NCBI GenBank assembly: GCA_000023405.1 | Contig: CP001643.1 | Coordinates: 310,001-374,000, forward strand | Origin: Brachybacterium faecium DSM 4810 | GTDB taxonomy: Bacteria; Actinomycetota; Actinomycetes; Actinomycetales; Dermabacteraceae | Length of the DNA stretch: 64,000 bases | Direction: 5' to 3' | In this document: piece after piece, positions 1 through 64,000 of the stretch | How positions within the stretch are numbered: position 1 is the first letter of the stretch | Layout: each line of letters begins with the position of its first letter | Made by a program: the position numbers and the translations under genes | The notes under the pieces: model-generated | What the model was told of the DNA's origin: nothing | Databases searched by the model: none | The model's input: the letters and a program-made list of their open reading frames with translations, nothing else

Positions 1-1
1 C

Positions 2-1849
2 GGCACCCGCCCCGTGCTCGTCGGCCCCCTCACCCTGCTGCTGCTGGCCAAGGCGCAGGACGGCGCCCCCGAGGGCTTCGACCCGCTGGACCGCCTGGAC
101 GACGTGGTCGAGGTCTACGCACAGCTGCTCGCCCGGTTCGCCGCGGCCGGCGCCCCGTGGGTGCAGCTCGACGAGCCCGCGCTCGCCGCCGATCAGCGGG
201 TCTCCGCGACCGAGCTCGCCGAGCTCCTGCAGCGCTCCCTCGGCCGTCTCGCTGCCGGCACCGACCGGCCGCAGCTGCTGGTCACCACCCCCTACGGCGG
301 CATCGGCGACCTGCTGCCGGCGCTGCTGGCCACCGGTGCGGACGCCGTGCACCTGGACCTCACCCGCGGTGAGCTGCCCACCGTGGAGCAGCTGGCCGGC
401 GTCGACACCGTGCAGCTGGTCGCGGGCCTCGTCGAGGGCCGCTCCGTGTGGCGCACCGAGCTGCCCACCGCCGCCGCCCGCCTCGCGGAGCTGCGCCGCC
501 GCGTCACCGCCGCCGGGGGAGCGCCGGAGGAGGTCGCCGTCTCCACCTCCGTGTCCCTCCAGCACGTCCCGCACACCCTCGAGGCCGAGACCTCTCTGCC
601 CGCCGAGCTCACCGCCACCCTCGCCTTCGCCGACGAGAAGATCACCGAGCTGGTCACCCTCGCCGGGGACGAGGTCGCGCCGGGCTCCGTGGACGGTCCC
701 CGCTCCGTGCCCCGCACCTTCGAGGGCGTCAGCGTGCCCGCGGTGCGTGAGCGGGCCGCCGCCGTCACCGCGGCCGACGCCGAGCGCGCCGACTACACGG
801 TGCGCGCCGAGGCGCAGCGCCGGGCGCTCGGGCTGCCGGACCTGCCCACCACCACCATCGGCTCGTTCCCGCAGATCCCGGAGGTGCGCCGCGCCCGCGC
901 CGCCCACCGCCGCGGCACGCTCGACGACGCCGGCTACGAGAAGGCGATGAAGGACGAGATCGCCCGCGTGATCTCCCTGCAGGAGGAGCTGGGGCTGGAC
1001 GTCCTGGTGCACGGCGAGCCCGAGCGCAACGACATGGTCCAGTACTTCGCCGAGCACCTCGAGGGCTTCGCCACCACCGAGCACGGCTGGGTGCAGTCCT
1101 ACGGCTCGCGCTGCACGCGCCCGTCGATCCTCTTCGGCGACGTGCACCGCCCCGCGCCGATCACGGTGGACTGGGCGACCTACGCGCAGTCCCTCACACC
1201 GCACCCCGTCAAGGGCATGCTCACCGGGCCGGTGACCATCCTGGCCTGGTCCTTCGTGCGCGACGACCAGCCGCTCGGCGACACCGCCGCCCAGGTGGGA
1301 CTCGCCCTGCGCGACGAGGTGCGCGACCTCGAGGCCGCCGGGATCCGCATCGTGCAGGTCGACGAGCCCGCCCTGCGCGAGCTGCTGCCGCTGCGGCAGG
1401 CCGCGCACGAGGACTACCTCGACTGGTCGGTGCGCTCCTTCCGCCTCGCCACCTCCGGGGTGCAGGACGCCACCCAGATCCACACCCACCTCTGCTACAG
1501 CGAGTTCAACGTGGTGGTGGGCGCGATCGACGCCCTGGACGCGGACGTCACCTCGATCGAGTCCGCCCGCTCCCGCGGCGAGATCCTCGAGGCGGTCGAC
1601 CCCGACTCCTTCCCGCGCGGCATCGGCCCGGGCGTGTGGGACATCCACTCCCCGCGCGTTCCCGGCGCCGAGGAGATCACCGAGCAGCTGCGCCGCGCCC
1701 GCGCGGTGGTGGGCCCGGAGCGGCTGTGGGTCAACCCCGACTGCGGCCTGAAGACCCGCGGCTACGCCGAGACCGAGGCCAGCCTGCGCCACCTCGTGCA
1801 GGCAGCGCGCGAGGTGCGCGCCGAGGCAGGGGCGCCTGCCGCGGTTTGA
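2..1849 (+). CDS. metE: Cobalamin-independent methionine synthase (5' part outside window)
   Basis: This is the C-terminal 615 residues of MetE, which transfers the methyl group of 5-methyltetrahydropteroyl-triglutamate to homocysteine to make methionine in the cytoplasm. The reading frame is open from base 2, so the start lies upstream; the family is about 750-790 residues, so roughly 150 are missing. The remainder of the N-terminal half-barrel is followed by the catalytic half beginning near LPTTTIGSFPQ. The zinc ligands expected of the family are visible as His and Cys in IHTHLCYSEFN and Cys in NPDCGLKTRG. The substrate-binding stretch VHGEPERNDMVQYF is intact. A GC-rich hairpin 42 bases after the stop probably ends the transcript. 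Confidence 0.97.
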   Translation, partial: GTRPVLVGPLTLLLLAKAQDGAPEGFDPLDRLDDVVEVYAQLLARFAAAGAPWVQLDEPALAADQRVSATELAELLQRSLGRLAAGTDRPQLLVTTPYGGIGDLLPALLATGADAVHLDLTRGELPTVEQLAGVDTVQLVAGLVEGRSVWRTELPTAAARLAELRRRVTAAGGAPEEVAVSTSVSLQHVPHTLEAETSLPAELTATLAFADEKITELVTLAGDEVAPGSVDGPRSVPRTFEGVSVPAVRERAAAVTAADAERADYTVRAEAQRRALGLPDLPTTTIGSFPQIPEVRRARAAHRRGTLDDAGYEKAMKDEIARVISLQEELGLDVLVHGEPERNDMVQYFAEHLEGFATTEHGWVQSYGSRCTRPSILFGDVHRPAPITVDWATYAQSLTPHPVKGMLTGPVTILAWSFVRDDQPLGDTAAQVGLALRDEVRDLEAAGIRIVQVDEPALRELLPLRQAAHEDYLDWSVRSFRLATSGVQDATQIHTHLCYSEFNVVVGAIDALDADVTSIESARSRGEILEAVDPDSFPRGIGPGVWDIHSPRVPGAEEITEQLRRARAVVGPERLWVNPDCGLKTRGYAETEASLRHLVQAAREVRAEAGAPAAV

Positions 1850-1890
1850 GCGAAGCATGGCTTGCTCGGTGCTGCTCAGCGCTCGGGTGG

Positions 1891-1929
1891 GGCAGGGTTG
1901 GCGGCTGGTCTTCCACCGCCGACCCTGCC
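1891..1929 (+). terminator. Hairpin terminator after metE
   Basis: Arms at 1891-1904 (GGCAGGGTTGGCGG) and 1916-1929 pair over 14 positions with one G-U wobble, around an 11-base loop. It lies 42 bases after the metE stop and has only a short TTCCC tail, as is common in high-GC actinobacteria. Confidence 0.65.
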
Positions 1930-1958
1930 TTCCCAGCGGTGAGAGGCGCAAGTACTGT
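1930..1958 (+). promoter_or_regulatory. Possible promoter of the RelA/SpoT-domain gene
   Basis: TTCCCA at 1930-1935 and TACTGT at 1953-1958 are 17 bases apart, directly behind the metE terminator and about 60 bases before the chosen GTG start. The match to consensus is moderate. Confidence 0.3.
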
Positions 1959-2020
1959 GAGGGCGTCCTTCAGGCCGTGATGTGGCGCGCCTGAGGGCTG
2001 TGAAGACAGGGGGACCAGCA

Positions 2021-3436
2021 GTGAAGAAGTTTGAGGCGGCAGACTATGTGGACTGGGACTGGTTGCCGGGCGCGGCGGCAGAGATAGAGGTCTATCTTGC
2101 GAGGCTCCTCACCGAGGCATCGATCACCGCCCATGCTGTAGACGCGCGGTCAAAGTCCATCGCCTCGTTTCAGGAAAAGTGTGCTCTCAAAGAGTACGAT
2201 AACCCCCGTCAGCAGGTGACGGATACCGTTGCGATTCGGTTGATTATGTATTCCGTCACTGATCAGGAGCGCGCCGTGGAGCTCGTTAGGTCACGCTTCG
2301 TCGTCAAGGAGGATATGAACCCCGGCGCCGACAAGCCCCCCGCGCGCAGAGGTTACGACTGTGCACACCTCGTCGTCACCGGTGAGCTCCAGGATCGTTC
2401 TCGAGACTGGCTGGTCGCCGGTGGTCATCTCGCGCGGTATTTCGACCGTTTCGGGGGTCTCGAGATCCAGATTCGCACAGTTGCTTCGCACGCCTGGGCT
2501 GAGTTCGAGCACTCCCGGAGATATAAAGGTGTCGGGTACCGGAAGGTCAGCGAGCACGACCGAGAGACGATAGATCAGCTCTTTGGTGCGGCCGCCGATG
2601 CCCGCAGTGCGCTCGATGAGACCTTCACCGCGATCGACCGAGTGCTTGCAAACCCTTCCCGCGCAGCCTCACTCGAGGAGTCGGTGGACGAGGTGCCGAC
2701 CGGGGAAGACGGACCTGCGGAATCAGAGCTTTCCTGCGCGTCAGAGTCCGAGGGTCAGCTCGATGCGGCATTGATGAAAAATTTCCTCGCTCGGAGGTTT
2801 CCGAACGACAACGAAGGCAGCGAGGCGGGGGTCGAGTTCGCTTGCGAGTTGGTGCGCGCGTGTGGATTGTCGAGCATCCAAGAGGCTGCGTCCGCGTTGT
2901 CCTCGATAGACAGCACCGAGGTGCGGAACCTGATGTCTACCACCATCGCGGTGACTCGGGTGCGCAGGCTCGACGATGAGCTGCTGGCCGTGTTCGGTGA
3001 GGACTACATCAGGAACACCGAGTCGATCGGAACTGTGAGCCGCCGTGGGGACCAGCTCCGTTGGCGGTTCGACCGACTTCGCGGGAAGGTGACCGTGAAG
3101 CGAAGCCCTGTGGCTTTCCAGATATTGGGCGATGACTGCCCGGATGCCGTGCGCGTACTGAAGTTGCCTGCCGCCCGCGCGGTGAGGGAGCTGGCAGGCA
3201 TCGTGGCGAACCGTGGTGGCGCGCAGTCGATCGTGATGTCTGGCGCAATCAGTACAGATGATGATCTGCCCATGAGCACTCGGGCTCGCCCAGTCAGGCT
3301 TGAGGATGGAACCAACCTCTGGGTCGCAACGAACCTGAACCGTGCAGCCTCAGAGGCGCTGATGTCCTCGATCGTGGACAGCGCACCGGCTCTGGATCTT
3401 CGGGTGCTCAGAGCGGGTGAGCCCTTCCTCCCCTGA
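2021..3436 (+). CDS. RelA/SpoT-domain nucleotide pyrophosphokinase with unknown C-terminal half
   Basis: The N-terminal half (about residues 25-190) is a RelA/SpoT synthetase domain. It has a Lys/Phe/Lys-rich entry helix, Asp in the VTDTVAIRLI segment, GYDCAH for the base-stacking Tyr, and LEIQIRT followed by SHAWAEFEH with the catalytic Glu. There is no HD hydrolase, TGS or ACT domain, so it is not a full-length Rel. About 270 C-terminal residues match nothing I recognise. GTG at 2021 is preferred because AGGGGGA lies 6 bases upstream; an in-frame GTG at 1982 lacks this. The codon use is visibly less GC-rich than in the flanking metE and rmlA, suggesting acquisition. It is a single gene with no adjacent antitoxin. 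It could be an alarmone synthetase, or a toxic small alarmone synthetase of the toxSAS/CapRel kind; the second is inference. Confidence 0.8.
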   Translation: MKKFEAADYVDWDWLPGAAAEIEVYLARLLTEASITAHAVDARSKSIASFQEKCALKEYDNPRQQVTDTVAIRLIMYSVTDQERAVELVRSRFVVKEDMNPGADKPPARRGYDCAHLVVTGELQDRSRDWLVAGGHLARYFDRFGGLEIQIRTVASHAWAEFEHSRRYKGVGYRKVSEHDRETIDQLFGAAADARSALDETFTAIDRVLANPSRAASLEESVDEVPTGEDGPAESELSCASESEGQLDAALMKNFLARRFPNDNEGSEAGVEFACELVRACGLSSIQEAASALSSIDSTEVRNLMSTTIAVTRVRRLDDELLAVFGEDYIRNTESIGTVSRRGDQLRWRFDRLRGKVTVKRSPVAFQILGDDCPDAVRVLKLPAARAVRELAGIVANRGGAQSIVMSGAISTDDDLPMSTRARPVRLEDGTNLWVATNLNRAASEALMSSIVDSAPALDLRVLRAGEPFLP

Positions 3437-3452
3437 GGCTCGGCCCTGCGAG

Positions 3453-3491
3453 TGTCCGAGACGCCCTTCCCCTTTCCGGGCAAATCGGACA
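3453..3491. repeat. Inverted repeat TGTCCGA / TCGGACA upstream of rmlA
   Basis: TGTCCGA at 3453-3459 and TCGGACA at 3485-3491 are perfect inverted copies 25 bases apart, just before the rmlA start. The right arm is part of the six-site TGTCC motif. Confidence 0.5.
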
Positions 3492-3495
3492 TACT
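3478..3495 (-). promoter_or_regulatory. TGTCC motif, site a, overlapping the rmlA promoter
   Basis: On the minus strand this reads TATGTCCGATTTGCCC, nearly identical to the sites at 18668 and 24317. On the plus strand it runs into CATACT at 3490-3495, which lies 7 bases before the rmlA ATG and looks like the -10 box of a leaderless transcript. A protein bound here would overlap the promoter. Confidence 0.5.
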
Positions 3496-3502
3496 GGGCT
3501 GC

Positions 3503-5427
<1,925 letters not shown>

Positions 5428-5473
5428 CCGGCCGGATCCGGCGCCGGATCGCGCCCGTCACCGAGAGGACCTC

Positions 5474-6913
5474 ATGACCGAGCTCGCCGTCCGCACCACG
5501 CCCATCCCCGGGCTGCTGGTGATCGACCTGCCCGTGCACGGCGATCCGCGCGGCTGGTTCAAGGAGAACTGGCAGCGGGAGAAGATGCTGGCCGCCGGGC
5601 TGCCGGATCTCGGTCCGGTGCAGAACAACATCTCCTTCAACCAGACCGTGGGCGTCACGCGCGGGATCCACGCCGAGCCGTGGGACAAATACATCTCTGT
5701 CGCGACCGGCAGGGTGTTCGGCGCATGGGTCGACCTGCGCCGCGGGCCGAGCTTCGGCGCGACGTACTGGCACGAGATCACGCCCGATATCGCGATCTAC
5801 GTGCCGCGCGGAGTGGGCAACGCCTTCCAGACCCTCGAGGCTCCGGCCGCCTACACCTACCTCGTCAACGCCCACTGGTCCGCGGCGGCGCAGGAGCAGT
5901 ACACGTTCCTGCACCTGGCCGACGAGACCGCCGCCATCCCGTGGCCGATCCCGCTCGAGCAAGCGGAGCTCTCAGCCAAAGACCGCGCGCACCCACTGCT
6001 CGCGGACGTGGCGCCGGTGCCCCCGCGCCGCACCCTCGTCGTCGGCGGAGGCGGGCAGCTCGGCCGGGCCCTGGCCGCGTGGTGGTCGCGCCGAGGTGAC
6101 GTCGACGTCGTCGCCCGGGAGCACCTCGACATCGCCGATGCGAGAAGCGTCGCCGCTTTCGATTTCGCGCCCTACGGGACGATCGTCAACGCCGCCGCCT
6201 GCACCGCGGTGGACGCCTCCGAGGCTCCCGAGGGCCGACGCACCGCCTGGGCGGTCAACGTCACCGGCGTCGGCCATCTGGTGGAGGCCGCCCGCGCCCA
6301 CCGCGCCACCCTCGTCCACGTCTCCAGCGACTACGTCTTCGACGGCACCATCGAGGTGCACGGCGAGAACGAGCCGCCCAGCCCGCTGGGTGTGTACGGC
6401 CAGACCAAGGCTGCCGGCGACCAGCTCGTCGCGACCCTCCCGGACCACTACATCGTGCGCACCAGCTGGGTGATCGGCGAAGGGAGGAACTTCGTGGCCA
6501 CCATGGCAGCTCTCGCCGAGCGCGGGATCGACCCGGCGGTGGTCGACGACCAGATCGGCAGGCTCACCTTCACCGAGGATCTCGCCGCCGCGATCGACCA
6601 CCTGCTCGTGGCACGTCCCGCCCCGGGCATCTACAACGTCACCGGAGAGGGGGAGCCGGCCAGCTGGGCAGGGATCGCCGCCGAGGTGTTCGCGCTGTCC
6701 GGTCACGACCCGCACCGGGTGACCCCCGTGAGCACCGCCGAGTACTACGCCGGCAAGGACGGCATCGCCCCGCGCCCGGCGCACTCGACGCTCGACCTCG
6801 CGAAGATCCGCGCTACCGGATTCGTCCCGCTGGACCAGCTCACTGCGCTGCGGGACCATCTGAGCTCCTCCCACCCCGCAGCCCCCGCGGAGGCCCGTCT
6901 CGCGGCCTCCTGA
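5474..6913 (+). CDS. rmlCD: Fused dTDP-4-dehydrorhamnose 3,5-epimerase and reductase (RmlC-RmlD)
   Basis: One 479-residue protein carries the last two steps of dTDP-L-rhamnose synthesis. Residues 1 to about 180 form the RmlC cupin: RGIH supplies the expected His, followed by the atypical but family-consistent AEPWDKYIS, and YVPRGVGNAF. From about residue 190 (RRTLVVGGGGQLGRALA) it is RmlD, a NAD(P)H-dependent reductase with VSSDYVFDG and YGQTKAAGD (Tyr-x3-Lys). ATG 5474 is chosen because GAGAGGAC lies just upstream and the family N-terminus begins there. Such fusions are known in actinobacteria. Fusion would keep the unstable keto intermediate close to the reductase; that is inference. Confidence 0.93.
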   Translation: MTELAVRTTPIPGLLVIDLPVHGDPRGWFKENWQREKMLAAGLPDLGPVQNNISFNQTVGVTRGIHAEPWDKYISVATGRVFGAWVDLRRGPSFGATYWHEITPDIAIYVPRGVGNAFQTLEAPAAYTYLVNAHWSAAAQEQYTFLHLADETAAIPWPIPLEQAELSAKDRAHPLLADVAPVPPRRTLVVGGGGQLGRALAAWWSRRGDVDVVAREHLDIADARSVAAFDFAPYGTIVNAAACTAVDASEAPEGRRTAWAVNVTGVGHLVEAARAHRATLVHVSSDYVFDGTIEVHGENEPPSPLGVYGQTKAAGDQLVATLPDHYIVRTSWVIGEGRNFVATMAALAERGIDPAVVDDQIGRLTFTEDLAAAIDHLLVARPAPGIYNVTGEGEPASWAGIAAEVFALSGHDPHRVTPVSTAEYYAGKDGIAPRPAHSTLDLAKIRATGFVPLDQLTALRDHLSSSHPAAPAEARLAAS

Positions 6914-6953
6914 GCCGCGTCGCGACGACTGCGTGCTGTGGCACGCTGACCCC

Positions 6954-7808
6954 ATGACGACTCTCCCGGCCGACAGCCACGTGCACAGCGAGTTCTCCTG
7001 GGACACCGGCGGGCCCGACAGCCCCGCCCGCGGCACGATGGAGGCCACCTGCGCGCGCGCCGTCCGGATCGGCCTGCCGGCACTGTTCTTCACCGAGCAC
7101 CTCGACCTCGAGGACGCCTGGTTCACCGATCCCGCGGACTTCGCCGACCACGAACGGCACCTGCTGGACGCCGAGGGCAGGGTCGCCGTCCCGCGCTTCG
7201 ACGCCGACGGCTACTTCGAGAGCATCGAACGCTGCCGAGCCGCGTTCCCGCAGCTGCGCATCGGCACCGGGCTCGAGTTCGGCCAGCCGCACCTGCGGGC
7301 CGAGGCCGCCCGGCAGCAGCTGGACCTCGACCGCTTCGATCGGATCATCGGCTCGCTCCACACCCTCCCGGTGGGGGAGCGGCGCCACGAGCCGGACACC
7401 CTGTTCCGCCGGATGCCGGCCGAGGAGGTGATCCGCCGCTATCTCGCCGAGGTGCCGGCGCTCGTCGCCGGTGACGAGCCCTTCGAGATCGTCACCCACC
7501 TCGACTACGCCCTCCGCTACTGGCCCGAAGAGCAGGAGGGGCCGGTGGATCCGCGCCGCTTCGAGGAGGAGTTCCGCACCGCCCTGCGCGCCGTCGCCGA
7601 GAGCGGCCGGGCCCTGGAGATGAACACCCGGCGGCTGTGGCCGTGGATGCCGCAGTGGTGGAGCGAGGAGGGCGGGTGTGCGATCAGCTTCGGCAGCGAC
7701 GCCCACACCGCCGCGGCGCTCGCGCACGGCTTCCCCGAGGCGATGGCGATGGTCGAGGCGTTCGGCTTCCGCCCCGGCCCCGATCCGCGGGACCTCTGGC
7801 GGCGGTGA
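6954..7808 (+). CDS. PHP-domain phosphoesterase, histidinol-phosphatase-like
   Basis: This 284-residue protein has the PHP metal-binding pattern: DSHVHSEFSWD at the N-terminus, FFTEHLD, GTGLEFG, GSLHTLP, VTHLDYALRY and GSDAHTAAAL near the C-terminus. PHP phosphatases of this size hydrolyse histidinol phosphate (HisK/HisJ type) or other phosphomonoesters with a bound metal cluster. No other histidine gene is nearby, so the substrate is not certain. CACGCT at 6942-6947 sits six bases before the ATG and may be a -10 for a leaderless message. A small inverted repeat, GCGTGC/GCACGC (6931-6946), overlaps it. Confidence 0.85.
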   Translation: MTTLPADSHVHSEFSWDTGGPDSPARGTMEATCARAVRIGLPALFFTEHLDLEDAWFTDPADFADHERHLLDAEGRVAVPRFDADGYFESIERCRAAFPQLRIGTGLEFGQPHLRAEAARQQLDLDRFDRIIGSLHTLPVGERRHEPDTLFRRMPAEEVIRRYLAEVPALVAGDEPFEIVTHLDYALRYWPEEQEGPVDPRRFEEEFRTALRAVAESGRALEMNTRRLWPWMPQWWSEEGGCAISFGSDAHTAAALAHGFPEAMAMVEAFGFRPGPDPRDLWRR

Positions 7809-7837
7809 CCGTTGCAGGTTCGATACCCGCCACCACC

Positions 7838-7866
7838 TTGGTTTCCACACAGGTGATCGGTAGCCT
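7838..7866 (+). promoter_or_regulatory. Probable promoter of the 7991 membrane-protein gene
   Basis: TTGGTT (7838-7843) and TAGCCT (7861-7866) are separated by 17 bases, 125 bases before the ATG. The rest of the gap 7809-7990 shows no gene. Confidence 0.45.
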
Positions 7867-7990
7867 GAATGCGTCGTGGGGGACACCTGGGTGGGCGCTG
7901 TAGACCAGAGCATTACGAGGCATCGCGCTGTCATGCCCGGGGTGGGGTCCGCGTCATTCTGATCGGTCGATGACCCGGGAGGGGAAGTAC

Positions 7991-10900
7991 ATGTCCGAGC
8001 CTGATGGGGGCCAGAACCCGCCGCAGGATCCGCAGTCGCAGGGGCAGGAGCCGCAGGGCCCGCCGCCGCAGGACGCACAGGGCCAGCAGCCGCAGTGGCA
8101 GGGCCAGGAGGGCCAGCCTGCGCCGGAGCCGTCGGCTCCGCAGCCGGGCACATCGGCCCCGCAGCCGGGCGGCCCCGGGCAGGCACCGGGCGGCCCCGCG
8201 CTCCCGCCGCAGGCTCCCTACTCGGCGCCGCAGAGCGGTGGTCAGGCACCACAGGGCTCCCCGGCGCCGTACGGCTCCCCGGCTCCCTACGGTTCGCCGG
8301 CCCCGCAGGGTTCGCCCGCACCGGCCCCGTACGGGTCCCCGGCCCCGCAGGGCTCTCCCGCCCCGCAGCCCGGCGCTCCGGCGGCCGGAGCCGCGGCCGG
8401 CACCGCGGCCACCGCCGGGATGACGCCGCAGGAGCTGAAGCAGAAGCTCTCCTCCGTCGGCCTCGTGAACCCGCTGCCCTCGCTCGCCGTGGGCGGCGCG
8501 ACCTACGTCGGCGGCATCGTGCTGTCCGTGCTCACGATCGTGCTCATCGCGATCGCCGCAGCAGTGGCGAGCATCGGCAACCCCGTCGAGGCCGCGCTCG
8601 AGACCGCGGACATGGACCCCAGCGAGGCGCTCAGCGGCGTCGGCTCGGCGGTGCGCTTCCCGTTCCAGCTCGTCGCGATGGCGATGCTCGGCTCCCTCGG
8701 CTTCAGCAAGACCATCGAGGGGGAGACGATCAGCGCCTCCGTGCGGCTGCTGCCGGGGGTGATCACCGTCGTGATGGTGCTGCTGAGCTTCTACGGCGGC
8801 CGCTTCGTGCAGAAGCGCCAGGCCGCCGGGCAGATCGGCATCTGGATCTCCTCGGTGCTGACCGGCTTCGCGTTCGCCCTGCTCACGGTGCTCGCGGCGC
8901 TGATCTTCGCCCAGCCCGTCCCCGTCTACGGGGACATCTCGCTGCGCCTGCACGCCGCCGGCTTCGACGCCTTCTTCGGCGCGTTCTTCCTCATCACGCT
9001 CGCGCTCGCGCTCGGTCGGATCAGCGTGCGCGCCCGCCCGGCCTGGTGGCCGCTGGTCACCGACCTCACCGCCGGCTTCAAGCTCGCCCTCTCCCACGCC
9101 CTGATCGTCACGGTGCTCGGCGTCGTCGTGCTCACGGTGGGCACCACGATCTCGGCGCTCATCGACGGCGAGACGCCGCCGATGCTCATCGTGCTCCTGC
9201 TGCTGCCCCTGCTGGGCGGATACCTGTTCTCCTTCGTCACCGGCCTGGACATGCTCTCCGCGCTGAGCGTGAACACCAGCGGCCCGGATCTCTTCGGCAT
9301 GATGGACGGGGTCTACGGCAACGAGACCGCGTCGATGTTCTCCATGCCCTGGTACGCGTGGCTCGTGGGCCTGCTGATCGGCGCGATCGGCCTGCTGCTC
9401 GCCGCTCTCCTGTGGCAGCACCAGCGCCAGGTGGTCCCGAACAACGTGGTCGCCCTCGGTGTCTCCTGGGTCGCGCTGCCGGCCGCCTACTTCGTGGGCT
9501 CGCTCGGGCTGCTGCTCCTCGCCCGCCTCTCGATGACGATCAGCTACTCCGGCAGCTTCAGCGACAGCGAGAAGATCGGCATGGGTGCGGGCCTGGCGGC
9601 CTGGACCCCGCTGCTCGCGCTGATGGCCGGGGTGATCGTCGAGCTCCTCTCGCGCTTCGTGCTGCCGCTGGTGGCCCCGTTCATCCCCGCCGCGCTGCTG
9701 GGCTGGTTCCGCCGGCCGCTGGCCCCCGCGCTCGCCGCAGGGACCGCGACCGCCGCGACCGCGCACGCCGCAGGCACGGCACCCACCGGAGCCGAGGATG
9801 CGACCGCGGTGAACGCCGAGGGCATCCCCACCGAGCTGCCCGGCGGCGCCCCGCTCGGCGGTGACGCGGCGCAGAATGCCGCACCCCAGGCGGCCGAGGA
9901 CACCTCCGCCTACGGCACCGTGCCGCTCGGCGCGACCGGTGGCGCGCTCGCCGTCGCCGGCGCCGCTGCGGCGGGCGGGCAGGCCGCCGAGCCGACCCCG
10001 CTCTCGCCACGGGCACGCCGCCTCCTCATCGGCGGCGCCGTCTCCGTGGGCAGCGCCTTCGTGATCATCATCGGCGTCACCGTCGCGTTCAACGTCATCT
10101 CCAGCACCGTCTACTCGCCGGAGAAGAAGGTGGAGGCATACCTCAGCGCCCTCCAGGAGGGCGACGCCTCCACGGCGCTGGAGATCTCCGCACCGAACGT
10201 GCCCACCGCCCAGCAGGCGCTGCTGACCGACGCGATCGCCGGCGCCGCCGAGGAGCGCATCAGCGGCTACGAGATCGTCGACACCGAGAAGGGCGACGAC
10301 GGCGCGATCATCACCGCGAAGCTCACCCAGGACGGCGTGACCAGCACCCGCACCTTCTCCGTCGAGCGCAGCGGCCGCACCGCCGTGGTGTTCCCGCAGT
10401 GGACGATGCAGGAGACCGAGTACGCCCACCTCGAGATCCTGATCCCCGAGGGCGCGACCAGCGTGCTGGTCAACGAGCAGGAGGTGCCGGTCGAGTCCCT
10501 CGCCCCAGAGGACGGCTACGCCACCGCCGCCGTGCTGCCGGGCGCGTACACGGTGAGCGTCCCCGCGGCCTCCGAGATGATCACCGCCGAGCCGGGCGAG
10601 GTGTACGTCCCCGCGGACCCGGACGACTGGTACGAGCTGTACGCGGCCCCGAGCTACGTGATCAGCGAGGCCGGCGTCGCCGAGGCGCAGAAGCAGGTGG
10701 ACGCGCTGCTGGACGAGTGCGCCACCTCCACCGAGGCCCGCCCCGAGGACTGCCCCTTCGGCACCTACGCCTACAACATCGTGGAGGACTCCGGCGCCTG
10801 GACGATCGACACCTACCCCACGATCGAGCTCGAGGAGGGACAGGACGGCTGGCGCCTCTCTTCCTACGACACCCCTGGCGAGGCGACCTTCACCTACCAG

Positions 10901-11023
10901 AGCGAGGGCTGGGACGACGAGATCACCGACGAGACCGAGGAGGGCGAGTTCACCGTCTCGGGCGAGGTCGCGCTCGCCGAGGACGGCTCGCTCGAGGTGG
11001 AGCTCGGCACCGGGTACTGGTGA
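7991..11023 (+). CDS. Large polytopic membrane protein with Pro/Gln-rich N-terminus and extracellular C-terminal region
   Basis: I do not recognise the family. ATG 7991 follows a strong AGGGGAAG ribosome site. Residues 1 to about 140 are Pro/Gln/Gly/Ala-rich and include imperfect repeats of PAPYGSP and PAPQGSP. About ten hydrophobic helices follow (about residues 160-590), then an Ala-rich linker, a last helix (LLIGGAVSVGSAFVIIIGVT) and a soluble C-terminal region of about 300 residues. That region probably lies outside the cell and contains a Cys pair (ECATSTEARPEDC). The beginning of the tail (YSPEKKVEAYLSALQEGDAS) resembles the helix that opens NTF2-like or DUF4878-type domains, which is suggestive only. 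The gene stands alone between a promoter-like site and a perfect terminator. Confidence 0.85.
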   Translation: MSEPDGGQNPPQDPQSQGQEPQGPPPQDAQGQQPQWQGQEGQPAPEPSAPQPGTSAPQPGGPGQAPGGPALPPQAPYSAPQSGGQAPQGSPAPYGSPAPYGSPAPQGSPAPAPYGSPAPQGSPAPQPGAPAAGAAAGTAATAGMTPQELKQKLSSVGLVNPLPSLAVGGATYVGGIVLSVLTIVLIAIAAAVASIGNPVEAALETADMDPSEALSGVGSAVRFPFQLVAMAMLGSLGFSKTIEGETISASVRLLPGVITVVMVLLSFYGGRFVQKRQAAGQIGIWISSVLTGFAFALLTVLAALIFAQPVPVYGDISLRLHAAGFDAFFGAFFLITLALALGRISVRARPAWWPLVTDLTAGFKLALSHALIVTVLGVVVLTVGTTISALIDGETPPMLIVLLLLPLLGGYLFSFVTGLDMLSALSVNTSGPDLFGMMDGVYGNETASMFSMPWYAWLVGLLIGAIGLLLAALLWQHQRQVVPNNVVALGVSWVALPAAYFVGSLGLLLLARLSMTISYSGSFSDSEKIGMGAGLAAWTPLLALMAGVIVELLSRFVLPLVAPFIPAALLGWFRRPLAPALAAGTATAATAHAAGTAPTGAEDATAVNAEGIPTELPGGAPLGGDAAQNAAPQAAEDTSAYGTVPLGATGGALAVAGAAAAGGQAAEPTPLSPRARRLLIGGAVSVGSAFVIIIGVTVAFNVISSTVYSPEKKVEAYLSALQEGDASTALEISAPNVPTAQQALLTDAIAGAAEERISGYEIVDTEKGDDGAIITAKLTQDGVTSTRTFSVERSGRTAVVFPQWTMQETEYAHLEILIPEGATSVLVNEQEVPVESLAPEDGYATAAVLPGAYTVSVPAASEMITAEPGEVYVPADPDDWYELYAAPSYVISEAGVAEAQKQVDALLDECATSTEARPEDCPFGTYAYNIVEDSGAWTIDTYPTIELEEGQDGWRLSSYDTPGEATFTYQSEGWDDEITDETEEGEFTVSGEVALAEDGSLEVELGTGYW

Positions 11024-11051
11024 CCCGCTGCGGCGAGCGCCGCTGAGCCCA

Positions 11052-11090
11052 GGGGCCGGACAGGTGATCACCGATCACCTGTCCGGCCCC
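11052..11090 (+). terminator. Perfect 18-bp hairpin terminator
   Basis: The arms 11052-11069 (GGGGCCGGACAGGTGATC) and 11073-11090 pair perfectly around a three-base loop, 29 bases after the stop of the membrane-protein gene. A TCCTC tail follows. Confidence 0.8.
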
Positions 11091-11107
11091 TCCTCGTCGG
11101 TGCGGAT

Positions 11108-11136
11108 ATGACGGGACTCACTCCGGGCCGTATCCT
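11108..11136 (+). promoter_or_regulatory. Possible tdh-kbl promoter
   Basis: ATGACG (11108-11113) and TATCCT (11131-11136) are 17 bases apart. The leader to the tdh ATG is about 75 bases and contains two hairpins, around CGGCGGTCCGCCG (about 11144-11156) and GCCCGC/GCGGGC (11162-11179), which could attenuate or stabilise the message. Confidence 0.4.
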
Positions 11137-11216
11137 CGGTGCGGCGGTCCGCCGCCGATCCGCCCGCTACGCAGCGGGCCATGCGCTCCACGGGAGCCAG
11201 AGGAGGAGTTGTCGAG

Positions 11217-12284
11217 ATGCGCGCACTGCGCAAGGTCGCGCCCGGAGCGGGCTTGGAATGGACGAACGTCGAGGAGCCCGGATGCGGCCCGTGGGAGGTG
11301 AAGGTGCGGGTGCTGCGCGCCGGCATCTGCGGCACCGACCTGCACATCCTGGACTGGGACTCCTCGGCCGAGGCCATGTGCGACACGGTCCCCTTCACCC
11401 CTGGCCACGAGTTCTACGGCGAGGTCGTCGAGGTCGGCGAGGAGGTGTGCGACGTGCGGGTGGGCGACCGCATCTCCGGGGAGGGCCACGTGGTGTGCGG
11501 GACCTGCCGCAACTGCCGCGCCGGCCGGCTCCAGATGTGCATCCGCACCCGCTCCGTGGGCGTCCAGCGCGACGGCGCCTTCGCCGAGTACGTGACCCTC
11601 CCGCACCAGAACGTGTGGGTGCACGAGCACGACGGCGGCGAGGAGCTCATCAGCCCCGAGCTCGGCGCCGTGTTCGACCCGCTCGGCAACGCGGTGCACA
11701 CCGCGCTGAAGTTCGAGGTGGTGGGGGAGGACGTGCTGATCACCGGCGCCGGCCCGATCGGCCAGATGGCCGCCGCCGTGGCCCGCCACGCCGGCGCCCG
11801 CTACATCACCATCACCGACATCTCCCCGCAGCGCCTGGCGATGGCCGAGGACTGCGGCGCGGACGTGGTGCTCGACGTGGCCTCCACCCGGGTGCGCGAC
11901 GCGCAGCGCCGCCTGGAGATGCGCGAGGGCTTCGACGTGGGCCTGGAGATCTCCGGGCACGCCCGGGCGCTGCAGGAGATGATCGAGAACATGAACCACG
12001 GCGGGAAGATCGCGCTGCTGGGCCTGCCCTCGCACCGCTTCGAGATCGACTGGACCATGGTCGTCACCCGCATGATCACGCTGCAGGGCATCTACGGCCG
12101 CGAGATGTACGAGACCTGGAACACGATGTCCGCGATGCTCAGCACCTCGCAGACGCTGCGCACGGCGATCACCCGCACCATCACCGACGTGCTCCCCGCC
12201 GCCCAGTGGGAGCGCGGCTTCGAGATCGCCAAGGCCGGCACCGCGGGCAAGGTGGTGCTGGACTGGAGCACCCTCGACGCCTGA
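11217..12284 (+). CDS. tdh: L-threonine 3-dehydrogenase
   Basis: Tdh oxidises L-threonine to 2-amino-3-ketobutyrate with NAD+. The 355-residue protein is a zinc-dependent medium-chain dehydrogenase. Catalytic zinc ligands appear in CGTDLH and PGHEFYGEV, the structural zinc Cys cluster in CGTCRNCRAGRLQMC, and the NAD fold in GAGPIGQMAAA. ATG 11217 follows AGGAGGAG with correct spacing. The downstream kbl gene completes the pathway to glycine and acetyl-CoA. The 190-base gap to kbl holds unusual repeats, so expression of the two may be uncoupled. Confidence 0.95.
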   Translation: MRALRKVAPGAGLEWTNVEEPGCGPWEVKVRVLRAGICGTDLHILDWDSSAEAMCDTVPFTPGHEFYGEVVEVGEEVCDVRVGDRISGEGHVVCGTCRNCRAGRLQMCIRTRSVGVQRDGAFAEYVTLPHQNVWVHEHDGGEELISPELGAVFDPLGNAVHTALKFEVVGEDVLITGAGPIGQMAAAVARHAGARYITITDISPQRLAMAEDCGADVVLDVASTRVRDAQRRLEMREGFDVGLEISGHARALQEMIENMNHGGKIALLGLPSHRFEIDWTMVVTRMITLQGIYGREMYETWNTMSAMLSTSQTLRTAITRTITDVLPAAQWERGFEIAKAGTAGKVVLDWSTLDA

Positions 12285-12291
12285 CCCGCCC

Positions 12292-12382
12292 CGCCTGCCC
12301 CTGCCCCGCCCCGTCTGCACCCGACCTGCCCTGACCTGACCCGCACCCACCTCGCCTGCCCCTGCCCCGCCCCGTCTGCACC
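12292..12382. repeat. 30-bp perfect direct repeat between tdh and kbl
   Basis: Bases 12292-12321 and 12353-12382 are identical, pyrimidine-rich 30-mers built from CTGCCCC and CCCCGCCCC runs, with starts 61 bases apart. The sequence between them repeats the words GACCTG and CCTGACC. Nothing here is coding on the plus strand. Confidence 0.8.
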
Positions 12383-12449
12383 AACTTCTTGTCGTGGGCG
12401 CGGCCTCAGCTCGTATACGGCGTTCAGGTCACGCCAGCGACAAGAAGTT
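12383..12449. repeat. 67-bp palindromic element in the tdh-kbl gap
   Basis: Outer arms AACTTCTTGTCG (12383-12394) and CGACAAGAAGTT (12438-12449) are perfect inverted copies; symmetry continues imperfectly inward. The whole is centred on the palindrome CGTATACG (12412-12419). It could be a processing or termination signal or a dispersed palindromic repeat unit. Confidence 0.6.
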
Positions 12450-12473
12450 CGTTCCCGACCGAAGGATTTCACG

Positions 12474-13691
12474 ATGTACACCGACCTCAAGGACCAGCTG
12501 ACCGCCGAGCTCACCGAGATCGAGGAGGCCGGCACCTTCAAGCACGAACGCGTGATCACCACCCCGCAGTCGGGTCGCGTCATGGCCGGGCCCGTCGGCC
12601 GCGACGGCACCGAGGTGCTGAACTTCTGCGCGAACAACTACCTGGGCCTGGCCGATCATCCGGACATCGTCTCCGCGGCGAAGCAGGCCCTGGACGAGCG
12701 CGGCTTCGGGATGGCCTCGGTGCGGTTCATCTGCGGCACCCAGGATCTCCACCTCCGGCTCGAGCAGGCCGTCACCGACTTCCTCGGCACCGAGGACACG
12801 ATCCTGTTCTCCTCCTGCTTCGACGCCAACGGCGCCGTGTTCGGGCCGCTGTTCGGCGCGGAGGACGCGATCATCTCCGACGAGCTGAACCACGCCTCCC
12901 TCATCGACGGCATCCGCCTGTCCAAGGCGGCCCGCTTCCGCTACCGCAACGCCGACCTCGAGGACCTCCGCGCTCAGCTCGAGGCCGTCGCCGCGCTGCG
13001 CGACGGGAAGGGGGCGCGCCGCACCGTGATCGTCACCGACGGCGTCTTCTCCATGGACGGCTACCTCGCCCCGCTCGAAGGCATCTGCGACCTCGCCGAG
13101 GAGTTCGGCGCCCTGGTGATGGTGGATGACTCCCATGCGGTGGGCTTCATGGGGGCGACCGGCGCGGGCACCCCCGAGCACTTCGGCGTCTCGGACCGCA
13201 TCGACATCTACACCGGCACCTTCGGCAAGGCGCTCGGTGGGGCGAGCGGCGGGTACGTCTCGGGCCGGCGCGAGATCGTGGCGATGCTGCGCCAGAAGGG
13301 CCGCCCCTACCTCTTCTCCAACTCGCTGGCTCCCTCGATCGTCGCCGCGACGCTCACCGCGCTCGAGCTGGTCGAGGGCAGCGCCGAGCTGCGCGGGACG
13401 CTGTTCCGGAACGCCGAGCTGTTCCGCCGCCGCATGAGCGAGGAGGGCTTCGAGCTGCTGCCCGGCGAGCACGCGATCGTGCCGGTGATGTTCGGGGATG
13501 CGGCGCTCGCCGGGCGGATCGCCGATGCGATGCTCGAGCACGGCGTGTACGTCACCGCGTTCTCCTATCCCGTGGTGCCGCAGGGGAAGGCCCGGATCCG
13601 GGTGCAGCTCTCCGCCGCGCACACCGAGCAGGACGTCGAGGCCGCCGTCCAGGCCTTCGTCGCCTCCCGCGCCGCCGTCCAGGAGGGATGA
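12474..13691 (+). CDS. kbl: Glycine C-acetyltransferase (2-amino-3-ketobutyrate CoA ligase)
   Basis: Kbl is a PLP enzyme that cleaves 2-amino-3-ketobutyrate with CoA to glycine and acetyl-CoA. The 405-residue length matches the alpha-oxoamine synthase family. [35 protein letters not shown] and [14 protein letters not shown] (with the PLP Lys) are characteristic. A GAAGGA ribosome site at 12461-12466 precedes the ATG. With tdh upstream it forms a threonine-to-glycine route. Confidence 0.95.
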
Positions 13692-13740
13692 CACGGGCGG
13701 CACGGGACAGTGCTGCGCGTGACCCGGGCGCCCGGCGGGA

Positions 13741-15102
13741 TCAGCCGCCGAGCCGCATCCAGTCGTCGGTGCGCACGCGCAGGCCGAGGCTGATCGCGCG
13801 CAGCACCATGAACAGGAAGTTGCACGCCAGCCACAGCAGCGCCAGGCCGAGCGGGCCCGCGGGCGCCCACCAGGCCACGAGGACCGCGCCGGGCATGATC
13901 GCGACGGCGATGAGGCTGCCCACCTTCGCGAGATAGGGCGCGTCCCCCGCGCCCATCAGCACCCCGTCCAGCACGAACACGTACCCGGCGATCGGCTGGG
14001 TGATCACCAGGATCCACAGCGCGGCGCGCAGATTCTCCTGCACGGCGACGTCGGGCGTGAACAGCTCGGGGACCACATAGCTGGCGGCCAGCAGCAGCAC
14101 GGCCACGACCGCGCCGCCGCCCACGCCCCAGGTCATCAGGCGCCGGGTCACCGCGCGCACGGTCCCCGGGTCCGAGGCGCCCAGGTACCGGCCCGTGAGG
14201 GCCTGACCGGCGATCGCCAGGGAGTCCAGCGCGAGCGAGAGCACCGTGAACACCGTGGTGGCGAGCTGGTGCGAGGCGAGCTGCACATCGCCGAGCCGGG
14301 TCGCGACCACCGTCGCGGTGACCACCACCACCCGCAGCCCGAGCGTGCGCACGAACATCGGCACCGCGTCCCGTCCCACTGCGACGAGGTTCGTCAGGTG
14401 CGGGCGCAGCGAGATCGTCTCGCGGAGGGCGCGGCGGATGATCACGCCGAGCAGCACCGCCGCCATGCCCCACTGGCTGAGCACGGTGCCGATCGCGGAG
14501 CCGGCGATCCCCAGGTCCAGCCCGAAGATCAGCACCCAGTTCAGGGGGATGTTCACCAGCGCCCCGCCCACCGCCACCACGAGCGGCAGCTTCGCGTCCT
14601 GCAGGCCGCGCACGAGGCCGGTCGCGGCCTGCACGGCGAGCATCGCGGGCAGGCCGAGCGCACTGATCCGCAGGTAGATCAGCGCCTCGGCGAGCACCTC
14701 GGGGGAGGGGCCGAAGGCCGCCAGCAGCGGGCCGCCCGCCACCAGGAGCAGCAGTGCCGCGGCGGCGCCGACGGCGAGAGCGACCCAGCAGGCGTCGATC
14801 CCACGGGAGATCGCCTCCCGGATCCGGCCGGCGCCGAAGGAGCGGGCCACCGCGGCGGTGGTGGAGTACGCCAGGAAGATCGCCAGGCCCACGATCGTGG
14901 TGAGCACGGTCGAGGCGAGGCCCAGCCCGGCCAGGGAGGTGGTCGAGACGCGGGCGATGAAGGCCGAGTCCGCGAGGAGGAACAGCGGCTCGGCCACCAG
15001 GGCGCCGAGGCTCGGGATCGCCAGGACCAGGATCTCCCGGTCCACGGTGCGCCGGGCGCGCTCCTGGCGGGGAGCATCATCGGGCGAGGGGGAAGCGGGC
15101 AC
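13741..15102 (-). CDS. MATE-family multidrug/cation efflux transporter
   Basis: This is a 453-residue, twelve-helix MATE (MOP superfamily) transporter, expected to export organic cations or drugs using an ion gradient. IPSLGALVAEPLFLLADSAFIARV and the second-half repeat with GLRVVVVTATVVATRLGDVQLASHQ are typical. The start is taken as GTG 15102: CACAAT, a -10-like box, ends exactly six bases upstream, suggesting a leaderless message, and longer reading upstream is not family-like. It diverges from the RND gene and converges on kbl. Confidence 0.88.
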   Translation of the reverse strand: MPASPSPDDAPRQERARRTVDREILVLAIPSLGALVAEPLFLLADSAFIARVSTTSLAGLGLASTVLTTIVGLAIFLAYSTTAAVARSFGAGRIREAISRGIDACWVALAVGAAAALLLLVAGGPLLAAFGPSPEVLAEALIYLRISALGLPAMLAVQAATGLVRGLQDAKLPLVVAVGGALVNIPLNWVLIFGLDLGIAGSAIGTVLSQWGMAAVLLGVIIRRALRETISLRPHLTNLVAVGRDAVPMFVRTLGLRVVVVTATVVATRLGDVQLASHQLATTVFTVLSLALDSLAIAGQALTGRYLGASDPGTVRAVTRRLMTWGVGGGAVVAVLLLAASYVVPELFTPDVAVQENLRAALWILVITQPIAGYVFVLDGVLMGAGDAPYLAKVGSLIAVAIMPGAVLVAWWAPAGPLGLALLWLACNFLFMVLRAISLGLRVRTDDWMRLGG

Positions 15103-15108
15103 TCGTCC

Positions 15109-15114
15109 ATTGTG
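15109..15114 (-). promoter_or_regulatory. -10-like box (CACAAT) of the MATE gene, leaderless type
   Basis: On the minus strand CACAAT is followed by six bases and then GTG at 15102. No ribosome-binding site is visible in that space. Confidence 0.4.
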
Positions 15115-15265
15115 CGATGCGGTCACCGACGATGGTCGGGTCTGTTCACCCAGGCGTGCATGAGAAGGTGCGCGTGGAGCAGTCGGCACCGCGACCCATC
15201 GCTGCGCGGCATGCCGCGCCCCCTTCTGCCACACCCCACCCGTCGCGCACCCCTCGAGGAGCAGG

Positions 15266-18200
15266 ATGAATCGCCTGGCCACGCTGAGCCTGAACAACAG
15301 GTCCTTCATCGCGCTGGTATGCATCGCCGTGTCCATCATCGGCGTGTTCATCATGACCACGATGCGCCAGGAGCTCATCCCCTCGGTCTCGCTGCCGCAG
15401 ATCCAGGTGATGACCACCGCGCCGGGCTCCTCGTCCGAGCAGGTGCAGGACAGGATCACCGGCCCCGTCGAGCAGTCCCTCAGCGGGCTGGAGAACGTCG
15501 AGGGCACCTCCTCGACCTCGGAGGCGGGCGTCTCGATCGTCACCGTCGAGCTCACCTACGGCACCGACGTGGCCCGCTCCTCCAACCAGGTCGACGCCGC
15601 GCTGAGCGGCATCGAGGACGACCTGCCCGAGGACGCCGACCCGCAGGTGATGGCCGGCGGCACCAGCGACCTGCCGGCCGTGGTGCTGTCCGTCTCCTCG
15701 GATCTGGACCCCTCCGAGCTCTCCTCCCGGCTCGAGTCCTCGGTCACCCCGGAGCTCGAGCGCGTCTCCGGCGTCTCCTCCGTCGCCGTGATCGGTGCGC
15801 CCGAGGAGATCGTGCGCATCACCCCGGACGAGGACGCCCTGGCCGAGAACGGCCTCACCGAGGACGACATCAGCACCGCGCTCGACGCGAACGGCCTCTC
15901 CCTGCCCGGCGGCTCCGTCGTGGACGGCGACCGCACCCTCGACGTCGTGCTCGGCCAGAGCCTCGACAGCATCGAGAGCCTCGAGCAGATCATGCTGATG
16001 CCCGCCGAGGACGGCGGGCAGGAGGAGCCGCAGCAGGGCCCGGACGGCCAGCCGCTGCCCGGCACGCAGGAGCAGCAGCCCGCCGAGCCGGTCACCCTCG
16101 CCGAGGTCGCCACCGTCGAGCGCACCACGCAGGACGCCACCTCCATCTCCCGCACCAACGGCCGCGAGTCGCTCGTGCTCATGGTCACCGCGACCGTCGA
16201 CGGCAACGTCGTGGACGTCTCCGAGGGCGTCGAGGGCGTGCTCGCGGAGTCGCTGTCCAGCGTGGGCGGGAACGCCGAGGCCGACGTGGTCTTCGACCAG
16301 GCCCCCTTCATCGAGGAGTCGATCCTCGCGCTCGCCGAGGAGGGCCTGCTGGGCCTCCTCTTCGCCGTGGGCGTGATCCTGCTGTTCCTGCGCCGCGTGC
16401 GGCCCACCGTGGTCACCGCGATCTCGATCCCCACCTCGCTGCTCATCGCGTTCATCGGCATGTACGTCACCGGGTACACGCTGAACATGCTCACCCTGGC
16501 GGCGCTGACGATCTCCATCGGCCGCGTGGTCGACGACTCGATCGTGGTGATCGAGAACATCACCCGCCACCTCGCCTACGGCAAGACCAGACGCCGCGCG
16601 ATCCTCGATGCGGTGGGGGAGGTCGCCGGCGCGATCACCGCCTCCACGCTCGCCACCGTGGTGGTGTTCCTGCCGATCGCGGTGGTCGCGGGGATGGCCG
16701 GGGAGCTGTTCCGGCCCTTCGCCCTGACCGTCGGCATCGCGATGCTGTCCTCGCTGCTGGTGGCGCTCACCATCGTGCCGGTGCTGGCGTACTGGTTCCT
16801 CAAGGTGCCCAAGGGGCACGAGGACGTCGACCCCGACGACGCCGCCCAGGTCACCGCGATCCGCGACGCCGCAGAGGCGGAGGAGGAGCGCAGCTGGCTG
16901 CACCGCATGTACGCGCCGCTGCTGCGCACGACGCTGGATTCGCGGCCGCGCCGCCTGGTGACGATCGCGGTCTCCGTGCTGGTCCTCGTCGGCACCGCGT
17001 TCCTGTACCCGCTGGTGAACATCAGCTTCCTGGGGGACACGGGGCAGAACATCGCCTCCCTCAGCCAGACCCTCCCGGCCGGCTCCAGCCTCGAGCAGTC
17101 CTCGCAGAAGGCCACCGAGAGCGAGGACGCGCTGCTCGAGCTCGACGGCGTCCAGACCGTGCAGACCACGATCGGCGGCGGCGGGATGGGCTTCGGCGGC
17201 GGCGGGGAGAACGAGGTCAGCTTCTCGATCACCACCGATCCGGACGCCGATCAGGAAGCCCTGCTCGACGAGATGGTCGCCACCCTCGAGGACCTGCCGG
17301 ATCCGGGCACGATCGAGGCGGCGGACATCGCCTCGCCCACGGGCTCGAACTCGGTGGACATCCTCATCACCGGTCCCACCACGGAGGACCGACAGGCCGC
17401 GAACGACGCGATCCTCGCCGAGCTCGACCCGCTGCCCGAGGGCGTCTCCGAGGTGACCAGCGACCTGCAGGCCGACCAGCCCACCGCGGTGGTCACCGTG
17501 GATCGTGAGGCCGCCGCGCAGGCGGGGCTCACCGAGGAGGCCGTGATCGGCATGGTCGCCCAGCAGATGTACCCCGGCGCGATCGGCTCCATCACCCTCG
17601 ACGACAACGAGCTGGACATCTACGTCGCCGGCGGCGAGAGCGTCGACACCTACGCCCAGCTGCAGGATCTCGAGCTCATGGGCACGATCCCGCTGCAGGA
17701 CGTCGCGTCCGTCGAGGAGGAGCTCTCCCGCCCCTCGATCGCCACCCAGGACGGGCTGGAGACGGTCACCGTCTCCCTCACCCCCGCGACCGAGGACGTC
17801 GGCGCGGCGAGCGAGGCCGCGAACGACGCGATCGAGAGCGCGGACCTGCCCGAGGGCGTCGAGGCGAGCCTCGGCGGCACCGCCGCGGACATCGACGAGA
17901 CCTTCGGCCAGCTCGGCATCGCCATGCTCGCCGCGATCCTGCTGGTGTACGTGCTGCTGGTGTGGATCTTCAAGTCGCTCGTCCAGCCGCTGATCCTGCT
18001 GGTCTCGATCCCCTTCGCCGCCACCGGCGCGCTGGGTCTGCTGATCATCACGCGCGTGCCGCTGGGCCTGCCCTCGATGATCGGCCTGCTGATGCTGGTG
18101 GGCATCGTGGTCACCAACGCGATCGTGCTGATCGACCTGGTGAACCAGTACCGGCGCAAGGGCATGGGCCTGGACGAGGCGCTCCACCTCGGTGCGGCCA

Positions 18201-18631
18201 AGCGTCTGCGCCCGATCCTGATGACCGCCGCCGCGACCATCTTCGCGCTGGTCCCGATGGCGCTGGGCCTGACCGGCAACGGCGGCTTCATCGCCCAGCC
18301 GCTGGCCGTGGTGGTCATCGGCGGTCTCGTCTCCTCGACCCTGCTGACCCTGGTCATCGTGCCGGTGCTGTACCGCCTCGCCGAGGGCCCGGGGGAGCGC
18401 AAGCGGCTGAAGGAGGAGGCGCATCAGGCACGGCTGCGCGAGGAGCGCGAGCGGGCCGAGGCGGAGAAGCGCTCGCACCGCGAGGCGGAGGCGCGGGCCC
18501 GCCAGCGGGAGCTGGGGGCGAGCGCGGTGGTGGACGAGCGCCCGGCCAGCCCGGTGCCGGGCCACCGACGCAGCCTCAAGGACCGTGGCGGCATCGTCGG
18601 GATGATGAAGCGGCGCCTGGGACGAGGCTGA
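15266..18631 (+). CDS. RND-superfamily efflux pump, AcrB/HAE1-like
   Basis: The 1121-residue protein has the duplicated RND architecture. There is one helix at the N-terminus, a large extracytoplasmic loop, six helices (with GRVVDDSIVVIENI in helix 4), a second loop and a second helix set (MLVGIVVTNAIVLIDLVN). The first loop contains a Gln/Pro-rich insertion (QEEPQQGPDGQ). The C-terminus is a charged coiled-coil-like tail rich in Glu/Arg. No membrane-fusion or outer-membrane partner is encoded nearby, as for other Gram-positive HAE1-type pumps. The substrate is unknown. GAGGAGCAGG directly precedes the ATG. It is divergent from the MATE gene and ends in a hairpin terminator. Confidence 0.92.
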   Translation: MNRLATLSLNNRSFIALVCIAVSIIGVFIMTTMRQELIPSVSLPQIQVMTTAPGSSSEQVQDRITGPVEQSLSGLENVEGTSSTSEAGVSIVTVELTYGTDVARSSNQVDAALSGIEDDLPEDADPQVMAGGTSDLPAVVLSVSSDLDPSELSSRLESSVTPELERVSGVSSVAVIGAPEEIVRITPDEDALAENGLTEDDISTALDANGLSLPGGSVVDGDRTLDVVLGQSLDSIESLEQIMLMPAEDGGQEEPQQGPDGQPLPGTQEQQPAEPVTLAEVATVERTTQDATSISRTNGRESLVLMVTATVDGNVVDVSEGVEGVLAESLSSVGGNAEADVVFDQAPFIEESILALAEEGLLGLLFAVGVILLFLRRVRPTVVTAISIPTSLLIAFIGMYVTGYTLNMLTLAALTISIGRVVDDSIVVIENITRHLAYGKTRRRAILDAVGEVAGAITASTLATVVVFLPIAVVAGMAGELFRPFALTVGIAMLSSLLVALTIVPVLAYWFLKVPKGHEDVDPDDAAQVTAIRDAAEAEEERSWLHRMYAPLLRTTLDSRPRRLVTIAVSVLVLVGTAFLYPLVNISFLGDTGQNIASLSQTLPAGSSLEQSSQKATESEDALLELDGVQTVQTTIGGGGMGFGGGGENEVSFSITTDPDADQEALLDEMVATLEDLPDPGTIEAADIASPTGSNSVDILITGPTTEDRQAANDAILAELDPLPEGVSEVTSDLQADQPTAVVTVDREAAAQAGLTEEAVIGMVAQQMYPGAIGSITLDDNELDIYVAGGESVDTYAQLQDLELMGTIPLQDVASVEEELSRPSIATQDGLETVTVSLTPATEDVGAASEAANDAIESADLPEGVEASLGGTAADIDETFGQLGIAMLAAILLVYVLLVWIFKSLVQPLILLVSIPFAATGALGLLIITRVPLGLPSMIGLLMLVGIVVTNAIVLIDLVNQYRRKGMGLDEALHLGAAKRLRPILMTAAATIFALVPMALGLTGNGGFIAQPLAVVVIGGLVSSTLLTLVIVPVLYRLAEGPGERKRLKEEAHQARLREERERAEAEKRSHREAEARARQRELGASAVVDERPASPVPGHRRSLKDRGGIVGMMKRRLGRG

Positions 18632-18635
18632 GCCG

Positions 18636-18664
18636 GGGCGGTTCCGCCCGCTTCGGAACCGCCC
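18636..18664 (+). terminator. Hairpin terminator after the RND gene
   Basis: GGGCGGTTCCG (18636-18646) and CGGAACCGCCC (18654-18664) form a perfect 11-bp stem with a seven-base loop, starting five bases after the stop codon. Confidence 0.75.
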
Positions 18665-18667
18665 GGT

Positions 18668-18706
18668 GATGTCCGGATTGCCCGGATCGTGTTCGCGGCT
18701 TAGGCT
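18668..18706 (+). promoter_or_regulatory. TGTCC motif, site f, and promoter of the 18779 glycosyltransferase
   Basis: GATGTCCGGATTGCCC (18668-18683) contains TGTCC followed by TTGCCC at 18678-18683. TAGGCT lies 17 bases further (18701-18706), so the 3' half of the motif can act as a -35 box and TGTCC would sit just upstream of it. The GTG start is about 70 bases downstream. Confidence 0.5.
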
Positions 18707-18778
18707 CACGACACCGGAGCAGCGCCCTTCCCTGGGCGCCCCTCGACCGCTCCGTCCCTCATGAGGAGAGGAGCGCGG

Positions 18779-19750
18779 GTGCGAGAGCCGCAGAACATCG
18801 TGGTGGGCCTGGCGACCTTCCGCCGTCCCGAGCTGCTCGCGGGCCTGCTGCCGCGACTGCTGGAGCAGATCGAGCAGGCCGCCGCCGCTCTGCCCGAAGG
18901 GGCGGAGCTCGGCATCGTCGTGGTCGACAACGATCCCGCCGGCAGCGCCCGCGAGGTTGTGGAGGCGGCGGGCGGTCCCAGGGTGCGCTACGCGCTCGAA
19001 TCCGTGCCCGGCATCAGCAGCGCCCGCAACCGGGTGCTGGACGAGGCTCACGATGCTGATGTGCTGGTGTTCCTCGATGATGACGAGACCCCGCATTCCG
19101 ACTGGCTGGCGCATCTGCTCCGCACCCATCGCGAGCATGATGCCGACGCAGTGAGCGGGCCGGTGCATGCGGTGTTCGAGGGCGGGGCGGACCCGTGGGT
19201 GGCTGCCGGCGAGTACTACCTCGGGCAGCGTCGCGAGGGGTTCCCGACGGGCACCGTGCTGCGCCGCGCCGCGACGAACAACCTGCTGCTCGACATGGCT
19301 GCCGTGCGCCGCGCCGGGCTGCGCTTCGACGAACGCTTCGGGATGAGCGGGGGAGAGGACTCGCTGTTCACCGGGCAGCTCACTGCCGCGGGGGGACGGA
19401 TCGTCTTGTGCGCCGAGGCGGTGGTGGATGATCTCGTCCCGCGCGAGCGCAATACCCGCAGCTTCAACCTCGCGCGACGGCGTGCCCAGGCGGCGACCCA
19501 CGTCCGGGTCGATCAGGAGCTCGCGAGCTCCCGCGGGGAGCGGGCGCGCAACGCGGCGCGCTGGCTGGTCACGGGCAGCGGACAGCTCGCCAAGGGCGGG
19601 GTGCTCGCCGTTCTCGGCCGCGCCACGGGGGATCTGCGCCTACGAGCGCAGGGGGAGTCTCGAGTGGCGAGCGGTCTGGGGGTGCTGGGCGGCTGTGTCG
19701 GCGTCGTGTCCTCGCCGTATGCGCGCACGCGGGCACGTGCGGGCAGCTGA
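18779..19750 (+). CDS. Family 2 glycosyltransferase
   Basis: The 323-residue protein has a GT-A fold of the GT2 family: IVVGLATFRRPELLAGLL at the N-terminus, VVDNDPAGSA, PGISSARNRVLDEA, the metal/nucleotide-binding FLDDDETP and MSGGEDSLFT. It most likely adds one sugar to the EPS repeat unit at the inner face of the membrane. GTG 18779 has AGGAGAGGAG six bases upstream; an ATG at 18761 would overlap that ribosome site. It is a clear paralogue of the second domain of the 20827-22755 protein. It is the first gene of the EPS locus and is preceded by a motif site. Confidence 0.9.
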   Translation: MREPQNIVVGLATFRRPELLAGLLPRLLEQIEQAAAALPEGAELGIVVVDNDPAGSAREVVEAAGGPRVRYALESVPGISSARNRVLDEAHDADVLVFLDDDETPHSDWLAHLLRTHREHDADAVSGPVHAVFEGGADPWVAAGEYYLGQRREGFPTGTVLRRAATNNLLLDMAAVRRAGLRFDERFGMSGGEDSLFTGQLTAAGGRIVLCAEAVVDDLVPRERNTRSFNLARRRAQAATHVRVDQELASSRGERARNAARWLVTGSGQLAKGGVLAVLGRATGDLRLRAQGESRVASGLGVLGGCVGVVSSPYARTRARAGS

Positions 19751-19784
19751 CGAACCGGCGCCCCTCCCGCGGGCGGCGCGGTCG

Positions 19785-20767
19785 TCACACGCTGCGGGGC
19801 GGTGGTGTGCTGAGGGGCGGCGCTGCCGGGAGGGGCCAGGGCTTCGGCACGTCGCTGAGGATGTACTTCGTCTTCCCTCCCGTGTAGGGCAGCGACTCGA
19901 CGTGCTCCACGCGAACGGGCACTGCGCGGCGGATGCGCTCGCGCAGCCCCTCCACCGCCGCCTCCACGTGCCGGCGCGCCTCCGGCCCGTCCCCTCCCAC
20001 GACGCGCACCGTGAGCGAGAAGTCCGCCTGCTGGTGGATCTGGAACAGCCGCACCGCCTCGGGATGCGCGCTGAACATGGCCGTGAGGCGGTGGGCCAAC
20101 GCGGCGCCGCTGGGCAGGTGCAGCACGTCGATCGTGCGTCCTTGCCGCGCCTCAATCATCGGCAGCGAGCGGCCGCAAGGGCACGGAGCGGCACGCAGGA
20201 TGCCCCTGTCACCGGTGGGGTAGCGGATGAGATCGAAAACCCGGTTGCGCAGGTCGGTGATGACGAGATCGCCCGTCTCGCCGGGCTCTGCGGGGGAGCC
20301 GTCCTCGCGGACGACCTCGATGCGTCGCGCGTCGGCGAGCACGTGCAGCCCGTCCCGGCGGGCGCATTCGCCCGCCATCCAGCCAAACTCCGACCCGCGG
20401 TACTCGTCGTGCACCGGCGCTCCGAATGCCGCCTCGAGGCGTGCCCGCGCCGGGCCCGTCAACGGGGCCGCTGTGGTCGCGACCGTGCGACGCGCTTTCA
20501 CGGTGGCGCGGTCGAGGATCGGGAGCGCGGCCCACGCCGCCGGGTCCGTGAGCCCCCGGGGTCGATCCGCAGCGCCCCGTACGTGCTCCGGTAGTACGGC
20601 GACTTGCGCATCGCCGTCGTGGCGATGTCACGGGCGAGGGCGTCCTGCAGGGCGCTCAGCGCGGCCGGGGACATCCGCTCGTGCGCGAGCTGCAGTCGGT
20701 GGAAACGCCCGGCGGAGGCGCGCACGGTGGAGGACTTGACGGCGAAGGATGCTGCTCTCAGGCCCAT
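19785..20767 (-). pseudogene. Decayed CapK/PaaK-like adenylate-forming enzyme
   Basis: Two reading frames give pieces of one CapK/phenylacetate-CoA-ligase-type protein. The first (from ATG 20767, about 71 residues) has the typical helical N-terminus with KSPYYRSTYG. The second gives LTDPAAWAALPILDRATVK and then TTAAPLTGPARARLEAAFG, HDEYRGSEFG and the C-terminal ATP-grip-like end (SLPYTGGKTKYIL). The frames meet at the C/G run 20553-20561 and are joined by a single-base shift. In addition, the segment that should hold the Ser/Thr/Gly-rich nucleotide loop is missing between ILDRATVK and TTAAPL, a loss of well over 100 residues compared with the usual 400-450. The gene is therefore almost certainly inactive. 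It follows the GT-GT fusion gene by 59 bases in the same direction. Confidence 0.8.
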
Positions 20768-20826
20768 GGCAGGCCCCCGTTCCGGGCGCAGCGGGCCACC
20801 GCGTCATGGCGAGCGGTGCCGGCGGG

Positions 20827-22755
20827 TCAGTTCCGGGCGTACTCCTGGTAGAGGTGCCCGCGGGCACCTGCGAGCATTCCCCGGCCGCGGTGGAACGTGC
20901 GGGTTCCCCGCGCATCGTGGACGAGATGTCCCGAGGCGCGGCCGTAACGATGCCGGGCAAGGCCCACGGCGATGCGTGCGCCCCCGCCCAGGAGGAACTG
21001 CCCGCGCAGCGCGAGCCGACGGGTGGAGCTGGGGGCGAGGAGCAGGTTCACGTTCGCCCATCCGTTGCCGGCGCTGAAGGCGCGCTGGACCGCCCAGTCC
21101 CGGGTGAGCCGGCTGGGAACCACGTGATCCTCGGCCGCCGATTCGTTGCACCACACGATGGTGCCGCCGCGTTCGACGAGCTGCCTCGTGAACAGGGTGT
21201 CCTCCCCGCCGCTCAGCCCCAGGGAGCCCTCGAAGCGCAGACCGAGAGCCTGGACCTGGCGGATGTCGAGCAGGAGGTTCCCGGCGGCCGCTGTCCGCAG
21301 CGAGGTGCCGGTGGCCCGCTGGGGCCGGCGGAACGTCCCCGAGGCGATGATCCACGGGTCCGTGTCCTCATGGAAGACGGAGATCACCCGCCCGGCCACC
21401 GCGGCGCTGCGGTGGCCGCGCCACACCTCGACGAGGGAGGAGAGCCAGCCGGCCAGAGGGATCTCGTCGTCGTCGAGGAAGGCGAGGAGATCCGCGGAAC
21501 GGGACTCGTCCAGGGCGCGATTGCGCGCGGCGGAGATCCCCGGCGTCGTCTCATGGACATAGCGCACTCCAGCCGGCGCCGCCTCGACGGTGGCGCGGGC
21601 CGAGCCCTCCGGCGCGTTGTCGATGACGAGCACGTCGATCTCGGCGTCCGGGGTCTCGGCGATCCGCGCGGGCAGAGCGGCGAGGAGCGCGGCCAGCTGA
21701 TCCGGGCGGCGGAAGGTAGGGATGGCCACCGTGACCCGCACCGTGGAGCCCTCGGCCGGCTCCAGCGCACGGGCCGAGGTCGCACCCTCGCCAGAGTGGG
21801 GGAGCGCGGCCGGCTGCCGCGGGATGCCCGGCTGCCGGCGAGAGCCGCGCTCGGGCCGACGCAGCACCTGGGCAGCACCAGCGAGGAGGCCGCGCACGGC
21901 GGCCCACAGCCCGCGCGGCTCGGTGAAGGCCTGGCGACGTCCCCCGCGCATCCAGATCAGCGCGGATTCGCGCGGTGAGGCGAGCACCCAACGCGCCCAC
22001 TCCCTCCCACGCAGATGCCTCCGCCCGAACAGCATCCGGTTGCGGATGTTGAAGTAGTAGTACGTGGGGGATTTGGTGCGCGCGCTGCCGGCTTGCTGCG
22101 TGCCGCCCTCGTCGTGCACCGCGAGCAGGTCGGGTCGAAGATCGAGGTGCATCCCCAGCTCCACGGCGCGGCGGGAGATGTCCACATCCTCCCAGTAGAG
22201 GAAGAAGTCCTCACCGAAACCGCCGAGGCGGTCGAAGGCGGTGGCGCTGAACGCCAGACAGGCTCCGCTGAGCCAGTTTGCCCACACCGGGTCGTCATCG
22301 TGTTCGGACCAGCCGGAGCGCATGCGCCCCATGCGCCGATGCATCTGGGCCCCCCGGAAGTGCGGCGTGCCCTGGCCGGTCACCATGAACGGGGAGACGA
22401 GGGCGAGCGGATCCTCCGTGACGTGAGTGGCGAGGGCGCGCAGCACGTCCACCGAGGCGACGGCATCCGGGTTCAGAGTGATGAACGCGCGGTGCCCGCG
22501 CGCGCGAGCTGCAGCAACACCCCGATCGACCCCGGCACCGAAGCCGTCATTCGCCGAGGCGACGAACTCCCATCCCCGCTCGCAGCAGAGCGCCTCGGCG
22601 GCCGTCCGCGACTCGGGGGAGTGGAAGTTGTCGACCAGCACGACGAGCGCTCCGCTGTCCGCATCGACGTCGGGGCCGATATTCCCGGCGACCAGCGCGG
22701 GGTCCCCGTAGTTGACGACGATCAGCGCGAAGTCGATGGCATTCGGTGCGCCCAC
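20827..22755 (-). CDS. Tandem two-domain family 2 glycosyltransferase
   Basis: The 642-residue protein carries two GT2 domains. Domain 1 (residues 1 to about 290) resembles WbbL-type rhamnosyltransferases: DFALIVVNYGDP, NDGFGAGVDRG, TLNPDAVA, WLSGACLAF and FFLYWEDVDISRRA. After a linker, domain 2 (about 330-642) has VTVAIPTFRRPDQLAAL, PGISAARNRALDES, FLDDDEIP and LSGGEDTLFT, and is a paralogue of the separate enzyme at 18779. GTG 22755 is preceded by GGAGGGG; reading further upstream is not family-like. Such a fusion could add two consecutive sugars. It shares the divergent control region with the CDP-alcohol transferase gene. Confidence 0.9.
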   Translation of the reverse strand: MGAPNAIDFALIVVNYGDPALVAGNIGPDVDADSGALVVLVDNFHSPESRTAAEALCCERGWEFVASANDGFGAGVDRGVAAARARGHRAFITLNPDAVASVDVLRALATHVTEDPLALVSPFMVTGQGTPHFRGAQMHRRMGRMRSGWSEHDDDPVWANWLSGACLAFSATAFDRLGGFGEDFFLYWEDVDISRRAVELGMHLDLRPDLLAVHDEGGTQQAGSARTKSPTYYYFNIRNRMLFGRRHLRGREWARWVLASPRESALIWMRGGRRQAFTEPRGLWAAVRGLLAGAAQVLRRPERGSRRQPGIPRQPAALPHSGEGATSARALEPAEGSTVRVTVAIPTFRRPDQLAALLAALPARIAETPDAEIDVLVIDNAPEGSARATVEAAPAGVRYVHETTPGISAARNRALDESRSADLLAFLDDDEIPLAGWLSSLVEVWRGHRSAAVAGRVISVFHEDTDPWIIASGTFRRPQRATGTSLRTAAAGNLLLDIRQVQALGLRFEGSLGLSGGEDTLFTRQLVERGGTIVWCNESAAEDHVVPSRLTRDWAVQRAFSAGNGWANVNLLLAPSSTRRLALRGQFLLGGGARIAVGLARHRYGRASGHLVHDARGTRTFHRGRGMLAGARGHLYQEYARN

Positions 22756-22860
22756 GGCACCCCTCCGTTCTCGTGCCGGCGGTCGTGCCGGCGGGTCCCT
22801 CCGCTGCGCGGCGCGGTCCGTTCGATGGCTCGCCCGCCCAGGAAGCTCCATCATGATCCA

Positions 22861-22898
22861 TTTGTCCGATTTACACCAGATGACCGACGTGGCACTAT
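22861..22898 (+). promoter_or_regulatory. TGTCC motif, site d, in the 20827/22961 divergent region
   Basis: TTTGTCCGATTTACAC at 22861-22876 matches the motif. CACTAT at 22893-22898 is placed 16 bases after TTACAC, giving a possible promoter for 22961. The 205-base gap 22756-22960 also must hold the promoter of the opposite GT-GT gene. Confidence 0.45.
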
Positions 22899-22960
22899 GA
22901 AGCGAATCCAGACGTGACGTCAGGCCACCCTGCCCTGCCGTCCTCACCGGGGGAGGCACC

Positions 22961-23689
22961 GTGATCGTCGAGTCCTATCGCCAGCTCGCCTATGCGCAGA
23001 AGGGACATGCCCGCGGTGCCCCTGCATATTCCGTGTACGTGAACCGCCGCCTGGGGCGTGCGCTCGCCGCTGGCGCACATGGTCTGGGGCTGACCCCGAA
23101 TCAGGTGTCGCTGGTCAGCGCCGCGCACTCCTTCGCCGCGATCCTGCTCATCGCCCTGGTGCCGGCGAGCATCCCGGCCGGCTTCTTCATCGCTCTCCTT
23201 CTCGTGCTCGGCTACGCGTGGGATTCGGCCGACGGCCAGGTCGCGCGCCTGCGCGGCGGGGGCAGCGCGCAGGGGGAGTGGCTGGACCACTTCATCGATA
23301 CGTTGAAGATCTCCTCGCTCCACGTGGCCGTGCTCATCGGGCTGTTCCGGGGACTGCCCGAGGGGGCCGAGGTCCTCCTGCTCATCCCTCTCGCCTTCGG
23401 CATCGCCGCGACGGCATCGTTCACGGCGATGCTCCTCAATGACCTCCTCAAGGGGAAGCATGCGGTCGCTTCGACCCACGAGCGCGGCGGCGGCACGCTG
23501 AAGCGCTCTCTCCTCGTGCTGCCCACCGATTTCGGCCTGGTCTGCCTCGTCTTCGTGCTGTGGGGATGGCCCTCGGTGTTCCTGCTCGGGTATGGCGCGC
23601 TCGCGGCGGTGTCCATCGCCTTCCTGGCGATGGCTGCCGTGAAGTGGTTCCGCGAGATGGGTTCCCTGGGGTCCGGCCGTGAGCGCTGA
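22961..23689 (+). CDS. CDP-alcohol phosphatidyltransferase family membrane enzyme
   Basis: This family transfers a phospho-alcohol from a CDP-alcohol to a hydroxyl acceptor in the membrane. The signature D-x2-D-G-x2-A-R-x8-G-x3-D-x3-D is fully present, from DSADGQVAR to LDHFID at about residues 86-111. Several hydrophobic helices flank it. Start GTG 22961 follows GGGGGAGG. The 242-residue enzyme lies inside the EPS locus, so it may make a phosphodiester-linked substituent or a lipid anchor rather than a housekeeping phospholipid. The product is not predictable from sequence. It overlaps the phosphatase gene by 11 bases. Confidence 0.88.
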   Translation: MIVESYRQLAYAQKGHARGAPAYSVYVNRRLGRALAAGAHGLGLTPNQVSLVSAAHSFAAILLIALVPASIPAGFFIALLLVLGYAWDSADGQVARLRGGGSAQGEWLDHFIDTLKISSLHVAVLIGLFRGLPEGAEVLLLIPLAFGIAATASFTAMLLNDLLKGKHAVASTHERGGGTLKRSLLVLPTDFGLVCLVFVLWGWPSVFLLGYGALAAVSIAFLAMAAVKWFREMGSLGSGRER

Positions 23690-24287
23690 ACTCCTCCTGT
23701 TGGTGTGTGCGGCGAACGTATGCCGCTCCCCGCTCGCCGAGCTGCTCCTGCGGCGGGAGCTCGACGGCCTCTCGGAGGTCCGCGTCGAGAGCGCAGGGGT
23801 GGGGGCGTCCGACGGAGCACGCATCTGCGAGCTCGTCGCCGAGCGCCACGCTGATGCGCCGTGGGTGCGTGCCGCGCAGGAGCACAGATCCCGGAGTCTG
23901 ACGCCTGAGCTGCTCGCCTCCGCGGCGCTCGTCCTCGTGGCGGACAGGGAGGTGCGCTCCGAGGTTGTGCGGATGTCGCCAGGCGTGCGCGACCGCATCT
24001 TCACCCTCCGCGATGCCGCGCTCCTCATCGACAGCTTCGAGATCGAGGAGCCCGCGCGGCGGGTCGGCAGAGTGTCCCGAATGGGGATCCACCTGAATCG
24101 TCATCGTGCTGTCCGCGGGCCGCAGTCCCCGGCGCGTCGACGACTCTGGGGGCGGCGCGAGGAAGGCCCTTCAAGCATCGACGATGGGCACAACTCGTCC
24201 TTGCGTCACCACCATGCCGCGCTCGAGGCGGTCTCCTCCACGACCTCTGTGGTCGCGGCGGGATTGATGGGCGGGCCGATCGGCTGA
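23679..24287 (+). CDS. Low-molecular-weight protein tyrosine phosphatase-like protein
   Basis: The N-terminus has the phosphate-binding loop C-x5-R as VCAANVCRSPLAELLLRREL; the family usually has a Gly where the first Ala after CA stands (CxGNxCRSP). Overall it looks like the Wzb/Etp group that dephosphorylates BY-kinases, and the BY-kinase gene lies 8 kb downstream in the same cluster and direction. The C-terminal third is poorly conserved and I see no clear DPxx general-acid motif, so activity is likely but not certain. The length (202 residues) exceeds the usual 150. Translation is probably coupled to the upstream gene by an 11-base overlap. Confidence 0.8.
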   Translation: MSAELLLLVCAANVCRSPLAELLLRRELDGLSEVRVESAGVGASDGARICELVAERHADAPWVRAAQEHRSRSLTPELLASAALVLVADREVRSEVVRMSPGVRDRIFTLRDAALLIDSFEIEEPARRVGRVSRMGIHLNRHRAVRGPQSPARRRLWGRREEGPSSIDDGHNSSLRHHHAALEAVSSTTSVVAAGLMGGPIG

Positions 24288-24316
24288 CCTCTGGTGATCC
24301 TCACCCTGAGGAAAGA

Positions 24317-24345
24317 ATGTCCATTTTGCCCGTTGCGCGTAGTAT
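24317..24345 (+). promoter_or_regulatory. TGTCC motif, site c, upstream of the 24438 lipoprotein gene
   Basis: GAATGTCCATTTTGCCC (about 24315-24331) is the closest match to site a. TAGTAT (24340-24345) and TATGCT (24357-24362) downstream are possible -10 boxes, though neither has perfect spacing to TTGCCC. Confidence 0.45.
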
Positions 24346-24437
24346 GCCGGAAGTTCTATGCTCGGTGCGTGCCGCACGGAGCGGTGCGGAGTCGGTGCTT
24401 CGAGCCCGAGGGCGACGCAGTCGAGCAGGGGGATGGG

Positions 24438-25151
24438 ATGCGCGGCACGAACGCACGTTCTGTGGTCACGGCGCTCATCGCGCCGCTGGCGCTGGTCCTC
24501 ACGCTCGGGGGATGCGCTCCGGACCCTTCGACCGACGATCCCACCTCCGGCCCGACCTCGAGCGAAACGCCCACCGACGCGGGCTCGCCGAGCACCGCTG
24601 ACGATTCGCCGGCGAGTCCCTCGGCGACGCCGCCGCCCGACGATGACCCTACGTCGACGGTGACGCCGCCGGCCGACGAGGAGGCTGACGAACCCGGCAC
24701 TGAGTGGCAGCCGCCGGCAGATCCCGCGGCGGAGGGACCGACGGCGGCCCCGGACCTGCCCGAGGTGCAGGGCACCTTGGACATGCCCATCGAGCTTCCC
24801 ACGGACGTGGTCGTCTCCCTTGCCGACATCTCCACCACGACGGTGGAGGCCGAGACCCCGGGCGAATACGCCGGGGCCGCCGTCGTCGTGACCGTCCACG
24901 TCCTGAACGACTCCACGCAGGCGCAGGACGTCGGCTCAGCCGTCGTCTCCCTCGGTGCCGATGGCGGAGAGGTGGGTGTGCCCACCTGGTCCGCCCCGTA
25001 CTCGCCGCTCGAAGGAGAGGTGGCTGCGGGGGAGACCGCCGAGGGCACCTACGTCTTCATGCTCGACCCCGCGAACGGTCGCTCGGTGACCGTCCGCGTG
25101 AACTACTCCGCCGGGGAGCCGCTCGCGGTCTTCGCCGGGCAGACCTCCTAG
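24438..25151 (+). CDS. Lipoprotein with Thr/Pro/Asp-rich stalk and Ig-like C-terminal domain
   Basis: ATG 24438 begins a lipoprotein signal: positive MRGTNARS, a hydrophobic stretch and the lipobox LTLGGC, so Cys27 should be lipidated. Residues 28 to about 105 are a low-complexity Thr/Ser/Pro/Asp/Glu stalk. The C-terminal 120 residues look like a beta-sandwich of the DUF4352 or Ig-like kind, with alternating hydrophobic strands (AAVVVTVHVLNDS, TYVFMLD). It is 36 bases upstream of the giant surface-protein gene and probably in its operon. A role in anchoring or assembly of EPS is inference. Confidence 0.85.
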   Translation: MRGTNARSVVTALIAPLALVLTLGGCAPDPSTDDPTSGPTSSETPTDAGSPSTADDSPASPSATPPPDDDPTSTVTPPADEEADEPGTEWQPPADPAAEGPTAAPDLPEVQGTLDMPIELPTDVVVSLADISTTTVEAETPGEYAGAAVVVTVHVLNDSTQAQDVGSAVVSLGADGGEVGVPTWSAPYSPLEGEVAAGETAEGTYVFMLDPANGRSVTVRVNYSAGEPLAVFAGQTS

Positions 25152-25187
25152 ACAGCCGCCTTCGAGGCGTCGGAACCGGGGAACACG

Positions 25188-28100
25188 ATGGTGCAGGCAA
25201 TGCGTCGGTTGTCGAGAAGCGCGGGCAGGGTGCTCGCCCTCCTCCTGACGATCGCGGTCATCGGAGCGGGGCTCATGGTCCTCACCCGTCCCCGTGCAGA
25301 AGCGGATGAGGCTGCGCTGCCCTCCCCGCCTCCGCTGCTCCAGAGGGAGGAGAACGTCGTCACCTCGGACCCGATCCCGACAGTGCAGATCGACAACGGG
25401 TACGTCTGGTCCCAGGCCACCATCGGCACCACCGTGTACGCGGTAGGCGACTTCGACAACGCACGGGCACCGATGGCGAACCCGGGCACCCAGCTGACCG
25501 CGCGCTCGAACGTGCTCGCCTACGACATCGAGACCGGGGCGCTGCTCCCCTTCGCACCGCAGGTCAACGGGGTCGTCAAGGCAGTCGCCGCTTCCCCCGA
25601 CGGCAGCCGGATCTACATCGGCGGCTCCTTCACCTCGGTCAACGGCCAGGCGCGATGGAACATGGCCGCGCTCGACGCGGCGACCGGCGAGCTGATCTCG
25701 AGCTTCAAGCCCGCCATCGGAGGGACTGGGGTCTATGCCCTGGTCGCCGATGGCTCGATGGTCTATGCAGGAGGGCTCTTCACTCAGGGCAACGGGACGC
25801 CGCGCAAGAATCTTGCAGCGTTCAACGCCGCCAACGGCGCCCTCATGCCCTGGGCGCCGGAGACGGACCTCCAGGTCGACGCCATGGTCGCCGATCCCGG
25901 GGGCGACAAGATCGTCGTCGGTGGCCGGTTCTCTCGCGTCAACGGCAACACGAGGATGCGCGGCGCGGCTGCAGTGGATCGCAGCACAGGCGCTGTGGAC
26001 ACCGACTGGGAACTGGTCCAGACGGTCAAGAACGGTGCGACGAACGGCAAGGCGGGCATCTTCTCGCTGGCCGCAGATGATTCCGCCGTCTACGGCACGG
26101 GCTGGGTCTACGCCGGAGTGACGATCGGCAACCTCGAGGGAACCTTCGCCGCGGAGGCCGATTCCGGAGACGTCCGATGGATCGCCGACTGCCTCGGTGA
26201 CCACTACGGCGTCTACTCCACCGGAGAGACGGTCTACACCACGAGCCACACCCACGCCTGCTCGACGATGGGCCTCCATCCCGAACAGAGCCCCCGCGAG
26301 CATCGCTATGCCGAGGCCTACACCGCGGACGTGCGCGGCACCCTCGGCCGGAACCCGCACGCCGGCGGCACCTACCAGAACTGGGAGGGCACCCCGGCTC
26401 CCTCGGCGTACGCCTGGTACCCCGATTTCTACGTCGGCACCACGACCGGGATGGGGCAGGCCGGTCTCTCGATCACCGGGGTCGGCGACACGATCTCGAT
26501 CGCCGGAGAGTTCCAAGGCGTGAACCAGGGGCGCTTCGAGGGCATCGTCCGCTTCTCCACCGATCCGCCGAACGGTGCGAAGGACGGGCCCCGTCTCAGC
26601 TCGAGCAATTGGCAGCCCTCCGCCTCCTCGGCCGCTCCGGGAAGGACCAGGATCTCCATCCCGGCCAACTGGGACCGCGACGACCTCACACTGACCTATG
26701 AGCTCCGGCGAGCCGGGAGCAGCGATCCCGTGGCGACGCTGACCAAGGACTCGACGTGGTGGAACCAGCCCACGGTGATCCTCGAGGACACCACGGCCGT
26801 CCCGGGCACCTCGCCCGCATACACCGTCGTGGCACGAGACGGTGACGGCAACAGTCGAACGAGCGCACCGGTCACGGTGACCGTGGCCGCGGGGACTGCA
26901 GCGGCGTACACGGACGCCGTGCTCGACGACGACCCGATCCTCTACTACCCGCTCGGCTCCACCTTGCAGGACTGGGCGGGGACCACCCCCGCGACTGCAG
27001 GCAGCGGCGTCTCGGCGGGTACTCCCGGCATCCCGAACTCCGACACCGGTCATTCCGAGCTCAGCGGCAGCTCGTCGGGCCGCATCTCCTCGAGCGCGCG
27101 CGTCGACGTCGGGACGGAGTTCTCCACCGAGCTGTGGTTCCGCACGACCACGGGTCAGGGTGGGAAGCTGCTCGGGTACGGGGATTCCGCTTCCGGAACT
27201 TCCGGCAGCTATGACCGCCACCTGTACATGCAGAACAACGGTCGTCTCGTGTTCGGGGTCTATCCCGGCGAGGTACGGACTGTCCAGAGCCCCGAGAGAT
27301 ACGACGACGGACAATGGCACCACGCGGTCGCCACGCTGAGCGCCGCGGGGCAGCAGCTGTACGTGGACGGAGAACTCGTCGCCTCCGACCCATCGACCTC
27401 CTCGGCCCAGGCGTACCGAGGGTACTGGCGGATCGGTGGTGACAGCCTCAGCGGCTGGCCGGACCGCCCGTCCTCCGACTTCTTCCGGGGGTCGGTCGAC
27501 GAGGTTGCTGTCTACGATCGTGCTCTCACGTCGGCGCAGATCAGCGCCCACTACGCCGTCGGTGCCGGGATCGAGCCGCCCGAGGCCGATTTCGAGGTAT
27601 CCACCGATGGTGCAGAGGTCGCGGTGGACGCCATCGGCTCTTCGGCCGCGGGTGACGCGACGATCGTTGAGTACCGCTGGGACTTCGGCGACGGCACCCC
27701 CACCGTCACCGGCGCGACGGCGTCCCACACCTACGAGGCCACGGGGACGTTCACTGTGACCCTCACCGTCCGGGACAGCAACGGACTGCTCGACTCCTTC
27801 TCCCGCGAGGTCCCGGTGCTCGGTCCGAACGCTCCGCCGACGGCTGCCTTCTCAGTGGACGCGGCAGGCCTGAGCGTGACCGCGGACGGCGCCGCATCAC
27901 ATGATCCCGACGGGACCGTGGCCTCGTACGAGTGGGACTGGGGCGACGGCACCACCTCGACCGGCGCTGTCTCCTCACATGCCTATGCGAGTGCCGGCGA
28001 CTACACCATCACGCTCACTGTCACCGATGACCGCGACGCCGAGGCCGAGGCCTCGCAGGTCCTCACCGTGACCCACGATGACCCCGTGGCACGGTTCTCG

Positions 28101-30938
28101 ACGACCGCCAGCGGGCGCTCGATCACAGCGGACGCGGGAGAGTCGACGGCGTCCGACGGCGCCTCGCTCGAGTACACCTGGGACTGGGGGGATTCGAGCA
28201 CCTCGAGTGGTGCCGTCGGCACCCACGCCTATGCCGAAGACGGCGTCTACGAGATCACGCTGAACGTCACCGATTCCCTCGGCGCCACCGCGCAGACCTC
28301 GCAGTCCGTCACGGTGGCGGCTGAGGCCCTCGCCGCCTCCGACACCTTCTCCCGCACCGTGAGCAGCGGGTGGGGAGCAGCCGATGAAGGAGGGACATGG
28401 ACCCCGGTGGGCGGCAGCGCTTCGGCGGGCTCCGTCGAAGACGGGGTCGGTCGGCTGACCTTCGCGCCCGGGAACGGTCAGAGCATGGTTCTCCCCGCGA
28501 CATCCGTGGCGCAGAGCAGCACCGAGATGACGTACACGCTCGAAGGGGCGCCGTCCACCGGTGCTGTCTACGTCGGCACCGAAGCGCGGTACGTCAGCGG
28601 AAGCAGCTATCGCACCCTCGTCTGGCACCGTGTGGACGGTACCTCCTGGCTGCTCATCCAGCGCAACGGGGCGATCATCGCCTCGCAGCCCGGGGCGCCG
28701 GGCTCGTGGGAGGCGGGGAGCTCTTTCCACCTCCGTGCCGAGGTTGTCGGCGAGGCCGAGCCCAGCATTCGGATGAAGGTCTGGCCTGCTGGCTCCGCCG
28801 AACCTTCCGGCTGGCAGCTCGAGACCACCGATACCGCCGCTGAGGCCCTCACCGATGCCGGTGCCTCCGCGGTGTATGCCTACCGGGCCGGCTCGGGATC
28901 GGGCGCAGCCCCTGTCACGGTCGACGACTACCGACTTCGCGACCTCAGCGGTCCGCAGCCCCAGCCGCCCAACGAGGCTCCGGTCGCCTCGTTCACCAGC
29001 TCGATCTCCGGGAGGATGGTGACGGTCGACGGCAGCACGTCGACCGACGCCGACGGTTCGATCGTCACCTACGCGTGGACGTTCGGGGACGGCGAGACCG
29101 CCTCGGGAGTGACGGCGAACCATGAGTACGCCGCCGCCGGCTCGTACACCGTGACCCTCACCGTGACCGACGATGACGGGGAATCCCACACCGCGACCTC
29201 CACCGTGGTCGCGACCGACGAGGTGCATGCCGCGTCGGACACCTTCGAGCGCACGACGACCGCGGGCTGGGGCACGGCCGACGTCGGTGGCGCGTGGAGC
29301 GTCAGAGGTGGTGCTGCCAGCATGGCCGAGACGACAGATGGCGACGGGGTGCTGACGCTGCGGCCAGCGGATGGACTCAGCATGGTGCTGCCGGCCACGG
29401 ACCTCGGTGACAGTTCCACCGCGGTCTCCTACACACTCACCGGTGCTCCATCCACGGGTGCTGCCTACGTCGGGATCGAGTCCCGGTTCGACGGCTCCAG
29501 CACCTATCGGTCGACGGTCTGGCACCGAGCCGACGGCACCGTCTGGCTGCTCGTCCAGCGCAATGGGGCTGTCATCGCCTCGCAGCCGTTGACGGGCCGC
29601 ACCTGGGGTGCCGGGGACACCTTCCGCCTCCGCACGGAGGTGACCGGCGACAGCACGACGACGGTCCGCCTCAAGCTTTGGAGCGGCGGAGCGGTGGAGC
29701 CTCCCAGCTGGCAGCTGGAGGTGACGGATGACGAAAGTTCCGCTGAGACAGCTTCGGGGTCGGCGGGTCTCTACGCCTACAGGGCGGGAAGCGGAACGGG
29801 CCAGACGTCAGTTCGTTTCGACGATCTCGCGGTGAAGGCCGCCGGTTCCGACGATGTGAACATGCTTCGCTCGAGCCAGAACGAGGAGCCCGTCGGCAAC
29901 GCTCCCGATCGCGAGGGCTCCGTGTCCGCGCCGACAGGAGGGCCCGACGGCGACGAGGACGAGCCGGTCGAGGAGACGGCCGATCCGGAGGGTGCCGATG
30001 TCGAGACCGACGCGGTTGCTCCCGAGAGCTCGGGGGCGGTGGCTCCGGACGACGGATCCGCGGAGGCGGCGGACGATGAGGAAGCCGCAGCCCCGGAGGA
30101 CGAGGCTGATGGTGCGCTGGAGAGCGACGCAGATGTCGAGCCTGACGCTGACGCTGACGCTGACGCTGACGCTGACGCTGACGCTGACGCTGACGCTGAG
30201 GGGAAGGCTGACTCCGACTCCGACACCGTGGCTGAACCGGAGGCTGACGCCGAGGCCGATAGTGAGGCGGAGCGTGAGGAAGATGACGCTTCTGAGGAGG
30301 GCCACGCCGCAGACGACAGTGCGAGCGGTGACGACTTTGAGCGCGACGATGCTCCGACATGGGGTGGCAACGCGCGCGGTGATCAGTGGCTGATCGAGGG
30401 GGTCCCCTCCTCGGCGGCGACCATCGAAGACGGTGCCGGCCGAATTGCTCTCGAACCTGGCGATGAGGGCACAGCGCTGCTGGAGGGCACCGATATCGCA
30501 GACGGTATTTTCGAGGCGGAGTTCCGCGTCGAGGAGGGCGCAGAGCCCGCTGGCAGCGATGTCGGAATCGCCGCGAGGGCCTCGAAGCAGGGCGGGTACC
30601 ACGTAGTCGCCCATGCCGATGTGGGTGGAGCGATCACGCTGCGCCTGCTCGCCGAAGGCGAGGTTCTCGCCTCCCAGATGGTTGAGGGGCTGCACCTGGA
30701 AGCTGGGGCCTCGTACACGATGCGCCTGTCCGTGTCCGGCACGGAGCAGACTGGTGTGAATGCGATGCTTTGGAAGAGTGGAGAAGAGGAGCCTGATGAG
30801 TGGCAGCTCACGGCCACGGTCGACGCAGAACAGCTCTCGCGCAGTGGTCGCGCCGGCCTCGTCATCGGACGGAGTGATGAAGCACAGGCACCATCCGCCG
30901 TCTCGGTCGAACGGTTCGAGGCGGTGGCCTCCGCATAG
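25188..30938 (+). CDS. Giant secreted multidomain protein: propeller, LamG, four PKD, three repeated sandwich domains
   Basis: This is a 1916-residue exported protein. Residues 1 to about 40 form a signal or anchor helix. About 60-440 are propeller-type repeats ending in motifs such as YIGGSFTSVNG and VVGGRFSRVNG. About 590-790 is a LamG/concanavalin-like domain (ELWFRTTTGQGGKLLGYG to VDEVAVYDRALTSAQISAHY). PKD domains follow at about 794, 884 and 965, and a fourth at about 1262 (WDFGDG, WDWGDG, WTFGDG). A roughly 200-residue unit occurs three times (about 1048, 1346 and 1710). The first two copies are close, the third diverged, and between copies two and three lies an acidic Asp/Ala/Glu linker with nine Asp-Ala units. 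No LPXTG signal is seen. It probably binds surface polysaccharide. Confidence 0.88.
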   Translation: MVQAMRRLSRSAGRVLALLLTIAVIGAGLMVLTRPRAEADEAALPSPPPLLQREENVVTSDPIPTVQIDNGYVWSQATIGTTVYAVGDFDNARAPMANPGTQLTARSNVLAYDIETGALLPFAPQVNGVVKAVAASPDGSRIYIGGSFTSVNGQARWNMAALDAATGELISSFKPAIGGTGVYALVADGSMVYAGGLFTQGNGTPRKNLAAFNAANGALMPWAPETDLQVDAMVADPGGDKIVVGGRFSRVNGNTRMRGAAAVDRSTGAVDTDWELVQTVKNGATNGKAGIFSLAADDSAVYGTGWVYAGVTIGNLEGTFAAEADSGDVRWIADCLGDHYGVYSTGETVYTTSHTHACSTMGLHPEQSPREHRYAEAYTADVRGTLGRNPHAGGTYQNWEGTPAPSAYAWYPDFYVGTTTGMGQAGLSITGVGDTISIAGEFQGVNQGRFEGIVRFSTDPPNGAKDGPRLSSSNWQPSASSAAPGRTRISIPANWDRDDLTLTYELRRAGSSDPVATLTKDSTWWNQPTVILEDTTAVPGTSPAYTVVARDGDGNSRTSAPVTVTVAAGTAAAYTDAVLDDDPILYYPLGSTLQDWAGTTPATAGSGVSAGTPGIPNSDTGHSELSGSSSGRISSSARVDVGTEFSTELWFRTTTGQGGKLLGYGDSASGTSGSYDRHLYMQNNGRLVFGVYPGEVRTVQSPERYDDGQWHHAVATLSAAGQQLYVDGELVASDPSTSSAQAYRGYWRIGGDSLSGWPDRPSSDFFRGSVDEVAVYDRALTSAQISAHYAVGAGIEPPEADFEVSTDGAEVAVDAIGSSAAGDATIVEYRWDFGDGTPTVTGATASHTYEATGTFTVTLTVRDSNGLLDSFSREVPVLGPNAPPTAAFSVDAAGLSVTADGAASHDPDGTVASYEWDWGDGTTSTGAVSSHAYASAGDYTITLTVTDDRDAEAEASQVLTVTHDDPVARFSTTASGRSITADAGESTASDGASLEYTWDWGDSSTSSGAVGTHAYAEDGVYEITLNVTDSLGATAQTSQSVTVAAEALAASDTFSRTVSSGWGAADEGGTWTPVGGSASAGSVEDGVGRLTFAPGNGQSMVLPATSVAQSSTEMTYTLEGAPSTGAVYVGTEARYVSGSSYRTLVWHRVDGTSWLLIQRNGAIIASQPGAPGSWEAGSSFHLRAEVVGEAEPSIRMKVWPAGSAEPSGWQLETTDTAAEALTDAGASAVYAYRAGSGSGAAPVTVDDYRLRDLSGPQPQPPNEAPVASFTSSISGRMVTVDGSTSTDADGSIVTYAWTFGDGETASGVTANHEYAAAGSYTVTLTVTDDDGESHTATSTVVATDEVHAASDTFERTTTAGWGTADVGGAWSVRGGAASMAETTDGDGVLTLRPADGLSMVLPATDLGDSSTAVSYTLTGAPSTGAAYVGIESRFDGSSTYRSTVWHRADGTVWLLVQRNGAVIASQPLTGRTWGAGDTFRLRTEVTGDSTTTVRLKLWSGGAVEPPSWQLEVTDDESSAETASGSAGLYAYRAGSGTGQTSVRFDDLAVKAAGSDDVNMLRSSQNEEPVGNAPDREGSVSAPTGGPDGDEDEPVEETADPEGADVETDAVAPESSGAVAPDDGSAEAADDEEAAAPEDEADGALESDADVEPDADADADADADADADADAEGKADSDSDTVAEPEADAEADSEAEREEDDASEEGHAADDSASGDDFERDDAPTWGGNARGDQWLIEGVPSSAATIEDGAGRIALEPGDEGTALLEGTDIADGIFEAEFRVEEGAEPAGSDVGIAARASKQGGYHVVAHADVGGAITLRLLAEGEVLASQMVEGLHLEAGASYTMRLSVSGTEQTGVNAMLWKSGEEEPDEWQLTATVDAEQLSRSGRAGLVIGRSDEAQAPSAVSVERFEAVASA
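30144..30197 (+). repeat. Nine tandem GACGCT units inside the giant surface gene
   Basis: The hexamer GACGCT is repeated nine times without interruption and encodes Asp-Ala repeats in the acidic linker. The unit is in frame, so changes in copy number would alter linker length without frameshift. Confidence 0.85.
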
Positions 30939-30947
30939 GATCGGGTC

Positions 30948-32276
30948 ATGACCATGGGTGCGCCGAGTGCGCTGTTGGCGCTCGGCGCACTGGCGTCCGC
31001 GGTGATCGGACTGTTCGTGCTGCGGGCGATGCCCAGAATGGGATTCGTGCTGTGGACGTGCGTCGCCTTTCTCATCCCGGTCTGGGTGGGAGTCACGCTC
31101 GGCTTCTTCTGGTCCGCGATTACGGTTCTGACTGTGGCGCTGATCGTCGTCAACGCGCGAATGGTGCCTCTCTTGCCGGTTGACGGCATGATGGCCGGTT
31201 TCGCCGCGTTGGTGCTCGGACTTCAACTGGCGGGCGGAGTGACCCTCGGTGACGCCGTCACGGCGATGCTTGAGTGGGTCATTCCGTACACCTGGGGGCG
31301 CATCGTCCTCGCGCGGGTCAGCACACGGTGGGTCACATCGGTCATCACCGCCTTGGCATGCATCGCTGCGGTCCTCGCGTTGATCGAATTCCTCACCTCG
31401 TACAACCCGTTCGTCCTCATCCCCGGATCGGAGCCGCTGTACTCCGCGTGGAACACCCTCCAAGAGCGCGGGGGCATCCTGCGGGCTGAGGGTGCCTTCG
31501 GGCATTCGATCGCACTCGGGGCCGTTCTCGCCATGTCGTCAGCTTTCGCTTTTGCCGCTCCGTGGCGGGTGGTCCCAAAAACCCTGGCCGTCGCACTGAT
31601 CGTCGCGGGCACCGTGGTGACGTTCAGCCGCGCTGGTCTAATCACGCTCGTACTGACCGTGGTGCTCTCGATCGTTCTGCTTCCGGGGGTTTCCCGCAGG
31701 TTCCGGGTGATCGCGACCGTAGTCGGCGTGGCGGGAGCGGTCATCGCGTTGCCCGTGGTGGGTTCTGTGCTCGAATCTGCTGGCGACGAAGCGGCAGGAA
31801 GTGCGGGGTATCGCACCGACCTCCTGGTCCTGTTGGGGCAGGTTCGCCTCTTCGGAAATCCCGGAGAATGGCAGACGCTGGTCACCGGGGACTTCTATCT
31901 CGGCTACTTCGCTCGATCGATCGACAACGCGCTCATGCTCTCCCTACTCAGATATGGCGCGGTTCCCGCCATCCTCGCTTTCGGCGTCATTGTCATCGCA
32001 GCTCTCCTGATCCTGCGCAGGGAGGGTAGAAGCCCGGCCGCCGTCGCCGTGGCGGGCCAGCTCCCGAGCCTTGTGGTCGTCGCTCTCATCACCCAATACG
32101 GTGCATTACTCTGGTTCTGTGTCGGTCTGGCGCTCGCATGGCGTTGGGGACGTCAAAGCGAAGGTGGCACCGTGTCGCCGGCGGCGGATCAGAGGGTAGT
32201 AATGGGAACTGTCAATCAGGCGACTCGCGGATTGTCAACTGATGTATCTCGGCGCGCCGGAGGAGGGGCATCATGA
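30948..32276 (+). CDS. Wzy-like polysaccharide polymerase / O-antigen ligase family membrane protein
   Basis: The 442-residue protein is almost entirely hydrophobic helices with a larger extracytoplasmic loop in the second half (PGEWQTLVTGDFYLGYFARSIDN). Its context, nine bases after the giant surface protein and overlapping the Wzc-like gene by ATGA, fits the Wzy_C/O-antigen polymerase superfamily. The family has weak sequence conservation; EFLTSYNPFVLIPGS, RAEGAFGHSIALGA and TFSRAGLI are typical segments. It would link EPS repeat units on the outer face of the membrane. Confidence 0.82.
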   Translation: MTMGAPSALLALGALASAVIGLFVLRAMPRMGFVLWTCVAFLIPVWVGVTLGFFWSAITVLTVALIVVNARMVPLLPVDGMMAGFAALVLGLQLAGGVTLGDAVTAMLEWVIPYTWGRIVLARVSTRWVTSVITALACIAAVLALIEFLTSYNPFVLIPGSEPLYSAWNTLQERGGILRAEGAFGHSIALGAVLAMSSAFAFAAPWRVVPKTLAVALIVAGTVVTFSRAGLITLVLTVVLSIVLLPGVSRRFRVIATVVGVAGAVIALPVVGSVLESAGDEAAGSAGYRTDLLVLLGQVRLFGNPGEWQTLVTGDFYLGYFARSIDNALMLSLLRYGAVPAILAFGVIVIAALLILRREGRSPAAVAVAGQLPSLVVVALITQYGALLWFCVGLALAWRWGRQSEGGTVSPAADQRVVMGTVNQATRGLSTDVSRRAGGGAS

Positions 32277-33634
32277 GTGAGCAGAAAACGTCGATGCGCT
32301 CGTTGCTCGCGGCCATACGGAAGTTTTGGTGGCTGGTAGCGGTCCTGGCGCTTGCCGGTGGGGCGGCGTCCTTCGCATACGCAGCGGCGCAGACACCTCT
32401 GTACCAGGCGACCTCGTCCCTCCACTTCGCGCTTGACCAGGGCGCCTCTGCCGTCGACCTGAACCAAGGATCCGCGTACACCCAGAGTCAGATGCTCTCC
32501 TACGCCCAGCTCGTGGAGGGGTCGCGTGTGCTGGAACCGGTGATCGACGAACTCGGCTTGGACACCACCCCGAGAGAGCTGGCCCGGTCGATCCAGGTGA
32601 CGATCCCCCAGGACACGGTGACCCTGAAGATCACCGCGACGACAGAAGGTCCGGAGAGCTCGGCGGAGCTCGCCACCTCGATCAGTGAGCATCTCATCGA
32701 CGAGGTCCAGGAGATCGCGCCCAGGAATCCCGAGGGCGGATCGACGATCACCGTGGTCGTCTACGATGGCGCGGTCGCGCCGGAGCACCAGTCCTCTCCT
32801 GACAAGACGAAGGCTGCGGCACTTGGTCTGGGGGCAGGCGCTGTAGCCGGTATAGCGGCGGCGTTCCTCGTCGTCGCCGTGGACACCCGACTGCGCAACG
32901 AGGATCAGCTTGCGAGCGCGACCGGTATTCCCGTGCTGGGTGCTGTCTCGCGATCCCCACTGCTCGCGCACCGTTCGATCGCAACGATCCAGCAGCGACT
33001 CAGTCGCACCACGGAGGAGTTCCTCCGCATCCGTTCCGCGCTTACCTATGTGAATGTCGCCTCTGAGGTGAAGGTTCTCCTGATCACTGCATGCAAGCCG
33101 GGCGAAGGCAAGTCGACGATCTCCGTCAACCTGGCGATGGCGCTGGCGAGCGAGGAGGACTCCGTACTACTTATCGATGCAGATCTGCGCCGACCGCGTG
33201 CTCACGAGTATGCAGGGGTTGACGGCGCTGTGGGACTCACGAACGTGCTCTCGGGGGAGGTTGATCTCGATGTCGCGACATACCGGTTCCCGGGGACCGC
33301 TCTGGACCTGCTGCCGGCCGGGACGATTCCACCCAACCCGGCGGAACTGCTGACCTCAGCGGCTATGAAGGACCTCGTCGCTGCGGTGTCCCACAGGTAT
33401 CGGTACGTCATCCTCGACACGCCGCCGGTACTGAGCGTGGCCGATGCAAATCTTCTCAGCCCACTGGCCGATGGCACCATCGTCACCGTGGATGCACAGA
33501 AAACTCGACGGGTGTCCCTCGCGCAGACCACGAAGATCCTCACAGGCGGCGGCGCGCGGATCCTCGGAACAGTGCTCAACCGGGCGCGGCCGGTGCGGGA
33601 CCGAGACGGGTACTACTCGGAGACTCGTGGGTGA
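32273..33634 (+). CDS. Wzc-like polysaccharide co-polymerase with BY-kinase domain
   Basis: The N-terminal Wzz part (about 1-200) has a helix near residue 20-40, an extracytoplasmic coil and a second helix (LGAGAVAGIAAAFLVV). The C-terminal BY-kinase has Walker A in CKPGEGKSTISVNLAMALA, Walker A' in LLIDADLRRP and Walker B in YVILDTPPVL. It ends with GYYSETRG, only two tyrosines, a short autophosphorylation cluster. Both halves are in one polypeptide of 453 residues, unlike the CapA/CapB split of Firmicutes. It should control EPS chain length, with the phosphatase at 23679 as likely antagonist. The start overlaps the polymerase stop, and its 3' end overlaps the convergent acyltransferase gene by 22 bases. 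Confidence 0.93.
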   Translation: MSEQKTSMRSLLAAIRKFWWLVAVLALAGGAASFAYAAAQTPLYQATSSLHFALDQGASAVDLNQGSAYTQSQMLSYAQLVEGSRVLEPVIDELGLDTTPRELARSIQVTIPQDTVTLKITATTEGPESSAELATSISEHLIDEVQEIAPRNPEGGSTITVVVYDGAVAPEHQSSPDKTKAAALGLGAGAVAGIAAAFLVVAVDTRLRNEDQLASATGIPVLGAVSRSPLLAHRSIATIQQRLSRTTEEFLRIRSALTYVNVASEVKVLLITACKPGEGKSTISVNLAMALASEEDSVLLIDADLRRPRAHEYAGVDGAVGLTNVLSGEVDLDVATYRFPGTALDLLPAGTIPPNPAELLTSAAMKDLVAAVSHRYRYVILDTPPVLSVADANLLSPLADGTIVTVDAQKTRRVSLAQTTKILTGGGARILGTVLNRARPVRDRDGYYSETRG

Positions 33635-34695
33635 TCTCCCATCTCAGCGGTTCCTCTCGGGGGCGCAGCGTCTTCGCGCGACGCATGGCTGCGGGTGGGT
33701 AGCAAGAGAGCGACCAGCGACTCCGCGGCTGAAGTGGCCCTCTCGGGCGGCTGGAACAGCCAGCAGATCGGCTGAGTCGTCTTCCAGCGCGAGAGCAGGG
33801 TCCCGACGAGCAGCGATACGAAGAGATTGACCGATGCCAGCAAGATGGCGCTGGAGTCTCCCAGGGGTGAAAACGAAATCAGTGCCATCGCCGGAAAGTG
33901 GCTCACATAGAAGATGAGCGATGAACGTCCCAGGAACTCGAGGCATCGTCGCGGGGCGCTCGATCGGGAGCCGGCGGAGTAGATGCCGATCAGCACAAGA
34001 GAGCCGGCGATGCTGAGGGGCGCGCCCCAGATCAGGAATTGGAGCTGCTCGGGGAAGAGGACCGAAGCTGCGCCGAAGCCGACCGCGGGGATGGTGAGGA
34101 GGGCGACGGTGCGGGGCCGTGCGAAGCGTTGGATCGTCTCCGGATGCATTGCGAGCCAATGTCCGGCGAAGAAGAAGATTGCGAAGTATGCCATCCGCTG
34201 CTCCATGGAATCGGCTGGGAGCAGGGCCCCTGTCGCTGTCGCGAGTACTACGGGAGCCCAGGCCGGCAGTCGTCGCAACAGAGGCGCCGCAGCGAAATAC
34301 ACGGCGATGAAGAACAGGAACCATAGATAGCTTGTCGCGTACCAGGCCCGCCAATGCCACCAGGGGAGCCCGGGTTGTTCAAGAAAAGTGAGCTTCGCGA
34401 TCAGCGCCCACACGAGGTACGGCCAGACCACCATGGCGAGCTTGCCTGCGAGATATCGCGGGAGAGGTTTGCGCATGGACCGCGCGAGAAGCATTCCCGA
34501 CAGCAGCATGAGGGTCGGCATCCGGAAGGGGAGGAAGAAGGCGTTTGCGGAGCGGATGAACTCCGGCATCGGCATCCCGAAGAAGTCCGGGACGGCACTG
34601 GCATGCCAGAGCAGCAATAGGAGAATCGCGGTCCCACGAACCTCGTCCATCCAGGTCATGCGAGCTTGAGCTGTCAGTACCGTCATTCGCGGCAT
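33613..34695 (-). CDS. Acyltransferase 3 family membrane protein
   Basis: This 360-residue protein has about ten helices and the family opening MDEVRGTAILLLLLWHAS, with the Arg and His expected of acyltransferase 3 (OatA/NolL/ExoZ-type). It probably O-acetylates or succinylates sugars of the EPS. Several ATG codons lie near the N-terminus (34695, 34686, 34656, 34647); the outermost is listed and the exact start is uncertain. A TGTCC motif lies about 105 bases upstream, pointing at this gene. Its 3' end overlaps the Wzc-like gene. Confidence 0.88.
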   Translation of the reverse strand: MPRMTVLTAQARMTWMDEVRGTAILLLLLWHASAVPDFFGMPMPEFIRSANAFFLPFRMPTLMLLSGMLLARSMRKPLPRYLAGKLAMVVWPYLVWALIAKLTFLEQPGLPWWHWRAWYATSYLWFLFFIAVYFAAAPLLRRLPAWAPVVLATATGALLPADSMEQRMAYFAIFFFAGHWLAMHPETIQRFARPRTVALLTIPAVGFGAASVLFPEQLQFLIWGAPLSIAGSLVLIGIYSAGSRSSAPRRCLEFLGRSSLIFYVSHFPAMALISFSPLGDSSAILLASVNLFVSLLVGTLLSRWKTTQPICWLFQPPERATSAAESLVALLLPTRSHASREDAAPPRGTAEMGDHPRVSE

Positions 34696-34790
34696 CGGTA
34701 GTCCGTCTTCGAAGGGGTGTGGCCGAGCTGTGCCGCGGAGCGTCGCGGTCCTGAGGGTGGCGACACCCGCCGGAAGGCAAGCTCGACGAG

Positions 34791-34811
34791 AATGCTACCA
34801 AAGTGGACAAT
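34791..34811 (-). promoter_or_regulatory. TGTCC motif, site e, upstream of the acyltransferase gene
   Basis: On the minus strand the site reads ATTGTCCACTTTGGTAGCAT. Together with the following TCTC it matches site b over an unusually long stretch (GCGAAWTGTCC, TTTGG, AGCATTCTC). The 10-mers GGCGACACCC (34759-34768) and GGGTGTCGCC (34818-34827) flank it as inverted repeats. Otherwise the 221-base gap 34696-34916 shows no gene. Confidence 0.5.
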
Positions 34812-34916
34812 TCGCCAGGGTGTCGCCCTCTCCTGCCGCGGCACGTCGTCTTGTCTGCCGGGCGGGGCGACGGTATGAGTACGGGTCGCACGACCCTGCG
34901 GTGTGAATGCTTGTCG

Positions 34917-36425
34917 TCAGGCGGAGCGCCGACGCTTGACGAGCACTGCGACCTCGCGGAGATCCCGAGCGTCCACACGTATCGCGGGATGGAGGCAGAG
35001 GAGCCCGAGGACCGCGGCGATCGCTGCGGCGCACACCGCGAGCGCTCCGACGGCGGGGAGCGAGGGGAGGAGCGTGATCGTCGCTCGCGCCGCGCCGAAG
35101 GCGAAGAGGGAGACGAGGATGATGCGCGCCGCGCCCCCATACAGCGATCGCACGGGGACGGCGGTGACCCTGGAGAGCCACCACAGGGAGAGCGGCCAGG
35201 TGACCCATGGTGCGATCGCCACACCAGCTGCGACGCCGACCACGCCCCACCGGGCTCCGATGAGGACGCCGGCGACTGGGACGATGGCAGTCGCGGCCGT
35301 GAACCGCAGGAGGGAGCTGCTCAGTCCGCGCACCACGTAGACCCAGTAGCCGACGAAGGCAAGATTGCGGGCGATCCCTGCGAGGGCGAAGAACTGGAGG
35401 AGGGGCACAGTGGCGAGCCACTGCTCACCGAGCATGATCTCGACGATCGGTTCGGCAGCGGCCGCCACGAAGACCATGGCGAGCGCGATCGGGTAGCCGA
35501 GCGCAAGCTGTCCTCGCGCGAGGTATGCGGCGAAGCGTGGTTGGTCGTCCTGGAGCCGGATCAGAACGGGCACAGCGACGGAGGTCACCGGGGACTGCAC
35601 CTGGCTGAGCGGCGTGACCACCAGTTGGTACGCCCGGTTGTAGAGGCCCAGCGGGGTGGCCCCGTGGGCGAAACCCACCACGGCGGTGTCCAGGCGATTG
35701 GTCGCGTAGTTCACGAGTTGGGTGAGGACGAGGTTGCCCCCGAATGCGAGGAACGATCGCACCGAGACATCGCGCCGAGGCAGTCCTGGCATCATCCGTG
35801 CGCCGAGGGCGGCGCCCAGGAGCAGGACGAGCGCCTGCGTGAGGTGCTGCACGACGAGGGCCCAGTACCCCCAGCCGAACAGCGCGGCCGCGAGGGCCGC
35901 GATGAATGCTGCCGCCGGGGCGAGCACGTCGACGGTGGCGAGCCATCGGAATCGCAGTGCGCGGACGAGGAGCGCGCGGAACTGGGTGGTGAGGCCGTTG
36001 AGCAGGAAGACCGCGGCCATCGCGCGTGCGATGCCGACAACCTCCCCCTGGCCGAAGGCGCTGGCCAGGGGGCCGGCCAACAGGAATAGCCCGGTCCCGA
36101 GAACGAGCCCGATACCGGAGTTGATCCAGAAGAGGTTCGAGCTCTGTGCGTGGGAGAGCTCCGGAGCTCGCACCGCAGCGGACGACAGCCCGAAGTCACG
36201 GAAGATCTCCCCGATGCCGATGATCACGACGACGACCGCGACGAGGCCATAGTCATGAGGGCTCAGGAGCCGCGCCAGCACGACCAGGCTGGCGAACTGG
36301 AGCAGAACGCGCATCCCCTGGCCGGTCAGCATGACCAATGCGCCGCGGGCAGCCGAGGCTCCGAGCCCACCGCCGGGGCCGCCGTCTCGCTGTGGGGGGC
36401 TCACCGTCGAATTCGACGCGGTCAT
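34917..36425 (-). CDS. Wzx-like polysaccharide flippase (MOP superfamily)
   Basis: The 502-residue protein has about fourteen helices and the polysaccharide-transport pattern of the WzxC type (ARGALVMLTGQGMRVLLQF, VVLARLLSPHDYGLVAVV, FRDFGLSSAAV). It should move lipid-linked repeat units across the membrane before polymerisation. ATG 36425 overlaps the stop of the upstream glycosyltransferase as ATGA and is preferred to a GTG at 36437. It is the last gene of a three-gene minus-strand operon (38814 to 34917). Confidence 0.92.
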   Translation of the reverse strand: MTASNSTVSPPQRDGGPGGGLGASAARGALVMLTGQGMRVLLQFASLVVLARLLSPHDYGLVAVVVVIIGIGEIFRDFGLSSAAVRAPELSHAQSSNLFWINSGIGLVLGTGLFLLAGPLASAFGQGEVVGIARAMAAVFLLNGLTTQFRALLVRALRFRWLATVDVLAPAAAFIAALAAALFGWGYWALVVQHLTQALVLLLGAALGARMMPGLPRRDVSVRSFLAFGGNLVLTQLVNYATNRLDTAVVGFAHGATPLGLYNRAYQLVVTPLSQVQSPVTSVAVPVLIRLQDDQPRFAAYLARGQLALGYPIALAMVFVAAAAEPIVEIMLGEQWLATVPLLQFFALAGIARNLAFVGYWVYVVRGLSSSLLRFTAATAIVPVAGVLIGARWGVVGVAAGVAIAPWVTWPLSLWWLSRVTAVPVRSLYGGAARIILVSLFAFGAARATITLLPSLPAVGALAVCAAAIAAVLGLLCLHPAIRVDARDLREVAVLVKRRRSA

Positions 36426-37582
36426 CCCTTGTTCCACCCGGTACCAGGGGAGCGCCCCGAAACTGCCGAGGCGATCCTCTGGCGATACACCGAGGGAGAA
36501 TGGCGCCGCAGCGCGCGGTCACGGCTGGACGGCAGGTCGTTGACGATGAACGGCCACAGGTCGGCGATCTCTGCCAGGGCGTCTGCGATCGCCTTCGCAT
36601 CATCGGGCGGGATCAGACGGCTGGTGGCATAGCCGCCAGCGGCTTCCCGAAGCCCGCTGGAGTCGCTGGCGATGACAGGACGCTGGGCGAGGATGCCTTC
36701 TACCGCGGTGTTCCCGAAGGGCTCGTCCATCCGAGAGGGGACCAGGAGGATGTCGGACTCAGCGAGGAAGGGCCAGATCTCGGTGTGGAATCCCGCGAAG
36801 TCGACCTCGAAGTCGCCGTCGGCAGCCTGCTCACGCAGCTGCTCCTCGTACCATTCGTATCCGGTGAACGCGGTCCCGAGCAGTGTCACCTTGACCTGGC
36901 GTCCGCGCCTCTGGAGGAGATCGGCGGCCTCGAGAACGAGGTCCACGCCCTTGCGGGGGGAGAGGCGGCCCATGTACAGCAGCCGCAGCGCACCTTCGAG
37001 GGGCTCGCGCGGAGGGGTCGAATGAGGTGGCGATGCTACGCCGTTGTAGACGATCTCGGAGCGTCGAATCAGTGCTGGGAGGGCCCACCGGATGGTCTCC
37101 TGGCTGAACCTGCTGTTGACCAGCACGCGCTGGGATGCCAGGTGGGGGAGGTAGAGGAGTCGGTTGATCCAGCGGTTGCCGGACCTCTCGGCCTCATGGA
37201 CGTGACTGATCGACCGGGCGCCGCGAAGCCGGGCCAGAAGGGGCCACTGCGGAATGATGATGGTCGAGACGTAGATGGCCGCCGGGCGTCGTCGGCTGAG
37301 CATCCTCCAGGCGGCGATCGCCCCGAAGAGGGCGGTGCGCAGCAGCATCGGCCATCCATGTGGCTTCAGCAGCTGTTTGCGCAGAACGAACATCGGCACG
37401 ATGTCCACCGGGGCGCCCATGGCTTTCAGCTCAGCGACGAGCGGCCCGTCAGAAGGCAGTGCGACGGTGACATGGAGGCCGGCCTCGAGCAGTCCCTCGA
37501 CGCTCTCCAGGAGCATCCGGTCTGAGCCGAACAGCTCGGCCCCCGGGTGCACGACCAGTACGGACTTCGGGTCCCGGCTCAT
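36422..37582 (-). CDS. Family 4 (group 1) glycosyltransferase
   Basis: The 386-residue protein is a GT-B fold retaining glycosyltransferase. VLVVHPGAELFGSDRMLLES opens the N-terminal fold, VYNGVASPP the hinge and LLYMGRLSPRKGVDLVLEAA the donor domain. EPFGNTAVEGILAQRP is the E-x7-E motif. ATG 37582 overlaps the upstream gene stop by four bases, so translation is coupled. It probably adds one sugar of the EPS repeat unit. Confidence 0.94.
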   Translation of the reverse strand: MSRDPKSVLVVHPGAELFGSDRMLLESVEGLLEAGLHVTVALPSDGPLVAELKAMGAPVDIVPMFVLRKQLLKPHGWPMLLRTALFGAIAAWRMLSRRRPAAIYVSTIIIPQWPLLARLRGARSISHVHEAERSGNRWINRLLYLPHLASQRVLVNSRFSQETIRWALPALIRRSEIVYNGVASPPHSTPPREPLEGALRLLYMGRLSPRKGVDLVLEAADLLQRRGRQVKVTLLGTAFTGYEWYEEQLREQAADGDFEVDFAGFHTEIWPFLAESDILLVPSRMDEPFGNTAVEGILAQRPVIASDSSGLREAAGGYATSRLIPPDDAKAIADALAEIADLWPFIVNDLPSSRDRALRRHSPSVYRQRIASAVSGRSPGTGWNKG

Positions 37583-38814
37583 GCCGTCCACTCGTCCTCT
37601 CGCCGTCGGGCGCGCCGCGCCGTGCGGTGGATCGAGTCGCCGGCGGCGAGTCGCAGCGCCAGGTCCTCGTACGCGGAGGCGACGTCGTCCCAGTCGAAAC
37701 GCCGACCGACCTGCTCGCGGCCTTCCTGGCCGAGCGCGGCAGTCGTGCTCGGCTCCTCCTCGGCCTCGGTGAACAGGGCGCTGATGTCCTCCGCGGACGT
37801 GAAGAACCAGCCGCGGTCCTCGAGCACCTCGCGGTTGAAGACGACGTCGAAGGCGATCACCGGGGTGCCCGCCCCGAGGGCGCGGAGCAGGGAGGGGTTG
37901 GTCCCGCCCACGCAGTGGCCGTGCACGTACGTGAGGGCGTGGGTGTAGAGGGCATCGAGCAGGTCCTGGTCGTAGATCGCACCCAGCAGCCGGATCCGCG
38001 GGTCGCCCGCGGCCGCCTCCCGGATCGCCTGGGTGTAGGCGGCGCTGTACGGGGCGGCGCCGACGACGACGAGCGGTGCCGAGGCGTCGCTGCGCCGATA
38101 CCCTTCGACGATCTCCAGCACGTGGTTCTCCGGCTCGAACCGCGCTACCACCAGGTGGTAACCGCCTGGTTCGAGCCCGGCGGCGCGCACCCCCTGCTCG
38201 GGGGTGTGCTCGAGGAGCGGGGCGCCGTAGCGGATGAGCTCCGTGGGCACGCCGAACTGATGGCGGTAGTAGTCGGCGATGCCGGGCGCATCGGCGATCA
38301 GCGCATCGCCCTGCCGCACTCCGAGCTGCTCCGCCCACCGGTAGTACGCCCGACCGCGGCCGCCCCACTTCGCACGCTTCCACTCCAGCCCGTCCATGTG
38401 CAGGGCGGTGGGCACCCGCGCGGTGCGCAGGAGGCGCAGGAACGGTGCGTTCGCGGCGTTGAAGAGGAAGGCGACATCCGGTCGGCGACGCAGCAGATGG
38501 AGGCTCGACAGGGCGCTGTGGCTCAACGTCTCGAGCTGCTTCAGGGGGAGGGCGGGCAGGTGCACGACCTCCATCCCGAGGTGCTCGCGACGGCGGTCCG
38601 AGGAATTGCGCGTGTAGACCACCACCCGGTGGCCGTCGGCGGCGAGTCGCCGCCCGACCTCCTCGACGGCCGTCTCGAAGCCGCCATATGCTGCGGGCAC
38701 CCCTCGCGTGCCGACCATCGCGATCGTGAGCTGCCGGGTCGGCGTGGAGGAGGAGGTCGACGGCGCGGGCCGCGACTCCTCCGACGAGGGCGAAATGTCC
38801 GTTTTGGGCAGCAT
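37579..38814 (-). CDS. DUF1972-type glycosyltransferase (likely rhamnosyltransferase)
   Basis: The N-terminus after a Ser/Thr/Pro-rich leader has TIAMVGTRGVPAAYGGFET, the DUF1972 signature. The C-terminal GT-B domain has GGYHLVVARFEPENHV and GGTNPSLLRALGAGTPV. Many members are rhamnosyltransferases, which fits the rml operon, but the sugar is inferred. Start ATG 38814 is tentative: TAGATT, then TGGAGA, precede it directly, suggesting a leaderless or nearly leaderless message, and the TGTCC motif site b falls within the first codons. It heads the minus-strand operon. Confidence 0.9.
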   Translation of the reverse strand: MLPKTDISPSSEESRPAPSTSSSTPTRQLTIAMVGTRGVPAAYGGFETAVEEVGRRLAADGHRVVVYTRNSSDRRREHLGMEVVHLPALPLKQLETLSHSALSSLHLLRRRPDVAFLFNAANAPFLRLLRTARVPTALHMDGLEWKRAKWGGRGRAYYRWAEQLGVRQGDALIADAPGIADYYRHQFGVPTELIRYGAPLLEHTPEQGVRAAGLEPGGYHLVVARFEPENHVLEIVEGYRRSDASAPLVVVGAAPYSAAYTQAIREAAAGDPRIRLLGAIYDQDLLDALYTHALTYVHGHCVGGTNPSLLRALGAGTPVIAFDVVFNREVLEDRGWFFTSAEDISALFTEAEEEPSTTAALGQEGREQVGRRFDWDDVASAYEDLALRLAAGDSIHRTARRARRREDEWTA

Positions 38815-38830
38815 TCTCCAAATCTAGGCC
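38794..38830 (+). promoter_or_regulatory. TGTCC motif, site b, between the GT operon and the sensor-kinase gene
   Basis: AAATGTCCGTTTTGGGC (38794-38809 region) overlaps the 5' end of the 38814 gene on the opposite strand. AATCTAGGCC (38821-38830) carries overlapping -10-like boxes on both strands: TAGATT on minus (38826-38821, six bases before ATG 38814) and TAGGCC on plus. Confidence 0.5.
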
Positions 38831-38932
38831 CCTTCGGCCCTCAGGTCCAGTGCGCGTGTCCAGGAACTCTGTGTTCGGCGCGGGACCGGGCGACGACGGA
38901 CCATCAGCGAAACCCTGCCCACCCCCGTCACC

Positions 38933-38938
38933 TACCAT
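38933..38938 (+). promoter_or_regulatory. -10-like box (TACCAT) of the sensor-kinase gene, leaderless type
   Basis: TACCAT is followed by seven bases and then ATG 38946, with no Shine-Dalgarno sequence in the interval. Confidence 0.5.
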
Positions 38939-38945
38939 TCCCCTC

Positions 38946-40580
38946 ATGGCCGAGGAGCGACTGCGCGACCGTGCCGCCGGTGGCACGCCGCGCGGATGGT
39001 CGGTGCGCATCCGCGTGCTCACCACGGTGCTGGCCTTCATGACGGTGGGCCTGGCCGTGACGGGCGTGCTCACCTACGCCGCCCAGTTCCGCGCCCTCGA
39101 CCAGCGGATCGATGCGGAGCTGTGGCAGGAGTTCGACGAGCTCGAGCTGCTCGCCGTGGCCACCGAGGAGGACGGATCCCCGGTGCACACCACCGTGGAC
39201 AGCGTGCTGGTCCATGCCACGGACTCCGCCGCCCCCTCGGACTACGAGTCCGTGATCACCCTCCTGGACGGGACGCCGAAGTACCAGCCGCGCCAGCAGA
39301 AGTTCGGGCTGCTGCCCCGGCCCGCGAAGGATGCCACCGCCGAGGAGGCCGCGCAGATCGATGCGGAGTCCGATCGCGTGCTGCACGAGATCCTCGCGGT
39401 GCACGAGCCGGGCAGCGCGCTCATCGTCTCGATGGAGGCGCAGGGCCGGGACCTGCGCGTGCTCGTCGCCTCGGTGACGGTCGAGGGTGATCCCACCGAG
39501 GGGGTCTTCGTGGTGGCCAGCGACATCGGCGCCCAGCAGCGCAGCCTGTGGCAGAGCGTCCTGACCTTCGCGGTGCTGTCGGTGCTGACCCTGCTGGTCG
39601 CCGGCTGGGTGGGCTACGCGATCATCGGCCGGCTGCTGCGCCCGCTGGAGGATCTGCGCGCCGCGACCGAGCAGATCACCGTGGACGACCTCGAGTACCG
39701 GGTGCCCGTGCCGGAGGAGCGCGACGACATCAGCGCCCTCGCCCGCAACTTCAACCGCATGCTCAGCCGCATCCAGGCGGGCTTCGCCGAGCAGCGCCGA
39801 TTCATGAGCGACGTGGGCCATGAGCTGCGCACCCCGCTCACGATCGTGCGCGGCACCCTGGAGACCACCGACGTCGAGGACGTCGCAGACGTGCAGGAGT
39901 CCCGGGAGATCGCGCTCGAGGAGCTCGAGCGTATGGGCCGCGTCGTCGGAGACCTCTCCGAGCTGGCCGCCTCGACACGGCCCGACTACGTGCGGCCCCG
40001 GCCGCTGGACCTGCAGGCCTTCGCCCGCTCCGCCTTCGCCCGCATCGAGCACATCGCCGAGCGCGACTGGCTCCTCGAGCGCACGGCCGACGTGGTCGCC
40101 GACGCGGACGAGCAGCGCCTCGCCCAGGCGGTCGTGCAGCTGGCCGCCAACGCGGTGCGCTACAGCGAGGAGGGCAGCCGTATCCGCATGGCGGTGGACT
40201 GCGTCCCGGGGCTCGACGGGCCGGAGATCCGCGTGAGCGTGCAGGACGAGGGCGTCGGCATCGCCCCCGAGGACCAGCAGCGCATCTTCGAGCGCTTCGC
40301 CCGCGTGGACGGCGCCGCCGGCAGCGGCACCGGCCTCGGCCTGCCGATCGTGCAGGCGATCGCGGAGGGGCACGGCGGGAGCGTGCACCTGGACTCCGCC
40401 CCCGGCCGCGGCTCGACCTTCACGATCGTGTTCCCCCAGTTCAGGGACCGAGGGCCCGGCGATGTCGAGGCGGGAGCAGGAGACCGCTCAGGAGATACTG
40501 GAGCGCGGGGCAGCAGCCCTGCCGAGGGCGAGGACACCGCAGCTCGAGGCACCACCGCTCGAGGGAAGGACGACGGATGA
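38946..40580 (+). CDS. Two-component sensor histidine kinase
   Basis: The 544-residue kinase has a first membrane helix (LTTVLAFMTVGLAVTGVL), an extracytoplasmic sensor loop of about 150 residues, and a second helix near residue 200 (LTFAVLSVLTLLVAGWVGY). A HAMP domain, the H-box SDVGHELRTPL with the phospho-accepting His at about residue 292, and an ATPase domain (DEGVGIAPEDQQRIFERF, GTGLGLPIV) follow. The C-terminus ends in a low-complexity Glu/Gly/Ala tail. The first ATG (38946) is favoured by the -10 box spacing. It precedes its regulator and overlaps it by four bases, the reverse of the more common order. Confidence 0.95.
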   Translation: MAEERLRDRAAGGTPRGWSVRIRVLTTVLAFMTVGLAVTGVLTYAAQFRALDQRIDAELWQEFDELELLAVATEEDGSPVHTTVDSVLVHATDSAAPSDYESVITLLDGTPKYQPRQQKFGLLPRPAKDATAEEAAQIDAESDRVLHEILAVHEPGSALIVSMEAQGRDLRVLVASVTVEGDPTEGVFVVASDIGAQQRSLWQSVLTFAVLSVLTLLVAGWVGYAIIGRLLRPLEDLRAATEQITVDDLEYRVPVPEERDDISALARNFNRMLSRIQAGFAEQRRFMSDVGHELRTPLTIVRGTLETTDVEDVADVQESREIALEELERMGRVVGDLSELAASTRPDYVRPRPLDLQAFARSAFARIEHIAERDWLLERTADVVADADEQRLAQAVVQLAANAVRYSEEGSRIRMAVDCVPGLDGPEIRVSVQDEGVGIAPEDQQRIFERFARVDGAAGSGTGLGLPIVQAIAEGHGGSVHLDSAPGRGSTFTIVFPQFRDRGPGDVEAGAGDRSGDTGARGSSPAEGEDTAARGTTARGKDDG

Positions 40581-41266
40581 GGATCCTCATCGCCGAGGAC
40601 GAGGCGCGCATCGCCCGGTTCATGGAGCGGGGGCTGAAGGCCAACGGCTTCGCCACCACCGTGGTGGAGGACGGCATCTCCGCCCTCGACCTCGCCTCCG
40701 CCGGGGACGTGGACCTGCTGATCCTGGACGTGGGGCTGCCGCGCATGGACGGCTTCCAGGTGCTCAAGGCGCTGCGCGGCATGGACGTGCAGATCCCGAT
40801 CCTCATGGTCACCGCGCGCACCGGCGTGGACGACACCGTCCAGGGCCTCGAGGACGGCGCCAACGACTACATCGCCAAGCCCTTCCGCTTCGAGGAGCTG
40901 CTGGCCCGGGTGAAGCTGCGGGCCCGCGAGGCCGCCTCCGGGCCCGGCAGCGTCAGCGCGGACGTGCTCGAGCTCGGCGATCTCTCCCTCGACCTGCGCA
41001 CCCGCATCGCGAGCTGCACCGCCGAGGGGCAGCAGCGCTCCGTGGAGCTCTCCTCGCGCGAGTTCACGATGGCGCGGGTGTTCCTCGAGAACCCGAACCA
41101 GGTGCTCACCCGCGATCTGCTGCTGTCCAAGGTGTGGGGCTACGACTACGACGGCGCCTCGAACGTGGTGGACGTGTACGTGGGCTACTTGCGGGGCAAG
41201 CTCGGCGCCCCGCGCCTGGTCACCGTGCGCGGAGCCGGGTACAAGCTCGTGGACCCGGCGGGCTGA
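40577..41266 (+). CDS. OmpR-family response regulator
   Basis: The 229-residue protein has a receiver domain (IAEDEARIARFMERGLKANG, phospho-acceptor Asp51 in LILDVGLP, Lys in YIAKPF). It also has a winged-helix DNA-binding domain (VELSSREFTMARVFLENP, VWGYDYDGASNVVDVYVGYL). It is translationally coupled to the sensor kinase by ATGA. Direct TCTCATC repeats lie 20-45 bases downstream of its stop, in front of the next gene, and are plausible binding sites. Confidence 0.95.
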   Translation: MRILIAEDEARIARFMERGLKANGFATTVVEDGISALDLASAGDVDLLILDVGLPRMDGFQVLKALRGMDVQIPILMVTARTGVDDTVQGLEDGANDYIAKPFRFEELLARVKLRAREAASGPGSVSADVLELGDLSLDLRTRIASCTAEGQQRSVELSSREFTMARVFLENPNQVLTRDLLLSKVWGYDYDGASNVVDVYVGYLRGKLGAPRLVTVRGAGYKLVDPAG

Positions 41267-41272
41267 GGCGCA

Positions 41273-41312
41273 GATGAGAGGACTCTCATCCGGCGTTCAC
41301 CCCGATCTCATC
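41273..41312 (+). promoter_or_regulatory. Palindrome and direct repeats, probable response-regulator operator
   Basis: GATGAGAG (41273-41280) and CTCTCATC (41283-41290) form an inverted repeat with a two-base centre. TCTCATC recurs at 41306-41312, exactly 22 bases after the copy at 41284-41290. OmpR-type proteins commonly bind direct repeats on one helix face, so this spacing is suggestive. It lies between the regulator gene and the poly-Asp gene. Confidence 0.5.
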
Positions 41313-41325
41313 GCCGGTGGCGACC

Positions 41326-41850
41326 ATGCCTGACATGAAGACTCTGCGGTCCCTGGGGATCATCGTGGCGATCGCGCTCGTCGCGATCGGCGTCGCGGTG
41401 CTGCCCTCGGGGGAGGACGCCCCGCGCGCCCGGCCCGGCATCTCGGTGGGCGCGGCGGCAGACGGCGCCGCCTCGGGATCGGAGTCGATGGGCGTTTCCG
41501 ACGGCTCCGTCCCGCTGCCCTCGGCGAAGGCCTCCGAGCAGTCCGCGGGCGGCGTCCACTCCGATGCCGGCGTGGGCTCCATGGAGGCCGAGGCCTCGCC
41601 GGAGCCGTCCGGCGAGCCGTCGCCCGCCCGCGAGCAGTCGGGCTCGAGCAGCTCCGCGGGGGACCAGAGCACCGCGCCCTCGGACTCCTCGTCCTCGCGC
41701 CCCGGGCAGAGCACCCGGCCCCCGGGCGTGTGCGAATGGGACGACGGCGAGCTCGAGTGCGACGACGAGGACGACCACGATCACGACGACGACGATGATG
41801 ACGACGACGACGATGACGACGATGATGACGACGACGATGACGACGACTGA
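41326..41850 (+). CDS. Exported Ser-rich protein with poly-aspartate tail
   Basis: This protein has about 174 residues and no recognised family. MKTLRSLGIIVAIALVAIGVAVL is an N-terminal signal or anchor helix, so the rest should be outside the cell. The middle is Ser/Glu/Pro/Gly-rich. Near the end is a Cys pair (VCEWDDGELECDD), then HDH and 21 consecutive Asp residues at the very C-terminus. Such a tail would bind divalent cations strongly. It directly follows a two-component system and is preceded by its likely operator, so it may be part of a response to cation or envelope stress (inference). Starts at 41317 (GTG), 41326 or 41335 are all possible. Confidence 0.75.
   Translation: MPDMKTLRSLGIIVAIALVAIGVAVLPSGEDAPRARPGISVGAAADGAASGSESMGVSDGSVPLPSAKASEQSAGGVHSDAGVGSMEAEASPEPSGEPSPAREQSGSSSSAGDQSTAPSDSSSSRPGQSTRPPGVCEWDDGELECDDEDDHDHDDDDDDDDDDDDDDDDDDDDD
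41785..41847 (+). repeat. GAC/GAT tract encoding 21 Asp
   Basis: Twenty-one consecutive GAC or GAT codons immediately precede the TGA stop. Mixed codons suggest selection for the amino acid rather than simple slippage. Confidence 0.85.
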
Positions 41851-41867
41851 TCGTCGGGCCTGAGCCT

Positions 41868-41905
41868 CCGCCGCCCGCCCCGCGAGGTCCGCGGCCGGGC
41901 GGCGG
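41868..41905. terminator. Bidirectional hairpin terminator between convergent genes
   Basis: CCGCCGCCCG (41868-41877) pairs with CGGGCGGCGG (41896-41905). It lies between the convergent poly-Asp and ferritin-like genes and can serve both. Confidence 0.6.
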
Positions 41906-41911
41906 CTCGTC

Positions 41912-42700
41912 TCAGGCGGGGACGCCGAGGCGGGCGAAGGCGTTGCGGAAGATCGTCAGCCCGTCCAGACCGGGCAGCTTCTGGACCCGCTTGTCGAGCT
42001 TGTCCAGCTCCGCGGCCTTGCCCGCGAACAGATGCGACATGACGTGCCGCACCTCGGACTCGTCCATCATGCCGCTGCCCACCGGCTTCCAGACCTTCGC
42101 CATGATCATCCGCACCAGCTTCTGGGCGGCCTCCGAGGCGAGCAGCCGCTCCCGCGCCTGCGTGGTGTAGAAGGCGACATGCCGGGTCTCCTGCTGGGCG
42201 ATGCGCCGCAGCAGCGGGGACAGCGCCGGATGGTCGGTCAGCGCCGAGAGCCGCCGGTACGCGGCGACGGCCGACAGCTCATTGGCCGCACCCCACACCA
42301 TGTGCACCGCGACGAAGTCGGTGCCGGCGAGGTTGGAGAGCACGGACTGCTTGAGCGGGCCCAGCGCCCCCATCCAGCCCAGCTTCTCCCGCTTGGCCTT
42401 GATCTCGTCGTAGTCGACGATGATCCCGTGCCGCTCGAGCACCTTCGACAGCGCCTCGCCGTGCCAGAACTCCTCCCGGTTCCACAGCGTCATGAACCCG
42501 CCGGCATCCTCCTCGCGATGCGAGGGGGTCACCAGCAGATCCCGCAGGAAGCAGGAGGTGTGGTACTCGACGTCGCACATGTAGCGCAGCGAGCGCAGCG
42601 TCCCGGCGTCCAGGGGCTGGGTCTCGAAGGTGTCGAAGTCCAGATCCTCGTACTTCACGGGCGTGGACGTCTCGGCGAACTGGTCGATGTCGAAAGCCAT
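41912..42700 (-). CDS. Ferritin-like di-iron protein (desaturase/oxygenase fold)
   Basis: The 262-residue helical protein shows pairs of carboxylate and His ligands at the usual spacing of ferritin-like di-iron proteins: NREEFWHGEALSKVLERHG, GAANELSAVAAYRRL and AQQETRHVAFYTTQARERLL. The substrate is unknown; it resembles small acyl-ACP-desaturase or AurF-type proteins only in this layout. ATG 42700 lies one base after the stop of the upstream paralogue, so the two are co-expressed and probably interact. Confidence 0.8.
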   Translation of the reverse strand: MAFDIDQFAETSTPVKYEDLDFDTFETQPLDAGTLRSLRYMCDVEYHTSCFLRDLLVTPSHREEDAGGFMTLWNREEFWHGEALSKVLERHGIIVDYDEIKAKREKLGWMGALGPLKQSVLSNLAGTDFVAVHMVWGAANELSAVAAYRRLSALTDHPALSPLLRRIAQQETRHVAFYTTQARERLLASEAAQKLVRMIMAKVWKPVGSGMMDESEVRHVMSHLFAGKAAELDKLDKRVQKLPGLDGLTIFRNAFARLGVPA

Positions 42701-42701
42701 G

Positions 42702-43634
42702 TCACTCTCCGTGGCGGGGCAGGGAGCTGAGGTGCGGGTCCCGGGGCGCGGGCCCGGGCAGCAGCCGGGTGATCTCGTACCGGGCACGGCGCAGCGCGGC
42801 CCGGTCCGCGGCGGTGGCGCCGAGGACGGCCAGCGCCGCGCGCAGGTCGGGGTCGGGGACGCCGCCGCCCTCGAGCGGGGAGCCCAGGGCGAGCAGCAGG
42901 CGCGCCGTGACGGCCTCGCGCCGGGAGCGCAGGATCCGCTCGCGCGCCTCGGCGGTGAAGAAGTCCACCGCCACCTCGTGCCGTTCGGCGACCTCGAGGA
43001 CCACGCGCCGCGCCTCCCCGACCAGCCGGTTCGCGAGCAGGAGCAGCGCGGTGCGCAGCGAGCCCTCCTGGATCGCCATCCGCGCCATGTGCCCGGCGGC
43101 CGCGGACTCTCCGGCCAGACCGGTCCACAGCGGGCTGAGCAGCGGCTGCACCCGGTCCACGTGGATGCGGCGCAGGGTCTGCCCCGGGGTGGGGCGGTGC
43201 CGGGGATGCGGCCGCGCGGTGGGATGGTCGCCGGTGAGCAGGTCCCGCAGGGCCCGGGACTGCCAGAAGCGGTCCACCTGCCAGGTGGCGAGGAAGGCCG
43301 TGATCCGGGCCTCGTTCCCGGTGGCGGTGGAGAGCATCGCCCGCGATTCGGTGAGGGAGGAGCCCTCGAGCCGCTGCAGCACCCCGAGGGTGAGCCGCAC
43401 CTCGTCGCCGAGGGGCCCCTCGGCCTCCACCTGGGCGGTGTCGACCGCGAGCCGGGCGGTGCCGCGCCGCACATAGGCGGCCACGTCGACCTCGGTGTGC
43501 AGCACCGGGGCGATGCTCCCGTCGAAGTGCAGGTGCCCGGCGAAACGGCCGGTCACAGGCATGGCGGCGTGCGGATCCGGGGAGCCTCGCGGGGGAGCGG
43601 GCGATGCCGCGACAGCCTCCGCGTCGACCGTCAC
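42702..43634 (-). CDS. Degenerate ferritin-like paralogue
   Basis: The 310-residue protein aligns by eye with its downstream neighbour: LATWQVDRFWQSRALRDLL against the EEFWH segment, and DFFTAEARERILRSRR against FYTTQARERLLASE. The metal-ligand positions are changed: REEFWH becomes VDRFWQ, and the E-T-R-H ligand set has no clear counterpart. It is probably a non-catalytic partner or a fatty-acid-binding relative. GTG 43634 follows AGAGGTG; an ATG at 43563 is a possible alternative. A minus-strand TACAAT at 43703-43708 is a good -10 box. Confidence 0.75.
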   Translation of the reverse strand: MTVDAEAVAASPAPPRGSPDPHAAMPVTGRFAGHLHFDGSIAPVLHTEVDVAAYVRRGTARLAVDTAQVEAEGPLGDEVRLTLGVLQRLEGSSLTESRAMLSTATGNEARITAFLATWQVDRFWQSRALRDLLTGDHPTARPHPRHRPTPGQTLRRIHVDRVQPLLSPLWTGLAGESAAAGHMARMAIQEGSLRTALLLLANRLVGEARRVVLEVAERHEVAVDFFTAEARERILRSRREAVTARLLLALGSPLEGGGVPDPDLRAALAVLGATAADRAALRRARYEITRLLPGPAPRDPHLSSLPRHGE

Positions 43635-43702
43635 CTGACACCTCTTCTGCTGGATCGGAACCGGGCCCTCCTCGGCCCGGGGCCACAAGGAGGGCCCGGG
43701 AC

Positions 43703-43708
43703 ATTGTA
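43703..43708 (-). promoter_or_regulatory. -10 box (TACAAT) of the ferritin-like operon
   Basis: On the minus strand TACAAT lies about 70 bases before GTG 43634. No clear -35 is seen. Confidence 0.45.
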
Positions 43709-43748
43709 CGGAGACGTGCTGGCTGTGGGCCGAGAGGCGGGCGCTTGG

Positions 43749-43754
43749 TAGGTT
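43749..43754 (+). promoter_or_regulatory. -10-like box (TAGGTT) of the 43761 gene, leaderless type
   Basis: TAGGTT is followed by six bases and then GTG 43761 (next codon ATG). No ribosome-binding site is present. Confidence 0.4.
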
Positions 43755-43760
43755 GCGTCT

Positions 43761-45629
43761 GTGATGACCTCCGGAGCCGCCTCCCTCCCGGGCGCAGGCG
43801 AGGGCCCGGACCGGGTCGAGCTGCCGGACCTCGACCGCCTCCGCGTCGCTCTGCGGCCCGCGGAGCTGCCGCTGCCGAGCCCCCGCGACGTGCGCGAGGC
43901 GGCGCACCGGGTCAACGATCTCCTCCACGCCGAGCGATACCGCGAGGCGCGCGCCCTCGTGGAGCGGTTCCGCACCGTGCCCGCCGCGCCGGCAGAGCGG
44001 CTCGCCCTGCTGCGCGCCGCCCTGCACGGGGCGGCCCTGGCCGCGCACGGCGAGCAGGTCGAGCGCGAGGCCGCGGATCTCGTGGCCCTGCTGCGCCGCG
44101 CCGGCTGCGCACAGCAGGCGGAGGCCGTGGTGACCGTGCTGCTCGAGCGCGGACCCTTCGACCACCCCTCCACGCGGCGGGCCCGCGCCGAGCGCGAGGC
44201 GGCACCCTCCCCGCGCGGCCGCCGGCGAGGGCAGGCCCCGCAGGCCTCGGCGGAGATGCTGGTGGTGGTGCGCGCCCTCGAACGCACCGCCCTGCCCGGA
44301 CCGCGCGGCACCGCGGCCGATCCGCGACGCGACGCGGCCCGCCTGCGCGCCGCCCTCGCCGCCCTGCCCGCGGTGCGCGCGCAGCTGCTCACCGACCCCG
44401 AACCCGAGCTGCGGCTCCGCCTCGCCCAGGCGCTCGAGGGCGCCGGGGATCTCGCCGCCGCGACCACCTCGGCGCTGGACGCGCTCGAGCTGCTCGAGGA
44501 GGCGCAGACCGCGACCGACCCCCTCACCGACCCCCTCACCGACCCCCTGACGGGCACCCTGGCCGGTGACCCGGCCGGGGACCCCTCCCGCCTGGCCACC
44601 GCGGCGCACGCTGTGCTCGCCCGGACCCTGCGCACCGAGCGCCCCCTGCACGCCGTGCACCACGCGCTGACCGCCCTCGAGGCGATGCCCGAGATCGAGG
44701 ACCCGCCGCTGCGGATCGGGCTGATCACCGCGCTGCTGCAGGCGCTCATGGCCGTGGGCGCCACCGCCCACGCCACCTTCACCGCCGGGCGGCTGCTGTC
44801 CCTGCAGCGCACCCTGGGCCGCGAGGAGCTGCGCATCGCGCCGCTGCTCGCGGTCGCCGCGCAGCGCCTCCAGGCCGAGCGTCCCGACGCCGCCTGGGTC
44901 CCGCTCGAGCAGGCCCGCACCCTCGCCGCCGCGCACCGCGACCGGCGCGCGCTGCTGGAGATCGCCCGGCTCGCCGCGAGCCTGCACGAACGCACCGGCG
45001 AGACCGCCTCCTCGCTGCGGGAGCTGCGGATCCTCGCGCACCAGGCCCGCTGGCTCGCCGACGACCTCGCCACCCCCGCCGCCGCGCAGGGCGAGCTGAT
45101 CCGCACCGAGCTCGAGGCCCACGCCCTCGCGATGCGCCGTGCCCTGGACCTCGGCCGCACCGACGCCGTGACCGAGGCGGTCGCCGCGATCGAGCGCCGC
45201 ACCCGCCCCACCGGCGGCCGCGCCGTGCTGCCGGCGGAGCTGCTGTGGGACCACCGGGTCGACGCCCGGGTGGGACTGTTCATCGCCGTCGGCACCGCCC
45301 TCGCCCGCGGGGAGGCGGGGGCCGACGAGGCCGACTACGAGCGCCGCCGGCGCGAGGCGATGGAGGCGATCGACGCGATGCCGGCCGGGCACGAGGCGCG
45401 CGCCCGCTACTGGGCCGCCTATCTCGACGACCGCCACGCCCACCTGCTGGCCGAGCGCGGCCTGCGCACCCCCGCCCGCCGGGCCGGGCGCCGCGCCCGC
45501 GAGGGCTGGGCGCACCTGGGCCAGGAGGAGGACGTCACCCGCCTGGACGCGCTGCTGGAGCACCTCGCGGGGCCGGACGACCCGGCGGGGCAGGAGATCC
45601 CCGCCGGGCGGGCGCACAGCCCCGACTGA
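43761..45629 (+). CDS. Helical repeat (TPR-like) protein of unknown function
   Basis: The 622-residue protein is nearly all amphipathic helix, rich in Ala, Arg, Leu and Glu, with paired helices about 34-40 residues apart that look like TPR or similar solenoid repeats (for example HRVNDLLHAERYREARALVERF). There is no signal peptide and no membrane helix, so it should be cytoplasmic. Three near-perfect TDPL units occur in the middle (44517-44548). Start is GTG 43761 or ATG 43764. No neighbour suggests a pathway. A scaffold or regulatory role is only a guess. Confidence 0.75.
   Translation: MMTSGAASLPGAGEGPDRVELPDLDRLRVALRPAELPLPSPRDVREAAHRVNDLLHAERYREARALVERFRTVPAAPAERLALLRAALHGAALAAHGEQVEREAADLVALLRRAGCAQQAEAVVTVLLERGPFDHPSTRRARAEREAAPSPRGRRRGQAPQASAEMLVVVRALERTALPGPRGTAADPRRDAARLRAALAALPAVRAQLLTDPEPELRLRLAQALEGAGDLAAATTSALDALELLEEAQTATDPLTDPLTDPLTGTLAGDPAGDPSRLATAAHAVLARTLRTERPLHAVHHALTALEAMPEIEDPPLRIGLITALLQALMAVGATAHATFTAGRLLSLQRTLGREELRIAPLLAVAAQRLQAERPDAAWVPLEQARTLAAAHRDRRALLEIARLAASLHERTGETASSLRELRILAHQARWLADDLATPAAAQGELIRTELEAHALAMRRALDLGRTDAVTEAVAAIERRTRPTGGRAVLPAELLWDHRVDARVGLFIAVGTALARGEAGADEADYERRRREAMEAIDAMPAGHEARARYWAAYLDDRHAHLLAERGLRTPARRAGRRAREGWAHLGQEEDVTRLDALLEHLAGPDDPAGQEIPAGRAHSPD
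44517..44548 (+). repeat. Tandem 12-bp repeat (GACCCCCTCACC)
   Basis: Two perfect copies (44517-44540) and a partial third encode TDPL repeats inside the helical protein. Confidence 0.75.
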
Positions 45630-45709
45630 TCCCTCCGCGTCCCCGCACCGCCGCTCCAGCTCCCCCCCCCCGAGCCCGAGCACTGTGCACGTGCCGACCG
45701 GCCGGCCGC

Positions 45710-47173
45710 TCAGCTGCCGTCGGCCTCCAGCATCGTGGTGCGCAGCACCTCGATCACGGCCTGCGGGTCCGTCGACGGGTTCACGAAGGCGAGCCGCAGC
45801 GCGACCTCGCCGCGGAAGGCGGTGGGCACGCACAGGAGCGTGCCGTCCTTCGCCAGGCGCTGCGACCAGCGCCGATAGTCGGCAGGGGTCCAGCCCGGGC
45901 GGCGGAACACCACCACCGACAGCTCCGGCGCGGCCAGCAGCTCGAGATGCTCGGCCTCCTCGATCGCCCGGGCCACGGTGCGGCAGCTGCTCAGGCACCG
46001 CTCGATCGCGGCGGTGTACGCGGCGGTGCCGTGCGTGGCCAGCGAGTACCACAGCGGCAGCCCGCGGGTGCGGCGCGAGAGGTGCGCGGCGAGATCGGCG
46101 GGGTTGGACTCGCCGCGGTCGATCGCGTCGAGATACGCGGCGTGCTGGGAGTGTGCCGCCGCGGCCGGGCGCGGATCCCGGTACAGCAGGGCGCAGCAGT
46201 CGTAGGGCGCGAACAGCCACTTGTGCGGGTCGACGATGAACGAATCCGCCCGCTCGATCCCCGCGAACCGCTCCCGCACGCTCGGCGCCGCCAGGGCCGC
46301 ACCCCCGTACGCACCGTCCACGTGCACCCAGGCGCCGTGGCGGTGCGCCGTCTCGACCACGGAGGCGATGTCGTCGACGATGCCCGCGTTCGTGGTGCCG
46401 CCGGAGACGACGACAGCGCAGATCCGCTCGTCGGCCGCGAGCTCGTGCTCGAGCGCGCCCCCGGTGAGATGGCCCTGATCATCGACCGGCACGGTCACCA
46501 CGTCCATGTCCAGCAGACGCGCCGCGGAGGAGACCGAGGAGTGGGCGGTCGAGGCGCAGGCCAGCGCCCATCCCCGATCCGGGCGCCGGCCGCGGGTGCG
46601 CAGGGCGTGATCGCGCGCCGTGGCGAGCGCCGAGAGGTTCCCGCTGGTGCCCCCGGCCACGAACACCCCGGCCGAATCCGCCGGCCAGCCCAGCAGGTCC
46701 GCCAGCCAGCGCAGCACCTGGTTCTCCGCGAAGATCGCCCCGGCCCCGTTCTCCCAGATCCCGCCGAACACGTTCGCGGCCGAGACCGCGGTGTCGAAGG
46801 CGACCGCCGCCCGGGTGGGTGCGGCGGGGATGTAGGCGAGGTTCATCGGATCCTCGGAGGAGCGGGTGGCCGGCAGCAGCACCTCGTCGAACAGCTCCAT
46901 CGCGCGCACCGCCCCGATCCCGCCCTCGGTGATCGTCTCGCCCACCTCGGCCTGCAGATCCGCGGCGCTGCGCGCGGTGGTCTTGGGATCGGTGGCGACC
47001 GTGGTGTGGGAGGCCGCCCACTCGAGCGCGAGGCTCACCGCCTCCCGCTCATCGCCCCAGACCGGCGAGGGGGTGCGGTGCCGCTGCAGGGCATCGGAGG
47101 CGTCGGCGAAGGCATGGCGCTCGCGGGATGCGGCGGCGGGACGGGCGTGGGGATGCGCGGGCTCCTGGGTCAC
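45710..47173 (-). CDS. PLP-dependent group II decarboxylase (aromatic-L-amino-acid or glutamate type)
   Basis: The 487-residue protein is of the pyridoxal-dependent group II decarboxylase family. NLAYIPAAPT and AGGTSGNLSALATARD form the cofactor-phosphate region, and HVDGAYGG supplies the Asp that contacts the pyridine nitrogen. DPHKWLFAPYDC supplies the Lys for the internal aldimine. The substrate (aromatic amino acid, glutamate or diaminobutyrate) cannot be told from these motifs. GTG 47173 (MTQEPAHPHARP) is chosen as start since upstream residues are not family-like. It converges on the helical-repeat gene; the 80-base gap contains a run of ten C (45662-45671). Confidence 0.88.
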   Translation of the reverse strand: MTQEPAHPHARPAAASRERHAFADASDALQRHRTPSPVWGDEREAVSLALEWAASHTTVATDPKTTARSAADLQAEVGETITEGGIGAVRAMELFDEVLLPATRSSEDPMNLAYIPAAPTRAAVAFDTAVSAANVFGGIWENGAGAIFAENQVLRWLADLLGWPADSAGVFVAGGTSGNLSALATARDHALRTRGRRPDRGWALACASTAHSSVSSAARLLDMDVVTVPVDDQGHLTGGALEHELAADERICAVVVSGGTTNAGIVDDIASVVETAHRHGAWVHVDGAYGGAALAAPSVRERFAGIERADSFIVDPHKWLFAPYDCCALLYRDPRPAAAAHSQHAAYLDAIDRGESNPADLAAHLSRRTRGLPLWYSLATHGTAAYTAAIERCLSSCRTVARAIEEAEHLELLAAPELSVVVFRRPGWTPADYRRWSQRLAKDGTLLCVPTAFRGEVALRLAFVNPSTDPQAVIEVLRTTMLEADGS

Positions 47174-47294
47174 GCCCAGAATGGTCGCACGCAGGCGGCC
47201 GACGGGGGAGCGGAACCCTCGAGCGCCCCGCACCCCTGACAGCGGGAGGGCCGCTGGCATACCGTGGAGGCAGCGACCGGGAGGAGCCCTGCTG

Positions 47295-47666
47295 ATGGCC
47301 ACCGACGGCGAGGACCACGATCACGGGGCCCATGACCACGGGGCCCGGGGCGGTGGCGTCGAGGACCATGGCGCCGAGGGCCGGATCGGCGTGCGCGACA
47401 ACCCGGCGGCCGAGCGCTACGAGGCGGTGCGCGACGGCGAGATCGTCGGCATCATGATCTACGAGCGCAGCCGGGCACGGATCGACCTCGTCCACACCGT
47501 CACCGACCCCGCGCACCGCGGCGAGGGCGTCGCCTCCGTGCTGGTGCGCACCGTGCTCGCCGAAGCCCGTGCGGCGGCGCTGCCCGTGCTCGTGATCTGC
47601 CCCTTCATCGAGAGCTGGCTGCACCGCCACCCGGAACAGCGCGAAGGGGTCGTGGTCGAGGACTGA
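47295..47666 (+). CDS. Short GNAT-type acetyltransferase
   Basis: The 123-residue protein has a His-rich N-terminus (EDHDHGAHDHGARGGG) that could bind metal. A compact GNAT-like domain from about residue 30 follows (VRDNPAAERYEAV, GIMIYERSRARIDLVHTVTD), with the acetyl-CoA pyrophosphate loop in HRGEGVASVLVRTVL. The length and the final CPFIESWLHRHPE match the small YjdJ-like acetyltransferase group. ATG 47295 follows GGGAGGAG. The acceptor is unknown. Confidence 0.85.
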   Translation: MATDGEDHDHGAHDHGARGGGVEDHGAEGRIGVRDNPAAERYEAVRDGEIVGIMIYERSRARIDLVHTVTDPAHRGEGVASVLVRTVLAEARAAALPVLVICPFIESWLHRHPEQREGVVVED

Positions 47667-47672
47667 CCGGGG

Positions 47673-47678
47673 TACCGT
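47673..47678 (+). promoter_or_regulatory. -10-like box (TACCGT) of the DinB-like gene, leaderless type
   Basis: TACCGT is followed by six bases and ATG 47685, only seven bases after the upstream stop codon. Confidence 0.4.
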
Positions 47679-47684
47679 CACCGC

Positions 47685-48194
47685 ATGGACGCCCTCGACA
47701 TCCTCCGCGACCTCGCCTCCCGACCCCGCGCGGCGGCGGACGCCCTGCGCGAGCACCTCAACCCGGTGAGCCTCAACGCCCGCCCGGGCGGGCACGACAA
47801 CTCCGTGGCCTGGCTGCTGTGGCACACCGGCCGCGAGATCGACGTGCAGCTCGCCGATCTCACGCGCGACGAGCAGCTGTGGACCTCCCACGGCTACGCC
47901 GACCGCTTCGCCCTCGGCCCCCTCGGGGACACGGTCGGCTACGGCCACACCCCGGACGAGGCGCGCCGCATCGTCATCGAGGACGGCCGAGGCCTGCTCG
48001 AGTACGTTGACGCCGCGCTCGCCGCGATCGACGCGCACCTCGCGATGGTCACCGTCGAGGACCTCGAGGACGTGATCGACGAGCAGTGGGATCCGCCCAT
48101 CACCCGCGGCGCCCGCCTGGTGAGCATCCTCGACGACGCGATCCAGCACCTCGCCCAGGCCGCCTACGCACTCGGCATGCCGCTCGGCGACTGA
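47685..48194 (+). CDS. DinB-like metalloprotein (DUF664/mycothiol-dependent group)
   Basis: The 169-residue protein is a four-helix bundle of the DinB/maleylpyruvate-isomerase-like type. His residues in VAWLLWHTGREIDVQ and DDAIQHLAQAAYALG are the likely metal ligands. In actinobacteria this superfamily often acts in mycothiol-dependent thiol transfer, but the actual reaction cannot be assigned here. It follows the GNAT gene by 18 bases and has its own -10-like box. Confidence 0.85.
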   Translation: MDALDILRDLASRPRAAADALREHLNPVSLNARPGGHDNSVAWLLWHTGREIDVQLADLTRDEQLWTSHGYADRFALGPLGDTVGYGHTPDEARRIVIEDGRGLLEYVDAALAAIDAHLAMVTVEDLEDVIDEQWDPPITRGARLVSILDDAIQHLAQAAYALGMPLGD

Positions 48195-48353
48195 GCCGCC
48201 GTCGGCTCCCACCCCGGCACGGGACGGGGCGGGGCGCACCGAGGGCCGGCAGCCGGCACCGCGGCCGGTCATGCTCTCCCGGCGCTCCCCGGGGCCGCGC
48301 CGACGCCGTGAGGTCGTCCCTCACACTCGCGGGACGGCACCGGGAGCGTCCTC

Positions 48354-48359
48354 TAGAGT
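48354..48359 (+). promoter_or_regulatory. -10-like box (TAGAGT) before the DUF4956 gene
   Basis: TAGAGT lies 111 bases before ATG 48471 in a 276-base gap (48195-48470). A GC-rich leader follows. No gene was found in this gap. Confidence 0.3.
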
Positions 48360-48470
48360 GGCCGTCTTCGCCTCAGCCTTCCGCCGCCGCCGGTCCCGTC
48401 GCCGCGAGCGTCGCGCCGAGGCGTCACCACCCCGGCGGACCCCCTGTCGATCCCCCTCCAGGAGCCCCCG

Positions 48471-49055
48471 ATGAACTTCGAGATCCCGCTGCTGATCGCC
48501 GCCGACCTGCTCGCCGCCGTCGTCCTCACCTTCGGCCTGTACTGGCGCCGGCACTACCGCCGCGACCTCGTCGTCGCCTTCATGGGCATCAACGTGGGCG
48601 TGCTCTCCGTCTCCGCCGTCCTCGCCGACTCCGAGGTCGGGGCCGGGGTGGGGCTGGGCCTGTTCGGCGTGCTGTCGATCATCCGCCTGCGCTCCGACGA
48701 GCTCGCCCAGCACGAGATCGCCTACTACTTCGCGATGCTCGCGCTCGGCCTCCTGGGCGGGCTCGACGCCGCCCCGCTGCCGCTGTCGCTGCTGTTCATG
48801 GTGCTCGTGGTGCTCACGATGGCCGTGATCGACCATCCCTCGCTGCTCAGCGGGCACCGCCGCCAGGAGATCGTGGTGGACCGCGCCATCGCCGACCCGG
48901 CCGAGCTGCGTGCCTACCTCGCGGAGCTGCTGGGCGCCCACATCCTCGCGGTCACCGTGAGCCGCCTGGACCTCGTCAACGACACCACCACGGTGGACGT
49001 CCGCTTCCGCCGCGGGAAGGAGACGGCCCCCGTCACCGCCGGAGCGAGCCGGTGA
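48471..49055 (+). CDS. DUF4956 membrane protein
   Basis: The 194-residue protein has three to four membrane helices in its first two-thirds and a soluble C-terminal domain. The conserved DUF4956 segment GLGLFGVLSIIRLRSDELAQHEIAYYF is recognisable. This family is regularly found next to VTC-type polyphosphate polymerases, as here, where the stop overlaps the next start as GTGA. It probably works with that enzyme at the membrane. Its molecular function is not established to my knowledge. Confidence 0.88.
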   Translation: MNFEIPLLIAADLLAAVVLTFGLYWRRHYRRDLVVAFMGINVGVLSVSAVLADSEVGAGVGLGLFGVLSIIRLRSDELAQHEIAYYFAMLALGLLGGLDAAPLPLSLLFMVLVVLTMAVIDHPSLLSGHRRQEIVVDRAIADPAELRAYLAELLGAHILAVTVSRLDLVNDTTTVDVRFRRGKETAPVTAGASR

Positions 49056-49903
49056 GCGACGCCTCCGCGGGCATCGCCCGCCCGGACGGGTTCAGCGCCG
49101 CGATCGCGACGCTGCACGGCATCGGCCTGGACGGGTTGGAGCAGCGTGCGGCGCTGATGTCCCGCACGGACCGCAAATACATCGTCCCCGCCGCGGTCGC
49201 GACCGCGCTGGTCGCCGCGCTCAGCCCCGACCTGCACGTGCTCGAGATCGGCGGGGCGCGAGATTTCGCCTACCGCTCCCTCTACTACGACACCCCGGAG
49301 CTGACCGCGTACCGCACCGCCGCCACGAAGCGCCGGCGCCGCTTCAAGGTGCGTCGCCGCGAGTACGTCGACGCCGGCACCGCCTTCCTCGAGGTGAAGA
49401 CCCGCACCGGCCGGGGCGACACCGAGAAGGTGCGCGAGCAGACCGGGACTCTGCACGGCGCGGAGCTGCCCCTGCCCGGCGGCGCCCCGCTCGAGGGACC
49501 GGACCTCGACTACGTGCTGACGCAGCTGGCCGAGGCGGAGGTGCCGCCCCCGCCGCTGCCGCTGCGGCCCGTGCTCGAGACCGCCTACCGGCGCACGACC
49601 CTCCTCATCGGCTCGGAGGGATCCCGCGTGACGCTGGACAGCGCCCTCACCTGGCGCGGCAGCGGCCTGCAGCCGTACCGCCTGGAGGACCTGTTCATCG
49701 TGGAGACGAAATCCTCCGCGAACGCCGGGGCCGCCGATCGCTTCCTGTGGCGCGCCCACCACCGCCCCCAGCGGATCTCGAAGTTCGCCACCGGCATGGC
49801 GCTGCTGGACCCGACGCTGCCCACCAACCGGTGGCACCGCACCCTCGGCCGCGTGAGCGCACATGTGACACCGCGGATCGACCTCTCCTCCCCAACGCCG
49901 TGA
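49052..49903 (+). CDS. VTC-domain polyphosphate polymerase-like protein
   Basis: The 283-residue protein has the CYTH-like tunnel fold of VTC polyphosphate polymerases. SRTDRKYIVP, YRSLYYDTPELTAYR, RRRRFKVRRREY, FLEVKTRTGRG and FIVETKSS supply the rows of basic and acidic residues that hold phosphate chains and metal. It should make polyphosphate from ATP, or bind it, next to the membrane with DUF4956. The frequent third partner, a CotH-like kinase, is not in this window. GTG 49052 is coupled to the upstream gene. Confidence 0.88.
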   Translation: MSDASAGIARPDGFSAAIATLHGIGLDGLEQRAALMSRTDRKYIVPAAVATALVAALSPDLHVLEIGGARDFAYRSLYYDTPELTAYRTAATKRRRRFKVRRREYVDAGTAFLEVKTRTGRGDTEKVREQTGTLHGAELPLPGGAPLEGPDLDYVLTQLAEAEVPPPPLPLRPVLETAYRRTTLLIGSEGSRVTLDSALTWRGSGLQPYRLEDLFIVETKSSANAGAADRFLWRAHHRPQRISKFATGMALLDPTLPTNRWHRTLGRVSAHVTPRIDLSSPTP

Positions 49904-49970
49904 GGACGGCGCGGACGTGGCCTGGGTCCCCCGTCGGCCGGATCGTGAGCACTCCCGCAGGCGGAGTTCC

Positions 49971-49976
49971 TACACT
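49971..49976 (+). promoter_or_regulatory. -10 box (TACACT) of dnaB, leaderless type
   Basis: TACACT is followed by six bases and GTG 49983. This strongly supports a leaderless dnaB message and the chosen start. Confidence 0.55.
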
Positions 49977-49982
49977 GGCCCG

Positions 49983-51359
<1,377 letters not shown>

Positions 51360-51524
51360 CCCGCCGGCGCGGCGAGCGCTCCCGGGCCCGTCCCGTGCAT
51401 CGGCGCGGCACGCGCTGGGCATGTCTGCGCGGATCTGACCTGTGGCGGCCATCACGCCTGCTACGGTCGTTCCGATCCGGCGCCCCCGCCCGGATCCAGC
51501 GTGCATCACGAAGGAGTCGTGCTC

Positions 51525-51857
51525 GTGTCCTCCTCTCCCCGTCCGCCCGACCCGGAGCAGTTCCTCGCTGTCCAGCAGTCGCCCGAATTCGGTCGCCTGC
51601 GCCGCAGCTTCCGCGGTTTCGCCATCCCCATGACCGTCGCCTTCCTGGTCTGGTACCTCGCCTACGTGCTGCTGTCCACGTACGCCGAGGGGCTCATGTC
51701 CGTCCCGGTGCTGGGCAACCTGAACCTCGGGATCGTGCTCGGCCTCAGCCAGTTCCTCATGACCTTCCTCATCACCTGGCTGTACATCCGCCACGCGAAC
51801 ACATCGCTGGACCCGATCTCCTCGGCGCTGCGCGACGAGCTGGAGGGTGAGCACTGA
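51525..51857 (+). CDS. DUF485 small inner-membrane protein
   Basis: The 110-residue protein has two membrane helices (AIPMTVAFLVWYLAYVLLSTYA and LGIVLGLSQFLMTFLITWLY), matching the DUF485/YjcH family. GTG 51525 has AAGGAG eight bases upstream. The stop shares one base with the next start, and DUF485 proteins typically accompany acetate/monocarboxylate symporters, as here. Confidence 0.92.
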   Translation: MSSSPRPPDPEQFLAVQQSPEFGRLRRSFRGFAIPMTVAFLVWYLAYVLLSTYAEGLMSVPVLGNLNLGIVLGLSQFLMTFLITWLYIRHANTSLDPISSALRDELEGEH

Positions 51858-53443
51858 TGGAGTTCGGCAACCCGATCCTGAACATCGCGATCTTCCTCGC
51901 GTTCGTGGTGGTCACCCTCGTGGTGGTCATCCGCGTCTCCCGCACCACCACGAAGGCGAGCGACTTCTACCACGGCGGCCGCGCCTTCTCCGGCCGGCAG
52001 AACGGCATCGCGATCGCCGGCGACTACCTCTCGGCCGCCTCGTTCCTGGGCATCGTCGGCGCCGTCGCGCTGTACGGCTACGACGGCCTGCTGTACTCCG
52101 TCGGCTTCCTCGTGGCATGGCTGGTGGCGCTGCTGCTGGTCGCCGAGCCGCTGCGCAACACCGGCAAATACACGATGGCGGACGTGCTCAGCTTCCGGAT
52201 GCGGCAGCGTCCGGTGCGCACCGCCGCCGCGACCTCCACCCTCGCGGTCACCTTCTTCTACCTGCTCGCCCAGATGGCCGGCGCCGGGGCGCTGGTGTCC
52301 CTGCTGATCGGCATCGAGGGCCGGGTGGGGCAGTCCGTGGTGATCGCCGTGGTGGGCGTGGTGATGATCGCCTACGTGCTCATCGGCGGGATGAAGGGCA
52401 CCACCTGGGTGCAGATCATCAAGGCGGTGCTGCTGATCACCGCCGTCGGCGTCACCACGGTGTGGATCCTGGCGAAGAACGGGTTCAACCTCTCCGCCGT
52501 GCTCGGCCATGCTGTCGAGTCCCATCCCGACGGGGCCGCGATCCTCGAGCCGATGCTCCAGTACGGCACCTCCGGCGCGACGAAGCTGGGCTTCGTCTCC
52601 CTCGCGATCGCGCTGGTGTTCGGCGCGGCCGGGCTGCCGCACGTGCTCATGCGCTTCTACACGGTGCCCACCGCGAAGGAGGCACGGCGCTCGGTGGTGT
52701 GGGCGATCGCGCTGATCGGCTTCTTCTACCTGTGCACCCTGGTGCTCGGCTTCGGCGCCGTCTACATGGTGGGGGTCGACGTGATCGCCACCCTGCCGGG
52801 CGGGTCGAACTCCGCCGCGCCCGCTCTCGCCTACGCCGTGGGCGGGACGGTGCTGATGGGCATCATCTCCGCGGTGGCCTTCGCGACGATCCTCGCCGTG
52901 GTGGCGGGGCTGACGATCACGGCCTCGGCCAGCTTCGCCCACGACATCTACAACGGTGTGCTGAAGAACGGCGAGGCGGATCCGCAGAAGGAGATCGCGG
53001 TCGCGCGGCGCACCGCGCTGGTGATCGGGGCGGTCTCGATCGTCGGCGGCATCCTCGCCGCGGAGCAGAACGTCGCGTTCCTGGTCTCGCTCGCCTTCGC
53101 GATCGCGGCCAGCGCGAACCTGCCCTCGATCCTGTACTCGCTGTACTGGAAGCGGTTCAACACCCGCGGCTCGCTGTGGAGCATCTACGGCGGTCTGATC
53201 AGCGCCATCGTGCTCATCACGTTCTCCCCGGTGGTCTCCGGCTCCGAGACGGCGATGATCCCGAGCGTGGACTTCGCGTGGTTCCCGCTGACCAACCCGG
53301 CGCTCGTCTCGGTGCCGCTGGGCTTCTTCCTCGGCTGGCTCGGCTCGGTGACCTCCTCGGAGCATGACGAGCTCAAGCACGCCGAGATGGAGGTGCGCTC
53401 GATGACCGGCGCCGGTTCGGAGAAGGCCACCGTCGCGCACTGA
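51857..53443 (+). CDS. actP: Sodium:solute symporter, ActP-like (acetate/short monocarboxylate)
   Basis: The 528-residue transporter of the solute:sodium symporter family has about thirteen helices and typical segments: SDFYHGGRAFSGRQNGIAIAGDYLSAASFLG at the N-terminal half and GLPHVLMRFYTVPTAKEARRS. The DUF485 gene upstream and overall pattern indicate uptake of acetate or related acids. The C-terminus ends in the first copy of a 9-bp tandem repeat. A hairpin terminator follows. Confidence 0.9.
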   Translation: MEFGNPILNIAIFLAFVVVTLVVVIRVSRTTTKASDFYHGGRAFSGRQNGIAIAGDYLSAASFLGIVGAVALYGYDGLLYSVGFLVAWLVALLLVAEPLRNTGKYTMADVLSFRMRQRPVRTAAATSTLAVTFFYLLAQMAGAGALVSLLIGIEGRVGQSVVIAVVGVVMIAYVLIGGMKGTTWVQIIKAVLLITAVGVTTVWILAKNGFNLSAVLGHAVESHPDGAAILEPMLQYGTSGATKLGFVSLAIALVFGAAGLPHVLMRFYTVPTAKEARRSVVWAIALIGFFYLCTLVLGFGAVYMVGVDVIATLPGGSNSAAPALAYAVGGTVLMGIISAVAFATILAVVAGLTITASASFAHDIYNGVLKNGEADPQKEIAVARRTALVIGAVSIVGGILAAEQNVAFLVSLAFAIAASANLPSILYSLYWKRFNTRGSLWSIYGGLISAIVLITFSPVVSGSETAMIPSVDFAWFPLTNPALVSVPLGFFLGWLGSVTSSEHDELKHAEMEVRSMTGAGSEKATVAH

Positions 53444-53470
53444 GCGCACTGAGCGCACTGAGCGCACTGA
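53435..53470 (+). repeat. Four tandem copies of GCGCACTGA
   Basis: Copies start at 53435, 53444, 53453 and 53462. The first contains the actP stop codon; each 9-mer repeats that stop in frame. It appears to be a local duplication of the gene end. Confidence 0.85.
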
Positions 53471-53494
53471 TTGCCTGGCGCTCGGCACCCGCAT

Positions 53495-53534
53495 CACCGC
53501 CCCCGTCCCCGCCCTGCGCGGGGCGGGGGCGGTG
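53495..53534. terminator. Strong hairpin terminator between actP and the 53540 gene
   Basis: The arms 53495-53512 and 53518-53534 pair over 17 positions with one bulged T. The genes on either side converge, so it may act in both directions. Confidence 0.75.
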
Positions 53535-53539
53535 GCGGG

Positions 53540-54487
53540 TCAGGCCAGCGGCAGCGCGGAGTCGGCGCGGGTGGCGCGGTCGTGCAGGTCGATGAGCTGC
53601 AGCTCGACGGCCGACGGGGCCGGGCCGGCCACGTCGAGCAGACGGCACACGGCGAACTCCCGTGAGGCGACCCGATAGCGCTCGACCCAGTCTCGGTGCA
53701 CGGCGTCGGCCGCGGTGCGGGTGCCCAGCTGCTCGAAGCGGTCCACCGAGATCCGCCACGGCTTCGGCGTGAGCCGCGCCCGGTAGGAGTCGTGGACCCG
53801 GCACAGGAGCATGTACAGCTGGTCGCTGCGCAGCTGCTCCATGAGCTGCCGGGCGCGGTCGCTGCTCGGGCCGGCGTGTGCTCCCGCGATGAGCAGGCGG
53901 AACCCGCCGCGGGTGCGGTAGGTGCGCACGCCCAGAGCGGGATGGTCGGCGGTGAACGCCCGGATCGTCTCGAGCACGCGGGTGGCCGCCGGATCCTCGA
54001 CATCGGGCCCGCCGCCGGCGCGGCCTCCGTCGGCGCCCTGCACCTCGGCCTCGTGCGCGCGGGCGTCGCGGCCGTCGGACTTCCGGCCGCCGAACAGGCG
54101 CGCCAGCAGGCCGGGCCGCGTGCCGGCGCGCGAGCGCCGGGACGGCTCGGGCAGGTCGATGTCGCTGATCAGCAGCGCGTCGGTGTTCAGCACGGCGGTG
54201 CCGTAGCGGTTGCGGGTGATCGCCGCGATGAGGGCACCGCCCTCGCCGTGGATCTCCTCGAGCAGCTCCTCCGGCAGCCGGCGCTCGGGGTAGTACTCAT
54301 GCCCCGAGGTGCCGTGCTGCGTCGGGCCTCCCGCGGCGACGAGGCGCTCCATCCGTGCCCGTGCGTCGCGCTCCGCCTCCTGCACGGACTGGTCCGACCA
54401 GCCGTGGATGGTCAGGGCGAAGGTGCCGGTGCCGGGGAAGGTGTGCGTCTCGCGGAGGGTGGCCCAGTGGCGGGGGATCGGCTGCAT
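53540..54487 (-). CDS. Conserved protein of unknown function
   Basis: The 315-residue protein has no signal peptide or membrane helix. The N-terminal third (TFALTIHGWSDQSVQEAERDARARM, YYPERRLPEELLEEI, RNRYGTAVLNTDALLISDIDLPE) resembles proteins annotated only as hypothetical in actinobacteria. A disordered, charged linker follows, and then a segment with RVLETIRAFTADHPALGVRTYRTRGGFRLLIAGA that looks like a small alpha/beta domain, perhaps of the archaeal-eukaryotic-primase type; this is a weak impression. No function assigned. It diverges from the DUF421 gene. Confidence 0.8.
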   Translation of the reverse strand: MQPIPRHWATLRETHTFPGTGTFALTIHGWSDQSVQEAERDARARMERLVAAGGPTQHGTSGHEYYPERRLPEELLEEIHGEGGALIAAITRNRYGTAVLNTDALLISDIDLPEPSRRSRAGTRPGLLARLFGGRKSDGRDARAHEAEVQGADGGRAGGGPDVEDPAATRVLETIRAFTADHPALGVRTYRTRGGFRLLIAGAHAGPSSDRARQLMEQLRSDQLYMLLCRVHDSYRARLTPKPWRISVDRFEQLGTRTAADAVHRDWVERYRVASREFAVCRLLDVAGPAPSAVELQLIDLHDRATRADSALPLA

Positions 54488-54562
54488 CCTTCGACGGTAG
54501 CGCAGCCTCCGCGGCCCGGGCCGGCGGGCGGGAGCGGTGGGCCTGTGCGCGAGACTGGAGGT

Positions 54563-55126
54563 ATGACTTTCCTGCAGGAGCTCTGGTTCCAGATCGGCGC
54601 CTCACCTGCCGGTGCGCTCGGCGTGCTCATCGCGAGCGTCGCCCTCTACCTGGTGTTCACGCTGATCCTCCAGCTCGCCGGGCCGCGGCTCAGCGCGAAC
54701 CCGTCGATGCTGAGCTTCGCGGTGATGGCGCTGCTGGGCTCGCTCGTGGCCCGCGCGATCCTCGGCAACACCCCCACGCTCGTGGGCGGGCTGATCGCCG
54801 TGACCACGCTGCTGGTCATGGAGTACACGATCGGCAGGCTCCGCCTGGGCGTGGATCGCGTGTTCAGCCGGCGCGGGCCCCGGCCCACGGTCGTGATGGT
54901 CCACGGCCACGTGCTGCGCTGGCACCTGCGCCATCTCGGGCTGCGGGAGGCGCAGCTGCTCACCCTGCTGCGACGCGGCGGTGTGCGCCATGTGCAGGAC
55001 ACGGATCTGGTGATCCTCGAGCCGCGCGGCGGGCTGACCGTCGTGCGTCGCGGCGACACGATCGACGAACGGCTGGTGCAGGGCGTCCGCGGCGCCGGGA
55101 TCATCCCCCGCTCCCTGCTGAGCTGA
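54563..55126 (+). CDS. DUF421/YetF-like membrane protein
   Basis: The 187-residue protein has three membrane helices in the first 95 residues and a soluble C-terminal domain (PTVVMVHGHVLRWHLRHLGLREAQLLTLLRRGGV) typical of the YetF/DUF421 family. The function of the family is not settled. CTGGAGGT precedes ATG 54563. It ends before a large palindromic terminator-like element. Confidence 0.87.
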   Translation: MTFLQELWFQIGASPAGALGVLIASVALYLVFTLILQLAGPRLSANPSMLSFAVMALLGSLVARAILGNTPTLVGGLIAVTTLLVMEYTIGRLRLGVDRVFSRRGPRPTVVMVHGHVLRWHLRHLGLREAQLLTLLRRGGVRHVQDTDLVILEPRGGLTVVRRGDTIDERLVQGVRGAGIIPRSLLS

Positions 55127-55165
55127 CCGGCCCGCGCCGCACAGCCCCGTACGCGGCCCGGCAGA

Positions 55166-55226
55166 CGGAATCGTCAGGTTCTGTGCCGTCCCGCTGCGGG
55201 ACATGGCTCAGAACCTGACGATTCCG
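55166..55226. terminator. Large palindrome with 18-bp perfect arms between convergent genes
   Basis: CGGAATCGTCAGGTTCTG (55166-55183) is perfectly inverted at 55209-55226. The loop holds a second hairpin, GTCCCG/CGGGAC. It may terminate both the DUF421 and osmC-like genes, or belong to a dispersed palindromic repeat class like the one at 12383-12449. Confidence 0.6.
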
Positions 55227-55260
55227 CGGGGCCCCGGGGTGCGCCGGGGCGCGAGTCGGG

Positions 55261-55698
55261 TCAGGCCAGGGTGGCCTTGAGGGTGATGTCCACGCCGGCC
55301 AGGGCCTTGGAGACCGGGCAGCTGGACTTCGCCTCGTCGGCGATCCGCTGGAAATCATCCTCGTCGATGCCGTCGATCTTCGCGGTGACGGTCAGCTCGA
55401 TGCCGGTGATGCCGCCCTCGCCGATGTTGAAGCCGACGGCGGCCGCGGTGTCCACGGAGGTGGGCGGCGTGCCGTTCTCGGCGAGCATGTTGGAGAACTG
55501 CATCGAGTAGCAGGCCGCGTGCGCGGCGCCGAGCAGCTCCTCGGGGGAGGTGGTGCCCTTCTCCGACTCCTCGGAGCGGGCCTTCCAGCTGAGGTCGAAG
55601 GTGCCGAGCTGCGAGGTGTCCAAGGTGGTGGTCCCGGAGCCTGCGAGCAGATCGCCCTTCCAGGCGGTGGAGGCGTTGCTGACGACGGTGCGGGGCAT
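55261..55698 (-). CDS. OsmC/Ohr-family peroxide-reducing protein
   Basis: The 145-residue protein has the OsmC fold with both redox Cys: HAACYSMQFSNML and SSCPVSKAL. Family members reduce organic hydroperoxides with dihydrolipoamide or mycothiol. ATG 55698 follows GAAGGAG. The 166-base gap upstream (55699-55864) contains a possible TAGCGT -10 box at 55757-55752 and the terminator of the next gene, and no other gene. Confidence 0.92.
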   Translation of the reverse strand: MPRTVVSNASTAWKGDLLAGSGTTTLDTSQLGTFDLSWKARSEESEKGTTSPEELLGAAHAACYSMQFSNMLAENGTPPTSVDTAAAVGFNIGEGGITGIELTVTAKIDGIDEDDFQRIADEAKSSCPVSKALAGVDITLKATLA

Positions 55699-55820
55699 GG
55701 TGACTCCTTCGGTCGAGGGTCGCGCCCGCGCTCCTGCGGGGCGCTCCTGCCACGCTAGCCCGGACCGCTCCCCACGTCGATGCCTGGTCGATCCGAGGTC
55801 GAGGGGCCGGGAGCCGCTGG

Positions 55821-55854
55821 CCGCCGTGCGCCGGCGGCGGGGCGCGGACGGCGG
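55821..55854 (-). terminator. Hairpin after the 55865 lipoprotein gene
   Basis: CCGCCGTGCGCC (55821-55832) and GGCGCGGACGGCGG (55841-55854) form a GC-rich stem with a small bulge, about ten bases beyond the lipoprotein stop. Confidence 0.5.
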
Positions 55855-55864
55855 TCCCGGGGTC

Positions 55865-56281
55865 TCAGCCGGCGTCGTCGAGGGTGACCCGTCCCGCGCA
55901 GATCCCCGTGATCTCCAGGCGCACGCCGTCGATCTCGAGCACGTCGCCCACCTGCTGGGCCATGAACACACGGTCCCTGCCGGGCAGGTCGCTGGGCGGG
56001 GAGGTCTGCCAGGCGATGTTGGCGACGGGGGGAGTGGCCGTGTGGTCGACGACATTCGCGGTCAGCGAGATCCGCCCGCCGGAGCCGGTCGTCGGCGCGG
56101 CTGCCCCGTCCGGCCCTTCGACGCCTTCGCGGAGCTGGTAGGCATAGGTGTCGGGGCAGGTCATCGCATCCTCCTCGGGTTCACCCTCGGGCCCATCGGT
56201 CCCAGGGGCGACGGGGTCGTCGGGGGTGCACGCGGCGAGGCCGAGGAGCACCGGGACCATCACCAGGTCACGTCGTCGCAC
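55865..56281 (-). CDS. Small lipoprotein adjacent to the WXG100-calpain gene
   Basis: The 138-residue protein starts with MRRRDLVMVPVLLGLAAC, a lipoprotein signal with lipobox LAAC. The mature part is acidic at first and then forms strands (RISLTANVV, IAWQTSPPS, RVFMAQQVGDVLEIDGVRLEI), ending in a Cys-containing TGICAGRVTLDD. GTG 56281 lies nine bases after the end of the calpain gene, so they are one operon. An inhibitor or immunity role against the protease is inference from position and surface location. Confidence 0.75.
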   Translation of the reverse strand: MRRRDLVMVPVLLGLAACTPDDPVAPGTDGPEGEPEEDAMTCPDTYAYQLREGVEGPDGAAAPTTGSGGRISLTANVVDHTATPPVANIAWQTSPPSDLPGRDRVFMAQQVGDVLEIDGVRLEITGICAGRVTLDDAG

Positions 56282-56290
56282 AGGCCCTCC

Positions 56291-57861
56291 TCAGTACGTC
56301 CCGGCGCCGCTGAAGTAGTCATCGAACTCCTCCGGGGTGAGCACGAGCGGCGGCTTGTCGGGGCCGTGCGGGTTGGAGAACTCATAGTAGGTGGTGCCGT
56401 CCGCCGTATAGGAGTCGGTGAGGACGAAGACGTGGTTGGTGACGTAGGCGGGGTCGCCCTTCGCCGTATCGGTCGCACTGTCCGAGTTCGGTGTCAGCAC
56501 CGCCACCGGCGCGCCGTCGCGGTCGTACGTCGCCGCGAGGTCCTGCACGTCCACGGAATCGACGGAGCCTTCGGGCGTCAGATACGGGGCGGCCTGGTCC
56601 CAGCCCCCGACGATGGCCTCGTACTGGCCGGGGTCGTAGGCGCTGTCGTCCTGGAAGCTGGCCGCCATGGCCTTCTCCACGTATGCGACCCACAGCGCCG
56701 AGGAGTCGCCGTCGCCGAAGTCGGCACCACCGGGGCCCGCGTAGGCGCCCTGGTAGCTGCCATCCGACCGCATCGGGAGATCGTCGGTGACCGTCACATC
56801 CCGCGGGTTGCCCGCGTGGTCGTAGAGGGTCACGGTGACGGTCCCGTCCCCGTTGTCGACCACGTGCTCGGCGGGCCAGGAGGGGTCCTCGTGCACGACG
56901 GCCAGCAGATTCGCGAGCATCCAGCAGTCCCCGTAGCCCTGCTGGTTCACGTCCATCCACGGCGCGTACTCGACGTCCTCCGCGCCCGGGTTGTCCGCGC
57001 GCTCACGTCGGTACTGGTCGAGGATCTGCTGCTGGACCTCCTCGGACGGCAGGATCGGGGCGTCGCCGGGATCCCCGTACTCGGGGGTGCCCTCGGGAAC
57101 CGTCCCGCGGTCCTCGTCGTCCACGTAGGTGGTCGTGTCGGGCTGGGACTCCGGGAACGCGGCATGGATCTTGTCCCGGAGCCTGGGATCTGCGTCGCGC
57201 AGGGCGTCCGACCAGGTCTCGATGTACGTCCAGTCGTCGCTGCCGCCGAACAGCCGCCATGCCCTGCCATGTGCGCGCAGCGCGTCGGCGAAGGCGGTGA
57301 GATCGGCGGTCGAGGAGCGGTTCAGGAAGTCGCTGAGCTGCTCGGGCGGAGCTCGCGCAGACGTCCGGCGAGCTCGTCGGCCGCCTCGCCCTGGCTCATC
57401 GCGAACGGGTTCCAGCGGAAACTGTCGTCCCCGGCCTGGTCCAGCAGGTCGGAGAGCTCCTCGTACTCCTCGTCGGTGAGCACCTCTGCGATGTCGTCAT
57501 GATGCTCGACAGGGGGTTCCTGCTCAGTGTCATGGGGTGGGACCGGGGAGCGGCCGTCCCCGCCCTGGGCCTCGCCCTCGGCGGCGCTTCCCTCGGCACC
57601 GTCGGCAGCGCTGGCGGCGTCCTGCTCCTCGGCGTGGTGGGAGGCCTGTGCGCCTCGGTCCTCCAGATCTGCGCAGGCGGCGTCGATGTCGCCCGCCAAC
57701 GCTCTCCACCGCTGCCGGAAGTCCTCGGCATCGGGGCCCGTCCAGCCGGCCGAGCCCACGGCGGCGTCGATCCGGCCCCGAGCCTCACGGAGCGTGCGTG
57801 CGCTCCGTCCGCTGTGCACGCCGAAGGCGTCCAGCGCGCGAGTGTCTGCTCCACAGAACAT
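56291..57861 (-). pseudogene. WXG100-calpain (C2) protease gene with a single frameshift
   Basis: From ATG 57861 (AGGGGG upstream) the frame encodes a helical domain with the WXG100 hairpin: TLREARGRIDAAV, SAGWTGPDAEDFRQRW. An acidic linker and DEEYEELSDLLDQ follow, with the frame closing at 57322. The natural continuation is in the next frame: PPEQLSDFLNRSS, GGSDDWTYIETW, then a calpain-like cysteine protease with QQGYGDCWMLANLLAV (oxyanion Gln, catalytic Cys), TNHVFVLTDS (His) and EFSNPHG (Asn). One missing base near 57349-57355 explains the shift, and no start codon lies in the second frame between it and GTG 57124. Protein would be about 523 residues. It could be a sequencing error, a true mutation, or recoding. 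The architecture suggests a type VII-secreted effector or envelope protease. Confidence 0.8.
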
Positions 57862-57905
57862 GATCCCCCTCGTTCCCGGGATCGAGTGTCCCGCTCCGAG
57901 CCGCA

Positions 57906-57937
57906 CCCGTCCATGGGGAGGACTGCCCATGGACGGG
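57906..57937 (-). terminator. Perfect 12-bp hairpin after the purine permease gene
   Basis: CCCGTCCATGGG (57906-57917) is perfectly inverted at 57926-57937 with an eight-base loop. It lies 18 bases beyond the permease stop and before the WXG100-calpain start. Confidence 0.7.
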
Positions 57938-57955
57938 CACGCCGGGCGCCCCGGC

Positions 57956-59899
57956 CTACTGGAGCGACTCGAACTTCCGCACCCACGCGGAGCCGACGGG
58001 GTTCGCGTCGGCCACCATGATGCTGAAGCGATCCCCGGCGATCTCGGCGACCTCGGTCAGCGCCACGCGCCGCTCGTGCTCGCGGGAATGGTCCAGGCGG
58101 CGCACCCCGTCGGCGATGATCGCGGTGAAGGTGTCGGTGCGGCCCAGGAAGGCCACGAACGGCATGTCGAACCGCGAGGCGTAGCGGGCGGAGAGGTCGC
58201 GCACCGCCTCGACGTCCTCCTCGCTGAGGTTGTCCAGGGCGAAGGAGCCCACATCCTGGCTGATCGAACCGGCCTGCTCCTCGTCGGCCGTGACCAGGGT
58301 GGCCATGTCCGGGTAGGCGCGCACCAGATCGTCCTGCTCGGCGCGCTCAGCGGTGAGCACCGCATCCTCGATCGCGGCCCGCAGCGCGGGGGCGTCCTCG
58401 AAGGGCTGGGACTCCCAGGCCCGCTCGAGCGGCCAGGTCGCCCCGTTGAACAGCGACTCGAAGGTGCCCACGAAGGTCTCGCGGTCCATCTCGTTGACCG
58501 CGGAGATGTCGATCCGCTCGCCCTCGGCGGTGGTGGCCACGTTCGCGCCCCGCTGGCGGCCGATGTGGAAGAACAGCAGGTTCAGCACGATCGCGGTCAT
58601 CGCCCCCACGGTCACGCCGGAGGAGACGAACACCTGCGCCCACGAGGGGAACACCTCCGCGATGTCCGGCTTGAAGCTCACCAGCATCGCCAGGCCCAGC
58701 GAGGTGCCGACGATGACGGAGTTGCGGTTGTCGGTGAGATCCACCTTCGACAGGGTCTGGATGCCCACCAGCGCGACCGAGGCGAACAGCGCGAGGGAGG
58801 CGCCACCGAGCACGGGGGAGGGGATCGCGGCGACCACCGCACCGGCCTTCGGCAGCACGCCGAGCACGATCATCAGCACGCCCGCCCCGGCGACCACCCA
58901 GCGGGACTTCACGCGGGTCAGGCGCACCAACCCGATGTTCTGGGCGAAGCAGGTGTAGGGGAAGGAGTTCAGCACGCCGCCCAGCAGGGTCGACAGGCCG
59001 TCCGCGCGGATCGCCTCGGAGATGTTCTTCGGCCGGATCCGCTTGCCGACGATCTCACCGGCGGCGAAGACGTCACCGGTGGTCTCCACCATCGTGATCA
59101 GCATGACGATGATCATCGAGACGATCGCGGTGAGGGAGAAGGTGGGGATCCCGAAGTAGAACGGGGTGGTGACGCCGAAGGCGGAGGCCTCGGTGACGCC
59201 GCTGAAGGAGGTGTCCCCGAGCAGCACCGCCACGATCGTGCCGATCACCAGGCCCAGCAGCACCGCGATCGTGCCCAGGAAGCCGCGGAAGAACCGCTGC
59301 ACCAGCACGATGATCCCCAGGGTGCCCAGCGCGTAGAGGATGTCGCGGGTGGCGGGGGTGCCCTCGGCGTAGTTGGTGATGTCCCCGGCGGAGACGCCCA
59401 GCAGGGTGATGCCCATCGTGGTCAGCACCGTGCCGATCACCACCGGCGGGAAGAACCGCAGGATCCGCGCGAAGTACGGGGCCACCAGGAAGGTGAACAG
59501 GCCCGCGACGATGATCGAGCCGTAGATCATCGGCAGGCCCTCGGCGCCGCCCTCGCCGCCGGTCGCGGCCAGGCCGATCGCGATGATCGGGCTCACCGCG
59601 GTGGTGGTCACGCCCTGGATGATCGGCAGGCGCACCCCCACCTTCCAGAAGCCGACCGACTGGATCAGCGTCGCGATGCCGCAGGTGAACAGGTCCGCGT
59701 TGATGAGGTGGATCGTCTGCTCGGGGGTCAGGTTCAGGCCGGAGGCGATCAGCAGCGGCACGATCACCGCGCCGGCGTAGAACGCCAGCACGTGCTGGAT
59801 CGAGAGCACCGTGAGCCGTGCCGGGGGCGGCACCTGGTCGACGGGATGCCGGCGCGGGGCGGCGTCGGGCACAGGGGCGGGGGCTGCGGCGGTGGTCAT
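57956..59899 (-). CDS. NCS2 purine (xanthine/urate) permease fused to an OHCU-decarboxylase-like domain
   Basis: Residues 1 to about 465 are an NCS2/NAT transporter: SIQHVLAFYAGAVIVPLLIA, and the NAT signature QNIGLVRLTR, whose first Gln is typical of xanthine/urate rather than uracil transporters. From about residue 470 a soluble domain resembles 2-oxo-4-hydroxy-4-carboxy-5-ureidoimidazoline (OHCU) decarboxylase of urate breakdown (VNEMDRETFVGTF, MPFVAFLGRTDTFTAIIADG, LTEVAEIAGDRF). The catalytic His of the family's HP motif is Tyr here (AYPDM, about residue 531) and the S-x2-E-Q motif reads SISQD, so decarboxylation is doubtful. It may sense a urate product and gate uptake (inference). Total 647 residues; no other purine-degradation gene is in the window. 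Confidence 0.88.
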   Translation of the reverse strand: MTTAAAPAPVPDAAPRRHPVDQVPPPARLTVLSIQHVLAFYAGAVIVPLLIASGLNLTPEQTIHLINADLFTCGIATLIQSVGFWKVGVRLPIIQGVTTTAVSPIIAIGLAATGGEGGAEGLPMIYGSIIVAGLFTFLVAPYFARILRFFPPVVIGTVLTTMGITLLGVSAGDITNYAEGTPATRDILYALGTLGIIVLVQRFFRGFLGTIAVLLGLVIGTIVAVLLGDTSFSGVTEASAFGVTTPFYFGIPTFSLTAIVSMIIVMLITMVETTGDVFAAGEIVGKRIRPKNISEAIRADGLSTLLGGVLNSFPYTCFAQNIGLVRLTRVKSRWVVAGAGVLMIVLGVLPKAGAVVAAIPSPVLGGASLALFASVALVGIQTLSKVDLTDNRNSVIVGTSLGLAMLVSFKPDIAEVFPSWAQVFVSSGVTVGAMTAIVLNLLFFHIGRQRGANVATTAEGERIDISAVNEMDRETFVGTFESLFNGATWPLERAWESQPFEDAPALRAAIEDAVLTAERAEQDDLVRAYPDMATLVTADEEQAGSISQDVGSFALDNLSEEDVEAVRDLSARYASRFDMPFVAFLGRTDTFTAIIADGVRRLDHSREHERRVALTEVAEIAGDRFSIMVADANPVGSAWVRKFESLQ

Positions 59900-60080
59900 T
59901 CTCGTCCTCGGGGAGCCGTCGGGCGCGGGGAGCTCGACGTGGGGCTGGGAAGGGGCACGGGCGGGCCGCGCACCAGCGTAGGCCTCGCGCAGGCGGCGCA
60001 GACGGCCGGGTCCCGGAGGATGGACGTGAGATGGCCGTCATCCTGTGGCCGCGACCGGGCCGGGCGGGTAGAAGGGAACG

Positions 60081-61298
60081 GTGACCACCCCTGCTCCCCG
60101 CCGCGGCCGACCCAGGCCCCTGTCCACCCTGTTCGCGGCGTTCGCGGTGGTCGTCATCGCCCTGAACCTGCGCCCGGGCGCGACCAGCGTGGGCCCGCTG
60201 ATGGAGAACGTCGTGGGCGCGTACGGGCAGGGGGCCTTCGCCTCCGGCCTGCTCACCGCGCTGCCGCCGCTCGCCTTCGGCGCGATGGGGCTGCTGGCCG
60301 TGCCGATCTCGCGCCGCCTGGGGCTCACCGGCGCGATCGTCGCCTCCTACGTGGTGGTCGCGCTGGGACTGCTGCTGCGACCTTCGGCCGGCGCCTTCAC
60401 CCTGTTCGTGGTGCTGTCGGTGCTGGGGCTGCTGGGCCCGGCGCTCGGCAACGTGCTGGTCCCGGCGTGGATCAAGCAGCACGGCGGGGGCCGCACCGTC
60501 GCCCTGATGACGGTGTACTCCGTGGTGCTCGCCCTCGGCGGCTCGGCCGGCTCCGCGCTCGCCGTGCCGCTCGCGGGCTCCGGGGTCGACGGATGGAAGG
60601 ACTCCCTGCAGACGTGGGGCGTGATCGCCGCGGTGCCGGTGGTGGTGTGGGCGGTGGTGCTCACCCGCACCGGGCACGACTTCCCGCCCTCCCCGCCGCG
60701 CGGCGAGATCGGCGGCTCGCTGCGCCGCTCACCCACCGCGATCGCGCTCACGGTGATGTTCGCGCTGCAGTCGCTGAACGCCTACACCCAGTTCGGGATG
60801 CTCCCGCAGATCCTCACCGAGGCCGGGATCAGCCCCGCCCGCGCCGGGGTGCTGGTCGCGGTGATCGCCGGCTGGGGCCTGGTGGGCGGACTGGTGATGC
60901 CGACGGTGATCGAGAGGGCCCCGGGCCTGCCCTGGATCGTGGCCAGCTTCGGAGTGCTCACGGTGATCGGCTACCTCGGGCTGCTGCTGGCCCCGACCGT
61001 CAGCCCGCTGCTGTGGGCGTGCGTGCTGGGGATCGGCGGTTTCGCCTTCCCCACCGCGATCGCGCTGCTGCCGGCCCGCACCCGCTCCCCGCTGATCACC
61101 GCCCGCCTCTCCGGCACGGTCCAGCCGATCGGCTACCTGCTGGCCGCGCTGGGACCGATCCTCGCCGGCGCCCTGCTGGGGGTCACCGGCTCCTCCGCCT
61201 CGGTGCTGTGGTTCCTCGCCGGGACCGGTGCGCTGCTGTCCGTGGCCGGGTTCCGGGCCGGGCTGCCCCGGCTCGTGGACCGCGAGATCGCGCCCTGA
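60081..61298 (+). CDS. MFS transporter, CynX/NimT-like
   Basis: The 405-residue protein has twelve helices and the N-terminal pattern VVIALNLRPGATSVGPLMENV of the CynX/NimT (cyanate or nitroimidazole-type) MFS group, with GNVLVPAWIKQH in helix 4 and loop. The substrate is unknown. GTG 60081 is preceded by TAGAAG six bases upstream, a weak leaderless-type -10. It diverges from the purine permease over 181 bases (59900-60080), in which a minus-strand TACGCT (59980-59975) is a possible -10 for the permease. Confidence 0.88.
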   Translation: MTTPAPRRGRPRPLSTLFAAFAVVVIALNLRPGATSVGPLMENVVGAYGQGAFASGLLTALPPLAFGAMGLLAVPISRRLGLTGAIVASYVVVALGLLLRPSAGAFTLFVVLSVLGLLGPALGNVLVPAWIKQHGGGRTVALMTVYSVVLALGGSAGSALAVPLAGSGVDGWKDSLQTWGVIAAVPVVVWAVVLTRTGHDFPPSPPRGEIGGSLRRSPTAIALTVMFALQSLNAYTQFGMLPQILTEAGISPARAGVLVAVIAGWGLVGGLVMPTVIERAPGLPWIVASFGVLTVIGYLGLLLAPTVSPLLWACVLGIGGFAFPTAIALLPARTRSPLITARLSGTVQPIGYLLAALGPILAGALLGVTGSSASVLWFLAGTGALLSVAGFRAGLPRLVDREIAP

Positions 61299-61347
61299 GC
61301 CGCCGCTGAGGCGGTGCCCACGGCACCTTCCGTGGGAAGATGCCCCC

Positions 61348-62175
61348 ATGAGCCTCGTCCGCACCCTGCGCATCCTGGCCTCCCAGCGGCCGTCCACCCC
61401 TCCGCGCGCCGTCGCCGCCCCCGCCCGGGTGGAGCGCCGCCGCCACGCCCACGTGCCCGTGACCTGGATCGACCCGGAGCTGGCGCACACCGCCGCCATC
61501 GTGCACCTGCACGGCGGCTCCTACGTGGCCGGCGAGAGCGCACAGACCTGGGAGATGCTCGAGGAGGTCGCCCGGCGCACCGGTGCGGCCGGGGCGATGC
61601 TCCACTACCGTCTCGCCCCGCGCCACCCCTTCCCGGCCGCCGTCGAGGACGTGCTGCGGGCCCTCGACGAGCTGTCCACCCAGGTGCTGCTGCGGCCCGG
61701 CCGCTGGGTGCTCTCCGGGGACGAGGCCGGGGCCGGGCTCGCGCTCGCCGTCGCGCAGGTCCTCGCCGGCTCCGAGGTGGACTCCCCGGCGGCGGTGCTG
61801 CTGACCTCCCCGTGGGCGGACCTGTCCCGCGAGGCCGCGGAGGAGGACGAGCTGCGCCGCACCGCCGCGACGCTCTACGCCGGCGCCGTGCCCCGCACCG
61901 AGCCGCGGCTCAGCCCCGTGCACGGCGAGCTCTCCGACCTGCCGCCCGTGCACCTGGTCACCGGGCAGCACGACGCGCTGCTGGCGGACAGCCGCCGCCT
62001 CGATGCCGCGCTGACCGCCGCCGGCGCCGCGCACGAGTACCTCGAGGTGCACGGCGGCGGGGACCAGCTCGCGACCCGGGCCGACGGGCCGGCCACGCAG
62101 CAGGCGCGCCGCTTCCTCATCGCCGCGGCCCGCACCGCGATGGGCCTGGACGAGCCCGCCGACGCCGCCCGCTGA
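61348..62175 (+). CDS. HSL-type alpha/beta hydrolase lacking the catalytic serine
   Basis: The 275-residue protein matches the hormone-sensitive-lipase esterase group: oxyanion-hole HLHGGSYVAG, HYRLAPRHPFPAAVEDVLRAL and the acid region TGQHDALLADSRR. The nucleophile elbow, normally GDSAGG, reads GDEAGAG, so Glu replaces Ser, and the last His motif is HGGGDQ. It is therefore unlikely to act as an ordinary esterase and may bind a ligand or a partner. ATG 61348 is six bases after AAGAT; no ribosome-binding site is clear. Confidence 0.85.
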   Translation: MSLVRTLRILASQRPSTPPRAVAAPARVERRRHAHVPVTWIDPELAHTAAIVHLHGGSYVAGESAQTWEMLEEVARRTGAAGAMLHYRLAPRHPFPAAVEDVLRALDELSTQVLLRPGRWVLSGDEAGAGLALAVAQVLAGSEVDSPAAVLLTSPWADLSREAAEEDELRRTAATLYAGAVPRTEPRLSPVHGELSDLPPVHLVTGQHDALLADSRRLDAALTAAGAAHEYLEVHGGGDQLATRADGPATQQARRFLIAAARTAMGLDEPADAAR

Positions 62176-62197
62176 CCACCGGCCCCGGCCGCCGGGC

Positions 62198-63064
62198 TCA
62201 CTCGCACTCGAGGAAGGTCTCCTCGTCGCCCGCGAAGAGCGCGGAGTCCTCGTCGAGCAGGTCCGCCAGCGGGATGCGCGGCGCGTCGAGGATCTGCTCC
62301 CTCGTGGCCTGCTGCACCGCCCGGTGCCGGTCGTCGTCGGCGAGCGCGGGCACCAGCAGCCCCTCGTGCTCACCCATCGCGCAGCCGTCCAGGCCGTGGA
62401 GCGTGAGCCGCACGGTCCCGGCCGAGAGGCCTCCCTGCGCGTCGAGGTCGACGACGATGCCCAGGCGACAGGCGAGCACGCCGACGGCCCGGGTGCTGGT
62501 GTCGATCGCGGTCCAGGCGATGGTGGTGCCCAGCGCGAGGGCCGGGCCGCCGTCCCCCTCGGTGCGGAACCAGTCGGCGCAGATCGCCGGGCGGCCGACG
62601 CTGCGGAACGGCTCCGCGAGGGCGAGCGCGTAGAAGGTGCGATCCCCGCCGCCCCACGCCTCGTGCAGCGCGTCCCGCCAGAACTCGGGGGTGGCGCTCG
62701 AGACGTGGTCGAGGGCGTCCTGGTCGCTGAGCCCGCGCAGCGCGGAGGGGTCGAGGTAGGCGGCGCCGAGGAAGCCGGTCAGCTGCTCGCGGGCCGTGTC
62801 GACGGCGGAGTCCTCGGCGCCGAGGTCCGCCCAGGTCTCGAGCTCCTCGGCCGCGCCCTGGAGGGGCAGGGCGCGCAGCTCCTCGGCGGAGCGCGCATCC
62901 CAGTGCGCCGCATCGAGCGCGGCCAGCGGGTCCCGCGCCACCTGGGCGGAGGTGGGCACGGGGGAGGGGCCGCCGCAGCCGCCGAGCAGCACGGCGCCCC
63001 CGGAGGCGGTCAGCAGCGCGGCCAGGGAGCGGCGTCGCGGCCGCAGCGCGCCCGGCGCGCTCAT
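62198..63064 (-). CDS. Lipoprotein of unknown function
   Basis: The 288-residue protein has an Arg-rich start, a hydrophobic stretch and the lipobox LLGGC (MSAPGALRPRRRSLAALLTA leads it). The mature part has a helical, acidic first half (WDARSAEELRALPL, TWADLGAEDSAVDTAREQL) and a second half with strands (LALGTTIAWTAIDT, VGVLACRLGIVVDL, TVRLTLHGLDGC). It contains several Cys that could pair outside the cell. The ATG overlaps the stop of the upstream small membrane-protein gene as ATGA. I do not recognise the family. Confidence 0.8.
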   Translation of the reverse strand: MSAPGALRPRRRSLAALLTASGGAVLLGGCGGPSPVPTSAQVARDPLAALDAAHWDARSAEELRALPLQGAAEELETWADLGAEDSAVDTAREQLTGFLGAAYLDPSALRGLSDQDALDHVSSATPEFWRDALHEAWGGGDRTFYALALAEPFRSVGRPAICADWFRTEGDGGPALALGTTIAWTAIDTSTRAVGVLACRLGIVVDLDAQGGLSAGTVRLTLHGLDGCAMGEHEGLLVPALADDDRHRAVQQATREQILDAPRIPLADLLDEDSALFAGDEETFLECE

Positions 63065-63342
63065 CTCAGCTCGGGCTCCGCGCTGTCGGCCCGGCCGGCA
63101 TCCGCATCGAGGCGCCTGCGGATCGTGGCGGCGCTGTCGCGGTCCTGCCGGGTGGCCTTGTCGACCAGTGCGGTGGTGTCGTCCTCGGGCTCCTCCGGCT
63201 GGAGCGCCATCCACACCAGGAACACGATGGTCAGCAGCAGGCAGAGGGCGAGCAGGATGAGCATCAGCGGCCAGGAGAAGCTGACCGGGTCCCAGAACGG
63301 ATCGCCCTCGAAGAGCGAGGCGGTCCCGGCGACGGTGCCCAC
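63061..63342 (-). CDS. Small single-span membrane protein
   Basis: The 93-residue protein has one membrane helix (WPLMLILLALCLLLTIVFLVWM) and a charged cytoplasmic tail (DKATRQDRDSAATIRRRL). GTG 63342 follows GAGGGGGATCTC; an in-frame start at 63396 would lack a ribosome site. It is co-transcribed with the lipoprotein and divergent from a Ser/Thr kinase gene, and the tail could be a kinase substrate, which is inference. Confidence 0.75.
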   Translation of the reverse strand: MGTVAGTASLFEGDPFWDPVSFSWPLMLILLALCLLLTIVFLVWMALQPEEPEDDTTALVDKATRQDRDSAATIRRRLDADAGRADSAEPELR

Positions 63343-63404
63343 GAGATCCCCCTCAGATCGCGACGCACGCACCCGGGCCGTTGCGCCGGGGTGCACAGAT
63401 CATC

Positions 63405-63444
63405 TCCAGCATAACTCTGCTGCGCACCCTGAGGTTATGCTGGA
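63405..63444. promoter_or_regulatory. Mirror-image divergent promoters within an 11-bp inverted repeat
   Basis: TCCAGCATAAC (63405-63415) and GTTATGCTGGA (63434-63444) are perfect inverted copies 18 bases apart. Each contains TATGCT, a good -10 box, on the strand leading outward: to the kinase on plus and the membrane-protein gene on minus. Confidence 0.6.
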
Positions 63445-63450
63445 AAAATC

Positions 63451-64000
63451 ATGGCTGACGTTATTGTCGGGCGCTTCGCGCTCATCGACCTGATCGCCAA
63501 GGGCGGTTCCGGGTCCGTGTGGCGCGCATGGGATTCCAAGGCCGAGGCGCTCTGCGCCGCGAAGGTGCTGCGGCAGCGGGATTCCGCCGATCTCATGCGG
63601 TTCGTGCGCGAGAAGGGCGTCAGCTTCGACCACCCGCACCTGCTCACCCCGTACGGCTGGGGCGCCGAGGACGAGCACGTCGTGATCGCGATGCCGCTGG
63701 TCTCCGGCGGCACCCTCGAATCGGTCGTGAAGCGGAGGGGCAGGCTCGCCGAACCGGCCGTGGTGGTGATCCTCGATCAGCTGCTGGACGGACTGTCCCA
63801 TGTGCACGCCGAGGGGTGGATCCACCGCGATGTGAAGCCCGCGAACATCATGTTCGAACCCCACGGCAGCGCCCCGCCCGTGTCCCGGCTCGCAGATTTC
63901 GGGATCGCCGTCCACGAGACCGATGTGCGCTTCACCCACGTGGGGATGGTGAACGGGACGCCCGGCTACATGGCCCCGGAGCTGTTCTCCATGGCCGAGC
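63451..64000 (+). CDS. Hanks-type Ser/Thr protein kinase (3' part outside window)
   Basis: The 183 visible residues are the N-terminal part of a Ser/Thr kinase domain: glycine loop AKGGSGSVWRAWD, ATP-binding Lys in CAAKVLRQ, catalytic loop WIHRDVKPANIMF, ADFGIAV and GTPGYMAPE. All key catalytic residues are present, and the frame is open to the window end. ATG 63451 lies nine bases after the -10 box TATGCT, so the leader is very short. Regulation of the divergent lipoprotein pair is plausible from the symmetric promoter. Confidence 0.93.
   Translation, partial: MADVIVGRFALIDLIAKGGSGSVWRAWDSKAEALCAAKVLRQRDSADLMRFVREKGVSFDHPHLLTPYGWGAEDEHVVIAMPLVSGGTLESVVKRRGRLAEPAVVVILDQLLDGLSHVHAEGWIHRDVKPANIMFEPHGSAPPVSRLADFGIAVHETDVRFTHVGMVNGTPGYMAPELFSMAE

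What the first reader, a model, noticed from the sequence alone, without database searches (positions are those of the whole stretch)
57956..59899. Purine permease fused to an OHCU-decarboxylase-like domain that has lost its catalytic His and Glu
The transporter carries a xanthine/urate-type NAT signature, and the attached domain belongs to a urate-degradation enzyme family. In that family a His in an HP motif and a Glu in S-x2-E-Q are catalytic; here they are Tyr (AYPDM) and Gln (SISQD). A permease with a dead product-binding domain suggests allosteric control of uptake by a urate breakdown intermediate, an idea I have not seen described.
Basis: partly seen in the sequence, partly recalled or inferred. 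Interest (0 to 1): 0.68.

Follow-up and report, generated by a model that had tools for sequence, protein, structure and literature searches.

The report
Purine permease with dead enzyme tail
Many actinobacteria make a purine importer that ends in an enzyme-like domain whose catalytic histidine is replaced by an aromatic residue, and it is kept even in genomes where no urate oxidase was found, so it more likely senses or steadies something for the transporter than breaks urate down.

Summary
The ORF is real and exactly placed (57956-59899, minus strand, 647 aa): an NCS2/SLC23 xanthine-type permease followed by an OHCU decarboxylase (UraD) fold. Catalytic His67 (zebrafish numbering) is Tyr529, as claimed. 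The claimed Glu-to-Gln is probably a register slip: the gap-free alignment puts Asp549 at Glu87. In 98 distinct fused domains from eight actinobacterial family codes the His column is Tyr (69) or Phe (29), never His; standalone UraDs have His in 132 of 138. Glu87 is Asp in 85 of 98; Arg161 is kept in 96. In Rhodococcus-like, f17 and Rubrobacter-like genomes the fusion usually lies just upstream of a separate UraD gene (51 of 58), often with uricase. Elsewhere it is an orphan: 16 of 21 Brachybacterium carriers and 26 of 26 further carriers have no uricase, yet the domain is under purifying selection. Sensing of OHCU or allantoin is thus unlikely as the general rule. Best reading (about 45%): a pseudoenzyme domain retuned to a purine-type ligand that regulates the permease; a structural role is the main rival. 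I found no description in print (searches listed).

The parts
57956..59899 (-). fused gene: NCS2/SLC23 permease + C-terminal UraD-like pseudoenzyme domain, 647 aa
58571..59806 (-). permease part, residues 32-443 (TIGR03173 xanthine permease, over cut-off)
58913..58942 (-). NAT-type signature QNIGLVRLTR, residues 320-329 (motif definition recalled)
   Evidence: in 11 aligned Brachybacterium copies nine of the ten residues are invariant and T328 nearly so
58505..58570 (-). linker, residues 444-465, fastest-evolving part
58025..58495 (-). UraD-like domain, residues 469-625 (PF09349)
58313..58315 (-). Tyr529 at the position of catalytic His67 of zebrafish OHCU decarboxylase
58253..58255 (-).
58028..58030 (-). 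Arg624 at the position of Arg161, kept in 96 of 98 fused domains
57959..58024 (-). C-terminal tail after the Pfam domain, with the VADANP motif (residues 629-634) common in the fused class

Best explanation
This is a purine-base importer of the NCS2/SLC23 (NAT) family with a C-terminal, probably cytosolic, pseudoenzyme domain descended from OHCU decarboxylase. SHOWN by sequence: the fusion is widespread in Actinomycetota; in the copies examined the catalytic His is Tyr or Phe, Glu is usually Asp, and Ser and Gln are mostly lost, while the Arg that in UraD contacts the substrate (role recalled) and other core residues are kept; the domain is under purifying selection also in species where no uricase was found. 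INFERRED: the former active site still binds a small molecule, with an aromatic ring in place of the catalytic His suited to stacking on a planar purine (xanthine, urate, guanine or similar), and binding changes the transport rate, so that import is matched to the purine level inside the cell. Where the gene heads the urate operon the ligand could be urate or one of its breakdown products; in orphan lineages such as most Brachybacterium it must be something else, most simply the transported base. It would work like the cytosolic STAS domain of SLC26 transporters, which share the membrane architecture.
For: Fused class: Tyr 69, Phe 29, His 0 of 98; standalone class: His 132 of 138. Two named records opened later agree: Phe in the Rhodococcus qingshengii fusion, Tyr in the Rubrobacter radiotolerans one. 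Glu87 column Asp 85, Glu 7 of 98; Arg161 column Arg 96 of 98. In 49 fused domains thinned to 80% identity the Tyr/Phe column (entropy rank 0.17 of 181 columns), Pro68 (0.12), the Asp column (0.21), Arg161 (0.06), Tyr111, Phe115, Arg138 and Glu146 are among the more conserved, so the site was replaced in a fixed way rather than left to drift. In Brachybacterium every permease found of this orthologous group (21 genomes, at least 92% identity) is joined to the domain (two copies have a split frame). Median dN/dS of the domain is 0.33 in 36 pairs of uricase-lacking species (permease 0.12). In operon lineages 51 of 58 fused genes have a separate UraD domain gene within 1.5 kb downstream on the same strand, so the decarboxylase step is already covered. 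Precedent: SLC26, of the same 7+7 membrane architecture, has a regulatory C-terminal domain (passages of PMC6497670).
Against: No ligand, binding or transport was measured. The domain has about three times the non-synonymous change of the permease (mean pN 0.108 against 0.034), and Ser84, Gln88 and Asn108 are free to vary, so the pocket is only partly conserved. In 7 of 98 fused domains Glu is kept, and the Rubrobacter radiotolerans copy keeps Ser, Glu and Gln and has lost only the His. Conserved core residues could be structural. The full-length AlphaFold model failed (mean pLDDT 36.9), so how the domain packs on the permease is unknown. That the domain is cytosolic rests on the recalled topology of NAT proteins.
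Confidence: 0.45

Rival explanations
1. Structural role: the UraD fold, dimeric in crystals, clamps or stabilises the permease dimer or helps its folding and membrane insertion, without a ligand.
For: [quoted passage not shown] Core residues (Pro37, Tyr111, Phe115, Arg138, Glu146) are kept while several active-site residues vary. The domain was not missing from any Brachybacterium orthologue found.
Against: It does not by itself explain why the His column is limited to Tyr/Phe and the Glu column to Asp/Glu in nearly all of 98 sequences, or why Arg161 is kept.
Confidence: 0.27
2. Scaffold: the domain tethers the true UraD or other urate enzymes to the importer, so that urate passes to them on entry.
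For: Separate UraD domain just downstream in 51 of 58 operon-lineage fusions; order fusion-uraD-uraH-pucL in Rhodococcus qingshengii; in f69 the partner UraD belongs to the same clade as the fused domains.
Against: In orphan lineages no uricase was found (26 of 26, and 16 of 21 Brachybacterium), and 15 of the 21 Brachybacterium carriers have no standalone UraD, yet the domain is kept. In f22 and f17 the partner belongs to another UraD clade (TIGR03180 for f17).
Confidence: 0.13
3. Altered enzyme: with Tyr/Phe and Asp the domain still catalyses OHCU decarboxylation weakly or a different reaction.
For: Glu87 is replaced conservatively by Asp (85 of 98) or kept (7 of 98), and Arg161 is kept; the Rubrobacter radiotolerans copy has lost only the His; some fused domains pass NCBI's equivalog cut-off for UraD (domain of L076 115.6, L258 128 against 96.25).
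Against: His 0 of 98; Ser84 and Gln88 mostly lost; a separate UraD usually sits next door in operon lineages; no uricase in orphan lineages.
Confidence: 0.1
4. Relic: an inactive leftover tolerated by the permease.
For: Higher dN/dS than the permease; split frames in two Brachybacterium copies.
Against: dN/dS below 1 (median 0.33, range 0.18-0.56), retention in all 21 orthologues found in the genus and in eight family codes of the phylum.
Confidence: 0.05

Closest known systems
NCS2/SLC23 (NAT) xanthine-urate permeases (PbuX, PucJ/PucK, UapA, UraA)
   Same: permease half passes TIGR03173 and TIGR00801 cut-offs
   Different: carries a C-terminal folded domain; [quoted passage not shown]
OHCU decarboxylase UraD (zebrafish 2o70, Klebsiella 3o7h, Agrobacterium Atu2327 2o8i)
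   Same: fold, and 23-24% identity to 2o70 in the structural match; Arg161 and core residues kept
   Different: His67 is Tyr/Phe, Glu87 mostly Asp, Ser84 and Gln88 mostly lost
SLC26/SulP transporters with C-terminal STAS domain
   Same: same 7+7 membrane architecture plus a C-terminal soluble domain (passages of PMC6497670): the closest parallel in how it may work
   Different: STAS is another domain; the permease here is SLC23
Bifunctional urate-pathway fusions (plant TTL / (S)-allantoin synthase; UraD-uricase proteins such as PucL)
   Same: also contain a UraD domain fused to another function of the urate pathway (passages of PMC2834698; a UraD-like match inside a gene annotated pucL)
   Different: there the UraD domain is joined to an enzyme, and in TTL it is active; here a dead domain is joined to a transporter

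Membership tests
NCS2/SLC23 xanthine permease | profile score over curated cut-off | tested here: met
   TIGR03173 491.7 bits (cut-off 414.15), TIGR00801 356.6 (291.8)
NCS2/SLC23 xanthine permease | transport of xanthine/urate | not testable with these tools
   sequence only
OHCU decarboxylase (UraD) | UraD fold and Pfam PF09349 | tested here: met
   110.4 bits, cut-off 24; 2o70 TM 0.76/0.85
OHCU decarboxylase (UraD) | NCBI equivalog cut-off (TIGR03164, 96.25 bits) | tested here: not met
   80.7 bits whole protein, 84.8 bits domain alone
OHCU decarboxylase (UraD) | catalytic His (67 in zebrafish) | tested here: not met
   Tyr529; Tyr/Phe in 98 of 98 fused domains
OHCU decarboxylase (UraD) | catalytic Glu (87 in zebrafish) | tested here: not met
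   Asp549 in the gap-free alignment (Gln548 in a gapped one); Asp in 85 of 98 fused, Glu in 135 of 138 standalone
OHCU decarboxylase (UraD) | Arg161 at the substrate site (role recalled) | tested here: met
   Arg624; 96 of 98
OHCU decarboxylase (UraD) | genomic company of uricase and HIU hydrolase | tested here: inconclusive
   present elsewhere in this genome, absent in 16 of 21 (uricase) and 17 of 21 (HIU hydrolase) Brachybacterium carriers
OHCU decarboxylase (UraD) | decarboxylase activity | not testable with these tools
   sequence only
SLC26/SulP | C-terminal STAS domain | tested here: not met
   the domain is PF09349, no STAS match in Pfam

The most novel reading that the evidence does not exclude
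An actinobacterial class of SLC23 transporters has recruited a dead OHCU decarboxylase as a built-in purine sensor: the active-site His became an aromatic stacking residue and the pocket now reads the level of the imported purine inside the cell (in operon lineages perhaps urate or its products) and gates import. It would be a ligand-sensing C-terminal domain in a transporter family said not to have C-terminal domains, and one that lives on in lineages without a urate pathway.
Probability: 0.38. Interest if true: 0.75.

Novelty: new variant of a known kind. Interest (0 to 1): 0.6.

Why it matters
It gives SLC23/NAT transporters a natural case of a folded C-terminal domain, like the STAS domain of SLC26, and a clean pseudoenzyme story: no His in any fused copy examined, while the separate UraD next door keeps it. 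It also warns annotators: some fused domains pass the UraD equivalog cut-off, and one such permease is named uraD in a public record. The two states, in the urate operon and orphan, make the function of the domain directly testable.

Tried and rejected
Considered and rejected: (1) artefact or read-through fusion: the fused arrangement recurs in 21 Brachybacterium genomes and in family codes f1, f3, f6, f13, f17, f22, f69, f71. (2) Recent duplication of the neighbouring uraD: rejected for f1, f17 and f22, since the fused domains fall in a different clade from the standalone UraDs there (100* branch), nearer to f69 standalones. The tree needs 2 changes of fused/standalone state, so one origin is possible, but it nests f69 standalones inside the fused class, warns of long branches, and is rooted at the midpoint only. 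(3) The catalytic His-Pro moved elsewhere: an HP dipeptide occurs in 7 of 98 fused rows, at other positions (four at the conserved Pro-Phe after helix 3, two in the permease end, one in a loop). (4) Riboswitch control: no Rfam family reached its threshold in the window.

Led nowhere: full-length structure (mean pLDDT 36.9; not used further); literature on the catalytic residues and mutants, so the roles of His67, Glu87 and Arg161 are recalled; opening the Corynebacterium glutamicum PF09349 match of the control set, so that it is a fused permease is only a guess.

Rows dropped or limited: six standalone rows had no His: three are a Tyr variant (L106, L107, L119), two look like fragments of split fused genes (L232, L244), one is a wrong-frame artefact (L180). 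All 98 fused rows were kept; some are cut by contig ends or frame splits, and a few come from closely related strains; the two named plasmid copies (L257, L258) were fetched later and are not among the 98. The tree used 77 fused rows (thinned at 90% identity) and 78 standalone rows (thinned at 72%). One search also lists 11 loci from genome contigs (Dermabacteraceae, none with a partner), mostly the same Brachybacterium genomes as in f1; I left them out of the count. One search held 80 carriers: six of them (G893, G946, G968, G860, G1083, G1093) I judged to be fused by the length of the open frame alone, and for f22 I sent 37 (5 of g226 and 32 others), not every known carrier. In one search the uricase state of the named loci was carried over from the G genomes by equal contig length.

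Full report
OBSERVATION. The gene at 57956-59899 (-) is a single open frame of 647 codons. Residues 29-412 match Pfam PF00860 and residues 469-625 match PF09349. NCBIfam calls the first part a xanthine permease over its cut-off (TIGR03173, 491.7 against 414.15 bits); the second part scores 80.7 bits against TIGR03164 (UraD), under its 96.25 cut-off. phmmer finds zebrafish OHCU decarboxylase 2o70 first (E 1.2e-8), and the best AlphaFold model of the domain (12 sequences, pLDDT 80.0; the five models range from 50.0 to 80.0) matches 2o70 in Foldseek (E 3e-8, TM 0.76/0.85), followed by other solved UraD structures. The genus is taken to be Brachybacterium: all 11 named relatives found by the domain search are Brachybacterium, at 79-91% domain identity, and several have the contig lengths of genomes placed in the window's own genus.

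CATALYTIC RESIDUES. Against 2o70 the gap-free alignment pairs His67 with Tyr529, Ser84 with Ile546, Glu87 with Asp549, Gln88 with Val550 and Arg161 with Arg624. That His67, Glu87 and Arg161 are catalytic or binding residues is recalled; two library searches found no paper on them that I could use.

SURVEY. Open frames of at least 90 aa in 256 loci were scored with profiles of fused and standalone domains. 98 distinct fused domains: Tyr 69, Phe 29, His 0. 138 distinct standalone rows: His 132, Tyr 3, Leu 1, gap 2. Glu87 column: Asp 85, Glu 7, Val 2, Thr 1, Ala 1, Ile 1, gap 1 in the fused set; Glu in 135 of 138 standalone. Arg161: Arg 96, Lys 1, gap 1 fused; Arg in 135 of 138 standalone. By family code, Phe occurs only in f22; Glu is kept in f13 (3 of 3), f69 (3 of 5) and f17 (1 of 9). 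Among 49 fused domains thinned at 80% identity, Arg161, Arg138, Glu146, Phe115 and Tyr111 are near-invariant, the Tyr/Phe, Pro68 and Asp columns are in about the most conserved fifth, and Ser84, Gln88 and Asn108 vary. So the site was changed in a fixed way, and only in part let go. Two named copies fetched later agree on the His and show the range: Rhodococcus qingshengii has Phe and Asp; Rubrobacter radiotolerans has Tyr but keeps Ser, Glu and Gln, so the His loss may have come first.

FREQUENCY. Genus: 21 of 38 genomes have the fused permease, and no unfused copy of that orthologous group (at least 92% identity) was found; genomes without it have at most 45% identical permeases. In two of the 21 (G003, G027) the permease frame is split. 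Class sample: strong matches to the fused profile (E below 1e-50, in frames of 640 aa or more) in 10 of 394 genomes. Family f22: 54 of 251. Order: the fusion was also found in f3, f6, f13 and f17 genomes. Phylum sample: in f69 and f71 too. Named records: a Rhodococcus qingshengii plasmid and a Rubrobacter radiotolerans plasmid carry it; they are the two that I opened of 91 plasmid records with a domain match, of which 40 were listed. Their domains are closest to f22 (67% identity) and to f71 and f69 (51-54%) respectively, which is why I call those codes Rhodococcus-like and Rubrobacter-like. No search here covered whole genomes outside Actinomycetota with the fused profile.

NEIGHBOURHOOD. Rhodococcus qingshengii: fusion, uraD, uraH, pucL in a row on one strand. 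f17 (L076): uricase, unfused permease, fusion, UraD, HIU hydrolase, then genes with the Pfam domains of hydroxypyruvate isomerase, tartronate semialdehyde reductase, glyoxylate carboligase and glycerate kinase (the names of the last four are my reading of domains and order). A separate UraD domain within 1.5 kb downstream on the same strand: f22 without g226 37 of 42, f17 8 of 9, f69 4 of 5, f71 2 of 2, together 51 of 58; f13 0 of 4; f1, f3, f6 and g226 together 0 of 43, plus one f1 locus too short to tell. In the window's genome a UraD with His and Glu, HIU hydrolase, uricase and a 42% identical unfused permease lie together at 941-944.6 kb of the contig, far from the fusion.

ORPHAN LINEAGES. 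Uricase PF01014 is found in 8 of 38 Brachybacterium genomes, 5 of the 21 with the fusion; HIU hydrolase in 7 of 38 and 4 of those 21; a standalone UraD in 6 of the 21. Two of the 16 carriers without uricase (G027, G029) are less than 90% complete. In 26 further carriers (f3 16, g226 5, other f1 4, f6 1) no uricase was found; in the operon lineages and f13 it is in 9 of 9 (f17), 4 of 4 (f13), 7 of 7 (f69), 2 of 2 (f71) and 19 of 32 (f22 without g226) (six of these 80 carriers were judged fused by frame length only). The controls of the uricase search rang in 2 of 14 well-known genomes, Bacillus subtilis and Haloferax volcanii. The f1, f6 and g226 domains and 8 of 13 f3 rows form one group in the tree (29 rows, 98*); the other five f3 rows lie apart. 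According to PMC4562309 (passages), urate oxidase is almost invariably accompanied by both UraH and UraD, so the lack of all three in most Brachybacterium carriers argues against a hidden urate pathway; other urate oxidases were not searched for here.

SELECTION. Between 11 Brachybacterium copies (55 pairs) the median dN/dS is 0.12 for the permease and 0.36 for the domain; restricted to the 9 uricase-lacking species (36 pairs), 0.12 and 0.33 (range 0.18-0.56); linker 0.54. The domain is constrained, but less than the permease.

MECHANISM. I favour a ligand-sensing domain (0.45): an aromatic residue in place of His in every copy examined, the usual Asp for Glu and the kept Arg look like a site put to another use. 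A purely structural role (0.27) is the main rival, then a scaffold for urate enzymes (0.13), an altered enzyme (0.10) and a relic (0.05). For the operon lineages it remains open.

NOVELTY. Searches of the paper library for UraD or OHCU decarboxylase with permease, transporter, domain and fusion terms showed no title or abstract that describes this architecture; of the papers listed I looked only at passages of seven. PMC4562309 and PMC4016543 (passages) do not mention such a fusion in the places shown; the latter lists a xanthine permease gene next to an OHCU decarboxylase gene in Rubrobacter xylanophilus. A review on transporter tails (PMC6597760, passages and term counts) has no occurrence of 'decarboxylase' or 'fused'. 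[quoted passage not shown] Subscription journals are mostly missing from the library, and domain databases may list the architecture, so 'not described' is limited to these searches. I class it as a new variant of a known kind: a known transporter family and a known fold in a new combination with the enzyme's His gone.

Noticed in passing
L106:1471-2037, L107:1474-2037, L119:1342-1923 (family f22): A standalone UraD-like protein with Tyr at the catalytic His but Ser, Glu and Gln kept (AYPDVGRRPGSEKSAAEQ); L107 scores 209 bits in NCBI's UraD subfamily PRK13798 (cut-off 124). A second, separate His-to-Tyr change in the family.
   Followed up: partly
L258:6609-8606 (Rubrobacter radiotolerans plasmid, WP_084264147.1) and L076:8936-9487: Fused domains can pass TIGR03164's equivalog cut-off (128 and 115.6 against 96.25); the Rubrobacter permease fusion, 665 aa with Tyr at the catalytic His, is named uraD in the public record.
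   Followed up: yes
control genome Corynebacterium glutamicum: In the control sets it has a PF09349 match but rings neither for uricase nor for HIU hydrolase: it may be an orphan carrier in a tractable organism, but the match could not be opened.
   Followed up: no
L121, L123, L125 and other f22 genomes: 13 of 32 f22 carriers have no PF01014 uricase, although L121, L123 and L125 have the fusion-UraD-HIU hydrolase set: a different urate oxidase may be present.
   Followed up: no
L086 (G002:C1:2671000-2690000): A Brachybacterium genome with a standalone UraD with His and Glu but no uricase or HIU hydrolase detected.
   Followed up: no
L008/L067 (G027) and L029 (G003): The permease part of the fused gene is split between two frames; assembly error or decay could not be told apart.
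   Followed up: no
window 56291-57124 (-) and 57322-57930 (-): A calpain-type cysteine peptidase domain (PF00648, 25.3 bits, just over its 23.8 cut-off) next to a small protein without Pfam match; possibly a secreted pair.
   Followed up: no
L241, L183, L258: In some Rubrobacter-like fusions about 20 extra residues lie in the domain between the Tyr and the Glu/Asp of the former active site.
   Followed up: partly
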